From NCBI GenBank assembly GCA_017484085.1, contig JAFUTW010000005.1:1-53546 (forward strand): a stretch of 53,546 bases of DNA, given 5' to 3'. The notes beneath the pieces were generated by a model. That model was not told the origin of the DNA. It searched no databases and saw nothing but the letters and a program-made list of their open reading frames with translations. How positions within the stretch are numbered: position 1 is the first letter of the stretch; the number at the start of each line of letters is the position of its first letter. The stretch is from Clostridia bacterium (lineage in GTDB: Bacteria; Bacillota; Clostridia; Christensenellales; Aristaeellaceae). Positions 1 to 53,546 of this stretch are shown piece after piece. Position numbers and translations under genes: made by a program.

Positions 1-426
1 AGCATCGCGGAAGACTGCTGGGTGATGGCTGATTTGCTGAAGGACACAGCGGCGCTCGATGAGAAGATCAACACGACGCAGAAAGAAATCGATGAAGTGG
101 TAGCCCTGAACAATGCTCATATCCGCACCTACGCAGCCACAGGAGCGGACAAGATTGCTTTTGAGCAGAAAGCGGCTGAGTACGATTCCCGGTTCAAAAA
201 AGCCGAAGCCCGGCTGGCAAAGCTGAAAGCGGAACGGGATGAACATTTGGCCCGGAGCAGAATGATTGAGGGCTTCATCAACGAAATGCTGAATGCGCCG
301 CTGGTACTCACTGAATGGCAGGATCAACTCTGGAACATGCTGGTGCAGAAGGCGGTCATCTCCGCCGACGGCACTGTGGCATTCACCTTCAAAGGAGAAA
401 AAACGATCACGGTCAGGGTGGAATGA
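1..426 (+). CDS. Serine recombinase, C-terminal part (5' end outside window)
   Basis: The frame is open from base 1 to a stop at 424-426, so only the last 141 residues are present and no start is assigned. The visible part is a long charged, coiled-coil-rich stretch (about residues 8-85), followed by a compact end containing LTEWQDQLWNMLVQKAVI and a short beta-rich tail ending FKGEKTITVRVE. This arrangement is typical of the C-terminal coiled coil and tail of large serine recombinases that excise and integrate mobile elements. The catalytic resolvase domain would lie upstream of the window. An intrinsic terminator follows at once. The gene therefore probably closes the right end of an integrated element whose body lies to the left. 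The family assignment rests on the tail only. Confidence 0.72.
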   Translation, partial: SIAEDCWVMADLLKDTAALDEKINTTQKEIDEVVALNNAHIRTYAATGADKIAFEQKAAEYDSRFKKAEARLAKLKAERDEHLARSRMIEGFINEMLNAPLVLTEWQDQLWNMLVQKAVISADGTVAFTFKGEKTITVRVE

Positions 427-450
427 ACATCCTGGCCGTGATTCTTTTCA

Positions 451-472
451 GGCGGGATTGCCCGCCTTTTTC
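451..472 (+). terminator. Intrinsic terminator of the recombinase gene
   Basis: GGCGGG-ATTG-CCCGCC forms a 6-bp GC stem followed directly by TTTTTCT, 24 bases after the stop codon. Confidence 0.85.
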
Positions 473-478
473 TATTGG

Positions 479-568
479 CCTACGGGAAAGGGCTTTGAGC
501 CTACGGGAAAGCCTTATGGGCCTACGGAAAGGGGCTTTGAGCCTACGGGAAACCGGCTTCCCGTAGGA
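479..568 (+). repeat. Four 21-base tandem repeats ending in a hairpin
   Basis: CCTACGGGAAAG-like cores begin at 479, 500, 521 and 542, an exact 21-base period; the third lacks one G. The last copy pairs with an inverted arm (542-551 CCTACGGGAA with 558-567 TTCCCGTAGG). A further partial copy, GCCTACGGGTAGGC, lies near 630. The block sits between the recombinase terminator and the tRNA. It could be a protein-binding array at the end of the element or a simple tandem duplication. Confidence 0.7.
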
Positions 569-675
569 CAATAGCAAGCAAATTAGGCAAAATTGCCGTT
601 CTAAAAGATGAAAACAGGCATATTGAGCCTACGGGTAGGCAACTGAAAGTCTGGTGTTTAGCGGTTCTCCGGACA

Positions 676-716
676 AAAAGTAACAACCCTAATCTCGTAT
701 CAAGATTAGGGTTGTT
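676..716 (-). terminator. Intrinsic terminator of tRNA-Ala
   Basis: A 14-bp perfect stem (682-695 with 703-716; AACAACCCTAATCT and its complement) is followed, reading leftward, by ACTTTTTGT. It lies just downstream of the tRNA on the minus strand. Confidence 0.85.
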
Positions 717-719
717 GGG

Positions 720-795
720 TGGTGGAGCATAGGGGAGTCGAACCCCTGACCTTTTGAATGCCATTCAAACGCGCTACCAACTGCGCTAATGCCCC
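720..795 (-). tRNA. tRNA-Ala (anticodon GGC)
   Basis: The minus strand folds as a 76-nt cloverleaf. The acceptor pairs GGGGCAT with ATGCTCC and includes the G3:U70 pair that marks alanine tRNAs. The anticodon stem is TTTGA/TCAAA around loop ATGGCAT, so the anticodon is GGC. The T arm is AGGGG-TTCGACT-CCCCT and a CCA end is encoded. Its position next to the end of a recombinase-bearing element is notable, but no direct repeat of the tRNA end is visible within the window. Confidence 0.96.
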
Positions 796-869
796 GTGAA
801 CATTGGATATTATACGCCGCCTGCCGTGTGGTGTCAATCCTTTTTTTCATTTTTTCCTCATGGGAGAAA

Positions 870-905
870 AACGGAGAGGGCTCCCTGAAAGAACCCTCTC
901 CGAAG
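870..905 (-). terminator. Intrinsic terminator of the SH3-repeat protein gene
   Basis: Reading leftward, GGAGAGGG pairs with CCCTCTCC around a 13-base loop and is followed by GTTTTTC. The stem begins within 17 bases of the upstream gene's stop codon. Confidence 0.85.
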
Positions 906-916
906 ATGTAAGCTGA

Positions 917-2161
917 TCAGTAGTTGACGTTCCAGGTGGAAACGTAGCCCACACCGCCGTCGATGAAGATCATGCAGACATTGTCGCCGTACTGCAGCAT
1001 GCGGGCTTCCTTCCCGTTCGAATAGGTGGCCTTGAGGTTTGTCAGCTTCGCGTCGTTGTAGACGTTGATGGCGCTGCCGCCGCCCGCGGCCGGGGCCAGC
1101 GAGATCATCTGACCGGCGCTGGGGCCGCCGTTTACGGGGCCGTACTCCGAAGGCTTGGGTGTCGCGGTGGGCACGGGCGTCAGGTATTCCACATACGGAT
1201 TGTAGTAGGGCGTCGCCGTCGGCGCAAGGCCGCCGAAGCGCAGATACTGCGTCATCATCCAGCCGTGGATGCCGTCCACGTAGACCTCGCACCAGGTGAT
1301 GCCGTGGGAGACGACGTGCACCTGCTTGCCGTTGTAGTACTGCCCGAGGGAGCGGGAAGACTGGGACGGGGATTCGCGCAGGTTCAGCACCTGTGTGCTC
1401 CTTGGGTTGTTGACCCACGCGGTGGTATAGCTCTGATCCGGCTTGGGCGTGGGGGTGATGACGGGCGCGGGAGCGGGCCGGCTGCCGTCCTCCGAAAGAT
1501 AGCCGGAAGACATGAAGCCCGTCAGGCCGCCGCCGGAGATCCAGTACCAGCCGGTCCCCTTGAGAAGCACGGTGACGCGGGTGCCCGTGGCCAGAGAGCC
1601 GAGGCTGCCATAGGAGAACGATGGGCCGGAGCGGACGTTTACCTTGCCGCCGTTGCGCGTGACGACAGTGGCGGATGTGCCGCCGTAATTGATGAGGGAA
1701 TTGTGGATGTATCCCTCAAAGGTCTGTCCGTATTGCTGGAGCCGGACGTAATACCAGTAGCCGACGGTCCGCAGGATGCTCACTTCCGTGCCGGAGTTGA
1801 CACGCGTGACGATGCCGGTATCCAGCGACGGACCCATGCGCAGGTTGACGTAGCCGCCCGGCGCGTAGCTTACCTTGGCGCGGCCGCTGCCGTGCTGTGA
1901 GAAGGTGAGGTAATTGCCGGACATGTATCCGCGCTTGCCGTCCGGCGTGGTGACCGGGTACCATTCGCCGACCGGGCTGCCTTCCAGGCGGAGCCATGTG
2001 CCGCCGCTGTAGCGCCCGAGGCTTTGGCTGTTCACGGAAGCCCGTTCCCGCAGGTTGAGCTTGCCGCCGGTGACGATCGCGTATTCAGCTGCCTGCGCCA
2101 GGCAGGGCAGCAGCAAAGCCAGCAGCAGGACTGCGGCGAGCAGTTTCTTTTTCATCTTCAA
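917..2161 (-). CDS. Secreted protein with five SH3-like repeats
   Basis: This 414-residue protein begins with a signal peptide (KMKKK, a leucine-rich core, likely cut after AQA near residue 24; no lipobox). The mature part is a string of bacterial SH3 (SH3_3/SH3b) repeats marked by N(L/V)R-x(2)-(P/A)S near each start and G(Y/F/W)(M/I) near each end. They lie at about residues 26-88, 96-158, 164-225 and 245-311, with a degenerate fifth at 362-414. Proline- and threonine-rich linkers separate repeats 3 and 4 and repeats 4 and 5. Such domains usually bind peptidoglycan or attach proteins to the wall. No enzymatic domain is visible, so it is probably structural or a targeting protein. It is a single-gene unit with its own terminator. 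Confidence 0.85.
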   Translation of the reverse strand: MKMKKKLLAAVLLLALLLPCLAQAAEYAIVTGGKLNLRERASVNSQSLGRYSGGTWLRLEGSPVGEWYPVTTPDGKRGYMSGNYLTFSQHGSGRAKVSYAPGGYVNLRMGPSLDTGIVTRVNSGTEVSILRTVGYWYYVRLQQYGQTFEGYIHNSLINYGGTSATVVTRNGGKVNVRSGPSFSYGSLGSLATGTRVTVLLKGTGWYWISGGGLTGFMSSGYLSEDGSRPAPAPVITPTPKPDQSYTTAWVNNPRSTQVLNLRESPSQSSRSLGQYYNGKQVHVVSHGITWCEVYVDGIHGWMMTQYLRFGGLAPTATPYYNPYVEYLTPVPTATPKPSEYGPVNGGPSAGQMISLAPAAGGGSAINVYNDAKLTNLKATYSNGKEARMLQYGDNVCMIFIDGGVGYVSTWNVNY

Positions 2162-2233
2162 TCCCCCTCGTTGGTTCCTTCGCCCATAAGACGGGGCGGG
2201 GTACCGGGTTTATCCCGGCCATAAATCTTTTTC

Positions 2234-2242
2234 ATTATATCA
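2234..2242 (-). promoter_or_regulatory. Extended -10 promoter for the SH3-repeat protein
   Basis: Reading leftward, TGATATAAT (TGn plus a perfect TATAAT) lies about 70 bases ahead of the start codon. No good -35 box is seen. A CCGGG-TTTAT-CCCGG hairpin (2205-2219) lies in the leader. Confidence 0.55.
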
Positions 2243-2268
2243 CAGGGATGGCACGGGCGCTACCCGCG

Positions 2269-2297
2269 TTGACTTTTCTCTTTCCGAAAGGTACACT
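2269..2297 (+). promoter_or_regulatory. Sigma-A type promoter for the pseudouridine synthase
   Basis: TTGACT (2269-2274), a 17-base spacer and TACACT (2292-2297) lie 37 bases ahead of the chosen ATG. This also argues against the in-frame upstream ATG at 2248, which precedes the promoter. Confidence 0.7.
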
Positions 2298-2334
2298 GAT
2301 GCTGTCAGTAACCTTTAAGAGGAGGAAGAGGGCG

Positions 2335-3222
2335 ATGCGCCGACTCAGCTATACCGTACCGCCGGAGGAAGAGGGGCGCACCGTGCGCCAGCTGGCGCCT
2401 CGGCGCTTCTCGCTGGGGGAGCATGCCTTCCGCCGCCTCAAGGCCCGGGGCAGGGTGATGGTCAACGGCGTCAGCGTACACGCCTCGGCAATACTGCATG
2501 CGGGCGACCGGCTGGAGGTTTTGCTGGATAACGGGGAAGGCTGCAAAGAGGGGCAGCTGCCGCCGGCGTACAAGGGCTGCGCGGTGCGGTATCTGGACCA
2601 GGACCTCGTCATCGTTTCGAAAGCTGCGCCCATGCCGACGCTGCCGGGCGCTTACAACCGGGACGACACGCTTCGGGAAGCGCTCGCCGTGATGCTGGGC
2701 GAGGATGCCGGCACGTTCCGCTATCACCCCGTGAACCGGCTGGACAAGGGAACAAGCGGCCTGCTCGCCGTCGCCCGGCATGACCATGCGCAGCGGCTGA
2801 TGGCGTCGCGCCTGCACTCGGGCGATTTCATCCGGGAATACCTGGCGGTGACCGAAGGGATCCCGGAGCAGGAGCAGGGCAGCATCGACGCGCCGATCGC
2901 AAGGAGCGGGGAGGGCGCCAGGCGCTGCGTCAGCGCAGAGGGCAAACCCGCCCTGACGCATTACCGGGTTGAAGGGACAGCGGGTGGGCGTGCGCTGCTC
3001 CGGCTCCGCCTAGAAACCGGGCGCACACATCAGATCCGCGTACACCTCGCATCCATCGGGTGCCCGATCTGCGGGGATTATCTGTACGGCACAGAACTGC
3101 CGGAGCTGGCCGGGCGCTTTGCCCTGCACTCGGCAAGACTCTGCTGCAGCCAGCCTGTGACCGGGGAGCGGATCGAGGTGGAAGAGCCGCTGCCGCAGGA
3201 GCTGGAAAGGCTGCTTTGCTGA
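2335..3222 (+). CDS. RluA-family pseudouridine synthase
   Basis: This 295-residue enzyme is predicted to isomerise uridine to pseudouridine in ribosomal (or possibly transfer) RNA. An N-terminal S4-like RNA-binding part (about residues 12-60, RRFSLGEHAFRRLKARGRVMVNG) precedes the catalytic domain. The family signature HPVNRLDKGTSGLL carries the catalytic aspartate of RLD, and RLRLETGRTHQIRVHLASIG is the second conserved block. The ATG at 2335 was chosen because AAGAGGAGG lies just upstream and the promoter ends at 2297. The exact target position (RluC-, RluD- or YtzG-like) cannot be told from the sequence. Confidence 0.92.
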   Translation: MRRLSYTVPPEEEGRTVRQLAPRRFSLGEHAFRRLKARGRVMVNGVSVHASAILHAGDRLEVLLDNGEGCKEGQLPPAYKGCAVRYLDQDLVIVSKAAPMPTLPGAYNRDDTLREALAVMLGEDAGTFRYHPVNRLDKGTSGLLAVARHDHAQRLMASRLHSGDFIREYLAVTEGIPEQEQGSIDAPIARSGEGARRCVSAEGKPALTHYRVEGTAGGRALLRLRLETGRTHQIRVHLASIGCPICGDYLYGTELPELAGRFALHSARLCCSQPVTGERIEVEEPLPQELERLLC

Positions 3223-3235
3223 GAAGAATCTTCCG

Positions 3236-3262
3236 AACGCCGGCCCGTCCGGCGCTTATTTT
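3236..3262 (+). terminator. Terminator between convergent genes
   Basis: CGCCGG-CCCGT-CCGGCG followed by CTTATTTTTTG ends the pseudouridine synthase gene. Its T run overlaps the last codons of the convergent tex gene. Confidence 0.8.
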
Positions 3263-5487
3263 TTGCCCTTGACCATGGTAAGGCCGATTCGCTTCCTGGC
3301 CACGTCCACATCCACGACCCAGACGGTGACGATGTCACCCACGTGGACCGCCTCCGAAGGATGGCGGATAAAGCGGTCCGCCAGGCGGGAGATGTGCACC
3401 AGGCCGTCCTGGTGTACGCCGATATCGACGAAGGCGCCGAAGTCGGTCACGTTGCGGACGGTTCCCTTGAGTTCCATGCCGGGGGCGAGGTCGCTGAGGT
3501 CCATCACGTCCGTGCGCAGCAGGGGCGGAGGCAGCTCGTCGCGGGGATCGCGGCCCGGCCGTTCCAGCTCGGAGGCGATATCCCGCAGCGTCATCTCACC
3601 GACGTCCAGCTCGGAGGCGAGCTTTGCCATCCCTTCCGCCTCGCAGCGCGCGAGGAAGCCGGGGATCCCGCCGCCGGAGAGTTCCCTTGCGCTGACGCCC
3701 ATCCGCGCAAGGAGCGCTCGGGCAGCAGCGTAGCTTTCCGGATGGACGGCGGTCGCATCCAGCGGCTCCTTCCCGTGCACGCGCAGGAAGCCGGCGCACT
3801 GCTGGAAAGCCTTGGGCCCCAGTTTGGGAACCTTTTTCAGCTGAGCGCGGCTGGTAAGCCCGTTTTCCTCGCGGAAGGCGACGATGCTGCGCGCCAGCGT
3901 TTCGCCGATGCCGGCGACGTGGGAGAGCAGCTCCACGGAGGCGGTGGCAGCGTCCACGCCGACGGAGGAGACGCAGGCCTCCACGACGCCGGACAGGGCG
4001 GCGGAGAGCTGCGCGGGCTTGAGATCGTGCTGGTACTGCCCGACGCCGATGCCCTTTGGGTCGATCTTGATGAGTTCGGCGAGGGGGTCCTGCAGCCGCC
4101 TGGCGATCGAGATGGCGCCGCGCTCCAGCACGTCGTAGCCGGGCAGCTCCTTCGCGGCGGCCTCGGAGGCTGACCAGATGGAGGCGCCGGCCTCGTTGAC
4201 GATCATGTAGGAGACCCCGGGCAGGGAAGGCAGCAGAGAGGCGATGAACTGCTCGCTTTCGCGGGAAGCGGTGCCGTTGCCGATAGCGACGGCGGTGACG
4301 CGGTTGCGGCGGATGAGGCCGCTGACCAGCGCTTCCTCGCGTTGGCGCTGGAAGTCCTTCATGGGCAGGGTAAAGTGGCCGATGGCGGTTTCCAGCACGC
4401 GCCCGTTTTCATCGACCACGGCGAGCTTGCAGCCGTTGCGGAAGCCGGGATCGACGCCCAGGGTGACGCGCCCGCGGACGGGCGGCTGCATCAGCAGCTC
4501 CCGCAGGTTTTCGGCAAAGACGCGGATGGCGCCCTCGTTCGCGCGGTCGGTCAGTTCGCTGCGCAGCTCCCGCTCCAGGGAAGGCTCGATGAGGCGCTCC
4601 CAGGCATCCCTGCCGGCTTCCCGTACCTGGTCAGCGCACGGGGATGCGCCGCGCACGGTCGCGCGGGCCAGGATATCCTGCGCGCCGGCGTCGTCTGCGG
4701 CGACGGAAACGCGCAGCAGCCCTTCCTTTTCGCCGCGGTTGAGGGCGAGGATGCGGTGATTGGCAGCCCGCAGGACGGGCTCCTTGTAGTCCGCATACTG
4801 CAGATAGGTCTCCGCCGCATGGCGCACAGGGCCGCGCTTTGCGCCGGGATCCTCCTCATCGGGGTCCTCCGGCTCGGCGGCCTTCGCCTTTTTCGCGCCC
4901 TTTTCCTCGATCAGCGTGCTCTGGAGAACGCCTGTCCTGCGGATGAGCGCGCGCAGGGGGGCGCGGATGTCCGCGTCGTCCGCAAAGCGCTCCGCCAGGA
5001 TGTCGCGCGCCATGCGCAGGGCCGTCTCTGTATCCGGCACGCCGTTTTCTTCCGATACATAAGCGGCTGCCAGCGCCTCAGGGTCGTCCTTCGGTCCCTG
5101 CCGCAGCAGCGCCTCTGCGAGCGGTTCCAGCCCTTTTTCCTTTGCGATGCTGGCCCGCGTGCGGCGCTTGGGCCGGTAGGGCAGGTACAGATCTTCCAGC
5201 TGGGCGAGCGTCGTCGCCGCTGCGAGCTTTGCGGAGAGCTCGGGCGTCAGTTTGCCCTGCTCGGCGATGGCGGACGCGATCTTCTCCCGGCGCTCTTCCA
5301 TGCTACGCAGATAGGTGAGGCGCTCTTCCAGCGCGCGCAGGCGGGTATCGTCCATGGCCTCTGTCTGCTCCTTGCGGTATCTGGCGATGAAGGGGATGGT
5401 ATTCCCCTCATCCAGCATGCCGGCGATGGCGGAGACGACGCCCTCGCTCGTTTCAAAGTCCTTCGCCAGAACGGCGTAAATGTTCAT
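3256..5487 (-). CDS. tex: Tex family RNA-binding transcription accessory protein
   Basis: This 743-residue protein matches the Tex/Spt6-like architecture. An N-terminal helical domain contains FIARYRKEQTEAMDD and LYLPYRPKRRTRASIA. A YqgF/RNase H-like core follows at about residues 330-450 (LGVDPGFRNGCKLAVVDENG), then helix-hairpin-helix segments (VGVDAATASVELLSHVAGIG, LKKVPKLGPKAFQQCAGFLR). A C-terminal S1 RNA-binding domain starts near residue 665 (GTVRNVTDFGAFVDIGVHQDG). Tex binds RNA and acts in transcription elongation and RNA turnover. The ATG at 5487 follows a GGAGGA site; the ATG 14 codons upstream lacks one. An insert rich in Lys, Glu and Asp near residue 205 looks like a variable linker. 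Confidence 0.95.
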   Translation of the reverse strand: MNIYAVLAKDFETSEGVVSAIAGMLDEGNTIPFIARYRKEQTEAMDDTRLRALEERLTYLRSMEERREKIASAIAEQGKLTPELSAKLAAATTLAQLEDLYLPYRPKRRTRASIAKEKGLEPLAEALLRQGPKDDPEALAAAYVSEENGVPDTETALRMARDILAERFADDADIRAPLRALIRRTGVLQSTLIEEKGAKKAKAAEPEDPDEEDPGAKRGPVRHAAETYLQYADYKEPVLRAANHRILALNRGEKEGLLRVSVAADDAGAQDILARATVRGASPCADQVREAGRDAWERLIEPSLERELRSELTDRANEGAIRVFAENLRELLMQPPVRGRVTLGVDPGFRNGCKLAVVDENGRVLETAIGHFTLPMKDFQRQREEALVSGLIRRNRVTAVAIGNGTASRESEQFIASLLPSLPGVSYMIVNEAGASIWSASEAAAKELPGYDVLERGAISIARRLQDPLAELIKIDPKGIGVGQYQHDLKPAQLSAALSGVVEACVSSVGVDAATASVELLSHVAGIGETLARSIVAFREENGLTSRAQLKKVPKLGPKAFQQCAGFLRVHGKEPLDATAVHPESYAAARALLARMGVSARELSGGGIPGFLARCEAEGMAKLASELDVGEMTLRDIASELERPGRDPRDELPPPLLRTDVMDLSDLAPGMELKGTVRNVTDFGAFVDIGVHQDGLVHISRLADRFIRHPSEAVHVGDIVTVWVVDVDVARKRIGLTMVKGKK

Positions 5488-5567
5488 GGATCTTCCTCCA
5501 TTCGCTTTAACACAGCAAGACCGATTCACTCCCTGAATCGGGAAGGAATCGGCTGCTTTTCGCCGTT

Positions 5568-5596
5568 ATTATAGCTGATTTGAGGGAGAGGGGCAA
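5568..5596 (-). promoter_or_regulatory. Promoter for tex
   Basis: Reading leftward, TTGCCC, a 17-base spacer and TATAAT end about 80 bases before the start codon. Confidence 0.6.
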
Positions 5597-5600
5597 GAAG

Positions 5601-5627
5601 AAAGCCCCGGCGGCGGGCCGGAGCTTT
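5601..5627 (-). terminator. Terminator of the PPK2 gene
   Basis: Reading leftward, AAGCTCCGGC pairs imperfectly with GCCGGGGCTT and is followed by TCTTCTT, 16 bases after the PPK2 stop. Confidence 0.65.
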
Positions 5628-5642
5628 GACAGGACGGCTGGG

Positions 5643-7127
5643 TCAGTGCTTATCCCTGCAGGCTTTCTGGATGGCATCCACCACGATGCCAAGCGCTTTG
5701 ATGCGTGCGTACTTCTTGTCGTTGCTCTCCAGTACGTACCAGGGCGCGTAGACGGTATTGGTCTTCTGCAGCATCTCGTCCACGGCCTGCTCGTAGAGAT
5801 CCCATTTCTCGCGGTTTCTCCAGTCCTCTTCCGTGATCTTCCACTGCTTTTCGGGGGTGTTCTGCCGGTCGGTAAAGCGCTCCAGCTGCGTCTTGTTGTC
5901 GATCTGCACCCAGAACTTGATGATGACGGCGCCCCAGTCGGCGAGCTCTTTTTCAAACTCGTTCATCTCGTTATAGGCCCGCTGCCAGTCGTTCTCGCTG
6001 CAGAAGCCTTCCAGGCGCTCCACCATCACGCGGCCGTACCACGTCCTGTCGAAGATGGCGATGTGCCCGTCCTTGGGCAGGCGCGTCCAGAAGCGCCAGA
6101 GGAAGTGCCGCGCTTTTTCGTGGGGTTCCGGGCTGGCGATGGGATGAACCTCGTAGCCGCGGGGATCCAGCGCGCTGGCGATGCGTTTGATGTTGCCGCC
6201 CTTGCCCGCGGCATCCCAGCCCTCGTAGGCGATGATGACGGGGATCTTCTTGCGATACAGCTCGTTGTGCAGGCTGCGAAGCTGCTTCTGGAGCCGGTCC
6301 AGCTGCTTCTCGTAATCCTCCTGCTCCAGCACCTTGTCTTCCAACGGGATATCCTTGAGGAGGGGCGTGGGGTTCAGCGGGAAGGTGTTCTGCAGGATGG
6401 GGACAGCCAGGGAATGGTTTTTGAGCGCGGTTTCAATGCCCTGGTTGAGGAAGCGGAGCACCTGCAGTTCCGCCCACTTCCTGTCCTTGGCGTCGATGAT
6501 GTACCACGGGGAGGAGGAGGGATTGGTATCGGAAAGGTACTGGCTGTAGACCTCCATCGCCTCGTCGTAGCGGCGGTTTTCCCGGAGGTCGTCCTCGCTG
6601 ACGCGCCAGCGCGTGTTCTTGTCCTCCTTCAGGGCGCGCAGCCGTTTCTCCTGCTCCTTGCGGCTGATGTGGAAGAAGAACTTCATCACCAGGTAACCGT
6701 TGTCCGTGAGGGAGCGCTCCGTGGTGTTGATGCTGCGGATGCGCATACGGTATTCCGGCTCGGTCAGCTTGCCGTCCAGACGGCGGCCGGTCACTTCGTT
6801 CATCCAGTAGCCGTCGAAGAAGGTGAACTTCCCGGCTTCCGGAATCTCAAGAAGATAGCGGCGCAGGAAGGGATAGCGCTTTTCCTCCTCGGTGGGCTGC
6901 GGCGCCATGGTGCGCACGCGGAAGAAGCGCGGATCGATGTTCTTGATGACCCTGCCGATGACGCTGCCTTTTCCGGCGGCGCCCCAGCCTTCAAAGATGA
7001 CCATCACCGGCAGTTTGGCATCCTTGATTTTCATCTGAGAAGCGAACAGCTTTTCCTGTTCCTTTTTTAATTCAGACGAGAGCTGCTCCGCCTCGGGCGG
7101 GATCGATTTGACGAAATCCTTCAGCAT
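5643..7127 (-). CDS. Two-domain PPK2 kinase (polyphosphate:AMP phosphotransferase type)
   Basis: This 494-residue protein contains two PPK2 domains in tandem. Walker A motifs are GWGAAGKGS (residues 47-55) and GWDAAGKGG (303-311). In the second domain the lid and Walker B region is canonical (IAIFDRTWYGRVMVERLEGF). In the first domain the matching site reads FTFFDGYWMNEVTGRRL, without the arginine of FDRSWYGR, so the N-terminal half is probably not catalytic. Family knowledge: such class II PPK2 enzymes phosphorylate AMP to ADP with polyphosphate. The choice of AMP rather than ADP is inferred from the duplicated layout. A GGAGTGC site precedes the ATG. The bcp gene lies 50 bases upstream and may be cotranscribed. 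Confidence 0.88.
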   Translation of the reverse strand: MLKDFVKSIPPEAEQLSSELKKEQEKLFASQMKIKDAKLPVMVIFEGWGAAGKGSVIGRVIKNIDPRFFRVRTMAPQPTEEEKRYPFLRRYLLEIPEAGKFTFFDGYWMNEVTGRRLDGKLTEPEYRMRIRSINTTERSLTDNGYLVMKFFFHISRKEQEKRLRALKEDKNTRWRVSEDDLRENRRYDEAMEVYSQYLSDTNPSSSPWYIIDAKDRKWAELQVLRFLNQGIETALKNHSLAVPILQNTFPLNPTPLLKDIPLEDKVLEQEDYEKQLDRLQKQLRSLHNELYRKKIPVIIAYEGWDAAGKGGNIKRIASALDPRGYEVHPIASPEPHEKARHFLWRFWTRLPKDGHIAIFDRTWYGRVMVERLEGFCSENDWQRAYNEMNEFEKELADWGAVIIKFWVQIDNKTQLERFTDRQNTPEKQWKITEEDWRNREKWDLYEQAVDEMLQKTNTVYAPWYVLESNDKKYARIKALGIVVDAIQKACRDKH

Positions 7128-7177
7128 GGCTTTGCACTCCTTTTTCTTTTGTGATTGATGAAGGCGTTTTCTTCGGC

Positions 7178-7633
7178 TCAGGAAAGGAAGCCCAGCATCT
7201 CTCCGGGGTTCTCCGCGGCTTTCACCTTGTCCAGCGCACGCACGATGATGCCGTCTTCATCGATGAGGTAGGTCGTTCGGACGACGCCCAGGGTGACCTT
7301 GCCGTAGTTCTTCTTCTCCTTCAGGACATCATATGCCCGGATGACCTGCTTGTCCGGGTCGGAGAGCAGGGTGAAGGGCAGGCCGTACTGCTCTTCAAAT
7401 TTCTTGTGGGAGGCGACAGTGTCCTTGCTGACGCCCAGCACGACGGCGCCTTTTTCGCGGAACTGCGGATAGAGCTCGCCGAAGGCGCAGGCCTGCTTGG
7501 TGCAGCCGCTCGTCATGTCCTTGGGATAGAAATAGAGGATGACTTTCCTTCCGCGGTATTCGCTGAGCGTATGGAGGGTCCCGTTCTGGTCGGGGAGGGT
7601 AAAATCCGGGGCAGGGGTTCCGGTTTCCAGCAT
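7178..7633 (-). CDS. bcp: Thiol peroxidase (peroxiredoxin, Bcp/PrxQ type)
   Basis: This 151-residue cytosolic peroxiredoxin reduces hydroperoxides with electrons from thioredoxin. The thioredoxin-like fold begins with APDFTLPDQNG, and the active site PKDMTSGCTKQAC gives peroxidatic Cys44 and resolving Cys49, the five-residue spacing typical of Bcp/PrxQ. The length is standard. It has its own promoter at 7685-7713 and probably leads a two-gene unit with the PPK2 gene. Confidence 0.94.
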   Translation of the reverse strand: MLETGTPAPDFTLPDQNGTLHTLSEYRGRKVILYFYPKDMTSGCTKQACAFGELYPQFREKGAVVLGVSKDTVASHKKFEEQYGLPFTLLSDPDKQVIRAYDVLKEKKNYGKVTLGVVRTTYLIDEDGIIVRALDKVKAAENPGEMLGFLS

Positions 7634-7684
7634 ATGCAGTCTTCTCCTTCCGTGTTGTCGGGAAGATGTTTTATATCTTGGAAC

Positions 7685-7713
7685 AGTATAGCATAAACTG
7701 AGGTATCTGACGA
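7685..7713 (-). promoter_or_regulatory. Promoter for bcp
   Basis: Reading leftward, TCGTCA, a 17-base spacer and TATACT, with an extended TGC just before the -10, lie about 50 bases before the start. Confidence 0.6.
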
Positions 7714-7750
7714 AGAAAAGTGGCTGAAAACAGTTATTTGATTAAAATTT

Positions 7751-7767
7751 TTCTGATATGATCAGAA
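7751..7767. promoter_or_regulatory. Palindromic operator candidate
   Basis: TTCTGAT-ATG-ATCAGAA is a perfect 7-bp inverted repeat that ends 15 bases upstream of the -35 box of the desulfidase gene. Its position suits binding by an activator or repressor. Confidence 0.5.
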
Positions 7768-7782
7768 ATATGTCAGGAGCCA

Positions 7783-7811
7783 TTGACAACCGCTTTTCAT
7801 GATTTTACAAT
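7783..7811 (+). promoter_or_regulatory. Strong promoter for the desulfidase-like gene
   Basis: A perfect TTGACA (7783-7788), a 17-base spacer and TACAAT (7806-7811). The leader to the ATG is about 70 bases. Confidence 0.8.
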
Positions 7812-7886
7812 GGTTTCAGCGTTGTGAAAAGGGCGCCTGGAGTGCCCTCCCCTTTCTGTCCGGACATGCCGGAAAGGAGTAAGACC

Positions 7887-9158
7887 ATGGATCCGAAAAC
7901 CTATGAAAGCTATGTCGCGATCCTGCGGCACGAGCTGGTCCCCGCGCTGGGCTGTACGGAGCCCATCGCCATCGCCTTTGCCGCGGCGAAGGCGAGAGAG
8001 GTGCTGGGCTGCATGCCGGAGCACCTTACCGCGTACCTCAGCGGCAACATCATCAAAAACGTCAAAAGCGTGGTCGTCCCCAATTCGGGCGGGGAGCGCG
8101 GCATCGAAATCGCGGCGACGCTGGGCTGTGTCGGCGGTGATGCCTCGATGGATTTCGAGGTGCTGACGAAGGTCAGCCCGGAAGACATCGCCCGCACCAA
8201 GAAGCTGGCGGCGCAGGGCTTCTGCACGGCAAAGTATGCCGAAGGGGAGGATAACCTCTACATCCGCATAGAAGCCGTCTGCGGTGAGCAGACATCCGGC
8301 GTTACCGTCGAGCATGAGCACACGCACATCACGAAGATCGAAAAGAACGGCGAAACGGTCTTCTGCGACCGCAGCGGGTACACCACCGGCGGAGAGAGCA
8401 AAGAGAAGGAGAGCCTGAACGTCCGCGACATCCTCGAGTTCGCGGCCCAGGTGAAGATCGGGGACATCCGGCCCATCCTGGAACGGCAGATCTCCCTCAA
8501 TACCGCCATCTCCGACGAGGGGCTGAAGGGCAGCTACGGCGAGGCCGTCGGCCAGACGCTGATGAGCATGGAAGGCGATCGCGTGGAAGGCCGCGCCGCG
8601 GCCCGTGCGGCCGCTGGAAGCGACGCGCGCATGAACGGCTGTTCCATGCCGGTGGTCATCAACTCCGGCAGCGGTAACCAGGGCATGACGGTGACCCTGC
8701 CGCTCTGCGAATACGCCAAATCCTGGGGGAAAGACGAGGAGACGCTGCTGCGCGCCCTCGCGCTGGCCAACCTCATCTCCGTGCACATCAAGCGGCACAT
8801 CGGCAACCTCTCCGCCTTCTGCGGCGCGGTGAGCGCGGGCTGCGGCGCAGCGTGCGGCATCGCTTGGATGGACGGCTGCAGCTACGACCAGATCTGCATG
8901 ACGATCACCAATACGCTGTGCAACGTGGGCGGCATGGTCTGTGACGGCGCAAAGAGCTCCTGCGCCGCGAAGATCGCTTCCGCTGTGAACGCGGGCACGC
9001 TGTCCTACCGCATGGCGAAGGAGGGCAGGGCCTTCCAGCCGGGCGAGGGTCTTGTGGGCCGCGACATCGAAGAGACGATCGAGAACATCGGCCGCATGGG
9101 CCGCGAAGGCATGCACGCCACGGATGTGGAGATCCTCAACATCATGGTAGGCAACTGA
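7887..9158 (+). CDS. L-cysteine desulfidase-like iron-sulfur lyase (UPF0597/CyuA family)
   Basis: This 423-residue protein belongs to the family of CyuA/YhaM and archaeal L-cysteine desulfidase, related to the alpha part of serine dehydratase. Such enzymes split L-cysteine (or a related beta-substituted amino acid) to pyruvate, ammonia and sulfide with a [4Fe-4S] cluster. Support: GCTEPIAIAFAAAKA near the N-terminus (Cys23), the glycine-rich INSGSGNQGMT block, and clustered cysteines in AFCGAVSAGCGAACG and CDGAKSSCAAKIASA. GGAAAGGAG precedes the ATG. It is monocistronic and convergent with the ten-gene operon, with a shared terminator. The family is firm; the actual substrate is not visible. 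Confidence 0.85.
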   Translation: MDPKTYESYVAILRHELVPALGCTEPIAIAFAAAKAREVLGCMPEHLTAYLSGNIIKNVKSVVVPNSGGERGIEIAATLGCVGGDASMDFEVLTKVSPEDIARTKKLAAQGFCTAKYAEGEDNLYIRIEAVCGEQTSGVTVEHEHTHITKIEKNGETVFCDRSGYTTGGESKEKESLNVRDILEFAAQVKIGDIRPILERQISLNTAISDEGLKGSYGEAVGQTLMSMEGDRVEGRAAARAAAGSDARMNGCSMPVVINSGSGNQGMTVTLPLCEYAKSWGKDEETLLRALALANLISVHIKRHIGNLSAFCGAVSAGCGAACGIAWMDGCSYDQICMTITNTLCNVGGMVCDGAKSSCAAKIASAVNAGTLSYRMAKEGRAFQPGEGLVGRDIEETIENIGRMGREGMHATDVEILNIMVGN

Positions 9159-9180
9159 CGGGCGGCTGAAACCGGATAAG

Positions 9181-9213
9181 AAAGGACCTGCTGCAGTTTT
9201 GCAGCAGGTCCTT
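9181..9213. terminator. Bidirectional terminator
   Basis: AAAGGACCTGCTGC-AGTTTT-GCAGCAGGTCCTTT is a long perfect inverted repeat with A and T flanks that can stop transcription in both directions. It serves the desulfidase gene and the convergent dhaL end of the operon. Confidence 0.88.
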
Positions 9214-9222
9214 TGGTGTCGG

Positions 9223-9843
9223 TTACATTTCTGCGAGCGCTTCGAAGATGAACCGGCCGGCGACCGAGCCGCCGTCGATGAGGCCGATGGCCTTCTCGCC
9301 GTAATAAGCGGCGCGGCCGTGGACGGCGGGCATGTTGGCCGTGCTGTCGGAACCCTTGGCCGCCGCTTCGGCTGCCGCGGCAAGCGCGGCCTTATCCCCC
9401 TCCGCTGCGTGGGCGCGGATGGCTTCCGCGGCCGGGCACACGGCATCCAGGATGGTCTTTTCGCCGGGCTTGGAGCCGGCCTTTTCCATCACCTTTGCAA
9501 GACCGCTCTCCAGCGCCTCACCCAGCAGGGCCATATCCGCCTCGGTGTGGCCTTTGAGCGTCCTCGCCATGCCCATGAGGCAGAAGGAGGTGATGGTACC
9601 CAGGGAAGAGGGCGCTGCCTCGTTAAAGGCCTTGCTGGCAGCGATGCAGAGCTTGCCCAGGTCGGTCTCCGCGCTATCTTCCAGCGCCTTGCTGGCGGCC
9701 GCGTAGCCCTCCGACATCGAGATGCCGAGGTCGCCGTCGCCGTTGCGCTGATCGAGCTCGATCAGGTAGTCGCGCTTGTCCGCCATCTTGGCTGCGATGG
9801 CCCGGAAGCCTGCGCGCAGCGTATCCACATTGACCATATTCAT
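9223..9843 (-). CDS. dhaL: Dihydroxyacetone kinase-type subunit DhaL
   Basis: This 206-residue, all-helical nucleotide-binding subunit coordinates Mg2+ and ADP/ATP through the aspartates of LDQRNGDGDLG (Asp31, Asp36, Asp38). It pairs with DhaK, encoded 12 bases upstream in the same operon, to phosphorylate dihydroxyacetone or a related ketose. No DhaM (PTS donor) gene is adjacent, so an ATP-using kinase or a remote DhaM are both possible. It is the last gene before the terminator. Confidence 0.88.
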   Translation of the reverse strand: MNMVNVDTLRAGFRAIAAKMADKRDYLIELDQRNGDGDLGISMSEGYAAASKALEDSAETDLGKLCIAASKAFNEAAPSSLGTITSFCLMGMARTLKGHTEADMALLGEALESGLAKVMEKAGSKPGEKTILDAVCPAAEAIRAHAAEGDKAALAAAAEAAAKGSDSTANMPAVHGRAAYYGEKAIGLIDGGSVAGRFIFEALAEM

Positions 9844-9855
9844 GCCTCCTTGGGA

Positions 9856-10869
9856 TCAGATGATATTCGCATTGGTGTAGAAGGGAGAGGCGGCGGGCGC
9901 GCGCATCAGCTTCTCCAGCTCGTCGTCGAGCGCCAGGATGGTGACGCTGAGACCGGCCATTTCCATGGAGGTGGCGTACTCGCCGATGTGCGGCAGCACG
10001 GGGACGATGCCCTTCTCCGTCAGCACCTGATGGATGCGGCGGTAGAGGATCAGCAGCTCCTCCTTCGGGGTGGCGCCGAGGCCGTTGACCATGACGGAAA
10101 CGCGGGTGCCCGCTTCGATGGGCATGTCTTCGAGGATCTTGCCGACGGTCAGGTCAGCCACCTCATCCGCTGTCATCATCTGGCGGACTTCGATGCCGGG
10201 CTCGCCGTGGATGCCCATGCCGATCTCGATCTCGTTTTCACCGATGGAGAAGGTGGGCTTGCCGACTTCGGGGACGATGCAGGGGGAGAGGGCGACGCCC
10301 ATGGTGCGCGTGTGATCGAGGGCCTTCTGGGTGACGGTGACGAGTTCCTTCAGGCTGAAGCCGAGGTCTGCGGCGGCGCCGGCCACCTTAAAGGCGTAGA
10401 CCATTCCGGCAACACCGCGGCGCTTGTCCGCCTTGTCCTTGGGAGCGGAGGCCACGTCGTCACACACGAGCACCGTCTTGGTCTTGATGTCGTCCTCCAG
10501 ATCGACCGTCTCGCATGCCAGATCGAAGTTCATCTTGTCGCCGCCGTAATTGCCGTACAGGCACAGCACGCCGCTGCCCCTGTCGCAGGCGCGGATCATG
10601 TCCGCCATCTTCTGGGCGGAAGGAGAAGCGAAGACGTTGCCGATGGCGCAGCCGTCCAGCAGGCCGCTGCCCACGTAGCCCAGGAACACCGGCAGATGGC
10701 CGCTGCCGCCTGCCGTTACGATACCGACCTTGCCTTCCCGTGCGGGATAGGCGGAGAGGAGGATTCGGCGGTCGCCGTTCAGCAGTTTGACCTTGTCGCC
10801 GTAAGCGGCGATGATGCCGTCCATGGTCTCGTCTACGAAGTTCTCAGGCCGGTTGATGATCTTTTTCAT
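9856..10869 (-). CDS. dhaK: Dihydroxyacetone kinase-type subunit DhaK
   Basis: This 337-residue substrate-binding subunit covalently holds the ketone through a histidine, here His221 in GMGIHGEPG. Other conserved blocks are CAIGNVFASPSA and NYGGDKMNFD. The loop usually written GGGSGHEP reads AGGSGHLP (about residues 53-60) and keeps His58 but replaces Glu. Family members acting on larger ketoses such as erythrulose are known, so dihydroxyacetone should not be assumed. The operon also encodes an SDR dehydrogenase that could make the keto substrate. Confidence 0.88.
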   Translation of the reverse strand: MKKIINRPENFVDETMDGIIAAYGDKVKLLNGDRRILLSAYPAREGKVGIVTAGGSGHLPVFLGYVGSGLLDGCAIGNVFASPSAQKMADMIRACDRGSGVLCLYGNYGGDKMNFDLACETVDLEDDIKTKTVLVCDDVASAPKDKADKRRGVAGMVYAFKVAGAAADLGFSLKELVTVTQKALDHTRTMGVALSPCIVPEVGKPTFSIGENEIEIGMGIHGEPGIEVRQMMTADEVADLTVGKILEDMPIEAGTRVSVMVNGLGATPKEELLILYRRIHQVLTEKGIVPVLPHIGEYATSMEMAGLSVTILALDDELEKLMRAPAASPFYTNANII

Positions 10870-10901
10870 GGTGGTTTCCTTCCTTTCTTGTAATGACGGT
10901 C

Positions 10902-11543
10902 TTACAGCATAAAAATCAGCTTTTCAAATGAACAGATGTCTTCGCGAAGCGCCGCTTCCGCCCCGTCCACATCCCCTTCGAGCAGCTTGTCCACGATGGC
11001 GAGATGGAATTCGTTGCCGTAAGGCTTCTGCACCGTGCGCTGCTGGTCGAGGTAGAACTGGGCATACGCGCGTTTGAGGATGCCCATGCTGCTTTCCAGC
11101 ATCTGCAGACAGTACCGGTTTTCGGCAAATGAACACAGCTGCAGGTGGATGCTTACGTTGCTGTCCCACGCTTCCCATACGTCCGCATGCTCCAGCCGGT
11201 GCACCTCCTCCTCACAGCGCTGTCGGAAGGCCAGCAAAGCGTCTTTTGAGATGTGCCGGGCTACGATGCGCAGGCAGGAGCATTCCAGCATGCACCGCAC
11301 CTGAAGGACTTCGGCGATGTCCTGCTGGGTCAGCGTGATGATCTCATAGCCGTAACGGGGGATGGAACGCACGACCCTTTCGTTGCACAATTCCACCAAT
11401 GCCTCGCGGATCGGCGTCTTCCCGATGCCGTAGCGCTCGATCAGCCGGCGCTCGTTGAGCAGGTTGTGATCCTCCGCAAAGGCGCCGCGGATGACATCCT
11501 GAAGGATGAGGTTATACGCCCTCTTTTTGCTGCTCTCAGTCAT
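10902..11543 (-). CDS. GntR-family transcriptional regulator (FCD type)
   Basis: This 213-residue regulator has an N-terminal winged helix (ERRLIERYGIGKTPIREALVEL is the recognition region, about residues 32-54) and a helical FCD ligand-binding domain (about 75-205). FadR/GntR proteins of this type usually sense a carboxylate, often bound through a metal. Its start overlaps the SDR stop by 4 bases, so it is translated with the operon it presumably controls. No clear GntR operator was recognised at the operon promoter. Confidence 0.88.
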   Translation of the reverse strand: MTESSKKRAYNLILQDVIRGAFAEDHNLLNERRLIERYGIGKTPIREALVELCNERVVRSIPRYGYEIITLTQQDIAEVLQVRCMLECSCLRIVARHISKDALLAFRQRCEEEVHRLEHADVWEAWDSNVSIHLQLCSFAENRYCLQMLESSMGILKRAYAQFYLDQQRTVQKPYGNEFHLAIVDKLLEGDVDGAEAALREDICSFEKLIFML

Positions 11544-12331
11544 GGCGTTCCGTCTCCTTCCCCGACAAATTCCGGGTTCAGGATGACGCTGCGGCCGCCC
11601 GAGACTTCAAGCGAGGTGGCGGTGATGTAGCTGGCCGCGTCGCTGCACAGAAAGACGATCGGCCTCGCGATCTCCGAGGGGTCCGCCATGCGGCGCAGCA
11701 GAGTGCCCGCTTCGTTGCGCTTCAGCTCCTCCGGCGCGATCCCCGCGCGCACCGCGGGGGTGATCGTGAACCCGGGCAGCACGGAGACGGCACGGATTCC
11801 ACGGGAGGCGTACTCTGCAGCGAACATGACGGCCAGATGGCTGACGGCGGCTTTTAGGGGGCCGTAGAGCGTGCTGCGCCCGGCGGTGCCGCACCGCGCG
11901 GCCAGGGAACTGATGTTGACGATGACGCCGCCGCGCCCCAGCACGCGCCCGGCTGCCTGGCAGCCGTATACGGCGGAGGTAAAGCAGACATCCACCGTCC
12001 GCCGGATCTCATCCGGCGTATAGGCGGCTCCCGCCCGGCGCACGGATGCGCCGACGTTGTTGATCCAGCAGTCCACCCGGCCAAAACGGGACAGCGCGGC
12101 ATCGGCGAAGGCCTCGACGTCCTCCTGCCGCGTCATGTCGCCCGTGAAGGGAAGGACCTCTCCCAGGGGGGAGAGCTCCCCGGCTGCAGCCCGGATAGCC
12201 TCTTCGTGGCGTGCGCAGATGGCGACCCTGGCGCCTTCCTGAAGGAAGCAACGCGCCGTGGCCAGCCCGATCCCTTTGCTTGCACCGGTGATGACGGCGG
12301 TTTTCCCGGCAAGACCCAGATCCATCGGCAT
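11540..12331 (-). CDS. SDR-family oxidoreductase
   Basis: This 263-residue short-chain dehydrogenase has the Rossmann glycine motif TGASKGIG, NNVGAS, catalytic Ser in NISSLAA and the YGPLK (YxxxK) pair. A distal PG-type segment (VLPGFTITPAVRAG) follows. It most likely oxidises or reduces an alcohol/ketone with NAD(P). In this operon it could convert an imported hydroxy compound to the ketose that DhaK/DhaL phosphorylate; that is inference. The C-terminal SGGRSV segment is standard. A GGAGGGATGCC site precedes the ATG. Confidence 0.9.
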   Translation of the reverse strand: MPMDLGLAGKTAVITGASKGIGLATARCFLQEGARVAICARHEEAIRAAAGELSPLGEVLPFTGDMTRQEDVEAFADAALSRFGRVDCWINNVGASVRRAGAAYTPDEIRRTVDVCFTSAVYGCQAAGRVLGRGGVIVNISSLAARCGTAGRSTLYGPLKAAVSHLAVMFAAEYASRGIRAVSVLPGFTITPAVRAGIAPEELKRNEAGTLLRRMADPSEIARPIVFLCSDAASYITATSLEVSGGRSVILNPEFVGEGDGTP

Positions 12332-12374
12332 CCCTCCTTTATATGGGCCGGAGCGGTTCCTCCGGCAGATGGGT

Positions 12375-13094
12375 TTAAACGCCGAGGTAGGCGCGCTTGA
12401 CCTCCGGATTGCTCAGCAGTTCGGAGCCGGTGCCCGTAAGGCTGACGCGGCCGGTTTCCAGCACGTAGCCGCGGTCGGCGATCTGCAGGGCGACGGAGGC
12501 GTTCTGCTCGATGAGCAGGACGGTCTTCCCGGCGTCGCGGATGCGGCCGATGAGTTCGAAGATCTCTTCCACCACGATGGGGGCGAGGCCCAGGGAGGGC
12601 TCGTCCAGCATGATGAGCTGCGGGTCCATCATGAGGCCGCGCGCGATGGCGAGCATCTGCTGCTCGCCGCCGGAGAGGCTGCCGCCCGCCTGCGTCATGC
12701 GTTCCTTGAGACGGGGAAAGAGCTCGTAGCACTGGTCCGCGAGATCGGCGATCTGCTGCTTGGTGATGCCGGGCTTGCCGAAGGTGCCTGCGACCAGGTT
12801 TTCATACACGGTCAGCTGGGGGAAGATCTTGCGGCCTTCCGGAACGTGGGCGATGCCCAGCTTGACGATCCGGTCGGCGTGCATCTTCGTGATGTCCTGC
12901 CCGCGGTAGGAAACGGTGCCGCCGGCTTTTTCCACCAGCCCGGAGACAGCCATCAGCGTGGTCGTCTTGCCTGCGCCGTTGCTGCCGATCAGGGTGATGA
13001 TCTCGCCCTCGTCCACATGGATGCTGACGTCAGAGAGCGCGTTGACGTAACCGTAGTACACGGTCAGGTTGGAGATGTCCAGCATTCTGCTCAT
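12375..13094 (-). CDS. livF: Branched-chain amino acid-type ABC transporter ATPase LivF
   Basis: This 239-residue ATPase has Walker A GSNGAGKTT, signature LSGGEQQM and Walker B LIMLDEPSLGL, with the LivF ending EVKRAYLGV. It forms one of the two nucleotide-binding subunits of the importer encoded with livJ, livH, livM and livG. The start at 13094 overlaps the livG stop by 4 bases (ATGA), implying translational coupling; the longer frame upstream lies inside livG. Confidence 0.95.
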   Translation of the reverse strand: MSRMLDISNLTVYYGYVNALSDVSIHVDEGEIITLIGSNGAGKTTTLMAVSGLVEKAGGTVSYRGQDITKMHADRIVKLGIAHVPEGRKIFPQLTVYENLVAGTFGKPGITKQQIADLADQCYELFPRLKERMTQAGGSLSGGEQQMLAIARGLMMDPQLIMLDEPSLGLAPIVVEEIFELIGRIRDAGKTVLLIEQNASVALQIADRGYVLETGRVSLTGTGSELLSNPEVKRAYLGV

Positions 13095-13894
13095 TTCAGC
13101 GCCTCCCCTGCAACCATGCCCTTGCCGAAGTAAGCCTCCTGCACCTCGCGGTTCTCCTTGACCTCCTGCGGGGTGCCTTCGAAGATCTTCTGCCCGAAGT
13201 TGAGCACGAGGATGCGGTTGCACGAATTCATGATGAACTTCATGTCGTGTTCGATGACGGCGATGGTGAAGCCGTCGGCGTTCAGCTGCTTGATGAACTC
13301 CATGAGGGACTGGGTCTCCTGCGGGTTCATGCCGGCAGCCGGCTCGTCCAGCAGCAGGATCTTGTGATCCAGCGCCATGGCGCGCGCGATCTCCACCTTG
13401 CGCTGCATGCCGTAGGAGAGGTTGCTGGCCTTGACGTCCCGGTAATCATAAAGGCCGATGCGCTTCAGGATGTCCAGGCTCTTTTGGGTGGTGTATTCCT
13501 CGTCCTGGCGGTAGCGGCGGCTGTGAACGATGGCGTCGAAGAGGTTGCTGTGCGTCTGCACGTGGCAGCCGATCTTGACGTTCTCCAGCACCGTCATGAA
13601 GCGGAACAGCTGGATGTTCTGGAAGGTCCTCGCGATGTATTTCTCCGCGATCTCCTCCGTGTTCAGTTTTGTGAGGTCGTTTCCTTCAAAGAGGATCTTG
13701 CCCTTCGTGACGGGGTACATGCCCGTGCACATGTTGAAGAAGGTGGTTTTGCCCGCGCCGTTGGGCCCGATGATGCCGAAGATGTCGCCTTCGCGGATCT
13801 GCATATCCACGTTCTCCACGGCCTTCAGGCCGCCGAAGTACTTGCAGACGCCCTGGGCTTCCAGCAATACGGGACGGTTTTCGCGTTCGCTCAT
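13091..13894 (-). CDS. livG: Branched-chain amino acid-type ABC transporter ATPase LivG
   Basis: This 267-residue ATPase has Walker A GPNGAGKTT, the LivG-type signature LSYGMQRKVEIARA, Walker B ILLLDEPAAGMNP and the switch His in VIEHDMKF. It partners LivF. The start at 13894 lies within a 4-base overlap with livM, which favours it over the in-frame ATG 32 codons upstream. Confidence 0.95.
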   Translation of the reverse strand: MSERENRPVLLEAQGVCKYFGGLKAVENVDMQIREGDIFGIIGPNGAGKTTFFNMCTGMYPVTKGKILFEGNDLTKLNTEEIAEKYIARTFQNIQLFRFMTVLENVKIGCHVQTHSNLFDAIVHSRRYRQDEEYTTQKSLDILKRIGLYDYRDVKASNLSYGMQRKVEIARAMALDHKILLLDEPAAGMNPQETQSLMEFIKQLNADGFTIAVIEHDMKFIMNSCNRILVLNFGQKIFEGTPQEVKENREVQEAYFGKGMVAGEALK

Positions 13895-14901
13895 GCTGCT
13901 GCCCCCTTCCTCTTCTGCGGTTTGCGCTTCACCTTGCCGCCGGCCAGGATGGAGTTGGTCGCGCCCGCGATGCCCTGGGGTCTCAGCCACATCATCGCGA
14001 TGATGATGAGGGCGTAGATGACGTAGCGCCAGACGCCGAGGAAGCGGAGCGACTCGGTCAGCACGGTGACGATAGCGCTGCCGATGATGGGCCCGACGAG
14101 GGTGCCCTGGCCGCCGATGACGATCATGGCCAGCACGTCAAAGCCCTTGTCGGTCGTGAACTGCGAGGACTCGATGAAGTTGACGAAGGGCGCGTAGGCG
14201 CAGCCGATGACGCCGGCCCAGAAGGCGCCGTAGACGAAGTTCAGCGACTTGTAGAAGCTGGTGCGCACGCCCAGAGACTTCGCGGCGACCTGATCCTCAC
14301 GGATGGAGATCCAGGCGCGGCCGACGCGGGAATTCAGGATGCGGCTGGTGCAGAACAGGAAGAGGATGCCCAGCACCAGGAAGATGAAGTAGTAGTACTC
14401 GGGGCGGAAAGCGTCCAGCCCGAAGAGCCACGGGTAGGGGATGCCTTTGATGCCCATAGCGCCGCCGGTGATGCTTGCCGTCTGGGCGATGATGCGGATG
14501 ATCTCGGAGGCGCCAAGGGTGACGATGGACAGGTAGATGCCCTGCAGCCGCAGCGTGGGCAGGGAGACCAGAAGCCCGATGAGGCCGCTGGCCAGGCCGC
14601 ACAGCGGGAGCAGCACCCAGAAGCTTACGCCGAAGCGGGTGGACAGGATGGCGCAGGTGTAGGCGCCGATGGCGAAGAAGCCGGCCTGTCCGAGGCACGT
14701 CTGTCCGCTGTAGCCGTTGATGATGTTGAGCGAGCCCGCGAGCGTCGCGTACATCATGATGTTGCAGGCATACCGCAGATACAGGGCCTTGACCTTGTAG
14801 ATGCCCAGGATCTTCAGCAGGGGCGGGACACAAAGAAGCGCGATGATGAGGAGCCAGAAGATCCAGCGCTTCTTTTGCCAGAGATTCTTCAGTGTGCTCA
14901 T
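13891..14901 (-). CDS. livM: ABC transporter permease LivM
   Basis: This 336-residue inner permease has about nine or ten hydrophobic spans. Conserved blocks include SLNIINGYSGQTCLGQAGFF near residue 60 and the cytosolic coupling segment ILNSRVGRAWISIREDQVAA. A basic C-terminal tail (KRKPQKRKG) is cytosolic. Its start overlaps the livH stop by 4 bases. Confidence 0.95.
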   Translation of the reverse strand: MSTLKNLWQKKRWIFWLLIIALLCVPPLLKILGIYKVKALYLRYACNIMMYATLAGSLNIINGYSGQTCLGQAGFFAIGAYTCAILSTRFGVSFWVLLPLCGLASGLIGLLVSLPTLRLQGIYLSIVTLGASEIIRIIAQTASITGGAMGIKGIPYPWLFGLDAFRPEYYYFIFLVLGILFLFCTSRILNSRVGRAWISIREDQVAAKSLGVRTSFYKSLNFVYGAFWAGVIGCAYAPFVNFIESSQFTTDKGFDVLAMIVIGGQGTLVGPIIGSAIVTVLTESLRFLGVWRYVIYALIIIAMMWLRPQGIAGATNSILAGGKVKRKPQKRKGAAA

Positions 14902-15785
14902 ACGCGCGTTCCTTTCTTGACCGCAAAGCCCTGCGGACGGATGATCAGCATGAGGATGAGGAAGCCGAAGGCGAAGACGTCGCGGAAGGTGGCCGAGCTG
15001 ACGGTGATGCCCAGGTTCTCAATGATGCCCAGGCACAGGCCGCCCAGCGCACTCATGCGCAGATCCACGAGACCGCCCAGCACGGAGGCGGAGAAGGCCT
15101 TCATGCTGAAGCTTCCGAAGGTGTAGGACTGGAAGTTGATGTAGTAGATGGCCAGCAGGCAGCCGGCGATGCCGCCGAAGCCGCAGCCGATGCAGTTGCC
15201 CAGAAGGGCCGTGCGCCGGACGTTGATGCCCACGAGATAGGCTGCATCCTTGTTCTGGCTGACGGCGCGCAGGGCGATGCCGGCGCGCGTGCGGTTGAAG
15301 AAGAAGGTGAGCATCAGGGCGAGGAAGACGACCAGCAGCATGATGACGATCTGCAGCAGGCGGAAGTCCACCGCGACGCTCCCCAGGTGCAGGGTAAAGA
15401 TGCGGTTGGGGATGATGTTCAGCATGGACTTGGTCTCCGGGCCGAAGACGATCTGCGCCAGGTTCTTGATCAGCATGGAGAAGCCGATGGTGCACAGAAG
15501 GGAAATGTGCCGCGGCGCGTTGAAGAAGCGCTCATAGCAGAGCTTGTACACCGCGATGCACAGCACAAAGGAGCATCCGAAGGACATGAGAAGCCCCAGC
15601 AGAATGTTGTTGCCGCACGACAGGAAGATGTAGAAGGCACCATAGGCGCCGATCATCATGATTTCGCCGTAAGTGAAGGTGACCATGCCCACGACGCCCA
15701 CGATGGTCGAGTAACCGATGGCCATCAGCGCGTAGATCGCGCCCTGACAGATGCCGTTGATGAGTTGGTTGAGGACATATTCCAT
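14898..15785 (-). CDS. livH: ABC transporter permease LivH
   Basis: This 295-residue permease has about eight spans, with the family start QLINGICQGAIYALMAIGYS and the coupling block RTRAGIALRAVSQNKDAA. It pairs with LivM to form the channel. It is separated from livJ by 110 bases that contain a strong hairpin, so the transporter core is probably made at a lower level than the binding protein. Confidence 0.95.
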   Translation of the reverse strand: MEYVLNQLINGICQGAIYALMAIGYSTIVGVVGMVTFTYGEIMMIGAYGAFYIFLSCGNNILLGLLMSFGCSFVLCIAVYKLCYERFFNAPRHISLLCTIGFSMLIKNLAQIVFGPETKSMLNIIPNRIFTLHLGSVAVDFRLLQIVIMLLVVFLALMLTFFFNRTRAGIALRAVSQNKDAAYLVGINVRRTALLGNCIGCGFGGIAGCLLAIYYINFQSYTFGSFSMKAFSASVLGGLVDLRMSALGGLCLGIIENLGITVSSATFRDVFAFGFLILMLIIRPQGFAVKKGTRV

Positions 15786-15819
15786 AATGTTTCCTCCGCA
15801 GGCAGCCTTATCCGGACTG

Positions 15820-15874
15820 AAAAGGGCGGGGCTTTAAAGCCCCGCCCCCTCAGGCAGCCGGGCAAACGGCTGCT
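15820..15874 (-). terminator. Attenuating hairpins between livJ and livH
   Basis: A near-perfect GGGCGGGGCTTTAAAGCCCCGCCC palindrome is followed, reading leftward, by TTTTC. A second small hairpin, GCAGCC/GGCTGC, lies just ahead of it. As the operon continues past it, partial termination or mRNA end protection is likely. Confidence 0.75.
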
Positions 15875-15895
15875 GTGCTTTCGGTTTTTTTCGGA

Positions 15896-17020
15896 TTACT
15901 CGTTGACGAAGTCGAAGCCCTTGAGCACGACCCACTTGCCGTTTTCGGTGCCGCAGATCATGTAGTCGCGGGTGATGTCGCCTTCAGGCCCGAACAGGAT
16001 GCGGCCGGTGACACCGGTCATCTCCATGCCGGTCAGCGCGTCCTTGATCGCCTCGCGGGTGACCTTGCCGTCGCCGATCTTCTCAACGGCGGTCTTGATC
16101 AGCATCATGGTGTCATAGGCGCAGGCGGGGTGCACGGTCGGCTCGAAGCCGGCGCGCTCGACGAAGCGCTCTTTCCACGCGGTCAGCTCAGCATCGTTGG
16201 GATCGAAGAAGAACGGAGAGGTAACGATGATGTTGTCGGGGTTGGTCAGCATGCCGACGACCTGCTCGGAGGTTCCGGGACCGAGGGCGACGTGCTGGAT
16301 GTCCCAGCCGGCGGCGTCAGCCGCGTTGAAGATCTTGGCGACCGGCTCGCCCTGGTCCATGACGACCAGAACGTCGGGGTTGGCGGCCTTGACCTTGGTG
16401 ATGATGGAGGAGAAGTCGTTCTCGCTTGCACTGTACTTCTCTTCAGTCACCTCGAGGCCTTCGACGTCAGCCTGGACCTTGAAGTTATCGAAGCAGGCCT
16501 GGCCCCAGTCGCTGTCAACACGGACGACGGCGACCTTGGTGACGCCCAGGTACTTCTTCAGCACATACTTGGCCAGGAAGGGCGCCTCGCCGTCCTGACG
16601 GCCCATGATGGAGAAGCAGAAGGGGCTCATGCCGGCGTAGTCCGGAGCGGACGCGGTCGGGGAGAGCAGCGTGATGCCGTAGCGGTCGACGATCTCGGCG
16701 TCGGCCTTGCAGGCGCCGCTGGTGAAGTCGCCCAGGATAGCGTAGATGTCGTCATCCTCAGCGTAGTCGGTAGCCAGGGTGGAGCTGACCACGGCGTCGC
16801 CCTGGGAGTCCTTGACCTCGATTTCAAACGTGTGGCCGTTGACACCCTCAGCGCCGATGTCTTCCAGCGCCATGTCCCAGCCGATCTGGAAGCCCTTGCC
16901 GTACTCTGCGTAGGAGCCGGTCAGAGGAGCCAGGCCGCCCAGTTTGATGGTGTCGGCGAGGGCCGCGAAAGCGGTGAGGCACAGAGCCAGCGCGATCACG
17001 ATGGACAGAATCTTCTTCAT
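15896..17020 (-). CDS. livJ: Periplasmic-type substrate-binding protein LivJ/LivK
   Basis: This 374-residue extracellular binding protein carries a signal peptide (residues 1-22). The mature start, IKLGGLAPLTGSYAEYGKG, is typical of leucine/isoleucine/valine-binding proteins. Unusually for a Gram-positive binding protein, the signal lacks a proper lipobox: the only cysteine, Cys14, follows LAL. Either cleavage is by signal peptidase I or retention is by another route. Ligand type (branched-chain amino acid, amide or another small acid) cannot be read from the sequence. Confidence 0.93.
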   Translation of the reverse strand: MKKILSIVIALALCLTAFAALADTIKLGGLAPLTGSYAEYGKGFQIGWDMALEDIGAEGVNGHTFEIEVKDSQGDAVVSSTLATDYAEDDDIYAILGDFTSGACKADAEIVDRYGITLLSPTASAPDYAGMSPFCFSIMGRQDGEAPFLAKYVLKKYLGVTKVAVVRVDSDWGQACFDNFKVQADVEGLEVTEEKYSASENDFSSIITKVKAANPDVLVVMDQGEPVAKIFNAADAAGWDIQHVALGPGTSEQVVGMLTNPDNIIVTSPFFFDPNDAELTAWKERFVERAGFEPTVHPACAYDTMMLIKTAVEKIGDGKVTREAIKDALTGMEMTGVTGRILFGPEGDITRDYMICGTENGKWVVLKGFDFVNE

Positions 17021-17071
17021 AGTACAACCTCCGTTTCGATATTTTGATCCGGTTCACTCCGGATGGGTAAC

Positions 17072-17569
17072 TTATTTGTGGAAGTGCAGCTTGCAGGTCT
17101 CACAGCCCTTGGCGATGGTGTCCGTCAGGGTCAGCTTGAGGCCGTTGGCCTCCGCAATGCCGCGGTCGCCGTCCATGGCCATATCGCACAGCAGCGCGCA
17201 GCGCTCGTCGTCAAAGCCCAGCTTCTTCCAGGCGCTGACCAGCGCGCAGTAATGGAAGTTGACGGTGACGTTCTCGTCGTCCGCTTTGATGTCCGTCATG
17301 TGGAAGCTCTGCGGGCCGACCTTGCTCTCGTCGCCCAGGAAGGCGCCCTTGAAGTCCACACAGTTGCCGGGGGTCTCGCACTGGGCGCGGAAGTTTGCGC
17401 CGTGCATGAGGCCGCAGCGGTGGATCGCCCTGCGCATGATGGGCTCGGCATCGATGCCGGCCTTGACCATCTCGTCGTAGATGAGCCCCATCCAGGTAGC
17501 GCGGTGCTCGATCTGTGCGCGGTTGACGTCTACAATGGGTTCGACCTCGTTGGCTTCATTCTTGATCAT
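17072..17569 (-). CDS. ATC-hydrolase-like protein (L-2-amino-thiazoline-4-carboxylate hydrolase family)
   Basis: This 165-residue protein resembles the ATC hydrolase family. Its marks are a cysteine-rich pattern with CETPGNCVDFKG in the middle, FHYCALVSAWKKLGF and CALLCDMAMDGDRGIAE after it, and an end of TIAKGCETCKLHF. Pseudomonas members open the thiazoline ring of ATC on the way to cysteine, but most family members are uncharacterised. Here it is the first gene of the ten-gene operon, directly ahead of livJ, which suggests action on the imported compound. The link to a cysteine desulfidase-like gene at the far end of the operon is suggestive only. Confidence 0.72.
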   Translation of the reverse strand: MIKNEANEVEPIVDVNRAQIEHRATWMGLIYDEMVKAGIDAEPIMRRAIHRCGLMHGANFRAQCETPGNCVDFKGAFLGDESKVGPQSFHMTDIKADDENVTVNFHYCALVSAWKKLGFDDERCALLCDMAMDGDRGIAEANGLKLTLTDTIAKGCETCKLHFHK

Positions 17570-17640
17570 GATTCTTTCCTCCCCCTGCGCCCAGCATAGC
17601 GCATATGATGTAACCTCCCGACGCCTCTTGCGTCACTGCT

Positions 17641-17669
17641 AGTATATCAATAATCGACCAGAGAGTCAA
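17641..17669 (-). promoter_or_regulatory. Promoter of the ten-gene operon
   Basis: Reading leftward, TTGACT, a 17-base spacer and TATACT lie about 70 bases before the first start codon. The rest of 17670-17807 shows no gene. Confidence 0.85.
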
Positions 17670-17807
17670 GCAGTTTTGACAAAATACAGAAGATTATTCA
17701 TAAACACTTTGACGAGACAGTATGCGACACTATAGGTAAAACAGCTAATACAAAGAGGCTGAAATAAACAAATGAGAGGTCACTTGCTGTAAGAAGGAAA
17801 AGGAAAT

Positions 17808-17833
17808 CCCCCTGCCGCCTCGCGGCAGGGGGG
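17808..17833 (-). terminator. Terminator of the membrane protein gene
   Basis: CCCCCTGCCG and CGGCAGGGGG form a 10-bp stem followed, reading leftward, by ATTTCCTTTTCC. It lies about 60 bases beyond the stop codon. Confidence 0.75.
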
Positions 17834-17893
17834 AAAATGAGGCATGGGCAAAATGTTTCAAATGACAGGTCCATAAGAGAATAAGGACAGAAC

Positions 17894-19798
17894 CTATTTT
17901 TCTGTCAGTTGAATATCCTGTACATCTATTGAGGTGTCTCCGGCTTGAAGCAGAATCATAAAGTATTTGTCGTCTTCCGGGAGGACAAAAGTGAAGGCAT
18001 TCTCCCCCTCTTCCAGCTTTGCATCGACGAAGCATGTAAAGTTTTTTCCTTTAAAGATCTGAAGCGTGCTGCCGTCCGGTTTGCCGGACATACTGAAAGA
18101 CAGGGTATAAGAGCCGGCTTCTCTCCAGGAAGTTGGCACACGAAAACGTCCCCCGGGAGACAGAGACAGGGTCTGCTCTTTGTAGGAACCATTTTCCATT
18201 TTTCCCCGTGCCAGCAGTATCGCGTTGACAAAGCCTGTACTGCTTTCAAATCCATAAACAGTGAAGGTTTGATTGTCATATATTCTTTTTGCACCGGAAA
18301 ATGCAAGCCATGGGGACAACTGTGTTTCTTCGGCCTTTGTGAGAAGAAGGAAAGTCTTGTCAGGCACATGGTTAAGATCGCTGCGGTCATCAGGTTCCAG
18401 CCATCGGATGAAATCCAAAGAAACCGTGCAAGCAGCGCCCTCTTCGGTTTCTACAGGAACTACACCGGTGAAGGTGAGTTTTCCGTCTGTACGTTCTTCA
18501 AGAGTGCGGATATGCCAAAATGTGCCATAGCCTGCGTGATAGCCCTCAGAGATCAACCACTGGCCTGCAGATAGAGCATCTTGTGCTCGCTCTGAGTTCT
18601 CTTTTTCCTGTGCTGAGGTCTCCTGCCAAAGCGTTAATCCGGACAACCCTAATTGGGCCGCCAGGAGAAAGATGAAGAATCGGCGAAGAAAAGAACTTTT
18701 CTCCGCGCGTAAAACAACAGGCAGAGAAGGAACGAAATAAAAAACAGCTAGAATGAGGTAACGATTGAGATACGTTCCCTGAATAAAGATAAAACACAGC
18801 AGATTTACAAAAAATCCCCAGGATGCCAGTGACAGGAGGTCTCTTTCTGCCGAGGAAATGACTTTGAAGCGGCAATGATAGATCATCATGCCTGCTAAAA
18901 TGAGTATGGAAAGCAGCAGTATGTTTGAAATCCCGGCAGTCGAAAAGAGAGGAACGCCCCCTCGAAAGCCCAGCAATTTCAGAAAATCCGTTGCGACAGA
19001 TGTCAGCGTTTCGAGCATCAGACTGCCGTCCAACGGATTGAAAAAAAAGGAAGAAGCGCTCCCTGTGCCGCTGTGAAACAGTCTGGGAGTTACGATTTCT
19101 GCAGCTATGTAACCGGCACAACAGAAGAAAAAACCAAGGACAGAGGCCTGTGTAACAGGTGGGAATACTGTTTTTTTATCCTTTTTGTCAAACATCCTGA
19201 ATACACCCGAGATGAACAGCGGGCAGATGAAGCACAAGACATAGCGGACAGAGAGAAAACCCATAAGAAAACAGAGAGTACAAAGAGGTATAAAACGATA
19301 TCTGTTTTTGCGCTCTGATGCGTTATTCCAAAGGATGAACAAACCATAGGCAAAGGGCAGGTGGACAATATAATATCCTCCAATCGTCATGTTTGAAGCA
19401 TATAGCGCGGAAGCAGAAAATGGCAGAAGAGCAGTTACCGCCAAAGCTTTTCCGCTTGAGATACGGAGTTTCCTCAATAGTGCATAAAGGACAGACATGC
19501 TGATAACAAAGCCCAGCGTATTGCCGATGATCCTTGCGATTTTATAGGAAGAAGTAAAGCAAAAAGCCAAAGCATAGAGCAGATTCATATGAAGCGTGTG
19601 AATCTCTGTTGAATACAGCCAGTCGAAATCAATAAGACTGCCGGAATCATGCTGCTGTTTTGCCAGAATAAGCTCGGAGGACATATCGCTGTTTAAATAG
19701 GTACAATAACCCGCCTGCTGCAATGCGATCGAGAAAGCGAGTGTTACAACACATAAAAGGAGGCCTCCTAAAGCAGGAAGGAAATGATTCTTTCTCAA
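17894..19798 (-). CDS. Large polytopic membrane protein with C-terminal extracellular domain (GT-C-like)
   Basis: This 634-residue protein has about ten hydrophobic spans between residues 8 and 400. An early extracytoplasmic loop contains an acidic LNSDMSSELI motif, the place where GT-C fold glycosyltransferases carry their catalytic Asp. After the last span (FFIFLLAAQLGLSGLTLW) comes a soluble domain of about 230 residues, beta-rich near its end. I infer a lipid-linked sugar transferase or other envelope function, without a specific substrate. The gene is far more AT-rich than its neighbours, with AAA/ATT-rich codon use, and stands alone between its own signals, so recent transfer is likely. 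An extended -10, TGATATAAT (19861-19869), precedes it. Confidence 0.6.
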   Translation of the reverse strand: MRKNHFLPALGGLLLCVVTLAFSIALQQAGYCTYLNSDMSSELILAKQQHDSGSLIDFDWLYSTEIHTLHMNLLYALAFCFTSSYKIARIIGNTLGFVISMSVLYALLRKLRISSGKALAVTALLPFSASALYASNMTIGGYYIVHLPFAYGLFILWNNASERKNRYRFIPLCTLCFLMGFLSVRYVLCFICPLFISGVFRMFDKKDKKTVFPPVTQASVLGFFFCCAGYIAAEIVTPRLFHSGTGSASSFFFNPLDGSLMLETLTSVATDFLKLLGFRGGVPLFSTAGISNILLLSILILAGMMIYHCRFKVISSAERDLLSLASWGFFVNLLCFIFIQGTYLNRYLILAVFYFVPSLPVVLRAEKSSFLRRFFIFLLAAQLGLSGLTLWQETSAQEKENSERAQDALSAGQWLISEGYHAGYGTFWHIRTLEERTDGKLTFTGVVPVETEEGAACTVSLDFIRWLEPDDRSDLNHVPDKTFLLLTKAEETQLSPWLAFSGAKRIYDNQTFTVYGFESSTGFVNAILLARGKMENGSYKEQTLSLSPGGRFRVPTSWREAGSYTLSFSMSGKPDGSTLQIFKGKNFTCFVDAKLEEGENAFTFVLPEDDKYFMILLQAGDTSIDVQDIQLTEK

Positions 19799-19860
19799 TA
19801 TGCCGTACCTCCTTGTAACCCTGTGGTAATCTGCAATGTTTCTTATGCTTACTCCAAATT

Positions 19861-19869
19861 ATTATATCA
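19861..19869 (-). promoter_or_regulatory. Extended -10 promoter for the membrane protein
   Basis: Reading leftward, TGATATAAT lies about 60 bases before the ATG; GGAGG lies just ahead of the start. No good -35 box. Confidence 0.5.
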
Positions 19870-19889
19870 TGAAAACAGGAACAGGACAG

Positions 19890-19925
19890 GAAAAATTAAA
19901 GAACCAATCCCGAAGGAGGTTCTTT
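19890..19925 (-). terminator. Terminator of the leu-asnA-dgo operon
   Basis: AAAGAACC and GGTTCTTT form the stem, followed leftward by AATTTTTCC. It lies about 65 bases beyond the last gene of the seven-gene operon. Confidence 0.75.
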
Positions 19926-19990
19926 AATGGCAAAACTCAGCTGAAAGAAAGTTGGGCTGTGAGAGGATCTCAGGAAGAACTAAAACCTAT

Positions 19991-20968
19991 TTATATCCCC
20001 GCGATCTCCAGCGCGCCGGTGACACCCATCCGCGCGGTGAGCGCGGGATCGACGGAGCGGGCGCCTTTGATGCCCATGGCCCGGAGCACGTCGATGAATG
20101 CCTGCTGCAGCGGCGGTTTGCCCGCAACGTAAACGGCGGGCGCGGCGCCTTTTACAAAGGTGCGAAGCGCCTTGACGTCCTCGCAGAGGACGGCGCCCAG
20201 CAGCCAGCTCTGGATCTTCGGGGCATCCTGTGCACCCAGCGTGTTCAGGATGCGTCCGGCGAAGGCCGCGCGGCCGAGGCCGCTGCGCAGGCATTCGGCT
20301 GCCCCGGCACAGGCCATGTCCGCATCGTACGTCTCGGGGCTGCAGAAGCCGCCGCCGACCGCACCGGAGAGGATGGTATGGTGGGTGACGGCATCCAGCA
20401 GCTCGCCGGAGATCGAGGTCATGCAGCCGAGGATCTCACCGTCTGCGCCCATGTGAACGAACTTGTTATGGGAACCGGGCAGCACGAAGAGCGCCTCTTT
20501 GCGGGGAGAAAGCAGGCGGTGCAGGCCGATGGATTCGGTCTCCTCGCCGCGCATCATATCCATGTCCGCGCAGTTGCCGGCATGGACTTCTCCGCCGAAG
20601 TTGCGCACCCCGGGGATAAACTCGATCGCAAAGGGCGCGATATCGGGGAAGGCGGCGCTCTGCATCCCGCAGCGCAGCATCCCGGCTGTAACGGGCGCTA
20701 CGAGGTGGGGGATCTCGAGCAGCCCCATGCCGCTGGTGATCATCCCGTAGGCGACGGCGCGGCCGATCTCATCCGCTGCGGTACCGGATTCCTCAAGCGC
20801 CTGCCGGATGCATCCGCGCAAAAGCTCCCGCAGCCTGCCGTTGTGGCCGTCGATGGCGGTATGGCGCACGCCGCCCTCCGCCCGCGCACAGGAGAGGACC
20901 TGCCCGGAGGCGTCCAGCAGGTAGACGCGCAGGTTGGTCGTCCCGCCGTCGATGACGAGCGTCTTCAT
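19991..20968 (-). CDS. dgoK: 2-dehydro-3-deoxygalactonokinase-like sugar acid kinase
   Basis: This 325-residue kinase phosphorylates 2-keto-3-deoxy sugar acids at C6 with ATP. Family marks are IDGGTTNLRVYLLD at the N-terminus, AYGMITSGMGL, DMMRGEETESIG, FVLPGSHNKFVHM and ISGELLDAVTHHTIL. It overlaps the aldolase gene by 4 bases, and together they give the kinase and aldolase steps of a De Ley-Doudoroff-like route to pyruvate and glyceraldehyde 3-phosphate. The dehydratase and dehydrogenase steps are not in the window. Specificity for galactonate is inferred from the family only. Confidence 0.88.
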   Translation of the reverse strand: MKTLVIDGGTTNLRVYLLDASGQVLSCARAEGGVRHTAIDGHNGRLRELLRGCIRQALEESGTAADEIGRAVAYGMITSGMGLLEIPHLVAPVTAGMLRCGMQSAAFPDIAPFAIEFIPGVRNFGGEVHAGNCADMDMMRGEETESIGLHRLLSPRKEALFVLPGSHNKFVHMGADGEILGCMTSISGELLDAVTHHTILSGAVGGGFCSPETYDADMACAGAAECLRSGLGRAAFAGRILNTLGAQDAPKIQSWLLGAVLCEDVKALRTFVKGAAPAVYVAGKPPLQQAFIDVLRAMGIKGARSVDPALTARMGVTGALEIAGI

Positions 20969-21636
20969 CTGGATGCCTCCCAGGCGGCGATGGCGTTGGT
21001 AAAGGCCTTTGCCCTTTCAAGGATGATGCTGTCATCCCCGCTCTTCACGGCGGAGGGAACGACGAGGGGGGAGCCGACGCCGAAGCCGCAGATGCCTGCG
21101 GAGAGGAAATCCGATACGTTTTCGGGCTGTACGCCGCCCACCGCGCTCATCGGGATGAAGCCGAGCGGTCCGCGGACGGCCTTGATATAGCCGAGCCCCA
21201 GCTCGCCGGCGGGGAAGAGCTTGACGATGTCCGCGCCGCTGCGCCAGGCCAGCTCGATCTCCGTGGGCGTCATCGCGCCGGGCATGGCGACCATGCCCAG
21301 CTCCCTGGCCCTGCGGATCACATCGGGGTTCACATTGGGCGTGATGGCAAGACAGGCGCCGGCCTCGTATGCCGCTTCCACCTCGCGCACTGTCAGCGCG
21401 GTTCCGCATCCGACGATGACCCTGTCGCCGCAGGCGGAGACGACGCGGCGGATCTTCTCCTGATTATCTTCGACAGCGTTTTCGCTGCCGTGGTCAAAGG
21501 TAAACTCCAGCACGCGCACGCCGCCCCCGATCAGCGCGGAGACTACGCCGTCCACACGGGAGAGGGGGACGCCGCGGAGAATGGCCACCAGCCGCTCCCG
21601 GCGGATGACGGCCAGCGCTTCATCATGGCTCATCAT
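20965..21636 (-). CDS. dgoA: KDPG/KDPGal-type aldolase
   Basis: This 223-residue class I aldolase cleaves 2-keto-3-deoxy-6-phospho sugar acids (or 4-hydroxy-2-oxoglutarate) to pyruvate and an aldehyde. The Schiff-base lysine lies in ADIVKLFPAGELG. IVGCGTALT, AITPNVNPDVI and MSAVGGVQPENVSDFLSAG are the other conserved blocks; most homologues read GAGT where this has GCGT. It overlaps the next two genes, so it is firmly within the operon. The choice between KDPG and KDPGal depends on the partner kinase, which is DgoK-like. Confidence 0.87.
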   Translation of the reverse strand: MMSHDEALAVIRRERLVAILRGVPLSRVDGVVSALIGGGVRVLEFTFDHGSENAVEDNQEKIRRVVSACGDRVIVGCGTALTVREVEAAYEAGACLAITPNVNPDVIRRARELGMVAMPGAMTPTEIELAWRSGADIVKLFPAGELGLGYIKAVRGPLGFIPMSAVGGVQPENVSDFLSAGICGFGVGSPLVVPSAVKSGDDSIILERAKAFTNAIAAWEASR

Positions 21637-21962
21637 GGTTCCTGCTCTCCTTCCGGATCTGTCCTGTCATTGCCGAAAAGCTCACGGGCCAGGGCTTGTG
21701 CCTCTTCCAGGCGTGGCAGCGGGACGTAAAAGCGCGTCACGTCCGCCTGCGGGCCGACGATAGCGGAGATCCCGGCGCCCAGGTCCAGCCGTGTCAGGAC
21801 GGGGATATGCTCCTGGCGCAGGATATCGGCGTACATATCGGAGAGCACGCTGCCGAGCTCCGCGGCCAGGCAGTAGTCCTCCTCGCGGACGGGGCGGCCA
21901 GGCCTACCGCATTCCGGGCAGCCTCCGCCCTCATACAGGCGCATGCATCGTTCACAGTACAT
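21633..21962 (-). CDS. Small zinc-ribbon protein with DUF2007-like domain
   Basis: This 109-residue protein starts with two knuckles, CERC and CPEC (residues 3-18), likely binding one zinc. A DUF2007-like alpha/beta domain follows (EHIPVLTRLDLGAGISAIVGP, then LEEAQALARELFG). DUF2007 proteins are putative signal-transduction or ligand-binding factors of unknown role. It lies 11 bases after asnA and overlaps the aldolase gene by 4 bases. Confidence 0.65.
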   Translation of the reverse strand: MYCERCMRLYEGGGCPECGRPGRPVREEDYCLAAELGSVLSDMYADILRQEHIPVLTRLDLGAGISAIVGPQADVTRFYVPLPRLEEAQALARELFGNDRTDPEGEQEP

Positions 21963-21973
21963 GTTGCAGCCTC

Positions 21974-22987
21974 CTACAGAAGGGTGATGTCCGCATCGCG
22001 GAAGACGGATTCGGTCTCCTCATCCCAGACGGAGGACTGTACCTCGCCGATATGCGCCTTGCCCAGCAGCAGCATGCACAGGCGGCTCTGACCGATGCCG
22101 CCGCCCATGGTGAGAGGAAGGCGGCCTGCAAGCAGCATCTTGTGGAAGGGGAGCGCGCGGCGCTCGTCGCAGCCCGCAAGGGTCAGCTGTCTGTCCAGGG
22201 ATTCCGGCGAGACGCGGATGCCCATGGAGCTGACCTCCATGGCGCACTCCAGCAGCGGATACCAGAAGAGGATGTCGCCGTTGAGCTCCCAGTCGTCGTA
22301 GTCGGGCGCGCGTCCGTCGTGCGGCTTGCCGGATTTCAGCTTGCCGCCGATGCCCTGGATGAAGACGGTGCCGTTTTCCCTGGCGAAGAGGTTTTCCCGC
22401 TCCTTAGGGGTCTTGTCCGGCCAGCGGTCTTCCAGATCCTGTGCGGTGGCGAAGGCCACGTCGCGGGAGAGCAGAGGGGCGGCCAAAAGCTGCGGGTACT
22501 TGCCGCGCACGGCCAGCTGCGTATCGCAGATGGCGCCGACGATGGCGCGGACCGCCTGATGGAGGGTGTATTCTGTCCGGTTCTCCTCGGTGATGACCTT
22601 TTCCCAGTCCCACTGGTCGACGTAGCAGGAATGCAGATTGTCCAGCACCTCGTCGCGTCGGATGGCGTTCATGTCCGTGACGATGCCCTTGCCGGGATGG
22701 ATGTCATAGCGGTAAAGGGCCATGCGCTTCCACTTGGCCAGCGAGTGGACGACGGCGGCGTCCGCGTGCGCGTCCGGGATATCAAAGGACACGGGGCGCT
22801 CCACGCCGTTCAGGTCGTCGTTCAGGCCGGAGGAGGGGCGCACGAAAAGGGGAGCGGAAACGCGCTTCAGGTTCAGCTCCGTGCACAGCGCATCCTGGAA
22901 GACGCGCTTGATGAGGCTGATGGCCGCCTGCGTCTGATACAGGGTGAGGTGCGGCTCGTAGCCGCGGGGGATATAAGACTTTGCCAT
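21974..22987 (-). CDS. asnA: Aspartate-ammonia ligase (AsnA)
   Basis: This 337-residue enzyme makes asparagine from aspartate, ammonia and ATP and is related to class II aminoacyl-tRNA synthetases. Typical blocks are GLNDDLNGVERPVSFDIP, VHSLAKWKRMALYRY, GKGIVTDMNAIRRDE, LDNLHSCYVDQWDWEKVI and the C-terminal TMGGGIGQSRLCMLLLGKAHIGEVQ. It begins 3 bases after leuB, so asparagine synthesis is under the leucine T-box here. Confidence 0.96.
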   Translation of the reverse strand: MAKSYIPRGYEPHLTLYQTQAAISLIKRVFQDALCTELNLKRVSAPLFVRPSSGLNDDLNGVERPVSFDIPDAHADAAVVHSLAKWKRMALYRYDIHPGKGIVTDMNAIRRDEVLDNLHSCYVDQWDWEKVITEENRTEYTLHQAVRAIVGAICDTQLAVRGKYPQLLAAPLLSRDVAFATAQDLEDRWPDKTPKERENLFARENGTVFIQGIGGKLKSGKPHDGRAPDYDDWELNGDILFWYPLLECAMEVSSMGIRVSPESLDRQLTLAGCDERRALPFHKMLLAGRLPLTMGGGIGQSRLCMLLLGKAHIGEVQSSVWDEETESVFRDADITLL

Positions 22988-22990
22988 AGG

Positions 22991-24055
22991 TCAGATCCTT
23001 TCCGCCACCAGCGCGCCCATTTCCGTGCAGCCGACGGCCTTTGTGCCTTCGGAGCGGATGTCTGCGGTGCGGTAGCCTTCATCCAGCACGCGGGAGACGG
23101 CCGATTCGATGGCCTGCGCCTCCTGCTCGAGCCCCAGACTGTGCCGCAGCAGCAGCGCCGCGGAGAGGATGGTGCCCAGCGGATTGGCGATGTCGCGGCC
23201 GGCGATATCGGGCGCGGAGCCGTGGATGGGCTCGTACAGGCCGCGGGTCCCTGCGCCCAGGCTGGCGCTGGGCATCATGCCCAGGCTGCCGGCGATAGCG
23301 GCGCTCTCATCGGAGAGGATGTCGCCGAAGAGGTTGCCGGTGATGATGACGTCGAACTGGGAGGGGCGCAGGATGAGCTGCATGGCTGCGTTGTCCACGT
23401 ACATGTAAGACACTTCCACCTGCGGGTATTCAGAGGCCAGGCGGGACACCGTCTCCCGCCACAGACGGGAGCACTCCAGCACGTTGGCCTTGTCCACGGA
23501 GCAGAGCTTGCCGCGGCGCTTTGCAGCCATCTCAAAGCCGATGCGCGCCAGGCGCTCCACCTCCGCGGCGGAGTAGGCCATCTCATCGGTGGCGGCCAGC
23601 CGGTCGTCGCTGCGCCAGCGCTTGCCGAAGTAGATGTCGCCCGTCAGCTCGCGCAGGATCATGATGTCGATCGGCTCGCTGATGATGTCCGGGCGCAGGG
23701 GGCAGGCGCCTGAGAGCTGAGGATGGATGCGGCAGGGACGGAGATTCGCAAAGACATTCATGCCTTTGCGCAGCGCCAGCAGGCCCTTTTCCGGGCGCTT
23801 TGCGGCTTCCACGCCGTCCCACTTGGGGCCTCCCACGCTGCCCATCAGTACCGCGTCGCTCGCGTTGCAGGCTGCGAGCGTCTCATCCGTCAGCGGTACG
23901 CCGTAGGCGTCGATGGAAGCGCCGCCCAGCTTGCGCTCATCGAAAGTGAAGGAATGGCCGTATTTGGCCGCGACGGCTTCCAGAACGCGCACGGCCTGCG
24001 CTGTGATCTCCGGCCCGATGTAGTCGCCGGGCAGGGTGACGATGTTCGCTTTCAC
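22991..24055 (-). CDS. leuB: 3-Isopropylmalate dehydrogenase
   Basis: This 354-residue enzyme oxidises and decarboxylates 3-isopropylmalate to 4-methyl-2-oxopentanoate with NAD+. Support: [39 protein letters not shown] and [25 protein letters not shown] start at 24055 follows GGGAGG and overlaps the leuD stop by 4 bases. One oddity: the usual LPGDGIGPE reads LPGDYIGPE near residue 11. Confidence 0.95.
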
Positions 24056-24558
24056 TGTTTGTCGCCTCCCGAAATCCGTTCCTTCACGTATTCCTCGATG
24101 CCGCCGCAGTCGATGATCTTCTGCACGAAAGGCGGGAAGGGCGCGGCCTCGAAGCTCTCGCCCGTGGTGATATCGCGGATGACGCCGGTATCCAGATCGG
24201 CTTCCACCTCGTCGCCGTCGCGGATGGCGGCCGCAGCGGCCGGGCATTCCACGATGGCCAGGCCGATATCGATGCTGTTGCGGTAGAAGATGCGGGCGAA
24301 GCTGTCCGCGATGACCAGAGGGATGCCGCTGGCCTTGATGGCGATGGGGGCATGCTCGCGGGAGGAGCCGCAGCCGAAGGTGCGCCCGGCCACGATGATC
24401 TTGCGGGTCTCGCTCTTTTTGTGAAAGTCGCTGTCGATGTCCTCCATGCAGTGGACAGCCAGCTCGGCGGGGTCGCCGGTGTTCAGGTAGCGGGCGGGGA
24501 TGATGACGTCCGTATCGACGTGATCGCCGTACTTGATAACCCTGGAACAAACCTTCAT
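24052..24558 (-). CDS. leuD: 3-Isopropylmalate dehydratase small subunit
   Basis: This 168-residue swivelling subunit joins LeuC to isomerise 2- to 3-isopropylmalate. It has the [11 protein letters not shown] start, [14 protein letters not shown] and [14 protein letters not shown]. It is of the short, LeuC/LeuD two-subunit type. It follows leuC by one base. Confidence 0.96.
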
Positions 24559-24559
24559 C

Positions 24560-25822
24560 TTACAGCACCTCCTCGGGTGTCGCTACGCGGCCCAGAATGG
24601 CGGAAGCGGCGGCAACCGCCGGACCGGCCAGGATGATTTCGGAACTCTTGGCGCCCATGCGGCCGACGAAATTGCGGTTTGTGGTGGAAACCGCGCGCTC
24701 TCCCGAGGCCAGCACGCCGCAGAAGCCGCCCAGACAGGGGCCGCAGGTGGGCATGGTGAAGATGGCGCCGGCATCCACGAAGATGTCGACCAGCCCTTCG
24801 GCCAGGCAGGTTTTGACGACCTGCTGCGTGCCGGGGATGACGATGCAGCGGACGTCTTCCGCGACCTTGTGCCCCTTCAGGATCTCAGCGGCCATGCGCA
24901 TGTCGCTGATGCGCCCGTTGGTGCAGCTGCCGATGACGACCTGGTCGATCTTCATGTCCTTTACGTCTTTGGCCGGCCGGGCGTTCTCGGGCAGGTGCGG
25001 CAGGGAGACCGTCAGTTCCAGCTTGGAAAGGTCGATGGTGACCGTCCGGGCGTACTCGGCGTCCGGATCGGGCTCAAAGGCCGTCCACTCGCGGGAGACG
25101 CGCTCTTTCAGGTAGGCGCGGCACACGTCGTCCACCGGGAAGATGCCGTTTTTGGCGCCTGCCTCAATGGCCATATTGGCGATGGTGAGGCGGCTGTCCA
25201 TGGAGAGGTTCGCGATGCCGTCGCCCGTGAATTCCAGGCTCTGGTAGAGCGCGCCGTCCACGCCGATCTCGCCGATGAGGTGGAGGATGACGTCCTTGCC
25301 GCTGACGTAGCCGCGCGGTTTGCCGGTCAGTACCACACGGATGGCCTCCGGCACCTTGAACCAGCACTCGCCGATGGCCATGCCGACGCCCATATCGGTG
25401 GAGCCGACGCCCGTGGAGAACGCGCCGACTGCGCCGTAGGTGCAGGTGTGGCTGTCGGCACCGATGATGACCTCGCCGGGAGCGACGATGCCCTGCTCCG
25501 GCAGCAGCGCGTGCTCGATGCCCACGCGGCCGACTTCATAATAGTGGCGGATGCCCTGGCTGCGCGCGAATTCGCGCATCATCTTGGCGTTTTCGGCGCT
25601 CTTGATATCCTTGTTGGGGACGAAGTGATCGGGGATCAGCGCGATTTTGCCGGGGTCGAACACCCGGGTCGCCCCCATCTTCCAAAACTCGTTGATCGCG
25701 ACCGGCGCCGTGATGTCGTTGCCCAGCACCATGTCGAGCTTGCACATCAGCAGTTCGCCGGCGCTGCAGGACGGAACGCCTGCCGCCCGGGCAAGGATCT
25801 TTTGGGTCATCGTCATTCCCAT
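24560..25822 (-). CDS. leuC: 3-Isopropylmalate dehydratase large subunit
   Basis: This 420-residue aconitase-family subunit carries the [4Fe-4S] cluster. Cysteines in [12 protein letters not shown] and [10 protein letters not shown] are the ligands, and [23 protein letters not shown] is diagnostic. The ATG at 25822 is preceded by AGGGAGGAAACAG and lies about 40 bases after the T-box terminator; longer in-frame starts run into the leader. First gene of the T-box operon. Confidence 0.96.
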
Positions 25823-25859
25823 GGACTGTTTCCTCCCTCGTTCGCTTTTCGGATTGAAA

Positions 25860-26117
25860 CGAAAAACCCGCACCTGCCTTACGGCAGGGGCGGGGAATCC
25901 ACGCGGTACCACCCTGATTCAATCCGTGCACGGCTGCCGTGCACAGATCCTCGTTTGCCTTTACGCGGCATACGTCCCACGCTTGTCACGTGGGCAGCTC
26001 CGGGCTGAGCTATCCCGCGCTGTCTCCGCCGGCTTTCACCGGTCGCCGGCTCTCTTGGGGCAGGCAGCGCGTCTTTTGCCCTTCATCGCCTTTCATCGTA
26101 AGGCTTCATGCGATTTG
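25860..26117 (-). promoter_or_regulatory. T-box riboswitch, leucine (CUC) specifier
   Basis: Reading leftward from the promoter, Stem I contains GAGAGCCGG and the facing GGTGAAAGCCGG. The specifier region reads ATAG-CTC-AGCCCGGAGCTG, so the codon is CUC for Leu, followed by the usual purine. The T-box sequence GGGTGGTACCGCG (25902-25914) lies in an antiterminator flanked by GAATC/GGATTC. The competing terminator pairs CCCGCCCCTGCC with GGCAGGTGCGGG and ends in TTTTT. Uncharged tRNA-Leu should favour readthrough into leuC. The codon call is by alignment to the usual spacing. Confidence 0.93.
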
Positions 26118-26123
26118 CCTGTT

Positions 26124-26152
26124 ATTCTATCGTCTCCGTGGCGGGTTGTCAA
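26124..26152 (-). promoter_or_regulatory. Promoter of the T-box operon
   Basis: Reading leftward, perfect TTGACA, a 17-base spacer and TAGAAT. Confidence 0.85.
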
Positions 26153-26228
26153 GGCTGTCTTTCAAACCGGGCAGGGCCCGGCCGGGTGGATCTTCTGCTG
26201 CCTCCCTTTCCCAAATGTTAGCGTATAC

Positions 26229-26444
26229 AAATCCAAGCGCGTCAACAGCGACCTGTACAGCCTGAACATGCAGCGCGCGGGTTCCACCACGCAGATCGCG
26301 GCCAACTTCGATGCCATCCAGGCGTATGTGGCCGGCAAGACCATCGCGGAGCTGGAAGCTGCCGTCGAGGGCAAGGAAGCGGCTGAATTCGTGGATGCGG
26401 TTTCCGGCGCGACCCTGCTGACCTTCTTTGCGCCGGCGGAGTAA
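26229..26444 (+). pseudogene. Remnant of an FMN-binding-like surface protein, C-terminal piece
   Basis: An open stretch of about 71 residues reads like the end of a larger protein: LNMQRAGSTTQIAANFDAI, then AYVAGKTIAELEAAVEGKEA, then EFVDAVSGATLL. The DAVSGATL motif is common near the end of FMN-binding domain and related lipoproteins. No start or ribosome binding site is present, the upstream part merges into the leu promoter region, and an alternative ATG nearby is in another frame. A strong terminator follows, so the 3' part of a once longer gene seems to survive. Confidence 0.55.
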
Positions 26445-26463
26445 GTTCAGACTTTTAAGAGTA

Positions 26464-26492
26464 AGCTGTCGGAAACGGCAGCTTTCTTTTTT
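26464..26492 (+). terminator. Intrinsic terminator
   Basis: AAGCTGTCG-GAAA-CGGCAGCTT followed by TCTTTTTTT, 20 bases after the remnant's stop. Confidence 0.88.
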
Positions 26493-26514
26493 TGCGCCCG
26501 GTACGGCCCGCAGG

Positions 26515-26543
26515 ATGAAAAATCGCCCAGAATGCGGTATACT
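26515..26543 (+). promoter_or_regulatory. Promoter candidate for the flavin-binding protein
   Basis: ATGAAA (4 of 6 to the -35 consensus), a 17-base spacer and TATACT. It lies upstream of the chosen start and overlaps an earlier in-frame ATG. Confidence 0.45.
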
Positions 26544-26573
26544 GTCCGGGAGATTATGACGGAGGTGGATGAT

Positions 26574-27050
26574 ATGTTCCGACCGATGAGGCGTTTTCGC
26601 CAGCAGCTGGAAAAAGAAGAGTGCCTGGAGCTGCTGCGCAGCTGCCCGCGCGGCGTTCTGGCCTGCCTGGGCGACGACGATTACCCGTATACGGTCCCGC
26701 TGGATTTCTGGTATGACGAGGAGAAGGGCGTCCTTTGCTTTCACGGCGCGAAGGAAGGCCATAAGCTGGATGCCCTGCTGCGGCACGACAAGGTGTCCTT
26801 CTGCATCCTGGACGAGGGCGAACGCGTGAGCGGGGACTGGACGCTGACCTTCCGCAGCGTGGTGGTGTTCGGCAGGGCCCGCGTCATCCGCGACCGCGAG
26901 CGTACGCTGGAGGCGGCGCGCAGGCTCGGCCTCAAGTACTACCCGGACGCGGAATCCGTGGAAGAGGAAATGCGCAAGGCGGCGGACAGCGTGCTCTGCT
27001 GGGAACTGGTGCCGGAGCACATCACGGGCAAGCGCGTGCATGAAGCGTGA
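26574..27050 (+). CDS. Pyridoxamine 5'-phosphate oxidase-like flavin-binding protein
   Basis: This 158-residue protein has the split beta-barrel pattern of the PNPOx/NimA group: LRSCPRGVLACLGDDDYPYTVPLDFWYD, then GVLCFHGAKEGHKLDALLRHDKVSF, then SVVVFGRARVI. Such proteins bind FMN, F420 or heme; NimA-like members reduce nitroimidazoles. The GGAGG site 8 bases before ATG 26574 decides the start. The HAD gene begins 14 bases after its stop, so the two are probably cotranscribed. Confidence 0.82.
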   Translation: MFRPMRRFRQQLEKEECLELLRSCPRGVLACLGDDDYPYTVPLDFWYDEEKGVLCFHGAKEGHKLDALLRHDKVSFCILDEGERVSGDWTLTFRSVVVFGRARVIRDRERTLEAARRLGLKYYPDAESVEEEMRKAADSVLCWELVPEHITGKRVHEA

Positions 27051-27064
27051 GGCGGAGGCAGGAC

Positions 27065-27781
27065 ATGATCAAAGCAGCGGTTTTTGATATGGACGGAACG
27101 ATCCTGGACACGGCGGAGGACCTGCGCCTGGCGATCAATCATGCCATGGAGCAGACGGGACACCGCCACGACTTTACCCGCGAGGATGCGTATTTTTTCT
27201 TCGGCAGCGGCATCATGGTCGCCATCCGCAGGGCGCTGGCCCGGGAAGCGGGCGCAGAGCGGGAAGCGCTGATTGCCATCGGGACGGATGCGGAAGGGGA
27301 GATCCCCGCCGAAGTACAGGCGGAGACGGAGAAGATCCGCGCGGCGTACATGCCCTACTACACCCTGCACTGCAGCGAGCACACCGGCCCCTTTGAAGGC
27401 ATCCCGGAAGCGCTGCGGGCGCTGAGGGAGGCGGGGATCCGTACCGCCGTCGTCTCCAACAAGCCGGACGAGGCGACGCGCAAGCTGGCGGCGGAGACCT
27501 TCCCCGGCCTGTTTGACCTGGCTGTGGGCGAGCATGCGGGCGTGCGGCGCAAGCCCGCGCCGGATATGACGCTGACAGCGCTCCGGCAGCTGGGCGTGCA
27601 GCCGGAGGAGGCGGTCTACATCGGCGACACGGAGATCGACATCGAGACGGCGGCAAACGCAAAGCTGCGCTGCGTAGCCGTTTCGTGGGGCTTTCGCAGC
27701 GCAGCGTATCTGAAAGAGAGAGGGGCGGAGACGATCGTCTCCGACGCGCCCCAGATGCTTTCGGCCCTTACCTGCGGATGA
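27065..27781 (+). CDS. HAD-family phosphatase (phosphoglycolate phosphatase-like)
   Basis: This 238-residue hydrolase has all HAD motifs: DMDGTILDT (nucleophile Asp), VVSNKP (motif II Ser), RKPAPDM (motif III Lys) and YIGDTEIDIETAANA (motif IV). The helical cap between motifs I and II matches the Gph/PgmB subgroup. It probably dephosphorylates a small phosphometabolite; the substrate is open. GGAGGCAGGAC precedes the ATG. Its 3' end overlaps that of the convergent glycerate kinase gene by 14 bases, with no visible terminator between. Confidence 0.88.
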   Translation: MIKAAVFDMDGTILDTAEDLRLAINHAMEQTGHRHDFTREDAYFFFGSGIMVAIRRALAREAGAEREALIAIGTDAEGEIPAEVQAETEKIRAAYMPYYTLHCSEHTGPFEGIPEALRALREAGIRTAVVSNKPDEATRKLAAETFPGLFDLAVGEHAGVRRKPAPDMTLTALRQLGVQPEEAVYIGDTEIDIETAANAKLRCVAVSWGFRSAAYLKERGAETIVSDAPQMLSALTCG

Positions 27782-29000
27782 GCAGGGCGCAGAAGTCGTT
27801 GACGTTCGTGCCGGTGGGGCCGGTCATGATGAGGCCGTCCGATACCTTGAGGGCGTTGTAGGCGTCGTTATCCTGCAGGACATCGAAGACGGAAAGGCCG
27901 TTTGCGGCAAGGCGGGCGTTGGTCTCGCCGTCCGTATAGCCGCCGGCGGCGTCCGTCGGGCCGTCCGTGCCGTCGGAACCGACGGAGAAGATGGCGGTAT
28001 CCCGCATGCCGGCGATGCCCGGCGCCGCGGCGAGCGCCAGTTCCTGGTTGCGGCCGCCCTTGCCGTGGCCGGTGAGGTGCACGACGGTCTCACCGCCCAT
28101 GATGAAGGCGAGGCTTTCCTTCGTGTCCTGGTGGTAGCGTGCGATCTCCGCGAGCATGGAACCCGCGTCCCTCGCGGTGCAGCACAGGCTGGCCGTGAGG
28201 ATCTGCGGGCGGTAGCCCAGCTTCCGGGCGGCCTCTTCGGCCGCGAGGCATAGCTGCCGGACGCTGCCGGTCACATGGGTTTCCACGTTATCCAGCTCCT
28301 TGGGCGTCTCTTCGCCGAGGAGCTTTTCCATTTCGGGGGTGAGGGTCAGGCGGTATTTGCGCGCGACCTCCCTGGCCTGGGCGCAGGTGGAGGCATCCGG
28401 ATAGCAGGGGCCGGAGGCGATCATGTCCAGCGGGTCGCCGATGATGTCCGAGAGCACGATGGCAAAGACGTGCGCCGGAGCGCACAGCTTGGCAAAGCGC
28501 CCGCCCTTGACGGCGGAGAAGCGCTTGCGCACCGTGTTCATTTCCGTGATGTCCGCGCCGCTGGCCAGCAGCTCGCGGGTCAGGCGGTCCAGGTCTTCCG
28601 GCGGGATGAGGGGCTTTTCAAACAGCGCGGAGCCGCCGCCAGAGAGCAGGAAGAGGACGGTATCCTGAGAGCTGAGCCCGCTGACGGCGTCGATGGCGGC
28701 CTGCGTGCCGGTGAAAGAATTCTGATCGGGAACGGGGTGGCCGGCTTCGTGGATGTCGATGCGGGGCAGATCGCCCTTGCTGTGGTCGTACTTGGTGACG
28801 ACGACGCCGCCGGATATGCGGTCGCCCAGTGCGTTACAGGCGGCGCTGGCCATCTGCCAGGCGGCTTTGCCGGCGGCGATCAGCACTACGCGGCCGCTGC
28901 CGAAATCGGCGCTCTCCAGCGCCCTGCGCACGGCGGCGTCCGGCATGGCGGCATCCAGCGCCGCACGGATGAGGGTGTTCGCGTCTTCTCTCAGGGACAT
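27768..29000 (-). CDS. Glycerate 2-kinase (DUF4147/MOFRL family)
   Basis: This 410-residue enzyme belongs to the GckA type. The N-terminal DUF4147 domain includes VLIAAGKAAWQMA, AGHPVPDQNS and LFLLSGGGSALFEKP. The C-terminal MOFRL domain includes GGETVVHLTGHGKGGRNQELAL and SVGSDGTDGPTDAAGGYTD. It phosphorylates D-glycerate to 2-phosphoglycerate, or sometimes hydroxypyruvate. The ATG at 29000 follows AAGGAGG. It lies 77 bases after a DUF362 gene and shares its promoter. Confidence 0.93.
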   Translation of the reverse strand: MSLREDANTLIRAALDAAMPDAAVRRALESADFGSGRVVLIAAGKAAWQMASAACNALGDRISGGVVVTKYDHSKGDLPRIDIHEAGHPVPDQNSFTGTQAAIDAVSGLSSQDTVLFLLSGGGSALFEKPLIPPEDLDRLTRELLASGADITEMNTVRKRFSAVKGGRFAKLCAPAHVFAIVLSDIIGDPLDMIASGPCYPDASTCAQAREVARKYRLTLTPEMEKLLGEETPKELDNVETHVTGSVRQLCLAAEEAARKLGYRPQILTASLCCTARDAGSMLAEIARYHQDTKESLAFIMGGETVVHLTGHGKGGRNQELALAAAPGIAGMRDTAIFSVGSDGTDGPTDAAGGYTDGETNARLAANGLSVFDVLQDNDAYNALKVSDGLIMTGPTGTNVNDFCALLIRR

Positions 29001-29077
29001 GATAAAATCCTCCTTCCGGCTTCTGCAAGCCTCTTGACGATTGTTGAACAGGTTAAACGCGCAGCTGCGCAAAATGA

Positions 29078-30136
29078 TTACAGCGTCTCAAGAAATGCGG
29101 TGACCTGCGCCGCAGTGGGCGGGCAGCCCCTGCAGTAGACGCCGGCGCCCCGGCAGCATTCGCCGATGCCGATGCCTTCGACCGGCTTGCCGCGGAACCC
29201 CTGGCCGATGTGCAGATCGTTCCGCTTGACGCCGGTATTGTAAAGCCCGCGGACCAGCGCCGCAAAGCAGGCGGAGCACGCCTGGTCGGCGTGGACGCCC
29301 CGGGAGAGGCTGGCAGCCCGTCCGGAAGGGGCGGGATATTCGGCGCAGTCCTTCGGCTCGTTGAGGCGGCGTACGTCGCCGGGCGCGATCTCAGTTGAGC
29401 CGCCGCCCCAGTCCTCACAGAGCTCTATATAAGGGACGTCGGAGAGGGAAAGCCCCATGAGTTCCGCACCGTAGGCATCGACCTGGACGGCATCCGTGCC
29501 GGCAAACATGCGGTTGGTCTGCACGGGATTGCCGCCCTCCTCAAAATCCAGGTCGCCGCAGATGCTGTCCACCACGGTCAGACCGGGGTGCATGGCGGCG
29601 GCAAGGGCCGCGATGGGCCGCGTCAGCCCCATGGCGTGGAAATGGCGCTTTTCCCTGTCCGGCAGGCAGCCCTTCAGGTTTTTGAGCGCGCAGGTCATCA
29701 CCGTCTGGCAGTGGCCTTTGAGCACGGGCAGGTTGACCAGCAGGGAGCAGTCCAGCGCGCGGCGGCACACGTCGATGGGGCCGGCGTGCGTGCTGACGCT
29801 GCGCACCGCGTCGCGTTTGAGATCGTAGAAGGGAACGTTATAGCGCCGGCAGACCTCGTCGTAACCGGCGCGGCGCATGGCGCGCATCGTCTCATCCCCG
29901 ACCCAGCTGCCCTCGATGATGCTGATATCGGTTACGCCGTGGGCGCGGAAGTATTCGATGCAGCCGGAGAGCACGCCGGGATGGGTGGTGCTGCCGCTTT
30001 CCGGTGTACCGGCGATGACCAGGTTGGGCTTGAGCGCGACGCTGCCGCCCTTCGGCACCAGCGACGCGGCGTCCATCGCCTCCAGCAGGGCAAGGGTCAT
30101 TTCATGCGCATCGCTGCCGAAAATCTCTGTAATCAT
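29078..30136 (-). CDS. DUF362 domain protein, cysteine-rich end
   Basis: This 352-residue protein matches DUF362: VALKPNLVIAG, then HPGVLSGCIEYFRAHGV, then LLVNLPVLKGHCQTVMTCALKNLKG and DAVQVDAYGAELMGL. The C-terminal part has seven cysteines (CSAC, ECC, CRGC pattern after residue 285). These could bind an Fe-S cluster, although the standard ferredoxin CxxCxxCxxxCP is not present. The function of the family is unknown, with proposed redox or sulfur roles. GGAGG precedes the ATG. Confidence 0.82.
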   Translation of the reverse strand: MITEIFGSDAHEMTLALLEAMDAASLVPKGGSVALKPNLVIAGTPESGSTTHPGVLSGCIEYFRAHGVTDISIIEGSWVGDETMRAMRRAGYDEVCRRYNVPFYDLKRDAVRSVSTHAGPIDVCRRALDCSLLVNLPVLKGHCQTVMTCALKNLKGCLPDREKRHFHAMGLTRPIAALAAAMHPGLTVVDSICGDLDFEEGGNPVQTNRMFAGTDAVQVDAYGAELMGLSLSDVPYIELCEDWGGGSTEIAPGDVRRLNEPKDCAEYPAPSGRAASLSRGVHADQACSACFAALVRGLYNTGVKRNDLHIGQGFRGKPVEGIGIGECCRGAGVYCRGCPPTAAQVTAFLETL

Positions 30137-30167
30137 GCGGCCTCCTGTTTACAAATCTTATGGATTC

Positions 30168-30196
30168 ATCTTAACAGAGTGGATTTCCCTTGTCAA
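30168..30196 (-). promoter_or_regulatory. Promoter for DUF362 and glycerate kinase genes
   Basis: Reading leftward, perfect TTGACA, a 17-base spacer and TAAGAT. Confidence 0.8.
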
Positions 30197-30304
30197 TTGA
30201 AAGGGAAAGGAAAGCGGCGGATAAAGATAAAGGATGAAAAAACGGACCGGTTATGATAAGATAAAAGGAGAAAACAGCTTCATCCGAGATGGGAGGAGAT
30301 TGCC

Positions 30305-30799
30305 TTGGCACATCCGCTGATCAACCGCGCGCTCTATGACGCGATCATCCGCTTTGACGAATCCGAGGAGGCGCGGGAATACTATTACCGGATCATGGAT
30401 ACGAAGACGGAAAAGGCCGGCGGGACGGACACGGTGCGGGATCAGATCCTGCGCGCTTACGCCATGCTCTTCTGCGACGACATCGGCGCCGAGGCGGGAC
30501 AGCCGGCCGGCCCGGACGAAGTGGAGGCGACGGCGGACCGCCTGTATACCGGCGAGATGGGGCTTGACCCGCGGCACTGGTACCGGATGCGCTATCACTT
30601 CCCGGTGATCGACGAGGACAATTATGACCGCTTCGCCGCGCTGGTCATCTCCGACCTGAGTGCGGGCCCGCTGAGGGAAGCCGCGCTGAACGGCGGCGAT
30701 ATGCTGCTGGTCGGCGCCGTGAATCCGCTGCGGATGACGCCGGAGCAGCGGGCGGGCCAGAAGCTCCGTAAAGTCCGGCTCGGAGGGGATGAAGCATGA
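30305..30799 (+). CDS. Protein of unknown function cotranslated with a regulator
   Basis: This 164-residue, soluble, acidic protein starts with TTG, 8 bases after GGAGG. Its first 50 residues look helical (INRALYDAIIRFDESEEAREYYYRIMD). No known domain is recognised. It overlaps the following regulator gene by 4 bases (ATGA), so the two are likely made together and may interact. Confidence 0.72.
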   Translation: MAHPLINRALYDAIIRFDESEEAREYYYRIMDTKTEKAGGTDTVRDQILRAYAMLFCDDIGAEAGQPAGPDEVEATADRLYTGEMGLDPRHWYRMRYHFPVIDEDNYDRFAALVISDLSAGPLREAALNGGDMLLVGAVNPLRMTPEQRAGQKLRKVRLGGDEA

Positions 30800-31605
30800 C
30801 GATACTGGTGGCGGATGACAATGCCGCAAAGCTGCGGGAGATATCACGGATCGCAGGAAAGCTGGCGGGAGACGCGGAAATCCTGTGCTTTTCAAGCAGC
30901 CCGGAAGCGCTGGAGGAAGCCAGAAAGAGGGAAATCGATATCGCCATCATCGGGACGGAAATGCGGGAGCTGAACGGCCTGGATCTGGGAGAGTACCTGA
31001 AAGAACTGTATCCTTACGTCAACCTCATTTACCTCTCCGGAAGCGGGGATGCCGCGTACGAGGCGATGCGCCAGCACGCGAGCGGCTATGTGCGGGGAGC
31101 TGTCTCGGAGGAGGGCCTGCGCAGGGAGCTTCAGGATCTGCGCTACCCGGCCGAGCAAAAGAACCGCAAGCGTGTCTTCGCGCAGACCTTCGGCAATTTT
31201 GATCTTTTCGTCGACGGCAAGCCGGTCGCCTTCAAATACAGCCGGACGAAGGAGATCGTGGCGCTGCTGGTCAACAACCGCGGCGCGCAGACGACCAACG
31301 GCGAGATCATCGCCGCGCTTTGGGAGGACGATGGGGATCCGGAGACGAAATCCTCTTACCTTCGCAACCTGCGGCAGGATCTGCAGAACACGCTGACTGC
31401 CCTCAAGCTGACAGGCGTCATCCTGAAACAGCGCGGCAGCATGGCGATCGCCGCCGACCGCATCGAGTGCGACCTGTATGACTGGCTTGCAAAGAAAAAG
31501 CAATCCATATACCAGTACCTGGGCGATTACATGAACCAGTACAGCTGGGCCGAGTATGTGCACGCCGAGCTGGATGAGATCAGTTACGCCCTGGAGGACG
31601 AATGA
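30796..31605 (+). CDS. Regulator with degenerate receiver domain and SARP/OmpR-like DNA-binding domain
   Basis: This 269-residue protein begins like a response regulator (MTILVADDNAAKLREI), but the phosphoacceptor position is changed: where a receiver has (I/L)D-x-x-MP it has IDIAIIGTEMRELNG, and the KP site reads YVRGAVS. It is therefore a probable phosphorylation-independent receiver. A winged-helix domain of the BTAD/SARP or LytR-distant type follows (residues 125-220, FGNFDLFVDGKPVAFKYSRT, NNRGAQTTNGEIIAALW, YLRNLRQDLQ). A short acidic tail may be regulatory. No histidine kinase is encoded nearby. Confidence 0.82.
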   Translation: MTILVADDNAAKLREISRIAGKLAGDAEILCFSSSPEALEEARKREIDIAIIGTEMRELNGLDLGEYLKELYPYVNLIYLSGSGDAAYEAMRQHASGYVRGAVSEEGLRRELQDLRYPAEQKNRKRVFAQTFGNFDLFVDGKPVAFKYSRTKEIVALLVNNRGAQTTNGEIIAALWEDDGDPETKSSYLRNLRQDLQNTLTALKLTGVILKQRGSMAIAADRIECDLYDWLAKKKQSIYQYLGDYMNQYSWAEYVHAELDEISYALEDE

Positions 31606-31611
31606 AAACAG

Positions 31612-31630
31612 CCCCCGCTACCGCGGGGGA
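31612..31630. other. Intergenic hairpin
   Basis: CCCCCGC-TACC-GCGGGGG lies between the regulator gene and the PPC gene with no T run on the plus strand. It may be an mRNA processing or stability element. Confidence 0.4.
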
Positions 31631-31653
31631 TAAAGAGAAAGGATGAAGGCCAT

Positions 31654-32076
31654 ATGGAGTACAGAAGATTTGGGGACACGCTCGTCATCCGCATGGACAG
31701 AGGCGAAGAGGTGCTCTCGACCCTGACGGAGATCTGTGAAAAGGAAGGCGTAGGGCTGGCGGAGGTCAGCGCGCTGGGCGCGGTGGACAGGGCTGAGATG
31801 GCGATCTACGACGTGCCGTCGAAGACCTTCTTCCGCAAGACCTTCGAGGGCCCCATGGAGATCGGCTCCCTCGTGGGCAGCGTGACCCGCAAGGAGGGAA
31901 AGGTGTACCTGCATCTGCACGGCGTCGTCTGTGACAGCGAGCTTGCGGCGCACGGCGGGCATATCGCCTCCCTCCGCGTATCCGCGACCTGCGAGATGAT
32001 CGTGCGGTGCTTCCCCGGCAGCGTCGGCCGGAGGATGGATGACGCGATCGGCCTCAACATATTCACATTTGAGTAA
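31654..32076 (+). CDS. PPC/DUF296 domain protein
   Basis: This 140-residue single-domain protein fits the PCC (plants and prokaryotes conserved) domain: IRMDRGEEVLSTLTEICEKEG, EVSALGAVDRAEMAIYD and the metal-binding-like HLHGVVCDSELAAHGGH. Bacterial members form trimers of unknown role; in plants the domain is joined to AT-hooks, which are absent here. AGGATGAAGG precedes the ATG. A terminator follows. Confidence 0.85.
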   Translation: MEYRRFGDTLVIRMDRGEEVLSTLTEICEKEGVGLAEVSALGAVDRAEMAIYDVPSKTFFRKTFEGPMEIGSLVGSVTRKEGKVYLHLHGVVCDSELAAHGGHIASLRVSATCEMIVRCFPGSVGRRMDDAIGLNIFTFE

Positions 32077-32089
32077 AGAGCAGAATAGG

Positions 32090-32131
32090 CAACAGCCCGC
32101 GCAGAGATCTGTCTGCACGGGCTGCTTTTTA
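32090..32131 (+). terminator. Terminator of the PPC gene
   Basis: AGCCCGCGCAGA pairs with TGTCTGCACGGGCT with one mismatch and is followed by GCTTTTTAT. It may serve both this gene and the converging SH3 lipoprotein gene. Confidence 0.8.
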
Positions 32132-32151
32132 TGGAATTGTCCTGCTTCCGG

Positions 32152-32991
32152 TTACTTGGCCAGCTTGCTCGAGATGTAGCCTTCGACACCGCTGCCGAGG
32201 CGGATGTGGTACCAGCCGTTTTCGGCGGTGTCCAGCAGGGGATAGCGCCGTCCGGCGATGGCGACGCCGACCCTGTCGCTGTCATGCGTGGGCTCCTTCC
32301 GCACGTTGACGTTGCCCTGGCGGCGGATGGTTACGGTCTTGCCGGTGTCGGCCGTGTCGGCGGCGGGAGCCGGGGTGGCGTCCGGATTCTCACCGGGTTC
32401 GCTGACGCGACTTACGACCTTGGGAGACACATACCCGACGATGCCGCCGCCTAGCAGGATGCGGTACCAGCCGTTTTCGGCGGTGGAAAGGAGCGGATAG
32501 CTCCGGCCCGCCCGGGCGACGCCCACACGCGCGCTGGCGGGATCCGCCTCCTTGCGCACGTTGGCGTTCCCGCTCTTGCGGATGATGACGCGGCTGGTCG
32601 TGGCGGCCTCCGGCTGTCCCTGGACCAGCTTGGGCGAGATATATCCCTCAAGCCCGTCCAGCAGGCGGATGCGGTACCAGCCGTTCTCGGCGATGTCCAG
32701 AAGGGCGTAGGTCCGGCCGGCCTTGGCAACGCCGATCTTGGCGCTGTCGTAGCGCGCCTGGCTGCGCACGTTGACGTCCCCGTCGCGGCGGATGGTCACC
32801 GTCCGTGAAGAGGCAGCGGCGGGAACGGGCGTTGCGGCGGGCTGTGGCGTGAAGGAAACGGGCGTCGTCGCCGGCACGCTGATGTACTCCTCGCCGGGGG
32901 AGGTGACGCCGACCGGCGTGCCTTCTGCCAGCGCACACGCGCTAAGACAGAGAATCACAAGCGCAAATGCGATACAAAGTTGCTTTTTCAT
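32152..32991 (-). CDS. Lipoprotein with three SH3 repeats
   Basis: This 279-residue protein has a signal with a clean lipobox, LSAC (lipid-bearing Cys19), then a proline- and threonine-rich spacer. Three SH3_3 repeats follow at about residues 63-125, 132-196 and 215-279. Each has the same plan: VTIRRDGDVNVR, GVAKAGRTY, ENGWYRIRL and GYISPKL. The high similarity among repeats points to recent internal duplication. It is likely to bind the cell wall at the membrane surface. It is the last host gene before the prophage. Confidence 0.87.
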   Translation of the reverse strand: MKKQLCIAFALVILCLSACALAEGTPVGVTSPGEEYISVPATTPVSFTPQPAATPVPAAASSRTVTIRRDGDVNVRSQARYDSAKIGVAKAGRTYALLDIAENGWYRIRLLDGLEGYISPKLVQGQPEAATTSRVIIRKSGNANVRKEADPASARVGVARAGRSYPLLSTAENGWYRILLGGGIVGYVSPKVVSRVSEPGENPDATPAPAADTADTGKTVTIRRQGNVNVRKEPTHDSDRVGVAIAGRRYPLLDTAENGWYHIRLGSGVEGYISSKLAK

Positions 32992-33035
32992 ACAGGGCCC
33001 CCTCTGAACCGGTAAACCGGTTTGATGCTACGGTG

Positions 33036-33064
33036 ATTATAACACCAAGAATACCAACGTACAA
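33036..33064 (-). promoter_or_regulatory. Promoter of the SH3 lipoprotein at the prophage border
   Basis: Reading leftward, TTGTAC (weak -35), a 17-base spacer and perfect TATAAT. It overlaps the final codons of the integrase gene, so at least the -35 is prophage DNA. AACCGGT-AA-ACCGGTT-type symmetry lies between it and the gene (33007-33022). Confidence 0.55.
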
Positions 33065-34527
33065 TTATCAGCAGATATAAACTTTTCAAATTCTGGGTGA
33101 TGTTTTTTCAACCAGTCGGCGAACGAGCTCCGGATCTCGATCTTTTCATTGGTCAGGGTGATCGACTGGATGTACTGCTCGATGATGGGCTGCGCGATCT
33201 CGAAGGGCGTCGTCTCATCAATGGAGGCCTGTGCCTTGAAGAACTCGGCGATTCCTTCAACGTCTGCAGGCGGCTGCTCCAGCAGTTTCTGCTGCGCCTG
33301 GATCGCCTCCTCGAGCTGCGTCACCTGATCCCCGAGGGACTTCAACACACTGGGCGGCAGCACGCCGCTGCTGATGTTCTGCACGATGGCGTCGATCTTG
33401 TTCTGCATCTCGCTGATCGTTTTGCGCACGGCGGGCTCTCTGCGCTTCGTGTCCTGGGTGCGCCCGCTGATGTATTTAGAGAGTGCCTCCGCCGCTTCCT
33501 TCTGCACCTCTGGCGTCAGCAGCTGCTGGACGTACCGGATGGCGATCCTGTCCAGCTCCTCGATCCGGATGGACCGCAGCCGCGGCTTCGGATGTTTGGC
33601 ACAGCTGCGGCAAAAATATGAGGGATACTCCACCCCATTGATGCGGGTCACGTGCCCAGTGAGCGGCGCGTTACAATAGCCGCAGCGTGCGATCCCGCTG
33701 CAAAGGTAGCGCCGCGTCTCGGGAGATCGGCCTGCGAATGTCCTGGCGTCCATATTTTTGTTGACCTCCTCAAAAAGTGCTTTGCTGATGATGGCCGGAT
33801 GATGGTCCTCTATGCGTATTGTTTCGCTGCCGTATGTTCGTTCATAAACGCCGGTGTATACGATGTTACGAAGGATCACTGCAACGGATCTCGGGGTGAT
33901 CGGCTTGCCTCTTCGGCCACGGACGCCGGCAGCGGCCATCTGGTCACAGACGTGCTTGATGCCGCGGCCTTGCCGGTGCGCTTCAAAAAGCTGGCGGACC
34001 CACTGCGCCTCCTCTTCGTCGATCACCAGCTGGGAGCGATCGCTCCCGGCGCGATAGCCGAACGGGATCCAGCCGGAGAGGTAATACCCTTTGTGGGCCA
34101 TGACCTTCATGCCTTTTAGCGTCTCGGTGGCCAGGTTTTTGCTGTAGTACTCCGCCCAGGCCTGCATCAGGCTCTCCATGATGATGGCCTCCGGGCTGGT
34201 GCCGAAGTCCTGCGCGACGGCAATCAGGCGCGCCCCGTTCTTCTCGATCTGGTGGCCGTAGATGGCGCTGTCGTATTTGTTGCGGGCGAACCGGTCGTAC
34301 TTGTGCACCAGCACGAAGTCCACGCGGCGCTGCTTCAGCGAGCGGATCATCTCCTGGAAGGCCGGCCGCTCGTCCGTCGTGCCGGAGATCCCGCGGTCGG
34401 CGTATTCTTCGACGATCTGGGTGTCATGGCCGGCGGCCCACTTGCGCATCGCGTCCTGCTGGGCCTCGATGCTGCTCTCATGCTGTCGGTCCGAAGAGAA
34501 CCGGGCATAGGTCACAGCTGTCTGCAT
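33037..34527 (-). CDS. int: Large serine integrase of the prophage
   Basis: This 496-residue site-specific recombinase has an N-terminal resolvase domain (VTYARFSSDRQ with catalytic Ser11, then DRGISGTTDERPAFQEM and VHKYDRFARN). The recombinase domain follows (PFGYRAGSD, ITPRSVAVILRNIVYTGVY), then a zinc ribbon (CGYC ... CRSC, about residues 285-315) and a long coiled coil (about 360-440). It would carry out attP x attB integration at the left prophage end. AGGAGG precedes the ATG. Its tail is similar in type to the truncated recombinase at the left edge of the window. Confidence 0.95.
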   Translation of the reverse strand: MQTAVTYARFSSDRQHESSIEAQQDAMRKWAAGHDTQIVEEYADRGISGTTDERPAFQEMIRSLKQRRVDFVLVHKYDRFARNKYDSAIYGHQIEKNGARLIAVAQDFGTSPEAIIMESLMQAWAEYYSKNLATETLKGMKVMAHKGYYLSGWIPFGYRAGSDRSQLVIDEEEAQWVRQLFEAHRQGRGIKHVCDQMAAAGVRGRRGKPITPRSVAVILRNIVYTGVYERTYGSETIRIEDHHPAIISKALFEEVNKNMDARTFAGRSPETRRYLCSGIARCGYCNAPLTGHVTRINGVEYPSYFCRSCAKHPKPRLRSIRIEELDRIAIRYVQQLLTPEVQKEAAEALSKYISGRTQDTKRREPAVRKTISEMQNKIDAIVQNISSGVLPPSVLKSLGDQVTQLEEAIQAQQKLLEQPPADVEGIAEFFKAQASIDETTPFEIAQPIIEQYIQSITLTNEKIEIRSSFADWLKKHHPEFEKFISADNCTLVFLVL

Positions 34528-34543
34528 TATTGCCTCCTGAAAG

Positions 34544-34559
34544 CCGCCAGCGCTGGCGG
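34544..34559. promoter_or_regulatory. Perfect palindrome ahead of the integrase
   Basis: CCGCCAGCGCTGGCGG is a 16-base perfect palindrome 17 bases before the integrase ATG, abutting its ribosome binding site. It could fold in the mRNA to limit integrase translation or bind a regulator. Confidence 0.45.
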
Positions 34560-34572
34560 TTTTGATCCTTAG

Positions 34573-34905
34573 AATTACAAAATTACATTTTTGTTTTAAA
34601 AAATGTAATTCAAAATGTAAGAGCTGGAGCGGGTCAAAAAGCCTGCAATAGTTAGATAATTAGATACAGATATTCTTAAAATTACAAAATTACAAAAATA
34701 TACATACTATACAGAGACTTTTCGCGCGAGCTTTGTTTCATTAGCAAATTGCGAACCCTTTGTCATCGTGTAAGTGACAGCCCCAGATCCTCCGAAAAAA
34801 ATGTAATTTTGTAATTTGCCCCGATTTACTCAATAATAGCTAGAAAAATGCTCTTACATTTTCTCTTACAAATTACAGAATTTTTTGTAATTGGTTTTGT
34901 AATCA
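34573..34905. repeat. TTACA/TGTAA repeat region
   Basis: More than ten copies of TTACA or its complement TGTAA occur in pairs 7, 8 or 12 bases apart: ATTACAAAATTACA at 34573 and 34681, TGTAATTTTGTAATTT at 34802, GTAATT/TGTAA at 34604-34620, and a dense group at 34854-34902. The 410-base region between integrase and the small membrane protein otherwise lacks genes, is very AT-rich and also holds a distant repressor operator (34741-34755). It may be a regulatory or replication/excision control region. Confidence 0.65.
34741..34755. promoter_or_regulatory. Ninth repressor operator candidate
   Basis: TTAGCAAATTGCGAA has half-sites TTAGC and TTCGC (reverse complement of GCGAA). Both half-site types occur in the operators beside the repressor gene. 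It lies 214 bases from the integrase start. Confidence 0.5.
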
Positions 34906-34919
34906 GCGCGTGTTATAAT
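34891..34919 (+). promoter_or_regulatory. Promoter of the small membrane protein
   Basis: TTGGTT, a 17-base spacer and perfect TATAAT. The -35 and spacer overlap two TGTAA repeats, so repeat-binding protein would affect it. Confidence 0.6.
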
Positions 34920-34937
34920 GGCTGCGGGGGTGAAGAT

Positions 34938-35162
34938 ATGAAGCTGTTTAAATGGGTCTTTGTGCTGCTGATGGTCGGGGCGCTTGTCTTCGCCGGCTAC
35001 TCGTTCTCAGTGGGGAAGCATGACCAGGTCAACAGCTATCTGCTCTGGGCGCTCGCCTTCTGGTGCGGCCTCATCTGCGTCGAGTGGATGGGCAGCATGG
35101 AAGAGGAGAGCCAGAAGCAGACGAAGCTGCTGGAAGAGATCAACAAGAAGCTGGACAAGTAA
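34938..35162 (+). CDS. Small two-span membrane protein
   Basis: This 74-residue protein has two hydrophobic segments (about residues 5-26 and 36-52), followed by a charged helical tail (MEEESQKQTKLLEEINKKLDK) that may form a coiled coil. GGGGGTGAAGAT precedes the ATG. It lies between integrase and repressor on the opposite strand from both, with its own promoter and terminator, so it can be expressed in the lysogen. Such positions often hold superinfection exclusion or other lysogenic conversion genes; that role is inference. Confidence 0.65.
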   Translation: MKLFKWVFVLLMVGALVFAGYSFSVGKHDQVNSYLLWALAFWCGLICVEWMGSMEEESQKQTKLLEEINKKLDK

Positions 35163-35177
35163 AGAGAACGGCATCAG

Positions 35178-35202
35178 CCGCCTGCGGGCGGCTCTTTTTT
35201 TA
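35178..35202 (+). terminator. Terminator of the small membrane protein gene
   Basis: AGCCGCC-TGC-GGGCGGCT followed by CTTTTTTT. Confidence 0.88.
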
Positions 35203-35214
35203 TGCCCGGGAACG

Positions 35215-35577
35215 TCAGCAGGCGTCCGTGTCCGTCTTGCTCTGATCCGCTTGTGCGTACTGGCTGCGGAGGTAGTCGGCGTAGCGGTCCAGCTCAGCGC
35301 GGGCCTGATCGGGCAGGTCGTCGTAGCCGCTGCGGGGGATGGTGGCACCGAAGACGGAGGCGGAGGCCTTCGGCTTCGTGTCTTCCTCGATCTCCAGCAG
35401 ATAGTCAGCAGAGACGTCCAGGATCCTGCAGAGCTTGACCAGCATTTCAAAGGATGGCTCCCGCTTTCCGTGCTCCCAGCTGGAGTATGCGGCGGGGGTG
35501 ATCCGGAGCTTGTCCGCTATGGCCCGGCCGGTCAGGTTATTCTTCGTGCGTGCATCTTTCAGCCGTTCGCAAAACAT
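35215..35577 (-). CDS. Prophage repressor, XRE/HTH family
   Basis: This 120-residue protein has an N-terminal helix-turn-helix (ERLKDARTKNNLTGRAIADK, then ITPAAYSSWEHGKREPS), followed by LCRILDVSADYLL. The C-terminal 50 residues are acidic and unlike a LexA-type peptidase, so induction by RecA self-cleavage is not expected. The ATG at 35577 follows AAGGAGGG. Its promoter, with an operator in the spacer, starts 94 bases upstream, which suggests autoregulation. Confidence 0.88.
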   Translation of the reverse strand: MFCERLKDARTKNNLTGRAIADKLRITPAAYSSWEHGKREPSFEMLVKLCRILDVSADYLLEIEEDTKPKASASVFGATIPRSGYDDLPDQARAELDRYADYLRSQYAQADQSKTDTDAC

Positions 35578-35670
35578 TAATAAAGCCCTCCTTGCATTAA
35601 CAAAAAGTAAAATATAAACCCTGCAAACATTCGCAAAAAGTAAATGAATCATTAGCAAAAAGCTAATTTA

Positions 35671-35699
35671 ATTATAATTAACAAATAGTTAATAGTCAA
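35671..35699 (-). promoter_or_regulatory. Repressor promoter (leftward)
   Basis: Reading leftward, TTGACT, a 17-base spacer and perfect TATAAT. The spacer (35677-35693) contains the whole operator 35678-35692. Confidence 0.88.
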
Positions 35700-35747
35700 T
35701 GCTATAAACAAAAAGTTAATGCACATAAACAAAATGTTAAAAAAGAA

Positions 35748-35776
35748 TTGACAATAAACAAATCGTTAACTATAAT
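35748..35776 (+). promoter_or_regulatory. Early promoter (rightward)
   Basis: Perfect consensus TTGACA, 17-base spacer and TATAAT. The spacer (35754-35770) contains the whole operator 35755-35769. Confidence 0.92.
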
Positions 35777-35828
35777 AGCAACATATCGGCAACCAACATA
35801 AACAAAGCGTTAATAAGGAGGGCAAGAG

Positions 35829-36080
35829 ATGACGATGGGAGAACGGCTGCGGGAGCTGCGGCTGGAAAAAGGGTACTCACTCAACACGATGGCCGACGCG
35901 GTCGGCATGACGCCGCCTGGCTATCTGCGGCTGGAGGACGGTACCGGCGGCAAGACCTTCGAGAAGCTGCCGGTGATCGCCAAGACGCTGGGCTGCCCAA
36001 TCGACAAACTCTTTCCGGAGATGGATCCGGTGGACGCGTCTGCCGATCCGGAGCCGGAGGACGATGAGATCCCGTTTTGA
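35829..36080 (+). CDS. Cro-like XRE/HTH protein
   Basis: This 83-residue protein is almost entirely a helix-turn-helix domain (GERLRELRLEKGYSLNTMADAVGM, TPPGYLRLEDGTGGKTFEKL), followed by IAKTLGCPIDKLF and an acidic tail. It is the first gene of the rightward early transcript; AAGGAGGGC precedes the ATG. By position it is the Cro-like antagonist of the repressor. Confidence 0.88.
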   Translation: MTMGERLRELRLEKGYSLNTMADAVGMTPPGYLRLEDGTGGKTFEKLPVIAKTLGCPIDKLFPEMDPVDASADPEPEDDEIPF

Positions 36081-36094
36081 GGAGGGGGAAAGAC

Positions 36095-36349
36095 ATGGCT
36101 GTGATGATCTATGAACAGATCCGCGAGAGGATCGTCGAGATCCTGAAGGATCACCCGCTGAGTGAGATCGAGACGAACATGCTGGCGGAGTATGCGGACT
36201 GCTCAAGGATGACGGAGGCGGCCTCCATTCAGTACGGCACGGTCGAGGACTGGCTGGAGTGTTCGTCCAGGATCAGCCCGCGGGAGCGCAAGGAACTGAA
36301 GGAACTGCGCGCCAGGCTGCGGTACAGGCAGCCGGAGGCGATGGCATGA
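36095..36349 (+). CDS. Small early prophage protein of unknown function
   Basis: This 84-residue, helical, charged protein contains ERIVEILKDHPLSEIETNML and a basic end (LKELRARLRYRQPE). GGAGGGGGAAAGAC precedes the ATG. It overlaps the next gene by 4 bases. No domain is recognised. Confidence 0.65.
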   Translation: MAVMIYEQIRERIVEILKDHPLSEIETNMLAEYADCSRMTEAASIQYGTVEDWLECSSRISPRERKELKELRARLRYRQPEAMA

Positions 36350-36654
36350 CGGACGGCCCGATGACCTGCGACGCGCAGGAACTGAAGAGGCTGCAGGCCA
36401 TGCTGGAGAAGGAAGGCATCCCGTGCGAATGGTTCACGGACGGGGCCGGCGCCGCGCTGAAGCTTCCCAGCTTCATGGAATGGTACAGCGGCGGAAGCCT
36501 TCGGGCTTCGGTGATCGAGACGCCTTACTCCTACGGCGGGAAGCAGGGGCTGCTGGAGGTCTGGATCCGCGGCGGCAAGACCGCGGGCGGGCCGGTCGGC
36601 TGGCTCACGGCGGAGCAAGTGATGGAAAAGCTCAGGAAGGAGTTTAAAAAATGA
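36346..36654 (+). CDS. Small early prophage protein of unknown function
   Basis: This 102-residue protein has an N-terminal helix (AQELKRLQAMLEKEGIPCEW) and a beta-rich middle (ASVIETPYSYGGKQGLLEVW). Start and stop are both in 4-base overlaps with neighbours, which fixes the ATG at 36346. No known domain is recognised. Confidence 0.65.
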   Translation: MTDGPMTCDAQELKRLQAMLEKEGIPCEWFTDGAGAALKLPSFMEWYSGGSLRASVIETPYSYGGKQGLLEVWIRGGKTAGGPVGWLTAEQVMEKLRKEFKK

Positions 36655-37307
36655 ACGTTAAGCTACTTACGTATACGCCCAGCCCGGACTGGGTATGCGC
36701 GACGGCCGCCGGCATGTGCACGCATAGGGGACCGAGCACCCGCGTGCTGCGCGCTGCCATGAAGAGCGGCCACACCTCGGTGGCAGAGCATGCCGCCTTC
36801 ACCTTTGAGATCCGCGGGATCTCCCGCGTGACCCTGCAGCAGCTGGTGCGGCACCGGCACGCCTCCTACTCGGTGGAGAGCCAGCGCCATGTGACGATCG
36901 AAAGCCTGACGGAGCACTGCGTCATCCCGGAGAGCTTCGACCGCCTGGGTGTGGATGTGCGCCCGCTGCTCGCTGAGCTGCAGCACACCTACGAGCTCCT
37001 CATGGCGGCCGGCGTGCCGATGGAGGACGCGCGCTACGTCCTTCCGGAGGGGGCCTGCACCAGCCTGGTGCTGACGATGAACGCCCGGGAGCTCCGGCAC
37101 TTCTTCCGGCTGCGGTGCTGCAACCGCGCCCAGTGGGAGATCCGTGCCCTGGCCGACGCCATGCTGGTCCTCTGCAGGCAGGCGGCTCCGGTGCTCTTCG
37201 AGCGGTGCGGCGCGCCCTGCCAGTGCGGGGAACCGTGCCCGGAGGTGCGGGGCTGCGGACATCCCAGGACGCCGGAGACGGCGGAGGTGCCCGATGCTGG
37301 AGATTAA
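36651..37307 (+). CDS. thyX: Flavin-dependent thymidylate synthase ThyX
   Basis: This 218-residue enzyme makes dTMP from dUMP with methylene-tetrahydrofolate and FADH2. The ThyX motif appears as RHRHASYSVESQRH near residue 66, with SVAEHAAFTFEIRGISRVTLQQLVRH just ahead. Later, RYVLPEGACTSLVLTMNARELRHFFRLRCC and AQWEIRALADAML match the catalytic C-terminal half. The motif has S-V where N is common before the second Ser. The last 35 residues are cysteine-rich. Phage copies raise thymidylate supply during replication. Confidence 0.92.
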   Translation: MNVKLLTYTPSPDWVCATAAGMCTHRGPSTRVLRAAMKSGHTSVAEHAAFTFEIRGISRVTLQQLVRHRHASYSVESQRHVTIESLTEHCVIPESFDRLGVDVRPLLAELQHTYELLMAAGVPMEDARYVLPEGACTSLVLTMNARELRHFFRLRCCNRAQWEIRALADAMLVLCRQAAPVLFERCGAPCQCGEPCPEVRGCGHPRTPETAEVPDAGD

Positions 37308-37533
37308 GGTCCGGACGGAAGAGGACGGCAGCCGCACGACGGAGTTCTCCTGCGAAGGGGAGACGGAGGACGTGATGATCGACACCGTCTACGCGGCGGC
37401 CACGGTCATCGACTATATGATCCGGGGAGACTATCTGCAGGCCTCCATGCTGGAGACCGTGGAAGACTTCTGCAAGGATCTGCAAAACGTACTGAACGAA
37501 GAGGCGGAGAGACGCCAGGAGGGAGAAAAATGA
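37294..37533 (+). CDS. Small acidic prophage protein of unknown function
   Basis: This 79-residue protein has a beta-rich start (LEIKVRTEEDGSRTTEFSCEG) and helices (DTVYAAATVIDYMI, LETVEDFCKDLQNVLNEEAE). It overlaps the thyX end by 14 bases and the next gene by 4. A GGAGG site lies inside thyX. Confidence 0.62.
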   Translation: MLEIKVRTEEDGSRTTEFSCEGETEDVMIDTVYAAATVIDYMIRGDYLQASMLETVEDFCKDLQNVLNEEAERRQEGEK

Positions 37534-37817
37534 AACACGTCTATGTCGGAGACTGCCCCGTCTGCGGGGCGCAGCGGGAGCTGAAGATCTCGCACGATGG
37601 ATACTGGAAGCCCGCCGGAGAAGACCGACCGCCGGAGTGGGTGACGCTTTACACGGTCCTGAAGGCACGCTGCCCCAGGCATCCGGATGAACCGGGCCGC
37701 AGCTGGAAGTTCGAGGCGGGTGAAGAGTGGCAGCTGACGCTGAAGGTAGAGGAGGATGACTATGCAGATCCCGGTGAGGGTGGTGTCCCGCAGGGAGAAG
37801 GAACGGGGCGGGCCTGA
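37530..37817 (+). CDS. Small zinc-ribbon-like prophage protein
   Basis: This 95-residue protein has CPVC (residues 9-12) and a distal CPRHPDE, a possible zinc site, plus WKFEAGEEWQLTLKVEEDD. Its C-terminal 20 residues overlap the next gene by 56 bases in another frame. Function unknown. Confidence 0.58.
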   Translation: MKHVYVGDCPVCGAQRELKISHDGYWKPAGEDRPPEWVTLYTVLKARCPRHPDEPGRSWKFEAGEEWQLTLKVEEDDYADPGEGGVPQGEGTGRA

Positions 37818-37986
37818 GCGCCTGATCCTGGAGGAGACCCAGACGGCGGAGGTGCCGCGCTCCCTTGTGGTGGAGTGGACTGCGCAGGCGCTGGTCCGCT
37901 TCGCGCCGGAGGGCCAGGCGAATGAGTGGGCCTCGGCCTTCACCGATGCCGTGAAGGCGGGCGCTTTTACAAACATCCCGGGCTGA
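37762..37986 (+). CDS. Small prophage protein of unknown function
   Basis: This 74-residue protein starts at ATG 37762, six bases after GAGGAGG; the ATG at 37756 is too close to that site. It has no recognisable domain. Confidence 0.55.
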   Translation: MQIPVRVVSRREKERGGPERLILEETQTAEVPRSLVVEWTAQALVRFAPEGQANEWASAFTDAVKAGAFTNIPG

Positions 37987-38014
37987 TGCCCGATGATATA
38001 GACGGGAGACCGAT

Positions 38015-40999
38015 ATGAGACTGGACGAATGGCGTCAGCTGCTGAACGTGGACCACTACAAAAGCCGGGACGATGAGGATTTCTGGGCCGTCTGTCCCTG
38101 CCATAACGATCACGAGGCCAGCCTGCACGTGCACATCGGCGGGGATCGTCAGATCGTGATGAAGTGCTTTGTCTGCGGCGCGGACCGGAAGAGCGTGGCG
38201 GAGGCGCTGGGGTACAAGCTCTCCGACGTCGCTGTGGATGCCAGAACGGGAGAGCCGCCGGCAAGGTATGCGGCCCGGGCAGAGCGCAGCCGGGAGCCCC
38301 GGAAGGGGAAAAAGGTCCGGCCGTACCGGGAGGGCGACGAGTGGATGCTGCCCCGCGGCAAGGGAGAGGACGGCAAGCCGGAAAAGGTGCCCTTTAAGAT
38401 CGTGCGGGTGTACGAGTACAGGGACGCCCAGGGCGCCGTCGTCCTGCGCAAGGCCCGGCTGGAAGCCTACAACCCGGACGGCACCCGCAGGGACAAGTCC
38501 TTCGCGGTGCAGTCCACGGAAGACGGCGGAAAGACCTGGGTGAACAATGACGGGAAATGGGGCGCGCTGCTCTACCGTGCGGACGAACTGGCCGCGGCCT
38601 GCCGTGAGCGCCGGGAGGTCATCCTGTGCGAGGGCGAGAAGGACGCGGACAACCTGCGCGCCCTGGGCTATACGGCCACGACGGCCCAGCACGGCGCCGG
38701 CAGCGGCCGGAACATGGAGGGCAAGTGGTCCTCCGAACAGACGCAGGCCCTGGAGGGCTGCGGGGCTGTGACGCTGCTGCCGGACAACGATCAGGTGGGC
38801 GAAAGCTTCATGCAGTACGTCGCCTCCCAGCTGTACGCCTCGGGGATCCGCTGCCGCGTCGTCCATATCGCGGACGCCTGGCCGGACATCCCCAAGAAAG
38901 CAGACTTCACGGACTGGGCGCTGGATCTCAAGGGCAGGGGCGTGGGCCGCGCGGAGCTGGTGCAGCGTCTCACCGACCTCATCACCATGGCGCCGGACTG
39001 GAACCCGGACGGCGTGCCGGTGTTCACGGTGGGAAAAGGCGGGAGCAATTCCCCCTCGCCTGGTCCGATTCCAGTGGGCGGACCGGAGGCTCAGGGGAAC
39101 AGCACCCGCCCCGACAGGGCAAAGAGCGGCAAGCCGGACGGCGAGGACGGGCAGGACAAGGACTGGGACGACTACCACGGCCTCAAGGCCTACGGCGTCA
39201 AATGGGGCAAGCTGTGCGCCATCGGGAAGAACGGGGCCAGCGTGATCGCCGACTTCGTGCCGACGCTCACCGAGACGATCCAGCGGGACGACGGGCAGGA
39301 CATCTCCATGGAGTTCACCGTCTCCGCGACGATCGGCGAGGGGGACAAGGCCCGCAGGCTGAAGGACGCCCGCGTCCTGGGCGTCTCTAAGCTGAAGGCC
39401 ATGGACTGGACGGTCGAGAACTGGGGAGCCTACGGCCGCGTGGCACCCGGCAGCGGAACGCCGGGCAAGGTGTACGACGCCATCCTGAGGGCCGGCCAGA
39501 AGACCAGCCAATGGCGCACGATCTACGGGCACACGGGCGTGGCCATCATCGACGGGAAGCCCTGCTACCTGTACAACGGCGGGGCCATCGGCGCGGACGG
39601 CGTCTCCGTCGAGCTGAAGAACAACCTGCGGTACTACGATCTGACGGACGAGGGGGTCTCAGCCGAAGACGGGGCGCGCGCGACCTGGGCGCTGGCCCAG
39701 GCGCTCCCGGACCGGGTGATCCTTCCGCTGCTGGCGCAGGCGTACCTTGCGCCCGTCTACAGCGTGCTGGAAGAGATGGACGCGCCGCCCTCTTACGTGG
39801 TCTATGTGGCCGGCGAGACAGGCGCCTACAAGTCCACCGTCGTCAGCTACGTGATGGCGCACTTCGGCCGGTTTTACAACCGGCGATTTCCGGCCACGTT
39901 CGAGGATACGGCCAACAGCGCCAGGGACAAGACCTTCATCGTGAAGGACGCCCTCTACGTGGTGGACGACTACAACCCGCAGAACGACCGCAGGGCGATG
40001 GCCAGGATGGACGGCGTGGCCAATACGGTCATCACGGCGATCGCCGACCGCGCGGAGCGCGGCGGACTGACCGCCACCAAGGACCTGCGCGAGGAGCGCC
40101 CGGCGCGGTGCACCTGCATCATGACGGGTGAGCAGCTGCCCAACCTGGGCCAGGGCCGCGTGCTGCGCCTCTACGTCATCAACGTGGCGCCCGGAGAGCT
40201 GGCGCAAAGCCCGCAGGAACAGCTGAGGCCCTTTGCGGAGAAAGCCGGCGCGGGCTACTACAGGGCCAGTATGCGCGGGTACATCTCCCGGCTGCTGGAG
40301 CGGTGGGACGGCATCAAAAAAGAGATCAGCGCCAGGCTGGACCGGTGCCAGCAGGTGGCGGACGCCTTCCTGGACCGGCGCTGGGGACGGATGGGCCACG
40401 CGGCCTCGTGCCTGCTGCTGGGCTGCGACCTCATGGTGGAGCACCTGCAGGCGCTCGGGGTGATCGAGGCCGGGCCGGAAGCCTACCATCGGGAGATCAT
40501 GCGCTGCTGGAGGGCTATTGAGGCGAACATCCGGGCCCAGACGGACGCGATCGCGGAGGCGACGCCGGCGCGCATGTGGCTCTCGGCCCTGCGCAGCCTG
40601 ACGCGCACCCAGCAGGTGGCCTACTCCGATCTCATGAACCAGGAGAGCGTGGACAAGTTCCTGCCGAACAAGGTCGGCTGGATGGACGACCGCTGGTACT
40701 ACCTCGAGGCCGACATGGCCGACAAGGCGGTGCGCCAGCTGTGGAAGGACAGCGGCCAGGATGTGGGCATGTCAAATAAGCAGATCCACCGGCAGCTCCT
40801 CGAGATGGGCCTGCTGCTGCCAGGCACCGGGCCGGACGGGAAGCCGACGCCGGGGCGGGCCAAGTCCATCGGCGGGAAGACGCGGCGCGTGCTGTGGATC
40901 CCGCGCGACCGGGTGGATCGTGAGGAAGGCGAGGAAGAGCTGGAGGAAGTACACGACGAAGCGCCTGCCCAGTGGGTGACTGAGCAGGAGAAGTTTTAA
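38015..40999 (+). CDS. Phage replication protein: CHC2-type zinc finger, Toprim and DUF927-like ATPase
   Basis: This 994-residue protein combines primase and helicase features. The N-terminus has a primase-type zinc finger (CPCHNDHEASLHVHIG ... MKCFVCGADR). A Toprim part has ILCEGEKDADNLRALGY (about 205-225) and LLPDNDQVGE. A low-complexity linker (335-385, Pro, Gly and Asp rich) joins a DUF927-type P-loop ATPase with GETGAYKST (near 605) and FIVKDALYVVDDYNP as Walker B. The end is helical, followed by EEGEEELEEVHDE. It is the likely replicative primase-helicase of the phage. The gene starts 28 bases after its neighbour, and ACGGGAGACC supplies a weak ribosome site. Confidence 0.88.
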   Translation: MRLDEWRQLLNVDHYKSRDDEDFWAVCPCHNDHEASLHVHIGGDRQIVMKCFVCGADRKSVAEALGYKLSDVAVDARTGEPPARYAARAERSREPRKGKKVRPYREGDEWMLPRGKGEDGKPEKVPFKIVRVYEYRDAQGAVVLRKARLEAYNPDGTRRDKSFAVQSTEDGGKTWVNNDGKWGALLYRADELAAACRERREVILCEGEKDADNLRALGYTATTAQHGAGSGRNMEGKWSSEQTQALEGCGAVTLLPDNDQVGESFMQYVASQLYASGIRCRVVHIADAWPDIPKKADFTDWALDLKGRGVGRAELVQRLTDLITMAPDWNPDGVPVFTVGKGGSNSPSPGPIPVGGPEAQGNSTRPDRAKSGKPDGEDGQDKDWDDYHGLKAYGVKWGKLCAIGKNGASVIADFVPTLTETIQRDDGQDISMEFTVSATIGEGDKARRLKDARVLGVSKLKAMDWTVENWGAYGRVAPGSGTPGKVYDAILRAGQKTSQWRTIYGHTGVAIIDGKPCYLYNGGAIGADGVSVELKNNLRYYDLTDEGVSAEDGARATWALAQALPDRVILPLLAQAYLAPVYSVLEEMDAPPSYVVYVAGETGAYKSTVVSYVMAHFGRFYNRRFPATFEDTANSARDKTFIVKDALYVVDDYNPQNDRRAMARMDGVANTVITAIADRAERGGLTATKDLREERPARCTCIMTGEQLPNLGQGRVLRLYVINVAPGELAQSPQEQLRPFAEKAGAGYYRASMRGYISRLLERWDGIKKEISARLDRCQQVADAFLDRRWGRMGHAASCLLLGCDLMVEHLQALGVIEAGPEAYHREIMRCWRAIEANIRAQTDAIAEATPARMWLSALRSLTRTQQVAYSDLMNQESVDKFLPNKVGWMDDRWYYLEADMADKAVRQLWKDSGQDVGMSNKQIHRQLLEMGLLLPGTGPDGKPTPGRAKSIGGKTRRVLWIPRDRVDREEGEEELEEVHDEAPAQWVTEQEKF

Positions 41000-41023
41000 C
41001 CAGGATTTGACAGGAGGAACAAC

Positions 41024-41962
41024 ATGGGAAACATCATCGCAGACAATCATGCAAGGAAGGCGTACATCGAGGGGCACCTGGAGATGTGCCGGGACGGCGC
41101 GCAGCGCAACCTGATCGAGATGGGGCGCTGGCTGTGCCGGGCGAAGGATGAGCGCATCGTGGAGCATGGCGAGTGGACCGCGTGGGTGACGCGGTACGCG
41201 GGCGTCAATGAACGGACGGCACAGCGCCTCATGCGCGTGGCCCGGGAGATCCCGGAAGGATCCACGCTGGAAGCGCTCGGCCCGGCCAAACTGGAAGAGC
41301 TGATCAAGCTGCCGGCCCCGGAACGGGAAACGGCAGCCCAACAGATGGATGCCGCGGGCAAGAGCTCCCGGCAGGTGAGGGATGAGGTCGCGGCGATCCG
41401 CGCGGAGCGGGATGAGGCGCTGCGCCTCGTGAAGGCCCAGAAGGACAGGGCCGAAGCGGAGAAGCAGGACGCCGTGCGCGAGGCCGTGGAGAAGCTGGCC
41501 AGGGTGAAGGCCCGGGAGATGGACCGCAACGCGGACATCTGGGCGGAGAAGGTGCGCGCAGGCAAAGCCCGGGAAGAGGAACTCCTGGGGAAGATCAGGG
41601 AGCTGGAAGCGTCGGCAAAGGCGCCGACGGATGACGACCTGCTGGAGACGGTGGAAGCGCTGCGCCGGCAGAAGGAAGCGGCGGAGGCTGAGACGGACCG
41701 CCTGGCGGATGAGCTCGACCGGCTGAAGATGGAAAACGCCCAGAAGGAAATGGACGGGGGCGGAGACGTCTCCGCGAGGATCCTCAGCGCCATGGGCGGC
41801 ATGATGGTCCAGGTGGGAACGATCCCGGCGCAGCTGACGACCGGCAGGATCACGATCAAGAAGGCCGACGGCTCCCTGATCGTCGGGAAGGTGCTGGCGG
41901 TCTCCGCGTGGTGCCGCGCGATGCTGGAAGCGCTGGGCGTGGAAGAGGGGGCGGCGTCATGA
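41024..41962 (+). CDS. DUF3102 domain protein with long coiled coil
   Basis: This 312-residue protein has an N-terminal DUF3102 segment (NLIEMGRWLCRAKDERIVEHGEWTAWV, then NERTAQRLMRVAREIP), common in phage and plasmid proteins. A ParB-like helix-turn-helix is possible (LEELIKLPAPERETAAQQ). A coiled coil covers about residues 110-250 and a short folded end follows. The role is unknown; segregation or DNA-binding functions have been proposed. AGGAGG precedes the ATG. Confidence 0.8.
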   Translation: MGNIIADNHARKAYIEGHLEMCRDGAQRNLIEMGRWLCRAKDERIVEHGEWTAWVTRYAGVNERTAQRLMRVAREIPEGSTLEALGPAKLEELIKLPAPERETAAQQMDAAGKSSRQVRDEVAAIRAERDEALRLVKAQKDRAEAEKQDAVREAVEKLARVKAREMDRNADIWAEKVRAGKAREEELLGKIRELEASAKAPTDDDLLETVEALRRQKEAAEAETDRLADELDRLKMENAQKEMDGGGDVSARILSAMGGMMVQVGTIPAQLTTGRITIKKADGSLIVGKVLAVSAWCRAMLEALGVEEGAAS

Positions 41963-42540
41963 TCTACGGGCTGACGCTGATGAAGGACCCCTCAGTCACG
42001 GCTGAAGCCGTGACAGCTCCCCTTTCAGGGGCGCCTGATGAACCCCTCAGCCGCCAGCGGCGGCAGCTCCCCTACGAAGGGGAGCCGGGTGGAGAGCGCT
42101 GCCCCTTGCCTTCCCCTTCAGGGGAAGGTGGCGCGGCCCTGGCCGTGCCGGATGAGGTTTTGCCGGCATCTGTTGCGCTGGATGAGGTCCGCTCCCTCCG
42201 CACGGAGGTGGCCGACCTTCGGGCCATGCTGGTGGCGCAGAACGCGCTGCTGGAACAGGTGGCGCAGTCTCTCGCGCAGACGCGGGTGAGCCGCAGCCAG
42301 GAAACGGCGCTGCGGCGGGCGGTGCGCGATCGCGCAGCGTTTCTCTGCGATCGCGAAGATTTTTCGATGGCGGAGCACCGGAAGGTCTCCGGCGCGATCC
42401 TTGCGACCGTCCGGCAGCTGACCGGCTGCCGCGCCCTGGGCGATGTGCCCGCGGTGAAATTCGATCAGGTGATGGCAGCCGTGCAGGCCTGGGACATGCC
42501 CGGCGCGCTGCGGAAGATCAGGCGGAGGTGCGAGGCATGA
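41959..42540 (+). CDS. Phage protein of unknown function with an in-frame repeat insert
   Basis: This 193-residue protein starts in a 4-base overlap with the DUF3102 gene. Residues 11-58 are encoded by the palindromic repeat element (41989-42135) and read as Pro/Ser/Gly-rich filler. A coiled coil follows (DEVRSLRTEVADLRAMLVAQNALLEQV) and a conserved-looking helical end (FLCDREDFSMAEHRKVSGAI, then VKFDQVMAAVQAWDMPGALRKI). The end may be the original functional part. Confidence 0.62.
   Translation: MIYGLTLMKDPSVTAEAVTAPLSGAPDEPLSRQRRQLPYEGEPGGERCPLPSPSGEGGAALAVPDEVLPASVALDEVRSLRTEVADLRAMLVAQNALLEQVAQSLAQTRVSRSQETALRRAVRDRAAFLCDREDFSMAEHRKVSGAILATVRQLTGCRALGDVPAVKFDQVMAAVQAWDMPGALRKIRRRCEA
41989..42135. 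repeat. Palindromic repeat element, three units
   Basis: Units combine a stem (AGTCACGGCT/AGCCGTGACAG; CAGCCGCC/GGCGGCAG) with AGCTCCCCT...AGGGGAGCC-type arms, ending in CCTTCCCCTTCAGGGGAAGG. Related units recur at 43583, 45303 and 53290. They resemble the CTCAG...CAGCTCCCC dispersed repeats seen in several gut Clostridia; that resemblance is from memory. Confidence 0.75.
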
Positions 42541-43040
42541 ACGCAAAGGAAATCATAGGCGCCCTGGAGACGGAGCGCACGCGGCAGAGGATCAGCCGGG
42601 ACAAGCTGGAAAAAAGGACGGGCGTCTCCAAGGCCTCATACGCCCAGTGGCACAAGCGGAAGACCGGGCCGTATCTGGGACACGTGACCGCGGTGGCGGA
42701 CGCTCTGGGATTCGATCTGCAGCTCACCCGGAAGGGTGCGAAACAGCCCCCGAGGCTGCTTGACTATGAGGAACTCCGGCGCCCCGTCGGCTTCGGCTTC
42801 CTGGAGGAACACCTGACGGACGACGAAGGGCAGACGGTGTATACGCTCGCGCCCTGCTGCTGGACGCATGAGGCGGACCGCGTGCCCTACGGCGTGCGGC
42901 TGGTGACGCCGGAGGAGGGTGAGTACCTGACGCCGGTGGAGGAGACGTACAACGTGCCGGGCGGCTGGCGGGTGTGGACGCTGCCGGCCCGGAAGGCCCA
43001 GCGACTGGAAACGCCATGGACGGGAAGGGGTGGAACCTGA
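42537..43040 (+). CDS. HTH-domain prophage protein
   Basis: This 167-residue protein starts with a Cro/C1-type helix-turn-helix (ALETERTRQRISRDKLEKRTGVSKASYAQWHK, then AVADALGFDLQL), followed by about 95 residues without a known fold. It overlaps both neighbours, by 4 bases upstream and 1 base downstream. A regulatory role in the middle of lytic growth is plausible. Confidence 0.72.
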   Translation: MNAKEIIGALETERTRQRISRDKLEKRTGVSKASYAQWHKRKTGPYLGHVTAVADALGFDLQLTRKGAKQPPRLLDYEELRRPVGFGFLEEHLTDDEGQTVYTLAPCCWTHEADRVPYGVRLVTPEEGEYLTPVEETYNVPGGWRVWTLPARKAQRLETPWTGRGGT

Positions 43041-43579
43041 TGGGGATGAAGTACACACAAACCCCGGCGGAGCGGCCGGAGAAGTTTAAAAACGTGCCGG
43101 AGATGCGGCTGCGCGGCGATGATGTGAGCCGGCTGCTGGAGATCTTCGCGGTGTGGGAACAGATGGACAGGCTCTCAAAGGATGAGGATTTCTGCAGGCG
43201 CTGCCGTGCGGTCCCCGGCGGCCTGCGGGATCTTAAGATGCTGGCCGCGGTGGTGGCCAAGCTGGCCGACGCCCTGGTGTGGACGATCCCGCAGGAGAAG
43301 GTCGTTGGCTTCATCCGGACGCTGAAGCGGATGCGCTTCTCCGTCGTGCAGGGGCCGGTGGCCAGCAAGCCGAAAGGGGACAACGAGGAAATCGTCACGA
43401 CAGAGGAACTGGATGAGCTGGTCTGCTCCGCCTGGGAGCACCGCTGCCGGCTGTGCGTGGATGGCAACTGCGACCGCTGCGGCCTGGGCCGCGTGCTGGA
43501 CAATCTGGTATCAAAGGACAGGGACGGGCGCAGCTGGTCGGTGATGGACATAAGGCTGAAGGTGCCGGAAGAACGGTGA
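43040..43579 (+). CDS. Phage protein with C-terminal cysteine cluster
   Basis: This 179-residue protein has helical content up to residue 120, then a cysteine cluster (CSAW ... CRLC ... CDRCGLG), a likely zinc site. The start ATG shares a base with the upstream stop (TGATG), with GGGAAGGGG before it. Function unknown. Confidence 0.65.
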   Translation: MGMKYTQTPAERPEKFKNVPEMRLRGDDVSRLLEIFAVWEQMDRLSKDEDFCRRCRAVPGGLRDLKMLAAVVAKLADALVWTIPQEKVVGFIRTLKRMRFSVVQGPVASKPKGDNEEIVTTEELDELVCSAWEHRCRLCVDGNCDRCGLGRVLDNLVSKDRDGRSWSVMDIRLKVPEER

Positions 43580-43582
43580 AAC

Positions 43583-43698
43583 CTCATCCACCCCCGGCTT
43601 CGCCGGCGGTCCCCCTTCCCCATAGGGGAAGGCAAGGGAAGCGCCCCGATCTAGCCTCCCCCTGAAAGGGGAGGGGGACCATGCCGCGGGCATGGTGG
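43583..43698. repeat. Palindromic repeat element in an intergenic gap
   Basis: Contains CCCGGCTTCGCCGG, CCCCCTTCCCCATAGGGGAAGG, CCTCCCCCTGAAAGGGGAGGGGG and CCATGCCGCGGGCATGG hairpins. It fills most of the 152 bases between two phage genes. Confidence 0.7.
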
Positions 43699-43731
43699 AA
43701 GGGTACAGAACAAGATGGAGGATGCAGAACG

Positions 43732-44208
43732 GTGAACGGATTGGAAGTGCTCCGGCGGTGCGCGGCGTATACGCACGACATGGAAAAGCTGAAGAGCCAG
43801 AAGGCGCTGGCGCTGGATGCGGCGGTCAGGATCACGCCCGGCATGGATACGAGCGGCGGCGGCAGGTCTTCGGACATCTCCGCCAAGCCGGAGCGCTTCG
43901 TGCAGGCTGCCGACTGGCTGGAGCGCCGGATGAGCGCCCGGCGGTGCATGTACGCCCTGGAGCTCGAGGAGGCGGCCAGGCTGCTGGAGCACATGGAGCC
44001 GGCCAATGCGGATGCCCTGCGCCTCGTGATGATCACCGGCCTCACCGTGCGGCAGGCGGCGGGGGAGATGCGGCGCAGCTGTGATGCTGTGCGCGGCCTC
44101 CTCTCCCGCAGCCGCTCCATCCTGAAGGACACGCCATCCCGCCTTTCCGATGATCCGGACTATCAGGACCTGCTCCGACAATACAGTAGAAGATTCAGGG
44201 ACGGATGA
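43732..44208 (+). CDS. Sigma-70 region 4-like phage late regulator candidate
   Basis: This 158-residue protein has an N-terminal helical half and a C-terminal helix-turn-helix like sigma-70 region 4 (ANADALRLVMITGLTVRQAAGEMRRSCDAVRGLLSRS). Proteins of this plan (ArpU/DUF1492-like) often sit just before the terminase block and activate late genes. A GTG start at 43732 follows GGAGG by about 9 bases. The phased repeats and candidate late promoter that follow directly suit such a role. Confidence 0.68.
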   Translation: MNGLEVLRRCAAYTHDMEKLKSQKALALDAAVRITPGMDTSGGGRSSDISAKPERFVQAADWLERRMSARRCMYALELEEAARLLEHMEPANADALRLVMITGLTVRQAAGEMRRSCDAVRGLLSRSRSILKDTPSRLSDDPDYQDLLRQYSRRFRDG

Positions 44209-44261
44209 GGGACTTTTCCACAGGCGCGGGGCCGCGGCCGGACTGCAAACCGGGCAAAATC

Positions 44262-44326
44262 TGACCGCTTCCGTGCGGGGGTGTGCGCACCTGACCCTGT
44301 TTGACCCCGCTTGACCTCTTACGACC
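44262..44326. promoter_or_regulatory. Phased TGACC repeats
   Basis: TGACC starts at 44262, 44292, 44302 and 44312, with CGACC at 44322: all are multiples of 10 bases apart and so lie on one face of the helix. They end 13 bases before an extended -10. A likely activator binding site. Confidence 0.65.
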
Positions 44327-44338
44327 GGGGCGCCGGCG

Positions 44339-44347
44339 TGCTACTAT
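44339..44347 (+). promoter_or_regulatory. Candidate late promoter (extended -10)
   Basis: TGCTACTAT lies downstream of the phased repeats; TTGACC at 44311 is too far (25 bases) to be a normal -35, consistent with activator dependence. Confidence 0.5.
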
Positions 44348-44375
44348 ACACTCGCGCAGAACGAACGCATAAAGA

Positions 44376-44406
44376 CGAGAGCTTCCCATGGCTCTCGCCT
44401 TTGTTT
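44376..44406 (+). terminator. Terminator-like hairpin in the late leader
   Basis: CGAGAGC-TTCCCATG-GCTCTCG followed by CCTTTGTTTT, about 30 bases after the candidate late promoter. A second hairpin (GGGACGCCTG with CAGGCGTCCC, 44426-44462) abuts the ribosome binding site of the HNH gene. The 265-base gap otherwise lacks genes. Confidence 0.6.
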
Positions 44407-44473
44407 TGCGCCCTCCTATCACATAGGGACGCCTGGCAGAATCACCCCCTGTCAGGCGTCCCGGGAGTTTTGG

Positions 44474-44812
44474 ATGAAAGAAACCTTAGGATTCTACGGC
44501 ACTGCAGCATGGAAGCGGGCGCGCCAGCAGGCGCTGGACCGCGACATGGGGCTGTGCGTCTGGTGCCGGGAGCGCGGCAGGTATGCCCGCGACCGGAAGG
44601 GGCGCCGGGTGCCGGTGCTGGCCACCATGGTGCACCACATACAGCACCTGGAAGACCGGCCCGACCTCGCGCTGGACCTTAACAATCTGGTCAGCCTGTG
44701 CGACCGCTGCCACGACGAAGCGCACCCGGAAAAGCACGGGGCAAAAGCGCCGGCGCCGGCGGCTTTGGAAACGACGGCGGAACAGATGGGGATAAAGGTG
44801 GAGAGGCTTTAA
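44474..44812 (+). CDS. HNH endonuclease
   Basis: This 112-residue nuclease has CVWCRERGRY, then MVHHIQHLED and LDLNNLVSLCDRCHDEAHPEKHG, the full HNH zinc-bound fold. In HK97-like phages such small HNH proteins sit next to the terminase genes and assist DNA packaging at cos ends. Here four genes separate it from TerL. Its start ATG follows GGGAG. Confidence 0.93.
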   Translation: MKETLGFYGTAAWKRARQQALDRDMGLCVWCRERGRYARDRKGRRVPVLATMVHHIQHLEDRPDLALDLNNLVSLCDRCHDEAHPEKHGAKAPAPAALETTAEQMGIKVERL

Positions 44813-45225
44813 TGGCCAGGATGGAGATCGCCGGCTGGGACGGCCTGCTGAACAGCATGGAAAGCCGCGCCCAGGGCGTGGACGAACGGGTGGCCCGCGC
44901 GCTGCAGCTGTCCGCCGACGCGCTGCGGGAGGCCCTGATCGAGCAGGAGGAACGCCGCTTCAAGGCGCCCAGCGGAGAGCTGGGCAGCCTGATCCCGGAG
45001 AGGCCGGAGACGGTGCGCACCGGATCGGAGACCTATGTGGAGGTCTATCCGACGGGCAGCTACATGGGCACGAAGGCCGTGACGCCCAGGCGGGCGGAGG
45101 AGGTCGGCTTCGTGCTGGAATACGGCCACGGACAGGTGCCGCCGAACCCGTGGAACAAGCGGGCGCGGAAGAAGGCGGAGAAGCAGATCAACACGATCAT
45201 TGAGCAAGAACTGAGAATACAATAA
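44812..45225 (+). CDS. HK97 gp10-like head-tail joining protein
   Basis: This 137-residue protein has the gp10 pattern: an N-terminal IAGWDGLLNSMESRA, a central helix (VARALQLSADALREALIEQE) and EVGFVLEYGHGQVPPNPW near the end, followed by a basic helix. It acts in tail completion or head-tail connection. Its ATG overlaps the HNH stop (TAATG). Confidence 0.8.
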   Translation: MARMEIAGWDGLLNSMESRAQGVDERVARALQLSADALREALIEQEERRFKAPSGELGSLIPERPETVRTGSETYVEVYPTGSYMGTKAVTPRRAEEVGFVLEYGHGQVPPNPWNKRARKKAEKQINTIIEQELRIQ

Positions 45226-45300
45226 GGACAGTAAGCGCCGAAGCTCATCGGGACGCCGTCGGCGTAACCACTCTGAGCTCCGGCATCTTCCTGTCCTTTT
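45226..45300 (+). terminator. Long structured hairpin, terminator-like
   Basis: AAGGACAG (45226) pairs with CTGTCCTT (45291), and GCCGAAGCTCA pairs with TGAGCTCCGGC with one bulge inside. The stem ends in CTTTTGATTG. It begins right at the gp10-like stop codon. Confidence 0.6.
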
Positions 45301-45302
45301 GA

Positions 45303-45352
45303 TTGCCTCCCCTGAAAGGGGAGGTGCTGACCGAAGGGAGGCGGAGGGGTTG
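45303..45352. repeat. Palindromic repeat unit overlapping a gene start
   Basis: GCCTCCCCTGAAAGGGGAGG followed by GCTGACCGAAGGGAGGCGGAGGGG, a unit of the same family as 41989-42135 in the other orientation. Its end supplies GGAGG and the TTG start of the next gene. Confidence 0.6.
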
Positions 45353-45748
45353 ACCCCAGAGCAGGACATCCAGCAGGCGCTCGCCCAGGCCTGTCCGAAC
45401 GCGGGCCACTGGCCCTACACCAGGGACGCGGGCGTCTTCATCGGATACCGTCCGGCCGGCGACCGGCTGACCTGGGCGGGCAACAAGACGATCGTGAGCG
45501 AGACCGCCTACGACGTCGTGATCTATCACCGTCTGGGCTACGCGGAGGACGCGGAGCAGATGCGCTTCGACGTCTACGCCGCGCTGCATGAGGCGGGCTG
45601 GCTGCTGGATGATGAGCCGGGCCCGGAGAGCTATGTGGCAAACATGGAGCTCTTCGCCTGGCCGCTGACCGTGCGCAAGCGCTTTTACATCCGGGACGGC
45701 GTGCCGGTGACGCCGGACGACCTCAGGAAGGAGCGGGTGACCTCATGA
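45350..45748 (+). CDS. Tail terminator/tail completion-like protein
   Basis: This 132-residue protein (TTG start after GGAGG; no ATG is suitably placed) contains ETAYDVVIYHRLGYAEDAEQ, then MRFDVYAALHEAGWLLDDE and ELFAWPLTVRKRFYI. That order, a strand, a helix with LR-type pairing to a distal strand, is like the minor tail/tail terminator proteins next to gp10. The assignment is by pattern and position. It overlaps the next gene by 4 bases. Confidence 0.6.
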   Translation: MTPEQDIQQALAQACPNAGHWPYTRDAGVFIGYRPAGDRLTWAGNKTIVSETAYDVVIYHRLGYAEDAEQMRFDVYAALHEAGWLLDDEPGPESYVANMELFAWPLTVRKRFYIRDGVPVTPDDLRKERVTS

Positions 45749-46158
45749 GGGAACGATACAGCCAGCGGGTGATCATCCTGCGGCGGGACAAAACCGACGG
45801 CTCTCGTCAAGGGCCGGAGGCCCTTGATCCCGGCCAAGATGGCCGGGACAATCTCGCCGCACAGCGGCGAGTTGCCAATTCCGGCGGTTATTATAAGCCG
45901 ACATACAACTTTTTGGCGGAGACCAGCTGCCAGGTGAGGGACGAAAGCCCGGAGGAATACGCCGCGGCTGAGAGCTCTACCATCGGGCACGTTCGCACCT
46001 TCGCCATGCGGGAGCGGGATATCCTGGAGGATGACCTGATCGTCTGGCACGGGGAAGAGCACCGCGTGCGCCGGATCGACCGCCTGTACAACCGCGGCCG
46101 GGAGATCCTCGTGCGGGCGTCCGTGCCGAAGAGCAGATACAGTTTGACGGGGGTATAG
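45745..46158 (+). CDS. Phage head closure (head-tail adaptor) protein with in-frame insert
   Basis: This 137-residue protein has the usual adaptor pattern: RERYSQRVIILRRD at the start, then FLAETSCQVRDESPEEYAAA, FAMRERDILEDDLIVWHGEEHRVRRID and EILVRASVPK. The family is typically about 100-110 residues. The excess, residues about 20-45, is encoded by three adjacent hairpins (45807-45871). The insert keeps the frame and falls between the first strand and the rest, where a loop can be tolerated. Confidence 0.75.
   Translation: MRERYSQRVIILRRDKTDGSRQGPEALDPGQDGRDNLAAQRRVANSGGYYKPTYNFLAETSCQVRDESPEEYAAAESSTIGHVRTFAMRERDILEDDLIVWHGEEHRVRRIDRLYNRGREILVRASVPKSRYSLTGV
45807..45871. repeat. Three adjacent triloop hairpins inside a gene
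   Basis: TCAAGGGCC-GGA-GGCCCTTGA (45807-45827), TCCCGGCCA-AGA-TGGCCGGGA (45828-45848) and CTCGCCGC-ACA-GCGGCGAG (45853-45871) are perfect stems of 9, 9 and 8 bp with three-base loops. Confidence 0.85.
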
Positions 46159-46167
46159 GAGGGAACA

Positions 46168-46584
46168 ATGCCACGCAGAAAGAGCGGGAGCGACCCGCCG
46201 ACCGGGGAGGAGCTGCGCGCTTCGATGCTCCGGGGCATCCGGGCGGAGACGGTGGCGATGTACGACGCCAGCGGCAAAAAGCTGGAAGAGCGCGGCGAGT
46301 GGGACGCGATCTCCATGCGGGACGTGCGCGAGGCCTGCCTGCTGGCCGACGCGGTGAGCGACTACCGGAAGAGCTGCGCCGCTGCGCTGCGGGAGGGTGA
46401 CGCGAAAGCGGCCCGGCAGTATATGCAGATGATGAAGGCGACGCTGGACACGCAGGAAGAGATCCTGCGCCGGTGGGACCTGCTGCCGACCAAGCAGCGC
46501 GGCAGGCCCGCCCGGGAGACGCCAAAGGATCTGAGGGAAGAGACTGAGGATGATGGATGGGACTCCTTTGGGGCAGATGCTTGA
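46168..46584 (+). CDS. terS: Terminase small subunit-like protein
   Basis: This 138-residue protein sits directly before TerL. Its pattern (LRGIRAETVAMYDASGKKLEERGEW, a helix DVREACLLADAVSDYRKSCAAALREG, then ARQYMQMMKATLDTQEEIL) resembles P27-type small terminases, which recognise the packaging site. AGGAGGGAACA precedes the ATG. Confidence 0.72.
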   Translation: MPRRKSGSDPPTGEELRASMLRGIRAETVAMYDASGKKLEERGEWDAISMRDVREACLLADAVSDYRKSCAAALREGDAKAARQYMQMMKATLDTQEEILRRWDLLPTKQRGRPARETPKDLREETEDDGWDSFGADA

Positions 46585-46684
46585 TAAGAAGCCTCCGCGA
46601 AGCGAACGATGATCTGACCGGCGAAGCGTGCCCACTGGAATCACGCAGCCGGGCTGACATCGCGAGAGGAGAGGAGGCGGTTTA

Positions 46685-48403
46685 ATGAGCAGTCCGAAAG
46701 AGATCATGCAGTCCCGCGCGTACAGGTACGCGGAGGACGTGCTCGAGGAAAGGATCCTTGCCCCTAAGACGATCAGGCAGCAGGCGCGGCATTTCCTGGA
46801 GGAGCTGAAGCGCAGCGAGGCGGGGAAGTGGCGTTACACGTATGACCTGAAGGCTGCCAGCCTGCCGGTGGAGTTCTGCGAGCGCTTCCTCCTGCCGACG
46901 GCCGGCGACTATGACACCTTCCGCTTCATGCCCTGGCAGTGCTTCGTGGACGGCCAGGCCTTTGGATGGGTGGACAGGGGCACGGGCATGCGCCGCTTCC
47001 GCGAGGTGTTCGAGTTCGTGCCCAGGGGCAACGGCAAGACGGCGAGAAGCTCCGGCAAGATGGGCTATATGACGACCAAGGGCGGGGAGCGCGGCGCGGA
47101 AAACTACTTCTGCGCCAACAACGCCAAGCAGGCCCGGCGGCAGTATATGGACTTTTACGGGCAGATGGTGATGAGCCCGACGCTGAAGAACCGGATCCGG
47201 CTGCGCCGCTCCGAGAGCATGTACGAGCCGGACTTCACCCGCGTCACCTTCCTGGCCAACGACCCCAGCAGCCTGGACGGCCTGCGGCCGTACTTCGTGA
47301 TCAAGGACGAGCTGGAGAACGAGACCAGCTTCGACCAGATCAACCAGCTGCTGCGGCCTATGAAAAAGCGCCGGCAGCCGCTCATGTGGTACACGACGAC
47401 CGCCGGCACGGTGCTGGACGGCCCCTGTGTCTACCACTACAACTACGCCAAGAAGGTGCTGGACCGGGATCCGGAGATCTCCGAGCTGGCGATCGACACC
47501 TACCTGCCGATCCTCTACGAGATCGACCCGGACCTGCCCTACGATGACCTGCGCTGGTGGCCGATGGCCAACCCGAGCGTGGGCGTGCTGCTGACGATGG
47601 AGGACCTGACGCTCGACTGGGAGCGGGCCAGGCGCTCGCCGCAGGAGAAGGCGGACTTCGTCACCAAGCAGCTCAACCGCTTCGCCATGCCGCCGGCCGC
47701 CGTGTATGTGGATCTGGAGACGCTGCGCCGGAACGACCGCGCGGACATCCAGCCACAGCTGATCCGGCCGCAGGCGTGGGGCGGCTTTGACCTGGCCAAA
47801 TCGGAGGACTTCTGCGCCGCCTGTCTTCTCTGGCAGGAGGGCAGCGCGATCTGTGTGCTGCACCACTCCTGGGTGCCGGAGGATAAGATCAAAAGGGGCA
47901 ACGGGGACGAGGAAAAGGACTGGGCCGAGTGGGTGCGCCGCGGCTGGCTTACGATCGTCCCCGGCCACTACGTGAGCTACGAGTATATAGCCCAGTGGTT
48001 CATGGAGCAGACGCACAGCTTCGAGATCCAGCGGATCGGGTACGACCCCTACAACAGCCCGGAGCTTGTTAAAAAGCTCTCCGCGGAAGGCCTGCGCACC
48101 GAGATCGTGCGGCAGGGGCCGCTGACCTTCAACGCGCCGATGAAGTCCTTTAAAGAGCGGCTGCTGGATGGCAGCGTGCTCTGGGGCCATGATGAGATGC
48201 TGGAGTGGTACATCCGCAACGTCCGGCTGCGCGCGGACTTCTTTGACCTCGAGAAGGAAAACTGGTACCCGGCCAAGCCGGGACGGTACCAGAAGATCGA
48301 CGGCTTCATGGCCATGATGGACGCCTACGTCGTCCATATCGCGGACGACAGCCCTGAGAGCCACCTGTGGGATGACAGCCACATGATCAGCATGAGCCTG
48401 TAA
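46685..48403 (+). CDS. terL: Terminase large subunit
   Basis: This 572-residue packaging motor has an ATPase half with Walker A FVPRGNGKTA (near residue 113) and Walker B YFVIKDELEN (near 205), then TTTAGTVLDGP as the coupling motif. The nuclease half has WGGFDLAKSEDFCA and IGYDPYNSPELV with the acidic metal-binding residues. It is of the Terminase_1 (HK97-like) type and full length. GAGAGGAGAGGAGGCGG precedes the ATG; the 100 bases before it hold no gene. Confidence 0.95.
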   Translation: MSSPKEIMQSRAYRYAEDVLEERILAPKTIRQQARHFLEELKRSEAGKWRYTYDLKAASLPVEFCERFLLPTAGDYDTFRFMPWQCFVDGQAFGWVDRGTGMRRFREVFEFVPRGNGKTARSSGKMGYMTTKGGERGAENYFCANNAKQARRQYMDFYGQMVMSPTLKNRIRLRRSESMYEPDFTRVTFLANDPSSLDGLRPYFVIKDELENETSFDQINQLLRPMKKRRQPLMWYTTTAGTVLDGPCVYHYNYAKKVLDRDPEISELAIDTYLPILYEIDPDLPYDDLRWWPMANPSVGVLLTMEDLTLDWERARRSPQEKADFVTKQLNRFAMPPAAVYVDLETLRRNDRADIQPQLIRPQAWGGFDLAKSEDFCAACLLWQEGSAICVLHHSWVPEDKIKRGNGDEEKDWAEWVRRGWLTIVPGHYVSYEYIAQWFMEQTHSFEIQRIGYDPYNSPELVKKLSAEGLRTEIVRQGPLTFNAPMKSFKERLLDGSVLWGHDEMLEWYIRNVRLRADFFDLEKENWYPAKPGRYQKIDGFMAMMDAYVVHIADDSPESHLWDDSHMISMSL

Positions 48404-48415
48404 AGGAGGAGTAGT

Positions 48416-49651
48416 ATGCCAAAGCTATTGAAATGGCCTTTTAAGAGGAGCCGGGACGCTCCCGAGGACAAGAGCGCCCGCGGCGCGTGGAGCGGTTTTT
48501 CAACGGGCAGCAGCCTCACGAACATCCTGAGCGCCGTGATGCCCAGCGACCTGGGCACGGACGTCATCTACGCCGCCGTGACCCGGATCGCGGGCGCACT
48601 GGCCACGATGCCGGTCAGCCTTTACAAGGGGACCGAGCTGCAGGCGGACGATCCGCTGCACTGGCTCGTGCACCTGAGGGCCAACCGGATGATGAGCGCT
48701 TACACCTTCAAGCGGGCCGTGATGGGCTGGGTGCTGACCCAGGGCACGGGATACGCGGCCAAGGTGCTGGACGACGCCGGCAGGGTGCGCGAGCTGCGCG
48801 TGCTGGATCCCCGATGGGTGACGCCCATGATCGAGGAGGAATCCGGCGAGCTCTGGTACGTGGTGAACGTTCCGGGCCTGCAGCAGGAGGTGCTCCACAG
48901 CTGGTATGTGCTGGCCTTCCACCACATGACGCTGGACGGCGTTTCCGCGCTGCGGCCGGTGGACATCCTGAACGGCGCGGTGAAGTACGTTGAGGACGTG
49001 CGCACCTTCAGTCTGACTAACCTGGGCGGCATCAACCGCGGGATCGTCCTGGAGTACCCGACAGAACTTGCCGGCGGCCGCAGAGAGGCCAGCGTGAGGG
49101 AGTTCTTCGAGCTCTACAAGAAGACCGGCGGGCAGATCATCGCCCTGGATGCCGGCGTGAAGGCGCAGCGCATGGACGGCAGCCCGTTCGACGCCGGTCT
49201 GGATTCCATCGAGAAACTGACCCGCAGCCGTGTGGCCACGGTGTACAACCTGCCGCCGCACCTGCTGGGCGATTATTCGGACGCCACGGCCGCTTCGATC
49301 GAGCAGCAGACGATCGAGTTCCTGACCCTGACCATGCAGCCGATCGTGCAGCAGTGGGAGGAGGAGCTCGACTTCAAACTGCTGGGCCCGGAGCAGCTGG
49401 CGCAGGGGTTCCACTTCCACATCGACGTGGAGGCGTATCTGCGCGGCGATACCGCGGCCATGGCCACGAGGGACCAGAGCTCCATCCGCACCGGCAAGCG
49501 CACGGTGAACGACCTGCGCAGGCGCGACTACCTGCCGCCGGTGCCTGGCGGCGACGTGGCCATGATCTCCAAGGACCTGGCGCCGGTGGAGATGGTGGCG
49601 CGCGGCGCGACCATCGACGCGAACCAGCTGAACGGGGAAAAGAACTCTTAA
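48416..49651 (+). CDS. Portal protein (HK97 family)
   Basis: This 411-residue protein forms the dodecameric DNA gate. Family marks: DVIYAAVTRIAGALATMPVSLYK, HWLVHLRANRMMSAYTFKRAV, GYAAKVLDD, VLAFHHMTLDG, VATVYNLPPHLLGDYSDATAASIEQQTIEF and FLTLTMQPIVQQWEEEL. AAAGGAGG precedes the ATG. Confidence 0.95.
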   Translation: MPKLLKWPFKRSRDAPEDKSARGAWSGFSTGSSLTNILSAVMPSDLGTDVIYAAVTRIAGALATMPVSLYKGTELQADDPLHWLVHLRANRMMSAYTFKRAVMGWVLTQGTGYAAKVLDDAGRVRELRVLDPRWVTPMIEEESGELWYVVNVPGLQQEVLHSWYVLAFHHMTLDGVSALRPVDILNGAVKYVEDVRTFSLTNLGGINRGIVLEYPTELAGGRREASVREFFELYKKTGGQIIALDAGVKAQRMDGSPFDAGLDSIEKLTRSRVATVYNLPPHLLGDYSDATAASIEQQTIEFLTLTMQPIVQQWEEELDFKLLGPEQLAQGFHFHIDVEAYLRGDTAAMATRDQSSIRTGKRTVNDLRRRDYLPPVPGGDVAMISKDLAPVEMVARGATIDANQLNGEKNS

Positions 49652-49663
49652 GAGGTGAAAGAC

Positions 49664-51613
49664 ATGGAAAAATTCTGGAACTGGACCAGCTTCCGAAACG
49701 AAGCCGGAGAGGAACAGCGCGAGCTGCACCTGGAGGGCGTCATCGCGGAGGAAAGCTGGTGGGACGACGACGTGACGCCTGCCATGTTCCGCGAGGAGCT
49801 GATGGCGGGCAGCGGCCCGATCGTCCTGCACATCTCCAGCCCGGGCGGCGACTGCATCGCCGCCAGCCGCATCTACACGATGCTGATGGACTACCCGGGC
49901 GACGTGACCGTGCAGATCGACGGCCTGGCGGCCAGCGCGGCCAGCGTCGTGGCCATGGCGGGCACGACGGTCCGCATGAGCCCGACCGCCCTCATGATGA
50001 TCCACAACCCGATGACCTGCGCCTTCGGGGATGAGGCTGAGATGAAGGCCGCCATCAGCGTCCTTTCCGAGGTCAAGGAGAGCATCATGAACGCGTACAA
50101 CATCAAGACCGGCCTGCCGTTCGACAAGCTGGCGAAGATGATGGACGCGGAGACCTGGATGGACGCCAAGAAGGCCAAGGCGCTGGGCTTTGTCGATGAG
50201 ATCCTCTACGCGGACGGCGAGGATTCGTCACGTCCGGAGGACGTGATCCCGCCTGCGGCGGGACGTACGCCGCCAAAGGCGGCTACGCCAGAGCCGGAAG
50301 AGGAAGAGGAGGAAGAGGAGAAGCCCGCGGAACCCGCCGGCGCGGATCCGGAAGAGAAGCCGGAGGAAGAGCCGGAAGAGGATCCGGAAGAGAAGCCGGA
50401 GGAAGAGCCGGAAGAGGATCCGGAAGAAGAGCCGGAAGAGGACCCGGAAGAGGAAGAGGAAAAGGAACCGGAAAACATCCGGCTGCTGAAGGTGGCCGCA
50501 CGGTCCACCTCGCGCCTCGTGGCCGCGTGCCTGATGGACAAGGTGCACAGGACCTCATCCTTCACGGCCAAGGCCGCGCCGGAGAAGGCCGCGCCCGCGG
50601 CCAAGAAGGCGCCCGTCATCGAGGACCGGCTGAACGAGGCCGAAACCAAGAAACAGCAGAGCGCGGTGATCACCGCGTTTGCGAAAAAAGAACTGGAGGG
50701 AAAGAGCATGAACATCAAGAATCTCCGCGGCGGCTACTTCAAGAGCGCCATGACCCGGCAGCCCCTCTCCCAGGAGCTGCGCAACGAACTGACCATCACG
50801 ACCGGCGCAAACCCCGGCAACGGCCTGCTGCCCGTCGAGGTGAGCCGCAGCCTGATCGGCGACATCTACGGCGAGGACAAATTCCTCTCCGCCATCACGC
50901 ACACCCAGATCAAGGGCCTGCGCCTGCCCAAGGTCACGACGACGCCCGCGACGGACGGCGTCCGCAGCCCTGACGGCACCACGCTCGCCGGCGAGACCAC
51001 GCTGGCGGATGAGACGATCAACTTCGGCCGCTTCCCCGGCCGCGAGAAGATCGTGGTCCCCACGGCCATCCTGGGCGGCACCGAGACCGACCTGGACGCC
51101 TTCATCTCCGCCCGCCTGCAGTACGATCACCGCAGGAATCTGCGCAGCCGTATCTTCAACGCCTCCGCCACCGGCGAGATGGCGCACATGAGCGTCTACT
51201 CCAAGGGCGCCGGCAACCCGGCCCTGCCGGTCTCCGGGGGCTCCGATACGCTGGACGCCGTCCAGCAGGCCATCGCCGCGCTGCCTGAGGGCGTCCGCGA
51301 GAACGCGAAGGTCGTTATGACGTACGCGCAGTGGATGGAGATGATCAAGACCCTGGCCAACGGCGCCACCGCGCTCTTCGGCGCGCCCACCAAGGAAATG
51401 CTGGGCTTCGAGGTCATCACCTGCGACTATGTCGCCGCGGCCGGCATGCTGGTCGGCGACCTGTCCGCGATCCACGTCAACTACGACGATCCGCTGCGCC
51501 TCAAGACCGACGAGGACATCGACCTCGACATGACCAAGATTGTGATCGCCTACGATTACGACATCCATGTCGAGGACGCGAACAGGCTGCGCCTGGCCAA
51601 GGTCAGCGGCTGA
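49664..51613 (+). CDS. Fused capsid maturation protease, scaffold and major capsid protein
   Basis: One uninterrupted frame of 649 residues joins three parts. Residues 1-190 are a ClpP-like head maturation protease: LHISSPGGDCIAASRIY, then GLAASAASVVAMAG with probable catalytic Ser91, MMIHNP with His114, and DAETWMDAKKAKALGFVDEI with Asp161. Residues 205-270 are an acidic Glu/Pro linker, and 271-348 a helical scaffold or delta-like part. Residues 349-649 are an HK97-fold capsid protein (LLPVEVSRSLIGDIYGED, YDDPLRLKTDEDIDLDM). GAGGTGAAAGAC precedes ATG 49664. A second full start signal lies inside (see the nested entry), so two products are expected. Confidence 0.92.
   Translation: MEKFWNWTSFRNEAGEEQRELHLEGVIAEESWWDDDVTPAMFREELMAGSGPIVLHISSPGGDCIAASRIYTMLMDYPGDVTVQIDGLAASAASVVAMAGTTVRMSPTALMMIHNPMTCAFGDEAEMKAAISVLSEVKESIMNAYNIKTGLPFDKLAKMMDAETWMDAKKAKALGFVDEILYADGEDSSRPEDVIPPAAGRTPPKAATPEPEEEEEEEEKPAEPAGADPEEKPEEEPEEDPEEKPEEEPEEDPEEEPEEDPEEEEEKEPENIRLLKVAARSTSRLVAACLMDKVHRTSSFTAKAAPEKAAPAAKKAPVIEDRLNEAETKKQQSAVITAFAKKELEGKSMNIKNLRGGYFKSAMTRQPLSQELRNELTITTGANPGNGLLPVEVSRSLIGDIYGEDKFLSAITHTQIKGLRLPKVTTTPATDGVRSPDGTTLAGETTLADETINFGRFPGREKIVVPTAILGGTETDLDAFISARLQYDHRRNLRSRIFNASATGEMAHMSVYSKGAGNPALPVSGGSDTLDAVQQAIAALPEGVRENAKVVMTYAQWMEMIKTLANGATALFGAPTKEMLGFEVITCDYVAAAGMLVGDLSAIHVNYDDPLRLKTDEDIDLDMTKIVIAYDYDIHVEDANRLRLAKVSG
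50300..50470 (+). repeat. 36-base repeats coding the acidic linker
   Basis: Units starting GATCCGGAAGAGAAGCCGG occur twice in full (about 50345 and 50381), followed by shortened units. They encode DPEEKPEEEPEE-type repeats. Confidence 0.8.
50708..51613 (+). CDS. Nested major capsid protein from an internal start
   Basis: Within the fusion frame, GGAGGG (50695-50700), seven bases and ATG 50708 form a complete start site at Met349, exactly where the HK97-fold capsid sequence begins (MNIKNLRGGYFK). The product would be 301 residues, a normal mature capsid length. This resembles nested scaffold genes such as lambda C/Nu3, but with capsid as the inner product. Translation from here is inferred from sequence only. 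Confidence 0.65.
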   Translation: MNIKNLRGGYFKSAMTRQPLSQELRNELTITTGANPGNGLLPVEVSRSLIGDIYGEDKFLSAITHTQIKGLRLPKVTTTPATDGVRSPDGTTLAGETTLADETINFGRFPGREKIVVPTAILGGTETDLDAFISARLQYDHRRNLRSRIFNASATGEMAHMSVYSKGAGNPALPVSGGSDTLDAVQQAIAALPEGVRENAKVVMTYAQWMEMIKTLANGATALFGAPTKEMLGFEVITCDYVAAAGMLVGDLSAIHVNYDDPLRLKTDEDIDLDMTKIVIAYDYDIHVEDANRLRLAKVSG

Positions 51614-51658
51614 TCCCGGCGGGGACGATTCGCGTCCGCCTCCCGGAAGGAGTAAAAG

Positions 51659-51973
51659 ATGACGAACGATGAAGTCCTGGAGCTCCTCGGCGGGCAGGCT
51701 GCCGTGCGGGAATACCTGCGCGGCGTGGAGGAAGGCAGCGAGACGGACAAGGACGCCAGGCGCGCCATGCTGGCCGCCATCAGCTCGGCCAGGGCCGCCG
51801 GCGTCTACCCGGCCATGGCCGTGGCGGAGCCGGAGCTCTATGCCCAGTACTGCCTCATGCAGTGCCGGATGTGGACGGACGCCGAGGACGCCGCGGCTGA
51901 CGCTATCATGCGCCAGCACAGCGCCATCTGCCTGCAGCTGAGGCACGACCCCAGAAATGTAAGCGACGAATAA
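51659..51973 (+). CDS. Head-tail connector-like protein
   Basis: This 104-residue helical protein lies where HK97 gp6-type connectors are found, between capsid and tail genes. It has NDEVLELLGGQAAVREYLRG, then RAMLAAISSARAAGVYPAM and CRMWTDAEDAAADAIM. GGAAGGAG precedes the ATG. The assignment is positional and by helical pattern. Confidence 0.62.
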   Translation: MTNDEVLELLGGQAAVREYLRGVEEGSETDKDARRAMLAAISSARAAGVYPAMAVAEPELYAQYCLMQCRMWTDAEDAAADAIMRQHSAICLQLRHDPRNVSDE

Positions 51974-51989
51974 GAAGGAAGTGACTAGA

Positions 51990-52667
51990 ATGAGTGCACC
52001 CGTGAGCACCCTGGACGCGATCCAGGCGATGGGCCTGTATGACGGACTGGGTGACATTTATCTGGCCCGCATGACCAACAAGGGCACGGCCACGGCCGCG
52101 CCGACCTACGAGACGCCGATCCTCGCGTGCGAGGGCGTGCAGGTCTCCCTGCAGCCGCAGTACGCTGAGGGCAGCCAGAGCGCCAGCAACCGCGTGATCC
52201 GCAAGAGCCGCCGCCTCACCAGCATCAACGTGACGGTGCAGTACCCGCGCATGCTTCCGCAGGTGATGGCCTACCTGCACGGCCGCAAGATTGACGCGAA
52301 CGGCGGCGAGACCGTGGGCGACAACGTCTCCCCGGAATTTGCCGTCGGCATCAAGGCCACGCGTGACGACGGCTCCGCCGTAATGCGCTGGCTGTTCATG
52401 TGCACGCTGTCCGAGGGCAACCTCGACCACGCGACGCGCGAGGACGGCACGATCACCTACCAGATCCCGACCCTCGAGGGCAGCGCGCTGCCGCTGGCCT
52501 ACGAGTACGACGAGCCCGCCCTGGATACGGGCAGCGACGCCGTGAAGGTCCACCCGATCCAGTACAAGGCGGACACCGCGGAGGCGGGCGGCAAGTGGAC
52601 GGAGGACAACTTCTTCACGGCCGTCGTCGGCCCGTGGAGCGATGCCCCGACGACCACCGGCGGCTGA
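51990..52667 (+). CDS. Major tail protein
   Basis: This 225-residue protein resembles phi13-type tail tube proteins: an N-terminal LYDGLGDIYLARMTNKG, a duplex-like core (SASNRVIRKSRRLTSINVTVQY, MAYLHGRKID) and LFMCTLSEG. AAGGAAGTGACTAGA precedes ATG 51990; the GTG three codons earlier lacks spacing. A hairpin follows the stop. Confidence 0.82.
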   Translation: MSAPVSTLDAIQAMGLYDGLGDIYLARMTNKGTATAAPTYETPILACEGVQVSLQPQYAEGSQSASNRVIRKSRRLTSINVTVQYPRMLPQVMAYLHGRKIDANGGETVGDNVSPEFAVGIKATRDDGSAVMRWLFMCTLSEGNLDHATREDGTITYQIPTLEGSALPLAYEYDEPALDTGSDAVKVHPIQYKADTAEAGGKWTEDNFFTAVVGPWSDAPTTTGG

Positions 52668-52677
52668 TCGCAAACCA

Positions 52678-52703
52678 AGCGCCCAGGGGTTTCCCTGGGC
52701 GCT
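52678..52703 (+). other. Perfect 11-bp hairpin after the major tail gene
   Basis: AGCGCCCAGGG-GTTT-CCCTGGGCGCT, without a T run. It probably protects the abundant upstream mRNA or reduces readthrough into the chaperone genes. Confidence 0.7.
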
Positions 52704-52727
52704 GAACCCTGATAGGAGGACATGGGG

Positions 52728-53150
52728 ATGAAGGCTTTGAACGTGACAGCCCGGGAGATGAGCGTATACCTGGGCGGAGAGGTGACCCCGCTGCGCTTCG
52801 ACCACAACGCCATGCGGCAGGCCGAGATCTACGCGGAGACCGTGATGGGCGGGGGCCGCAGCCTGGGCTATATCGCCATCCTGACGCGCGCGCAGCGCCG
52901 GGTGTACCTGTGCCTGGCTGCCCTCGTGTACGGCGCCGTGGTGAGCGCACAGATGGAAGACGCAAGACGGCAGCGCAGGGGCTGGGCGCCCATGCCGCCC
53001 GAGATGTTCGACGCGTGCGTGGACCTTCCGCAGCTGCTGGCCTGCGCGGACGATGTGCTGCACATGGCGATCGAGGCGCTGCCGAAGGCTGAACCAAAAA
53101 ACGCAGAAGGCCAGCCGGAAGCGGCTGGCGGATCATCGGCAGAGAGCTGA
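52728..53150 (+). CDS. Tail assembly chaperone, zero-frame product (gpG-like)
   Basis: This 140-residue protein precedes the tape measure gene and fits the tail chaperone class: MSVYLGGEVTPLRFDHNAMRQAEI at the start and DLPQLLACADDVLHMAIEALPKAE near the end. ATG 52728 is 7 bases after GGAGGA; ATG 52722 is too close. A -1 slippery site near its end would create a longer product. Confidence 0.8.
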   Translation: MKALNVTAREMSVYLGGEVTPLRFDHNAMRQAEIYAETVMGGGRSLGYIAILTRAQRRVYLCLAALVYGAVVSAQMEDARRQRRGWAPMPPEMFDACVDLPQLLACADDVLHMAIEALPKAEPKNAEGQPEAAGGSSAES

Positions 53151-53425
53151 TCTACGAAGAGGATCCGGAAGGGCGGGAAGCGAGGGATGAATATCCCTGG
53201 GCGCCCATGCTGCGCAGGGCGCTGTCCTGCGGCCTCTCTTCGGAGGACTTTTGGGGGATGAGCCCCGCCGCCGTGATGGCGGTGAGCGGGGGAACCCTTC
53301 CACCGTCTGCCCGCGGCAGCCGGTCCCCCTCCCCGTACAGGGGAGGCAGGGGGAACCGTGCCGGACGACAGGCGACGGAGAGGGAGACGATCCGGCTGGG
53401 CAGCCTGACGGACTGCCCCTTTTAA
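52728..53425 (+). CDS. Tail assembly chaperone, -1 frameshift product (gpGT-like)
   Basis: The zero frame reads CCA AAA AAC at 53094-53102, which places the slippery heptamer A AAA AAC in the correct phase. After a -1 shift the frame runs open to TAA at 53423-53425, about 108 more residues including MLRRALSCGLSSEDFWGMSPAAVMA. That short motif (GLS-x-EDFW-x-MSP) is typical of the gpT half in many phages. A hairpin GCCAGCCG-GAAG-CGGCTGGC begins 7 bases after the heptamer. The full product would be 232 residues. A palindromic repeat (53290-53362) codes part of its end. Confidence 0.8.
53096..53129 (+). promoter_or_regulatory. Programmed -1 frameshift signal
   Basis: Heptamer AAAAAAC (53096-53102), 7-base spacer, then an 8-bp perfect GC-rich stem with a GAAG loop (53110-53129). 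Confidence 0.85.
53290..53362. repeat. Palindromic repeat unit in the gpT frame
   Basis: Contains GCCCGCGGCAGCCGG and CCCCCTCCCCGTACAGGGGAGGCAGGGGG-like arms of the family seen at 41989 and 43583. It is translated in the frameshift product as a Ser/Arg/Gly-rich stretch. Confidence 0.6.
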
Positions 53426-53433
53426 GAAGCAAA

Positions 53434-53468
53434 TGAGCGGCAAACCTTCCCCGGTTTGCCGCTTTCCT
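53434..53468 (+). terminator. Hairpin between chaperone and tape measure genes
   Basis: AGCGGCAAACC-TTCCCC-GGTTTGCCGCT followed by TTCCTTAAT; a weak terminator or mRNA-level control ahead of the tape measure gene. Confidence 0.65.
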
Positions 53469-53490
53469 TAATATTGAGGAGGTGCCCTTA

Positions 53491-53546
53491 GTGGCGGAGA
53501 ACGTAGTCAAGAACAAGATCGTCATCGAGGGCGAGGCGAAGTACAA
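53491..53546 (+). CDS. Probable tail tape measure protein, first 18 codons (3' end outside window)
   Basis: A GTG start follows GAGGAGGTGCCCTTA. The first residues read VAENVVKNKIVIEGEAKY. The position directly after the frameshifted chaperone genes predicts the long tape measure protein; the sequence seen is too short to prove it. Confidence 0.6.
   Translation, partial: MAENVVKNKIVIEGEAKY

Follow-up and report, generated by a model that had tools for sequence, protein, structure and literature searches.

A single reading frame for a ClpP-like head-maturation protease and an HK97-type capsid, with a putative internal start, in a Clostridia contig

The fused gene and its neighbours

In the window (the whole stretch of 53,546 nt that was analysed), several phage head genes lie towards the right-hand side, and the contig end at 53546 comes shortly after the major tail gene (Table 1). 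The left part is host-like, with PPK2, a pseudouridine synthase and a tRNA-Ala at 720-795. A serine recombinase of the Resolvase/Recombinase type (33037-34527, minus strand) may mark the prophage edge, and a Thy1-type thymidylate synthase is encoded at 36651-37307 on the plus strand.

In HK97-like phages, the usual head-gene order puts the protease and capsid genes after the portal gene. The gene studied here occupies that same place, between the portal gene on one side and a small ORF followed by the major tail gene on the other. Similarly, the GenBank phage matches list capsid, protease and portal side by side. The small ORF of 104 residues stands where a head-tail connector usually lies. 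The ORF list, Pfam and PHROGs revealed no separate scaffold gene next to the head genes.

Table 1. Head genes of the window and the parts of the fused gene, in order of position.
Feature	Position	Strand	Basis
Terminase large subunit	46685..48403	+	Pfam
Portal protein, directly 5' of the fused gene	48416..49651	+	
AAGAGGTG (SD energy -7.1), where ribosomes probably bind to make the long form; overlaps the portal stop	49650..49657	+	
One open reading frame of 649 aa (70.7 kDa), the long form, with protease, acidic linker, basic segment and capsid in that order	49664..51613	+	
ClpP-like head-maturation protease core, residues 20-181 (Ser91, His114, probable acid Glu163)	49721..50206	+	Domain models, alignments
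Acidic linker (residues 200-271), rich in Glu and Pro; its tandem repeats of 12/36 bp lie at 50344-50473	50261..50476	+	
Basic segment, residues 272-348, at the place of the delta/scaffold domain of split relatives; pairwise homology not significant	50477..50707	+	
GGAGGG, internal Shine-Dalgarno (SD) sequence (predicted)	50695..50700	+	
Putative short form, starting at Met349: the capsid by itself, 301 aa, 32.5 kDa	50708..51613	+	
HK97-type capsid domain (PF05065)	50825..51601	+	
ORF of 104 aa without a Pfam, PHROGs or NCBIfam match	51659..51973	+	
Major tail protein	51981..52667	+	

The frame runs from the ATG at 49664 to a TGA at 51611-51613 without an internal stop. Pfam places CLP_protease at residues 37-181 (E 1.6e-29) and Phage_capsid at residues 388-646 (E 7.4e-13), the latter (PF05065) with 48.9 bits against a cut-off of 24.2. 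In agreement with this, NF045542 ('head maturation protease, ClpP-related') matches residues 20-180 with 171.8 bits (cut-off 120) and TIGR01554 ('phage major capsid protein') matches residues 305-647 with 58.5 bits (cut-off 27.5). The acidic linker consists of 50% Glu and 22% Pro, the basic segment has a pI of 10.1, and protease and linker together have a mass of 38.2 kDa. The coding pattern by codon position is kept through the linker (GC3 0.68-0.86 and GC2 0.38-0.44 in three 150-nt segments). The gene is confirmed as one frame joining a ClpP-like head-maturation protease and an HK97-type capsid, and the original prediction of protease, acidic linker and capsid in a single frame stands, with both domains over curated cut-offs.

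For the protease, Ser91, His114 and Asp161 had been named as the probable catalytic residues. Ser91 and His114 are present in 250 of 250 distinct aligned rows (the protein's own row included), which bears out the first two. Glu163 is kept in 241 of these rows as against 190 for Asp161, and in an alignment to the solved ClpP 6cfd it pairs with the aspartate of RDNYM, presumably the catalytic one. Asp161 is the weaker choice on both of these grounds, and the acid of the triad is more likely to be Glu163.

Relatives and other protease-capsid fusions

The protease-capsid fusion in a single gene is an architecture that is already known, and NCBI holds two models for such fusions, NF045540 and NF045541. 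In the literature, protease, scaffold and capsid are suggested to be one gene in MD8-like phages (PMC8508860), ClpP-capsid proteins of nearly 700 aa are reported in 17 Paracoccus prophages of the Siphoviridae (34% of that group; PMC6536676), and one cluster of Rhodobacter phages has an apparently fused capsid and protease (PMC8601537). Among GenBank phages, such single genes are carried by mEp460, mEp043, LESphi2, Psul1 and Pben1, among others; mEp460 and LESphi2 exceed the NF045540 cut-off, while the MD8 group is placed with the NF045540 fusions by its description only (PMC8508860).

The gene described here shares with the NF045540 fusions an N-terminal ClpP-type protease, a scaffold-like stretch and a capsid in one gene. 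Membership of that family was rejected. The 649-aa protein reaches 172 bits against a cut-off of 475, and the match covers only 28-268 of the 652 model positions, i.e. the protease part, in place of a full-length match. Further, fusions with a full-length match to the model carry a PF25209 and PF10124 capsid (4/4 scanned), whereas the capsid here matches PF05065 and TIGR01554 and is not of the PF25209/Mu gpT type.

Two other fusions were met in the searches. The first, a 774-aa single gene with an HK97-type proheadase and a capsid (L203:1670-3994, minus strand, genome G109), scores 32.8 of 59 bits with TIGR01543 and 498 of 525 bits with NF045541, and has GGGAGG before an in-frame ATG at residue 233. 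Like the 649-aa gene, this NF045541-type fusion has protease and capsid in one gene and a strong SD before an ATG past the protease, but its protease type and capsid family are different. Its only viral relative found, L399, has no frame of more than 507 aa on the matching strand and may therefore be split. The second is a 622-aa frame on an IMG/VR contig (L290:536-2401, plus strand), in which a ClpP-type protease is joined to PF06673 (Lactococcus phage major capsid family); it represents a further capsid partner for the same kind of protease.

The original prediction had proposed a search of related phages for the fused frame. Viral contigs, genome contigs, genomes from genus to order and GenBank phages yielded no relative carrying this fusion. 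Of 225 loci examined, 169 outside the fused gene's own copies carry its protease type and its capsid type, and in none of them (0/169) do the two lie in one frame; these loci correspond to 51 capsid clusters at 75% identity, some being one place fetched twice. The whole-protein search gave 58 loci in genome contigs and was also run in 100 and 396 genomes from genus to order; in viral contigs the best 80 of 308 matches were kept. No single place covering 80% of the 649-aa protein was present among 1422 matching records of GenBank phages. The capsid gave no match in viral contigs and matched in 9 of 300 genomes of the family, and NF045540 matched in 269 of 300 genomes, in none over its cut-off; the genome sets of all these searches overlap. 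Eighteen fetched stretches contained both parts in separate ORFs (13 cases), the protease only (three), the capsid only (one) and the other fusion type (L203).

Separate proteases reach up to 70% identity with the protease part, and the nearest capsid, 43% identical, is encoded by a separate gene (genome G003). Split HK97-like heads with a ClpP-type protease, such as those of G003 and Lactobacillus phage JNU_P1, have the same protease family, capsid family and gene order as the 649-aa gene; they differ in using two genes, with a capsid precursor that carries its own delta-like region. Since the NF045540 test failed, the capsid belongs to another family and none of the 169 related loci is fused, the 649-aa fusion looks independent of the known ones, as far as the searched collections reach.

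The same lack of fused relatives would also agree with a metagenome assembly error or a decayed prophage in which a stop or frame change between two separate genes was lost. The genome is fragmented (49 contigs, 80.75% complete) and the linker contains tandem repeats, both of which favour such an artefact; the 649 open codons and the coding pattern in the linker speak against it, as do the portal, terminase and major tail ORFs, which match their models over most of their length. In addition, no ATG, GTG or TTG with a fair SD is present at residues 265-292, where a split capsid would be expected to start, and thus one lost stop would not explain the layout. We regard an error or decay of this kind as improbable.

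Start signals inside the fused genes

A second start exactly at the first capsid residue had been part of the original prediction. The signal itself is present: an in-frame ATG (50708-50710, Met349) follows GGAGGG after a gap of 7 nt and combines a strong SD with weak structure. The position was less exact, as the capsid match begins 35 residues after Met349 with its own profile (residue 384) or 39 with Pfam. The anti-SD duplex energy at Met349 is -9.8 kcal/mol, compared with -7.1 at the first ATG of the gene, and falls between the extremes (-0.1 and -11.3) seen at the starts of nine neighbouring phage ORFs. In the same genome, an SD this strong occurs at 7 of 717 internal ATGs (104 ORFs, twelve stretches) or, with a slightly wider filter, at 8 of 736; nine further ORFs of the phage region contain 91 internal ATGs, of which one reaches this energy. 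Of the eight ATG, GTG and TTG codons in residues 182-365, only Met349 has a strong SD.

The 63 bases around Met349 fold at an MFE of -6.9 kcal/mol. Six phage genes, the fused gene included, contain 92 other internal ATGs (median -20.3), all of them at least as structured, and ten ORF starts range from -3.9 to -17.2. Strong SD and weak structure occur jointly at 1 of the 736 internal ATGs. Synonymous shuffles that kept the protein and drew on the codon usage of this gene gave p = 0.017 for the weak structure at Met349 and p = 0.0045 for both marks together, while the 24 other ATGs of the gene gave p values of 0.109-0.995 for weak structure. The value of 0.017 is one of 25 and would not survive correction; it counts because the site had been named before the test. 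The codon choice keeps Met349 open. Selection on the SD letters was unsupported by synonymous shuffling (p = 0.52), and these letters are not unexpected, since the peptide supplies them anyway. These figures give the internal start firmer backing than the original prediction could offer, and a second start inside the gene probably makes the shell protein alone.

Nested start signals were also sought in other fusions. Frames of 540 aa or more that contain a ClpP-type protease (109 in the sample) formed 24 clusters at 70% identity, of which 22 were kept; the 649-aa gene itself was left out, as was L257, which has its protease at the C-terminal end and is no such fusion, and the PF06673 fusion L290 was retained. 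In an NCBIfam scan of 14 of the 22 clusters, 13 match NF045540 along its length (8 over the cut-off) and one is L290. An ATG with an SD of -4.5 or stronger, from 6 residues before to 60 residues after the protease end, is present in 19 of the 22 clusters as compared with 5.1 expected from same-length stretches in the rest of each gene, and 19 was not reached in any of 5000 draws; with an SD of -7 or stronger, the count is 10 of 22 against 0.7 expected. Compared with 453 other internal ATGs, the nested sites of these clusters have weaker structure (p = 1.5e-5), and the same holds relative to synonymous shuffles (p = 1.1e-5); individually, only 6 of 22 sites have p < 0.1, and the p values are guides only because the clusters share ancestry.

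Two clades illustrate how these sites are kept. In the LESphi2/mEp460 clade, AGGA[G/A] stands 9 bases before the same Met-Pro in 86 of 89 loci, many of them nearly identical. Members of the Psul1/Sc-Yong805-1 clade all keep the Met (9 of 9), behind a purine-rich stretch and in a hypervariable linker that hardly aligns; three of the nine have a weak SD in front of it (-3.7 to -4.6). Phage Sc-Yong805-1 (L222) has two strong internal starts, at codons 225 and 353. The resemblance of the latter (MKGKSLRGG) to MNIKNLRGG of the 649-aa protein was dropped, as the Met is found in 1 of 9 relatives.

In most of the other clusters the nested start comes 7-45 residues past the protease, near its end and before the scaffold-like stretch, whereas Met349 sits some 160-170 residues past the protease and behind the delta-like place; the 649-aa gene has no ATG in the range used for the other fusions, and this difference in position weighs against the use of Met349. 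Because their start follows shortly after the protease, the nested product of these other fusions would retain the scaffold-like stretch.

No report of a nested capsid start in protease-capsid fusions was found in the open-licence literature, mostly titles and the openings of abstracts. Likewise, none is described in the available parts of PMC8508860, PMC6536676, PMC8601537, PMC5155283 and PMC3224144, and a word search of the MD8 paper (PMC8508860) found neither 'internal' nor 'start codon'.

Possible products and shell assembly

Fused protease-capsid genes raise the question of how the protease is kept off every shell subunit, and the nested start signals of the 19 clusters offer a testable answer. 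We consider it fairly probable that the 649-aa frame is a prophage head gene in which protease, scaffold-like region and major capsid are fused and which has two starts. Ribosomes starting at 49664 would make the long form (protease, linker, scaffold and capsid), and those starting at Met349 would make the capsid alone, so that one gene would yield plain shell subunits together with enzyme-carrying ones. Both forms would co-assemble through their common capsid domain, by which a limited amount of protease and scaffold would come to lie inside the prohead; once the shell was assembled, the protease would cut the linker and the capsid N-termini. We infer both the use of Met349 and the ratio of long to short form. 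The original idea that one gene yields two products, long and short, gains support in its logic from the nested signals of other fusions, but the fusion is not a new architecture.

A comparable arrangement is known from phage lambda, where a nested in-frame start in the protease gene C gives long and short (Nu3) products with a common C-terminus. There the common part is the scaffold and the capsid is separate, whereas in the 649-aa gene, with its sequence signals for two starts, the common part would be the capsid. The overlap of C and Nu3 appears in the reference list of the MD8 paper (PMC8508860).

Alternatively, only the long form might be made, each subunit carrying a protease and scaffold that are removed before packaging, with Met349 being accidental. 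The long form has everything needed, the SD at Met349 follows from the peptide, and the products of such fusions are shown in none of the papers examined, as far as their available text goes. Crowding does not exclude this reading either, since some 400 copies of the protease and linker would take up roughly half of the space inside a T=7 prohead (a rough estimate from the dimensions of such a prohead). The weak structure and codon choice at Met349, and the nested signals of most clusters of other fusions (19 of 22), argue against it, and we consider it rather unlikely.

The position of Met349 has consequences for the scaffold. Shells of the HK97 family depend on a scaffold and undergo trimming by the protease (in part after PMC8508860). 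An alignment sets residues 265-348 of the 649-aa protein opposite the delta region of split relatives; in BLASTP, the linker gave no match to delta domains in one comparison and E 0.46 in another, neither of which is significant. The capsid precursors of 43 of 43 distinct split relatives have 108-147 residues before the capsid profile, as compared with 35 from Met349. Their starts were first chosen excluding any less than 60 residues from the profile, and the count was still 43/43 when this limit was removed. A short form from Met349 would thus lack about 75-110 residues that are present in split relatives, and with them the greater part of the delta-like region, a consequence that the original prediction did not draw. 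That Met349 lies behind the place of the delta scaffold, unlike the start in all 43, counts against its use. With Met349 as the start, the short form would be almost without scaffold and the long form would therefore have to supply it.

In HK97, every subunit brings its scaffold. If Met349 is used, an HK97-type shell could, unlike that of HK97, form from subunits of which only some carry scaffold. A broader reading is that phages with protease, scaffold and capsid in a single gene all run on a nested start, the shell being made of numerous short chains and the protease and scaffold being brought by a small number of long ones. In the present gene this start would have moved behind the scaffold, so that the majority of subunits would be without a delta domain and a minority of scaffold-bearing subunits would set the geometry; we put this forward tentatively, as somewhat short of probable.

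The split relatives would be better matched by a short form that starts elsewhere and keeps the delta-like region, at Met291, at a non-ATG codon near residue 272, or at codon 194 or 195 just behind the protease, which is the nested-start place of the other fusions. A GGAGG stands 2 nt before GTG codon 194 (SD -2.6 or -5.4, depending on the scoring window) and 5 nt before ATC codon 195 (SD -9.5), and ATC codon 272 has an SD of -5.1. Codons 194 and 195 are strongly structured (MFE -34.9 and -34.7), and codon 272 has an MFE of -18.8. Moreover, GTG 194 stands too close to its SD, and ATC is rarely used as a start codon. Met291 combines an MFE of -19.5 with an SD of only -1.5. A start at any of these codons is very improbable.

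The stretch 50236-50248 contains this GGAGG behind the protease, both codons that follow it being in frame. The GGAGG may be left over from a nested start like that of the other fusions at this place, but it lies in strong structure.
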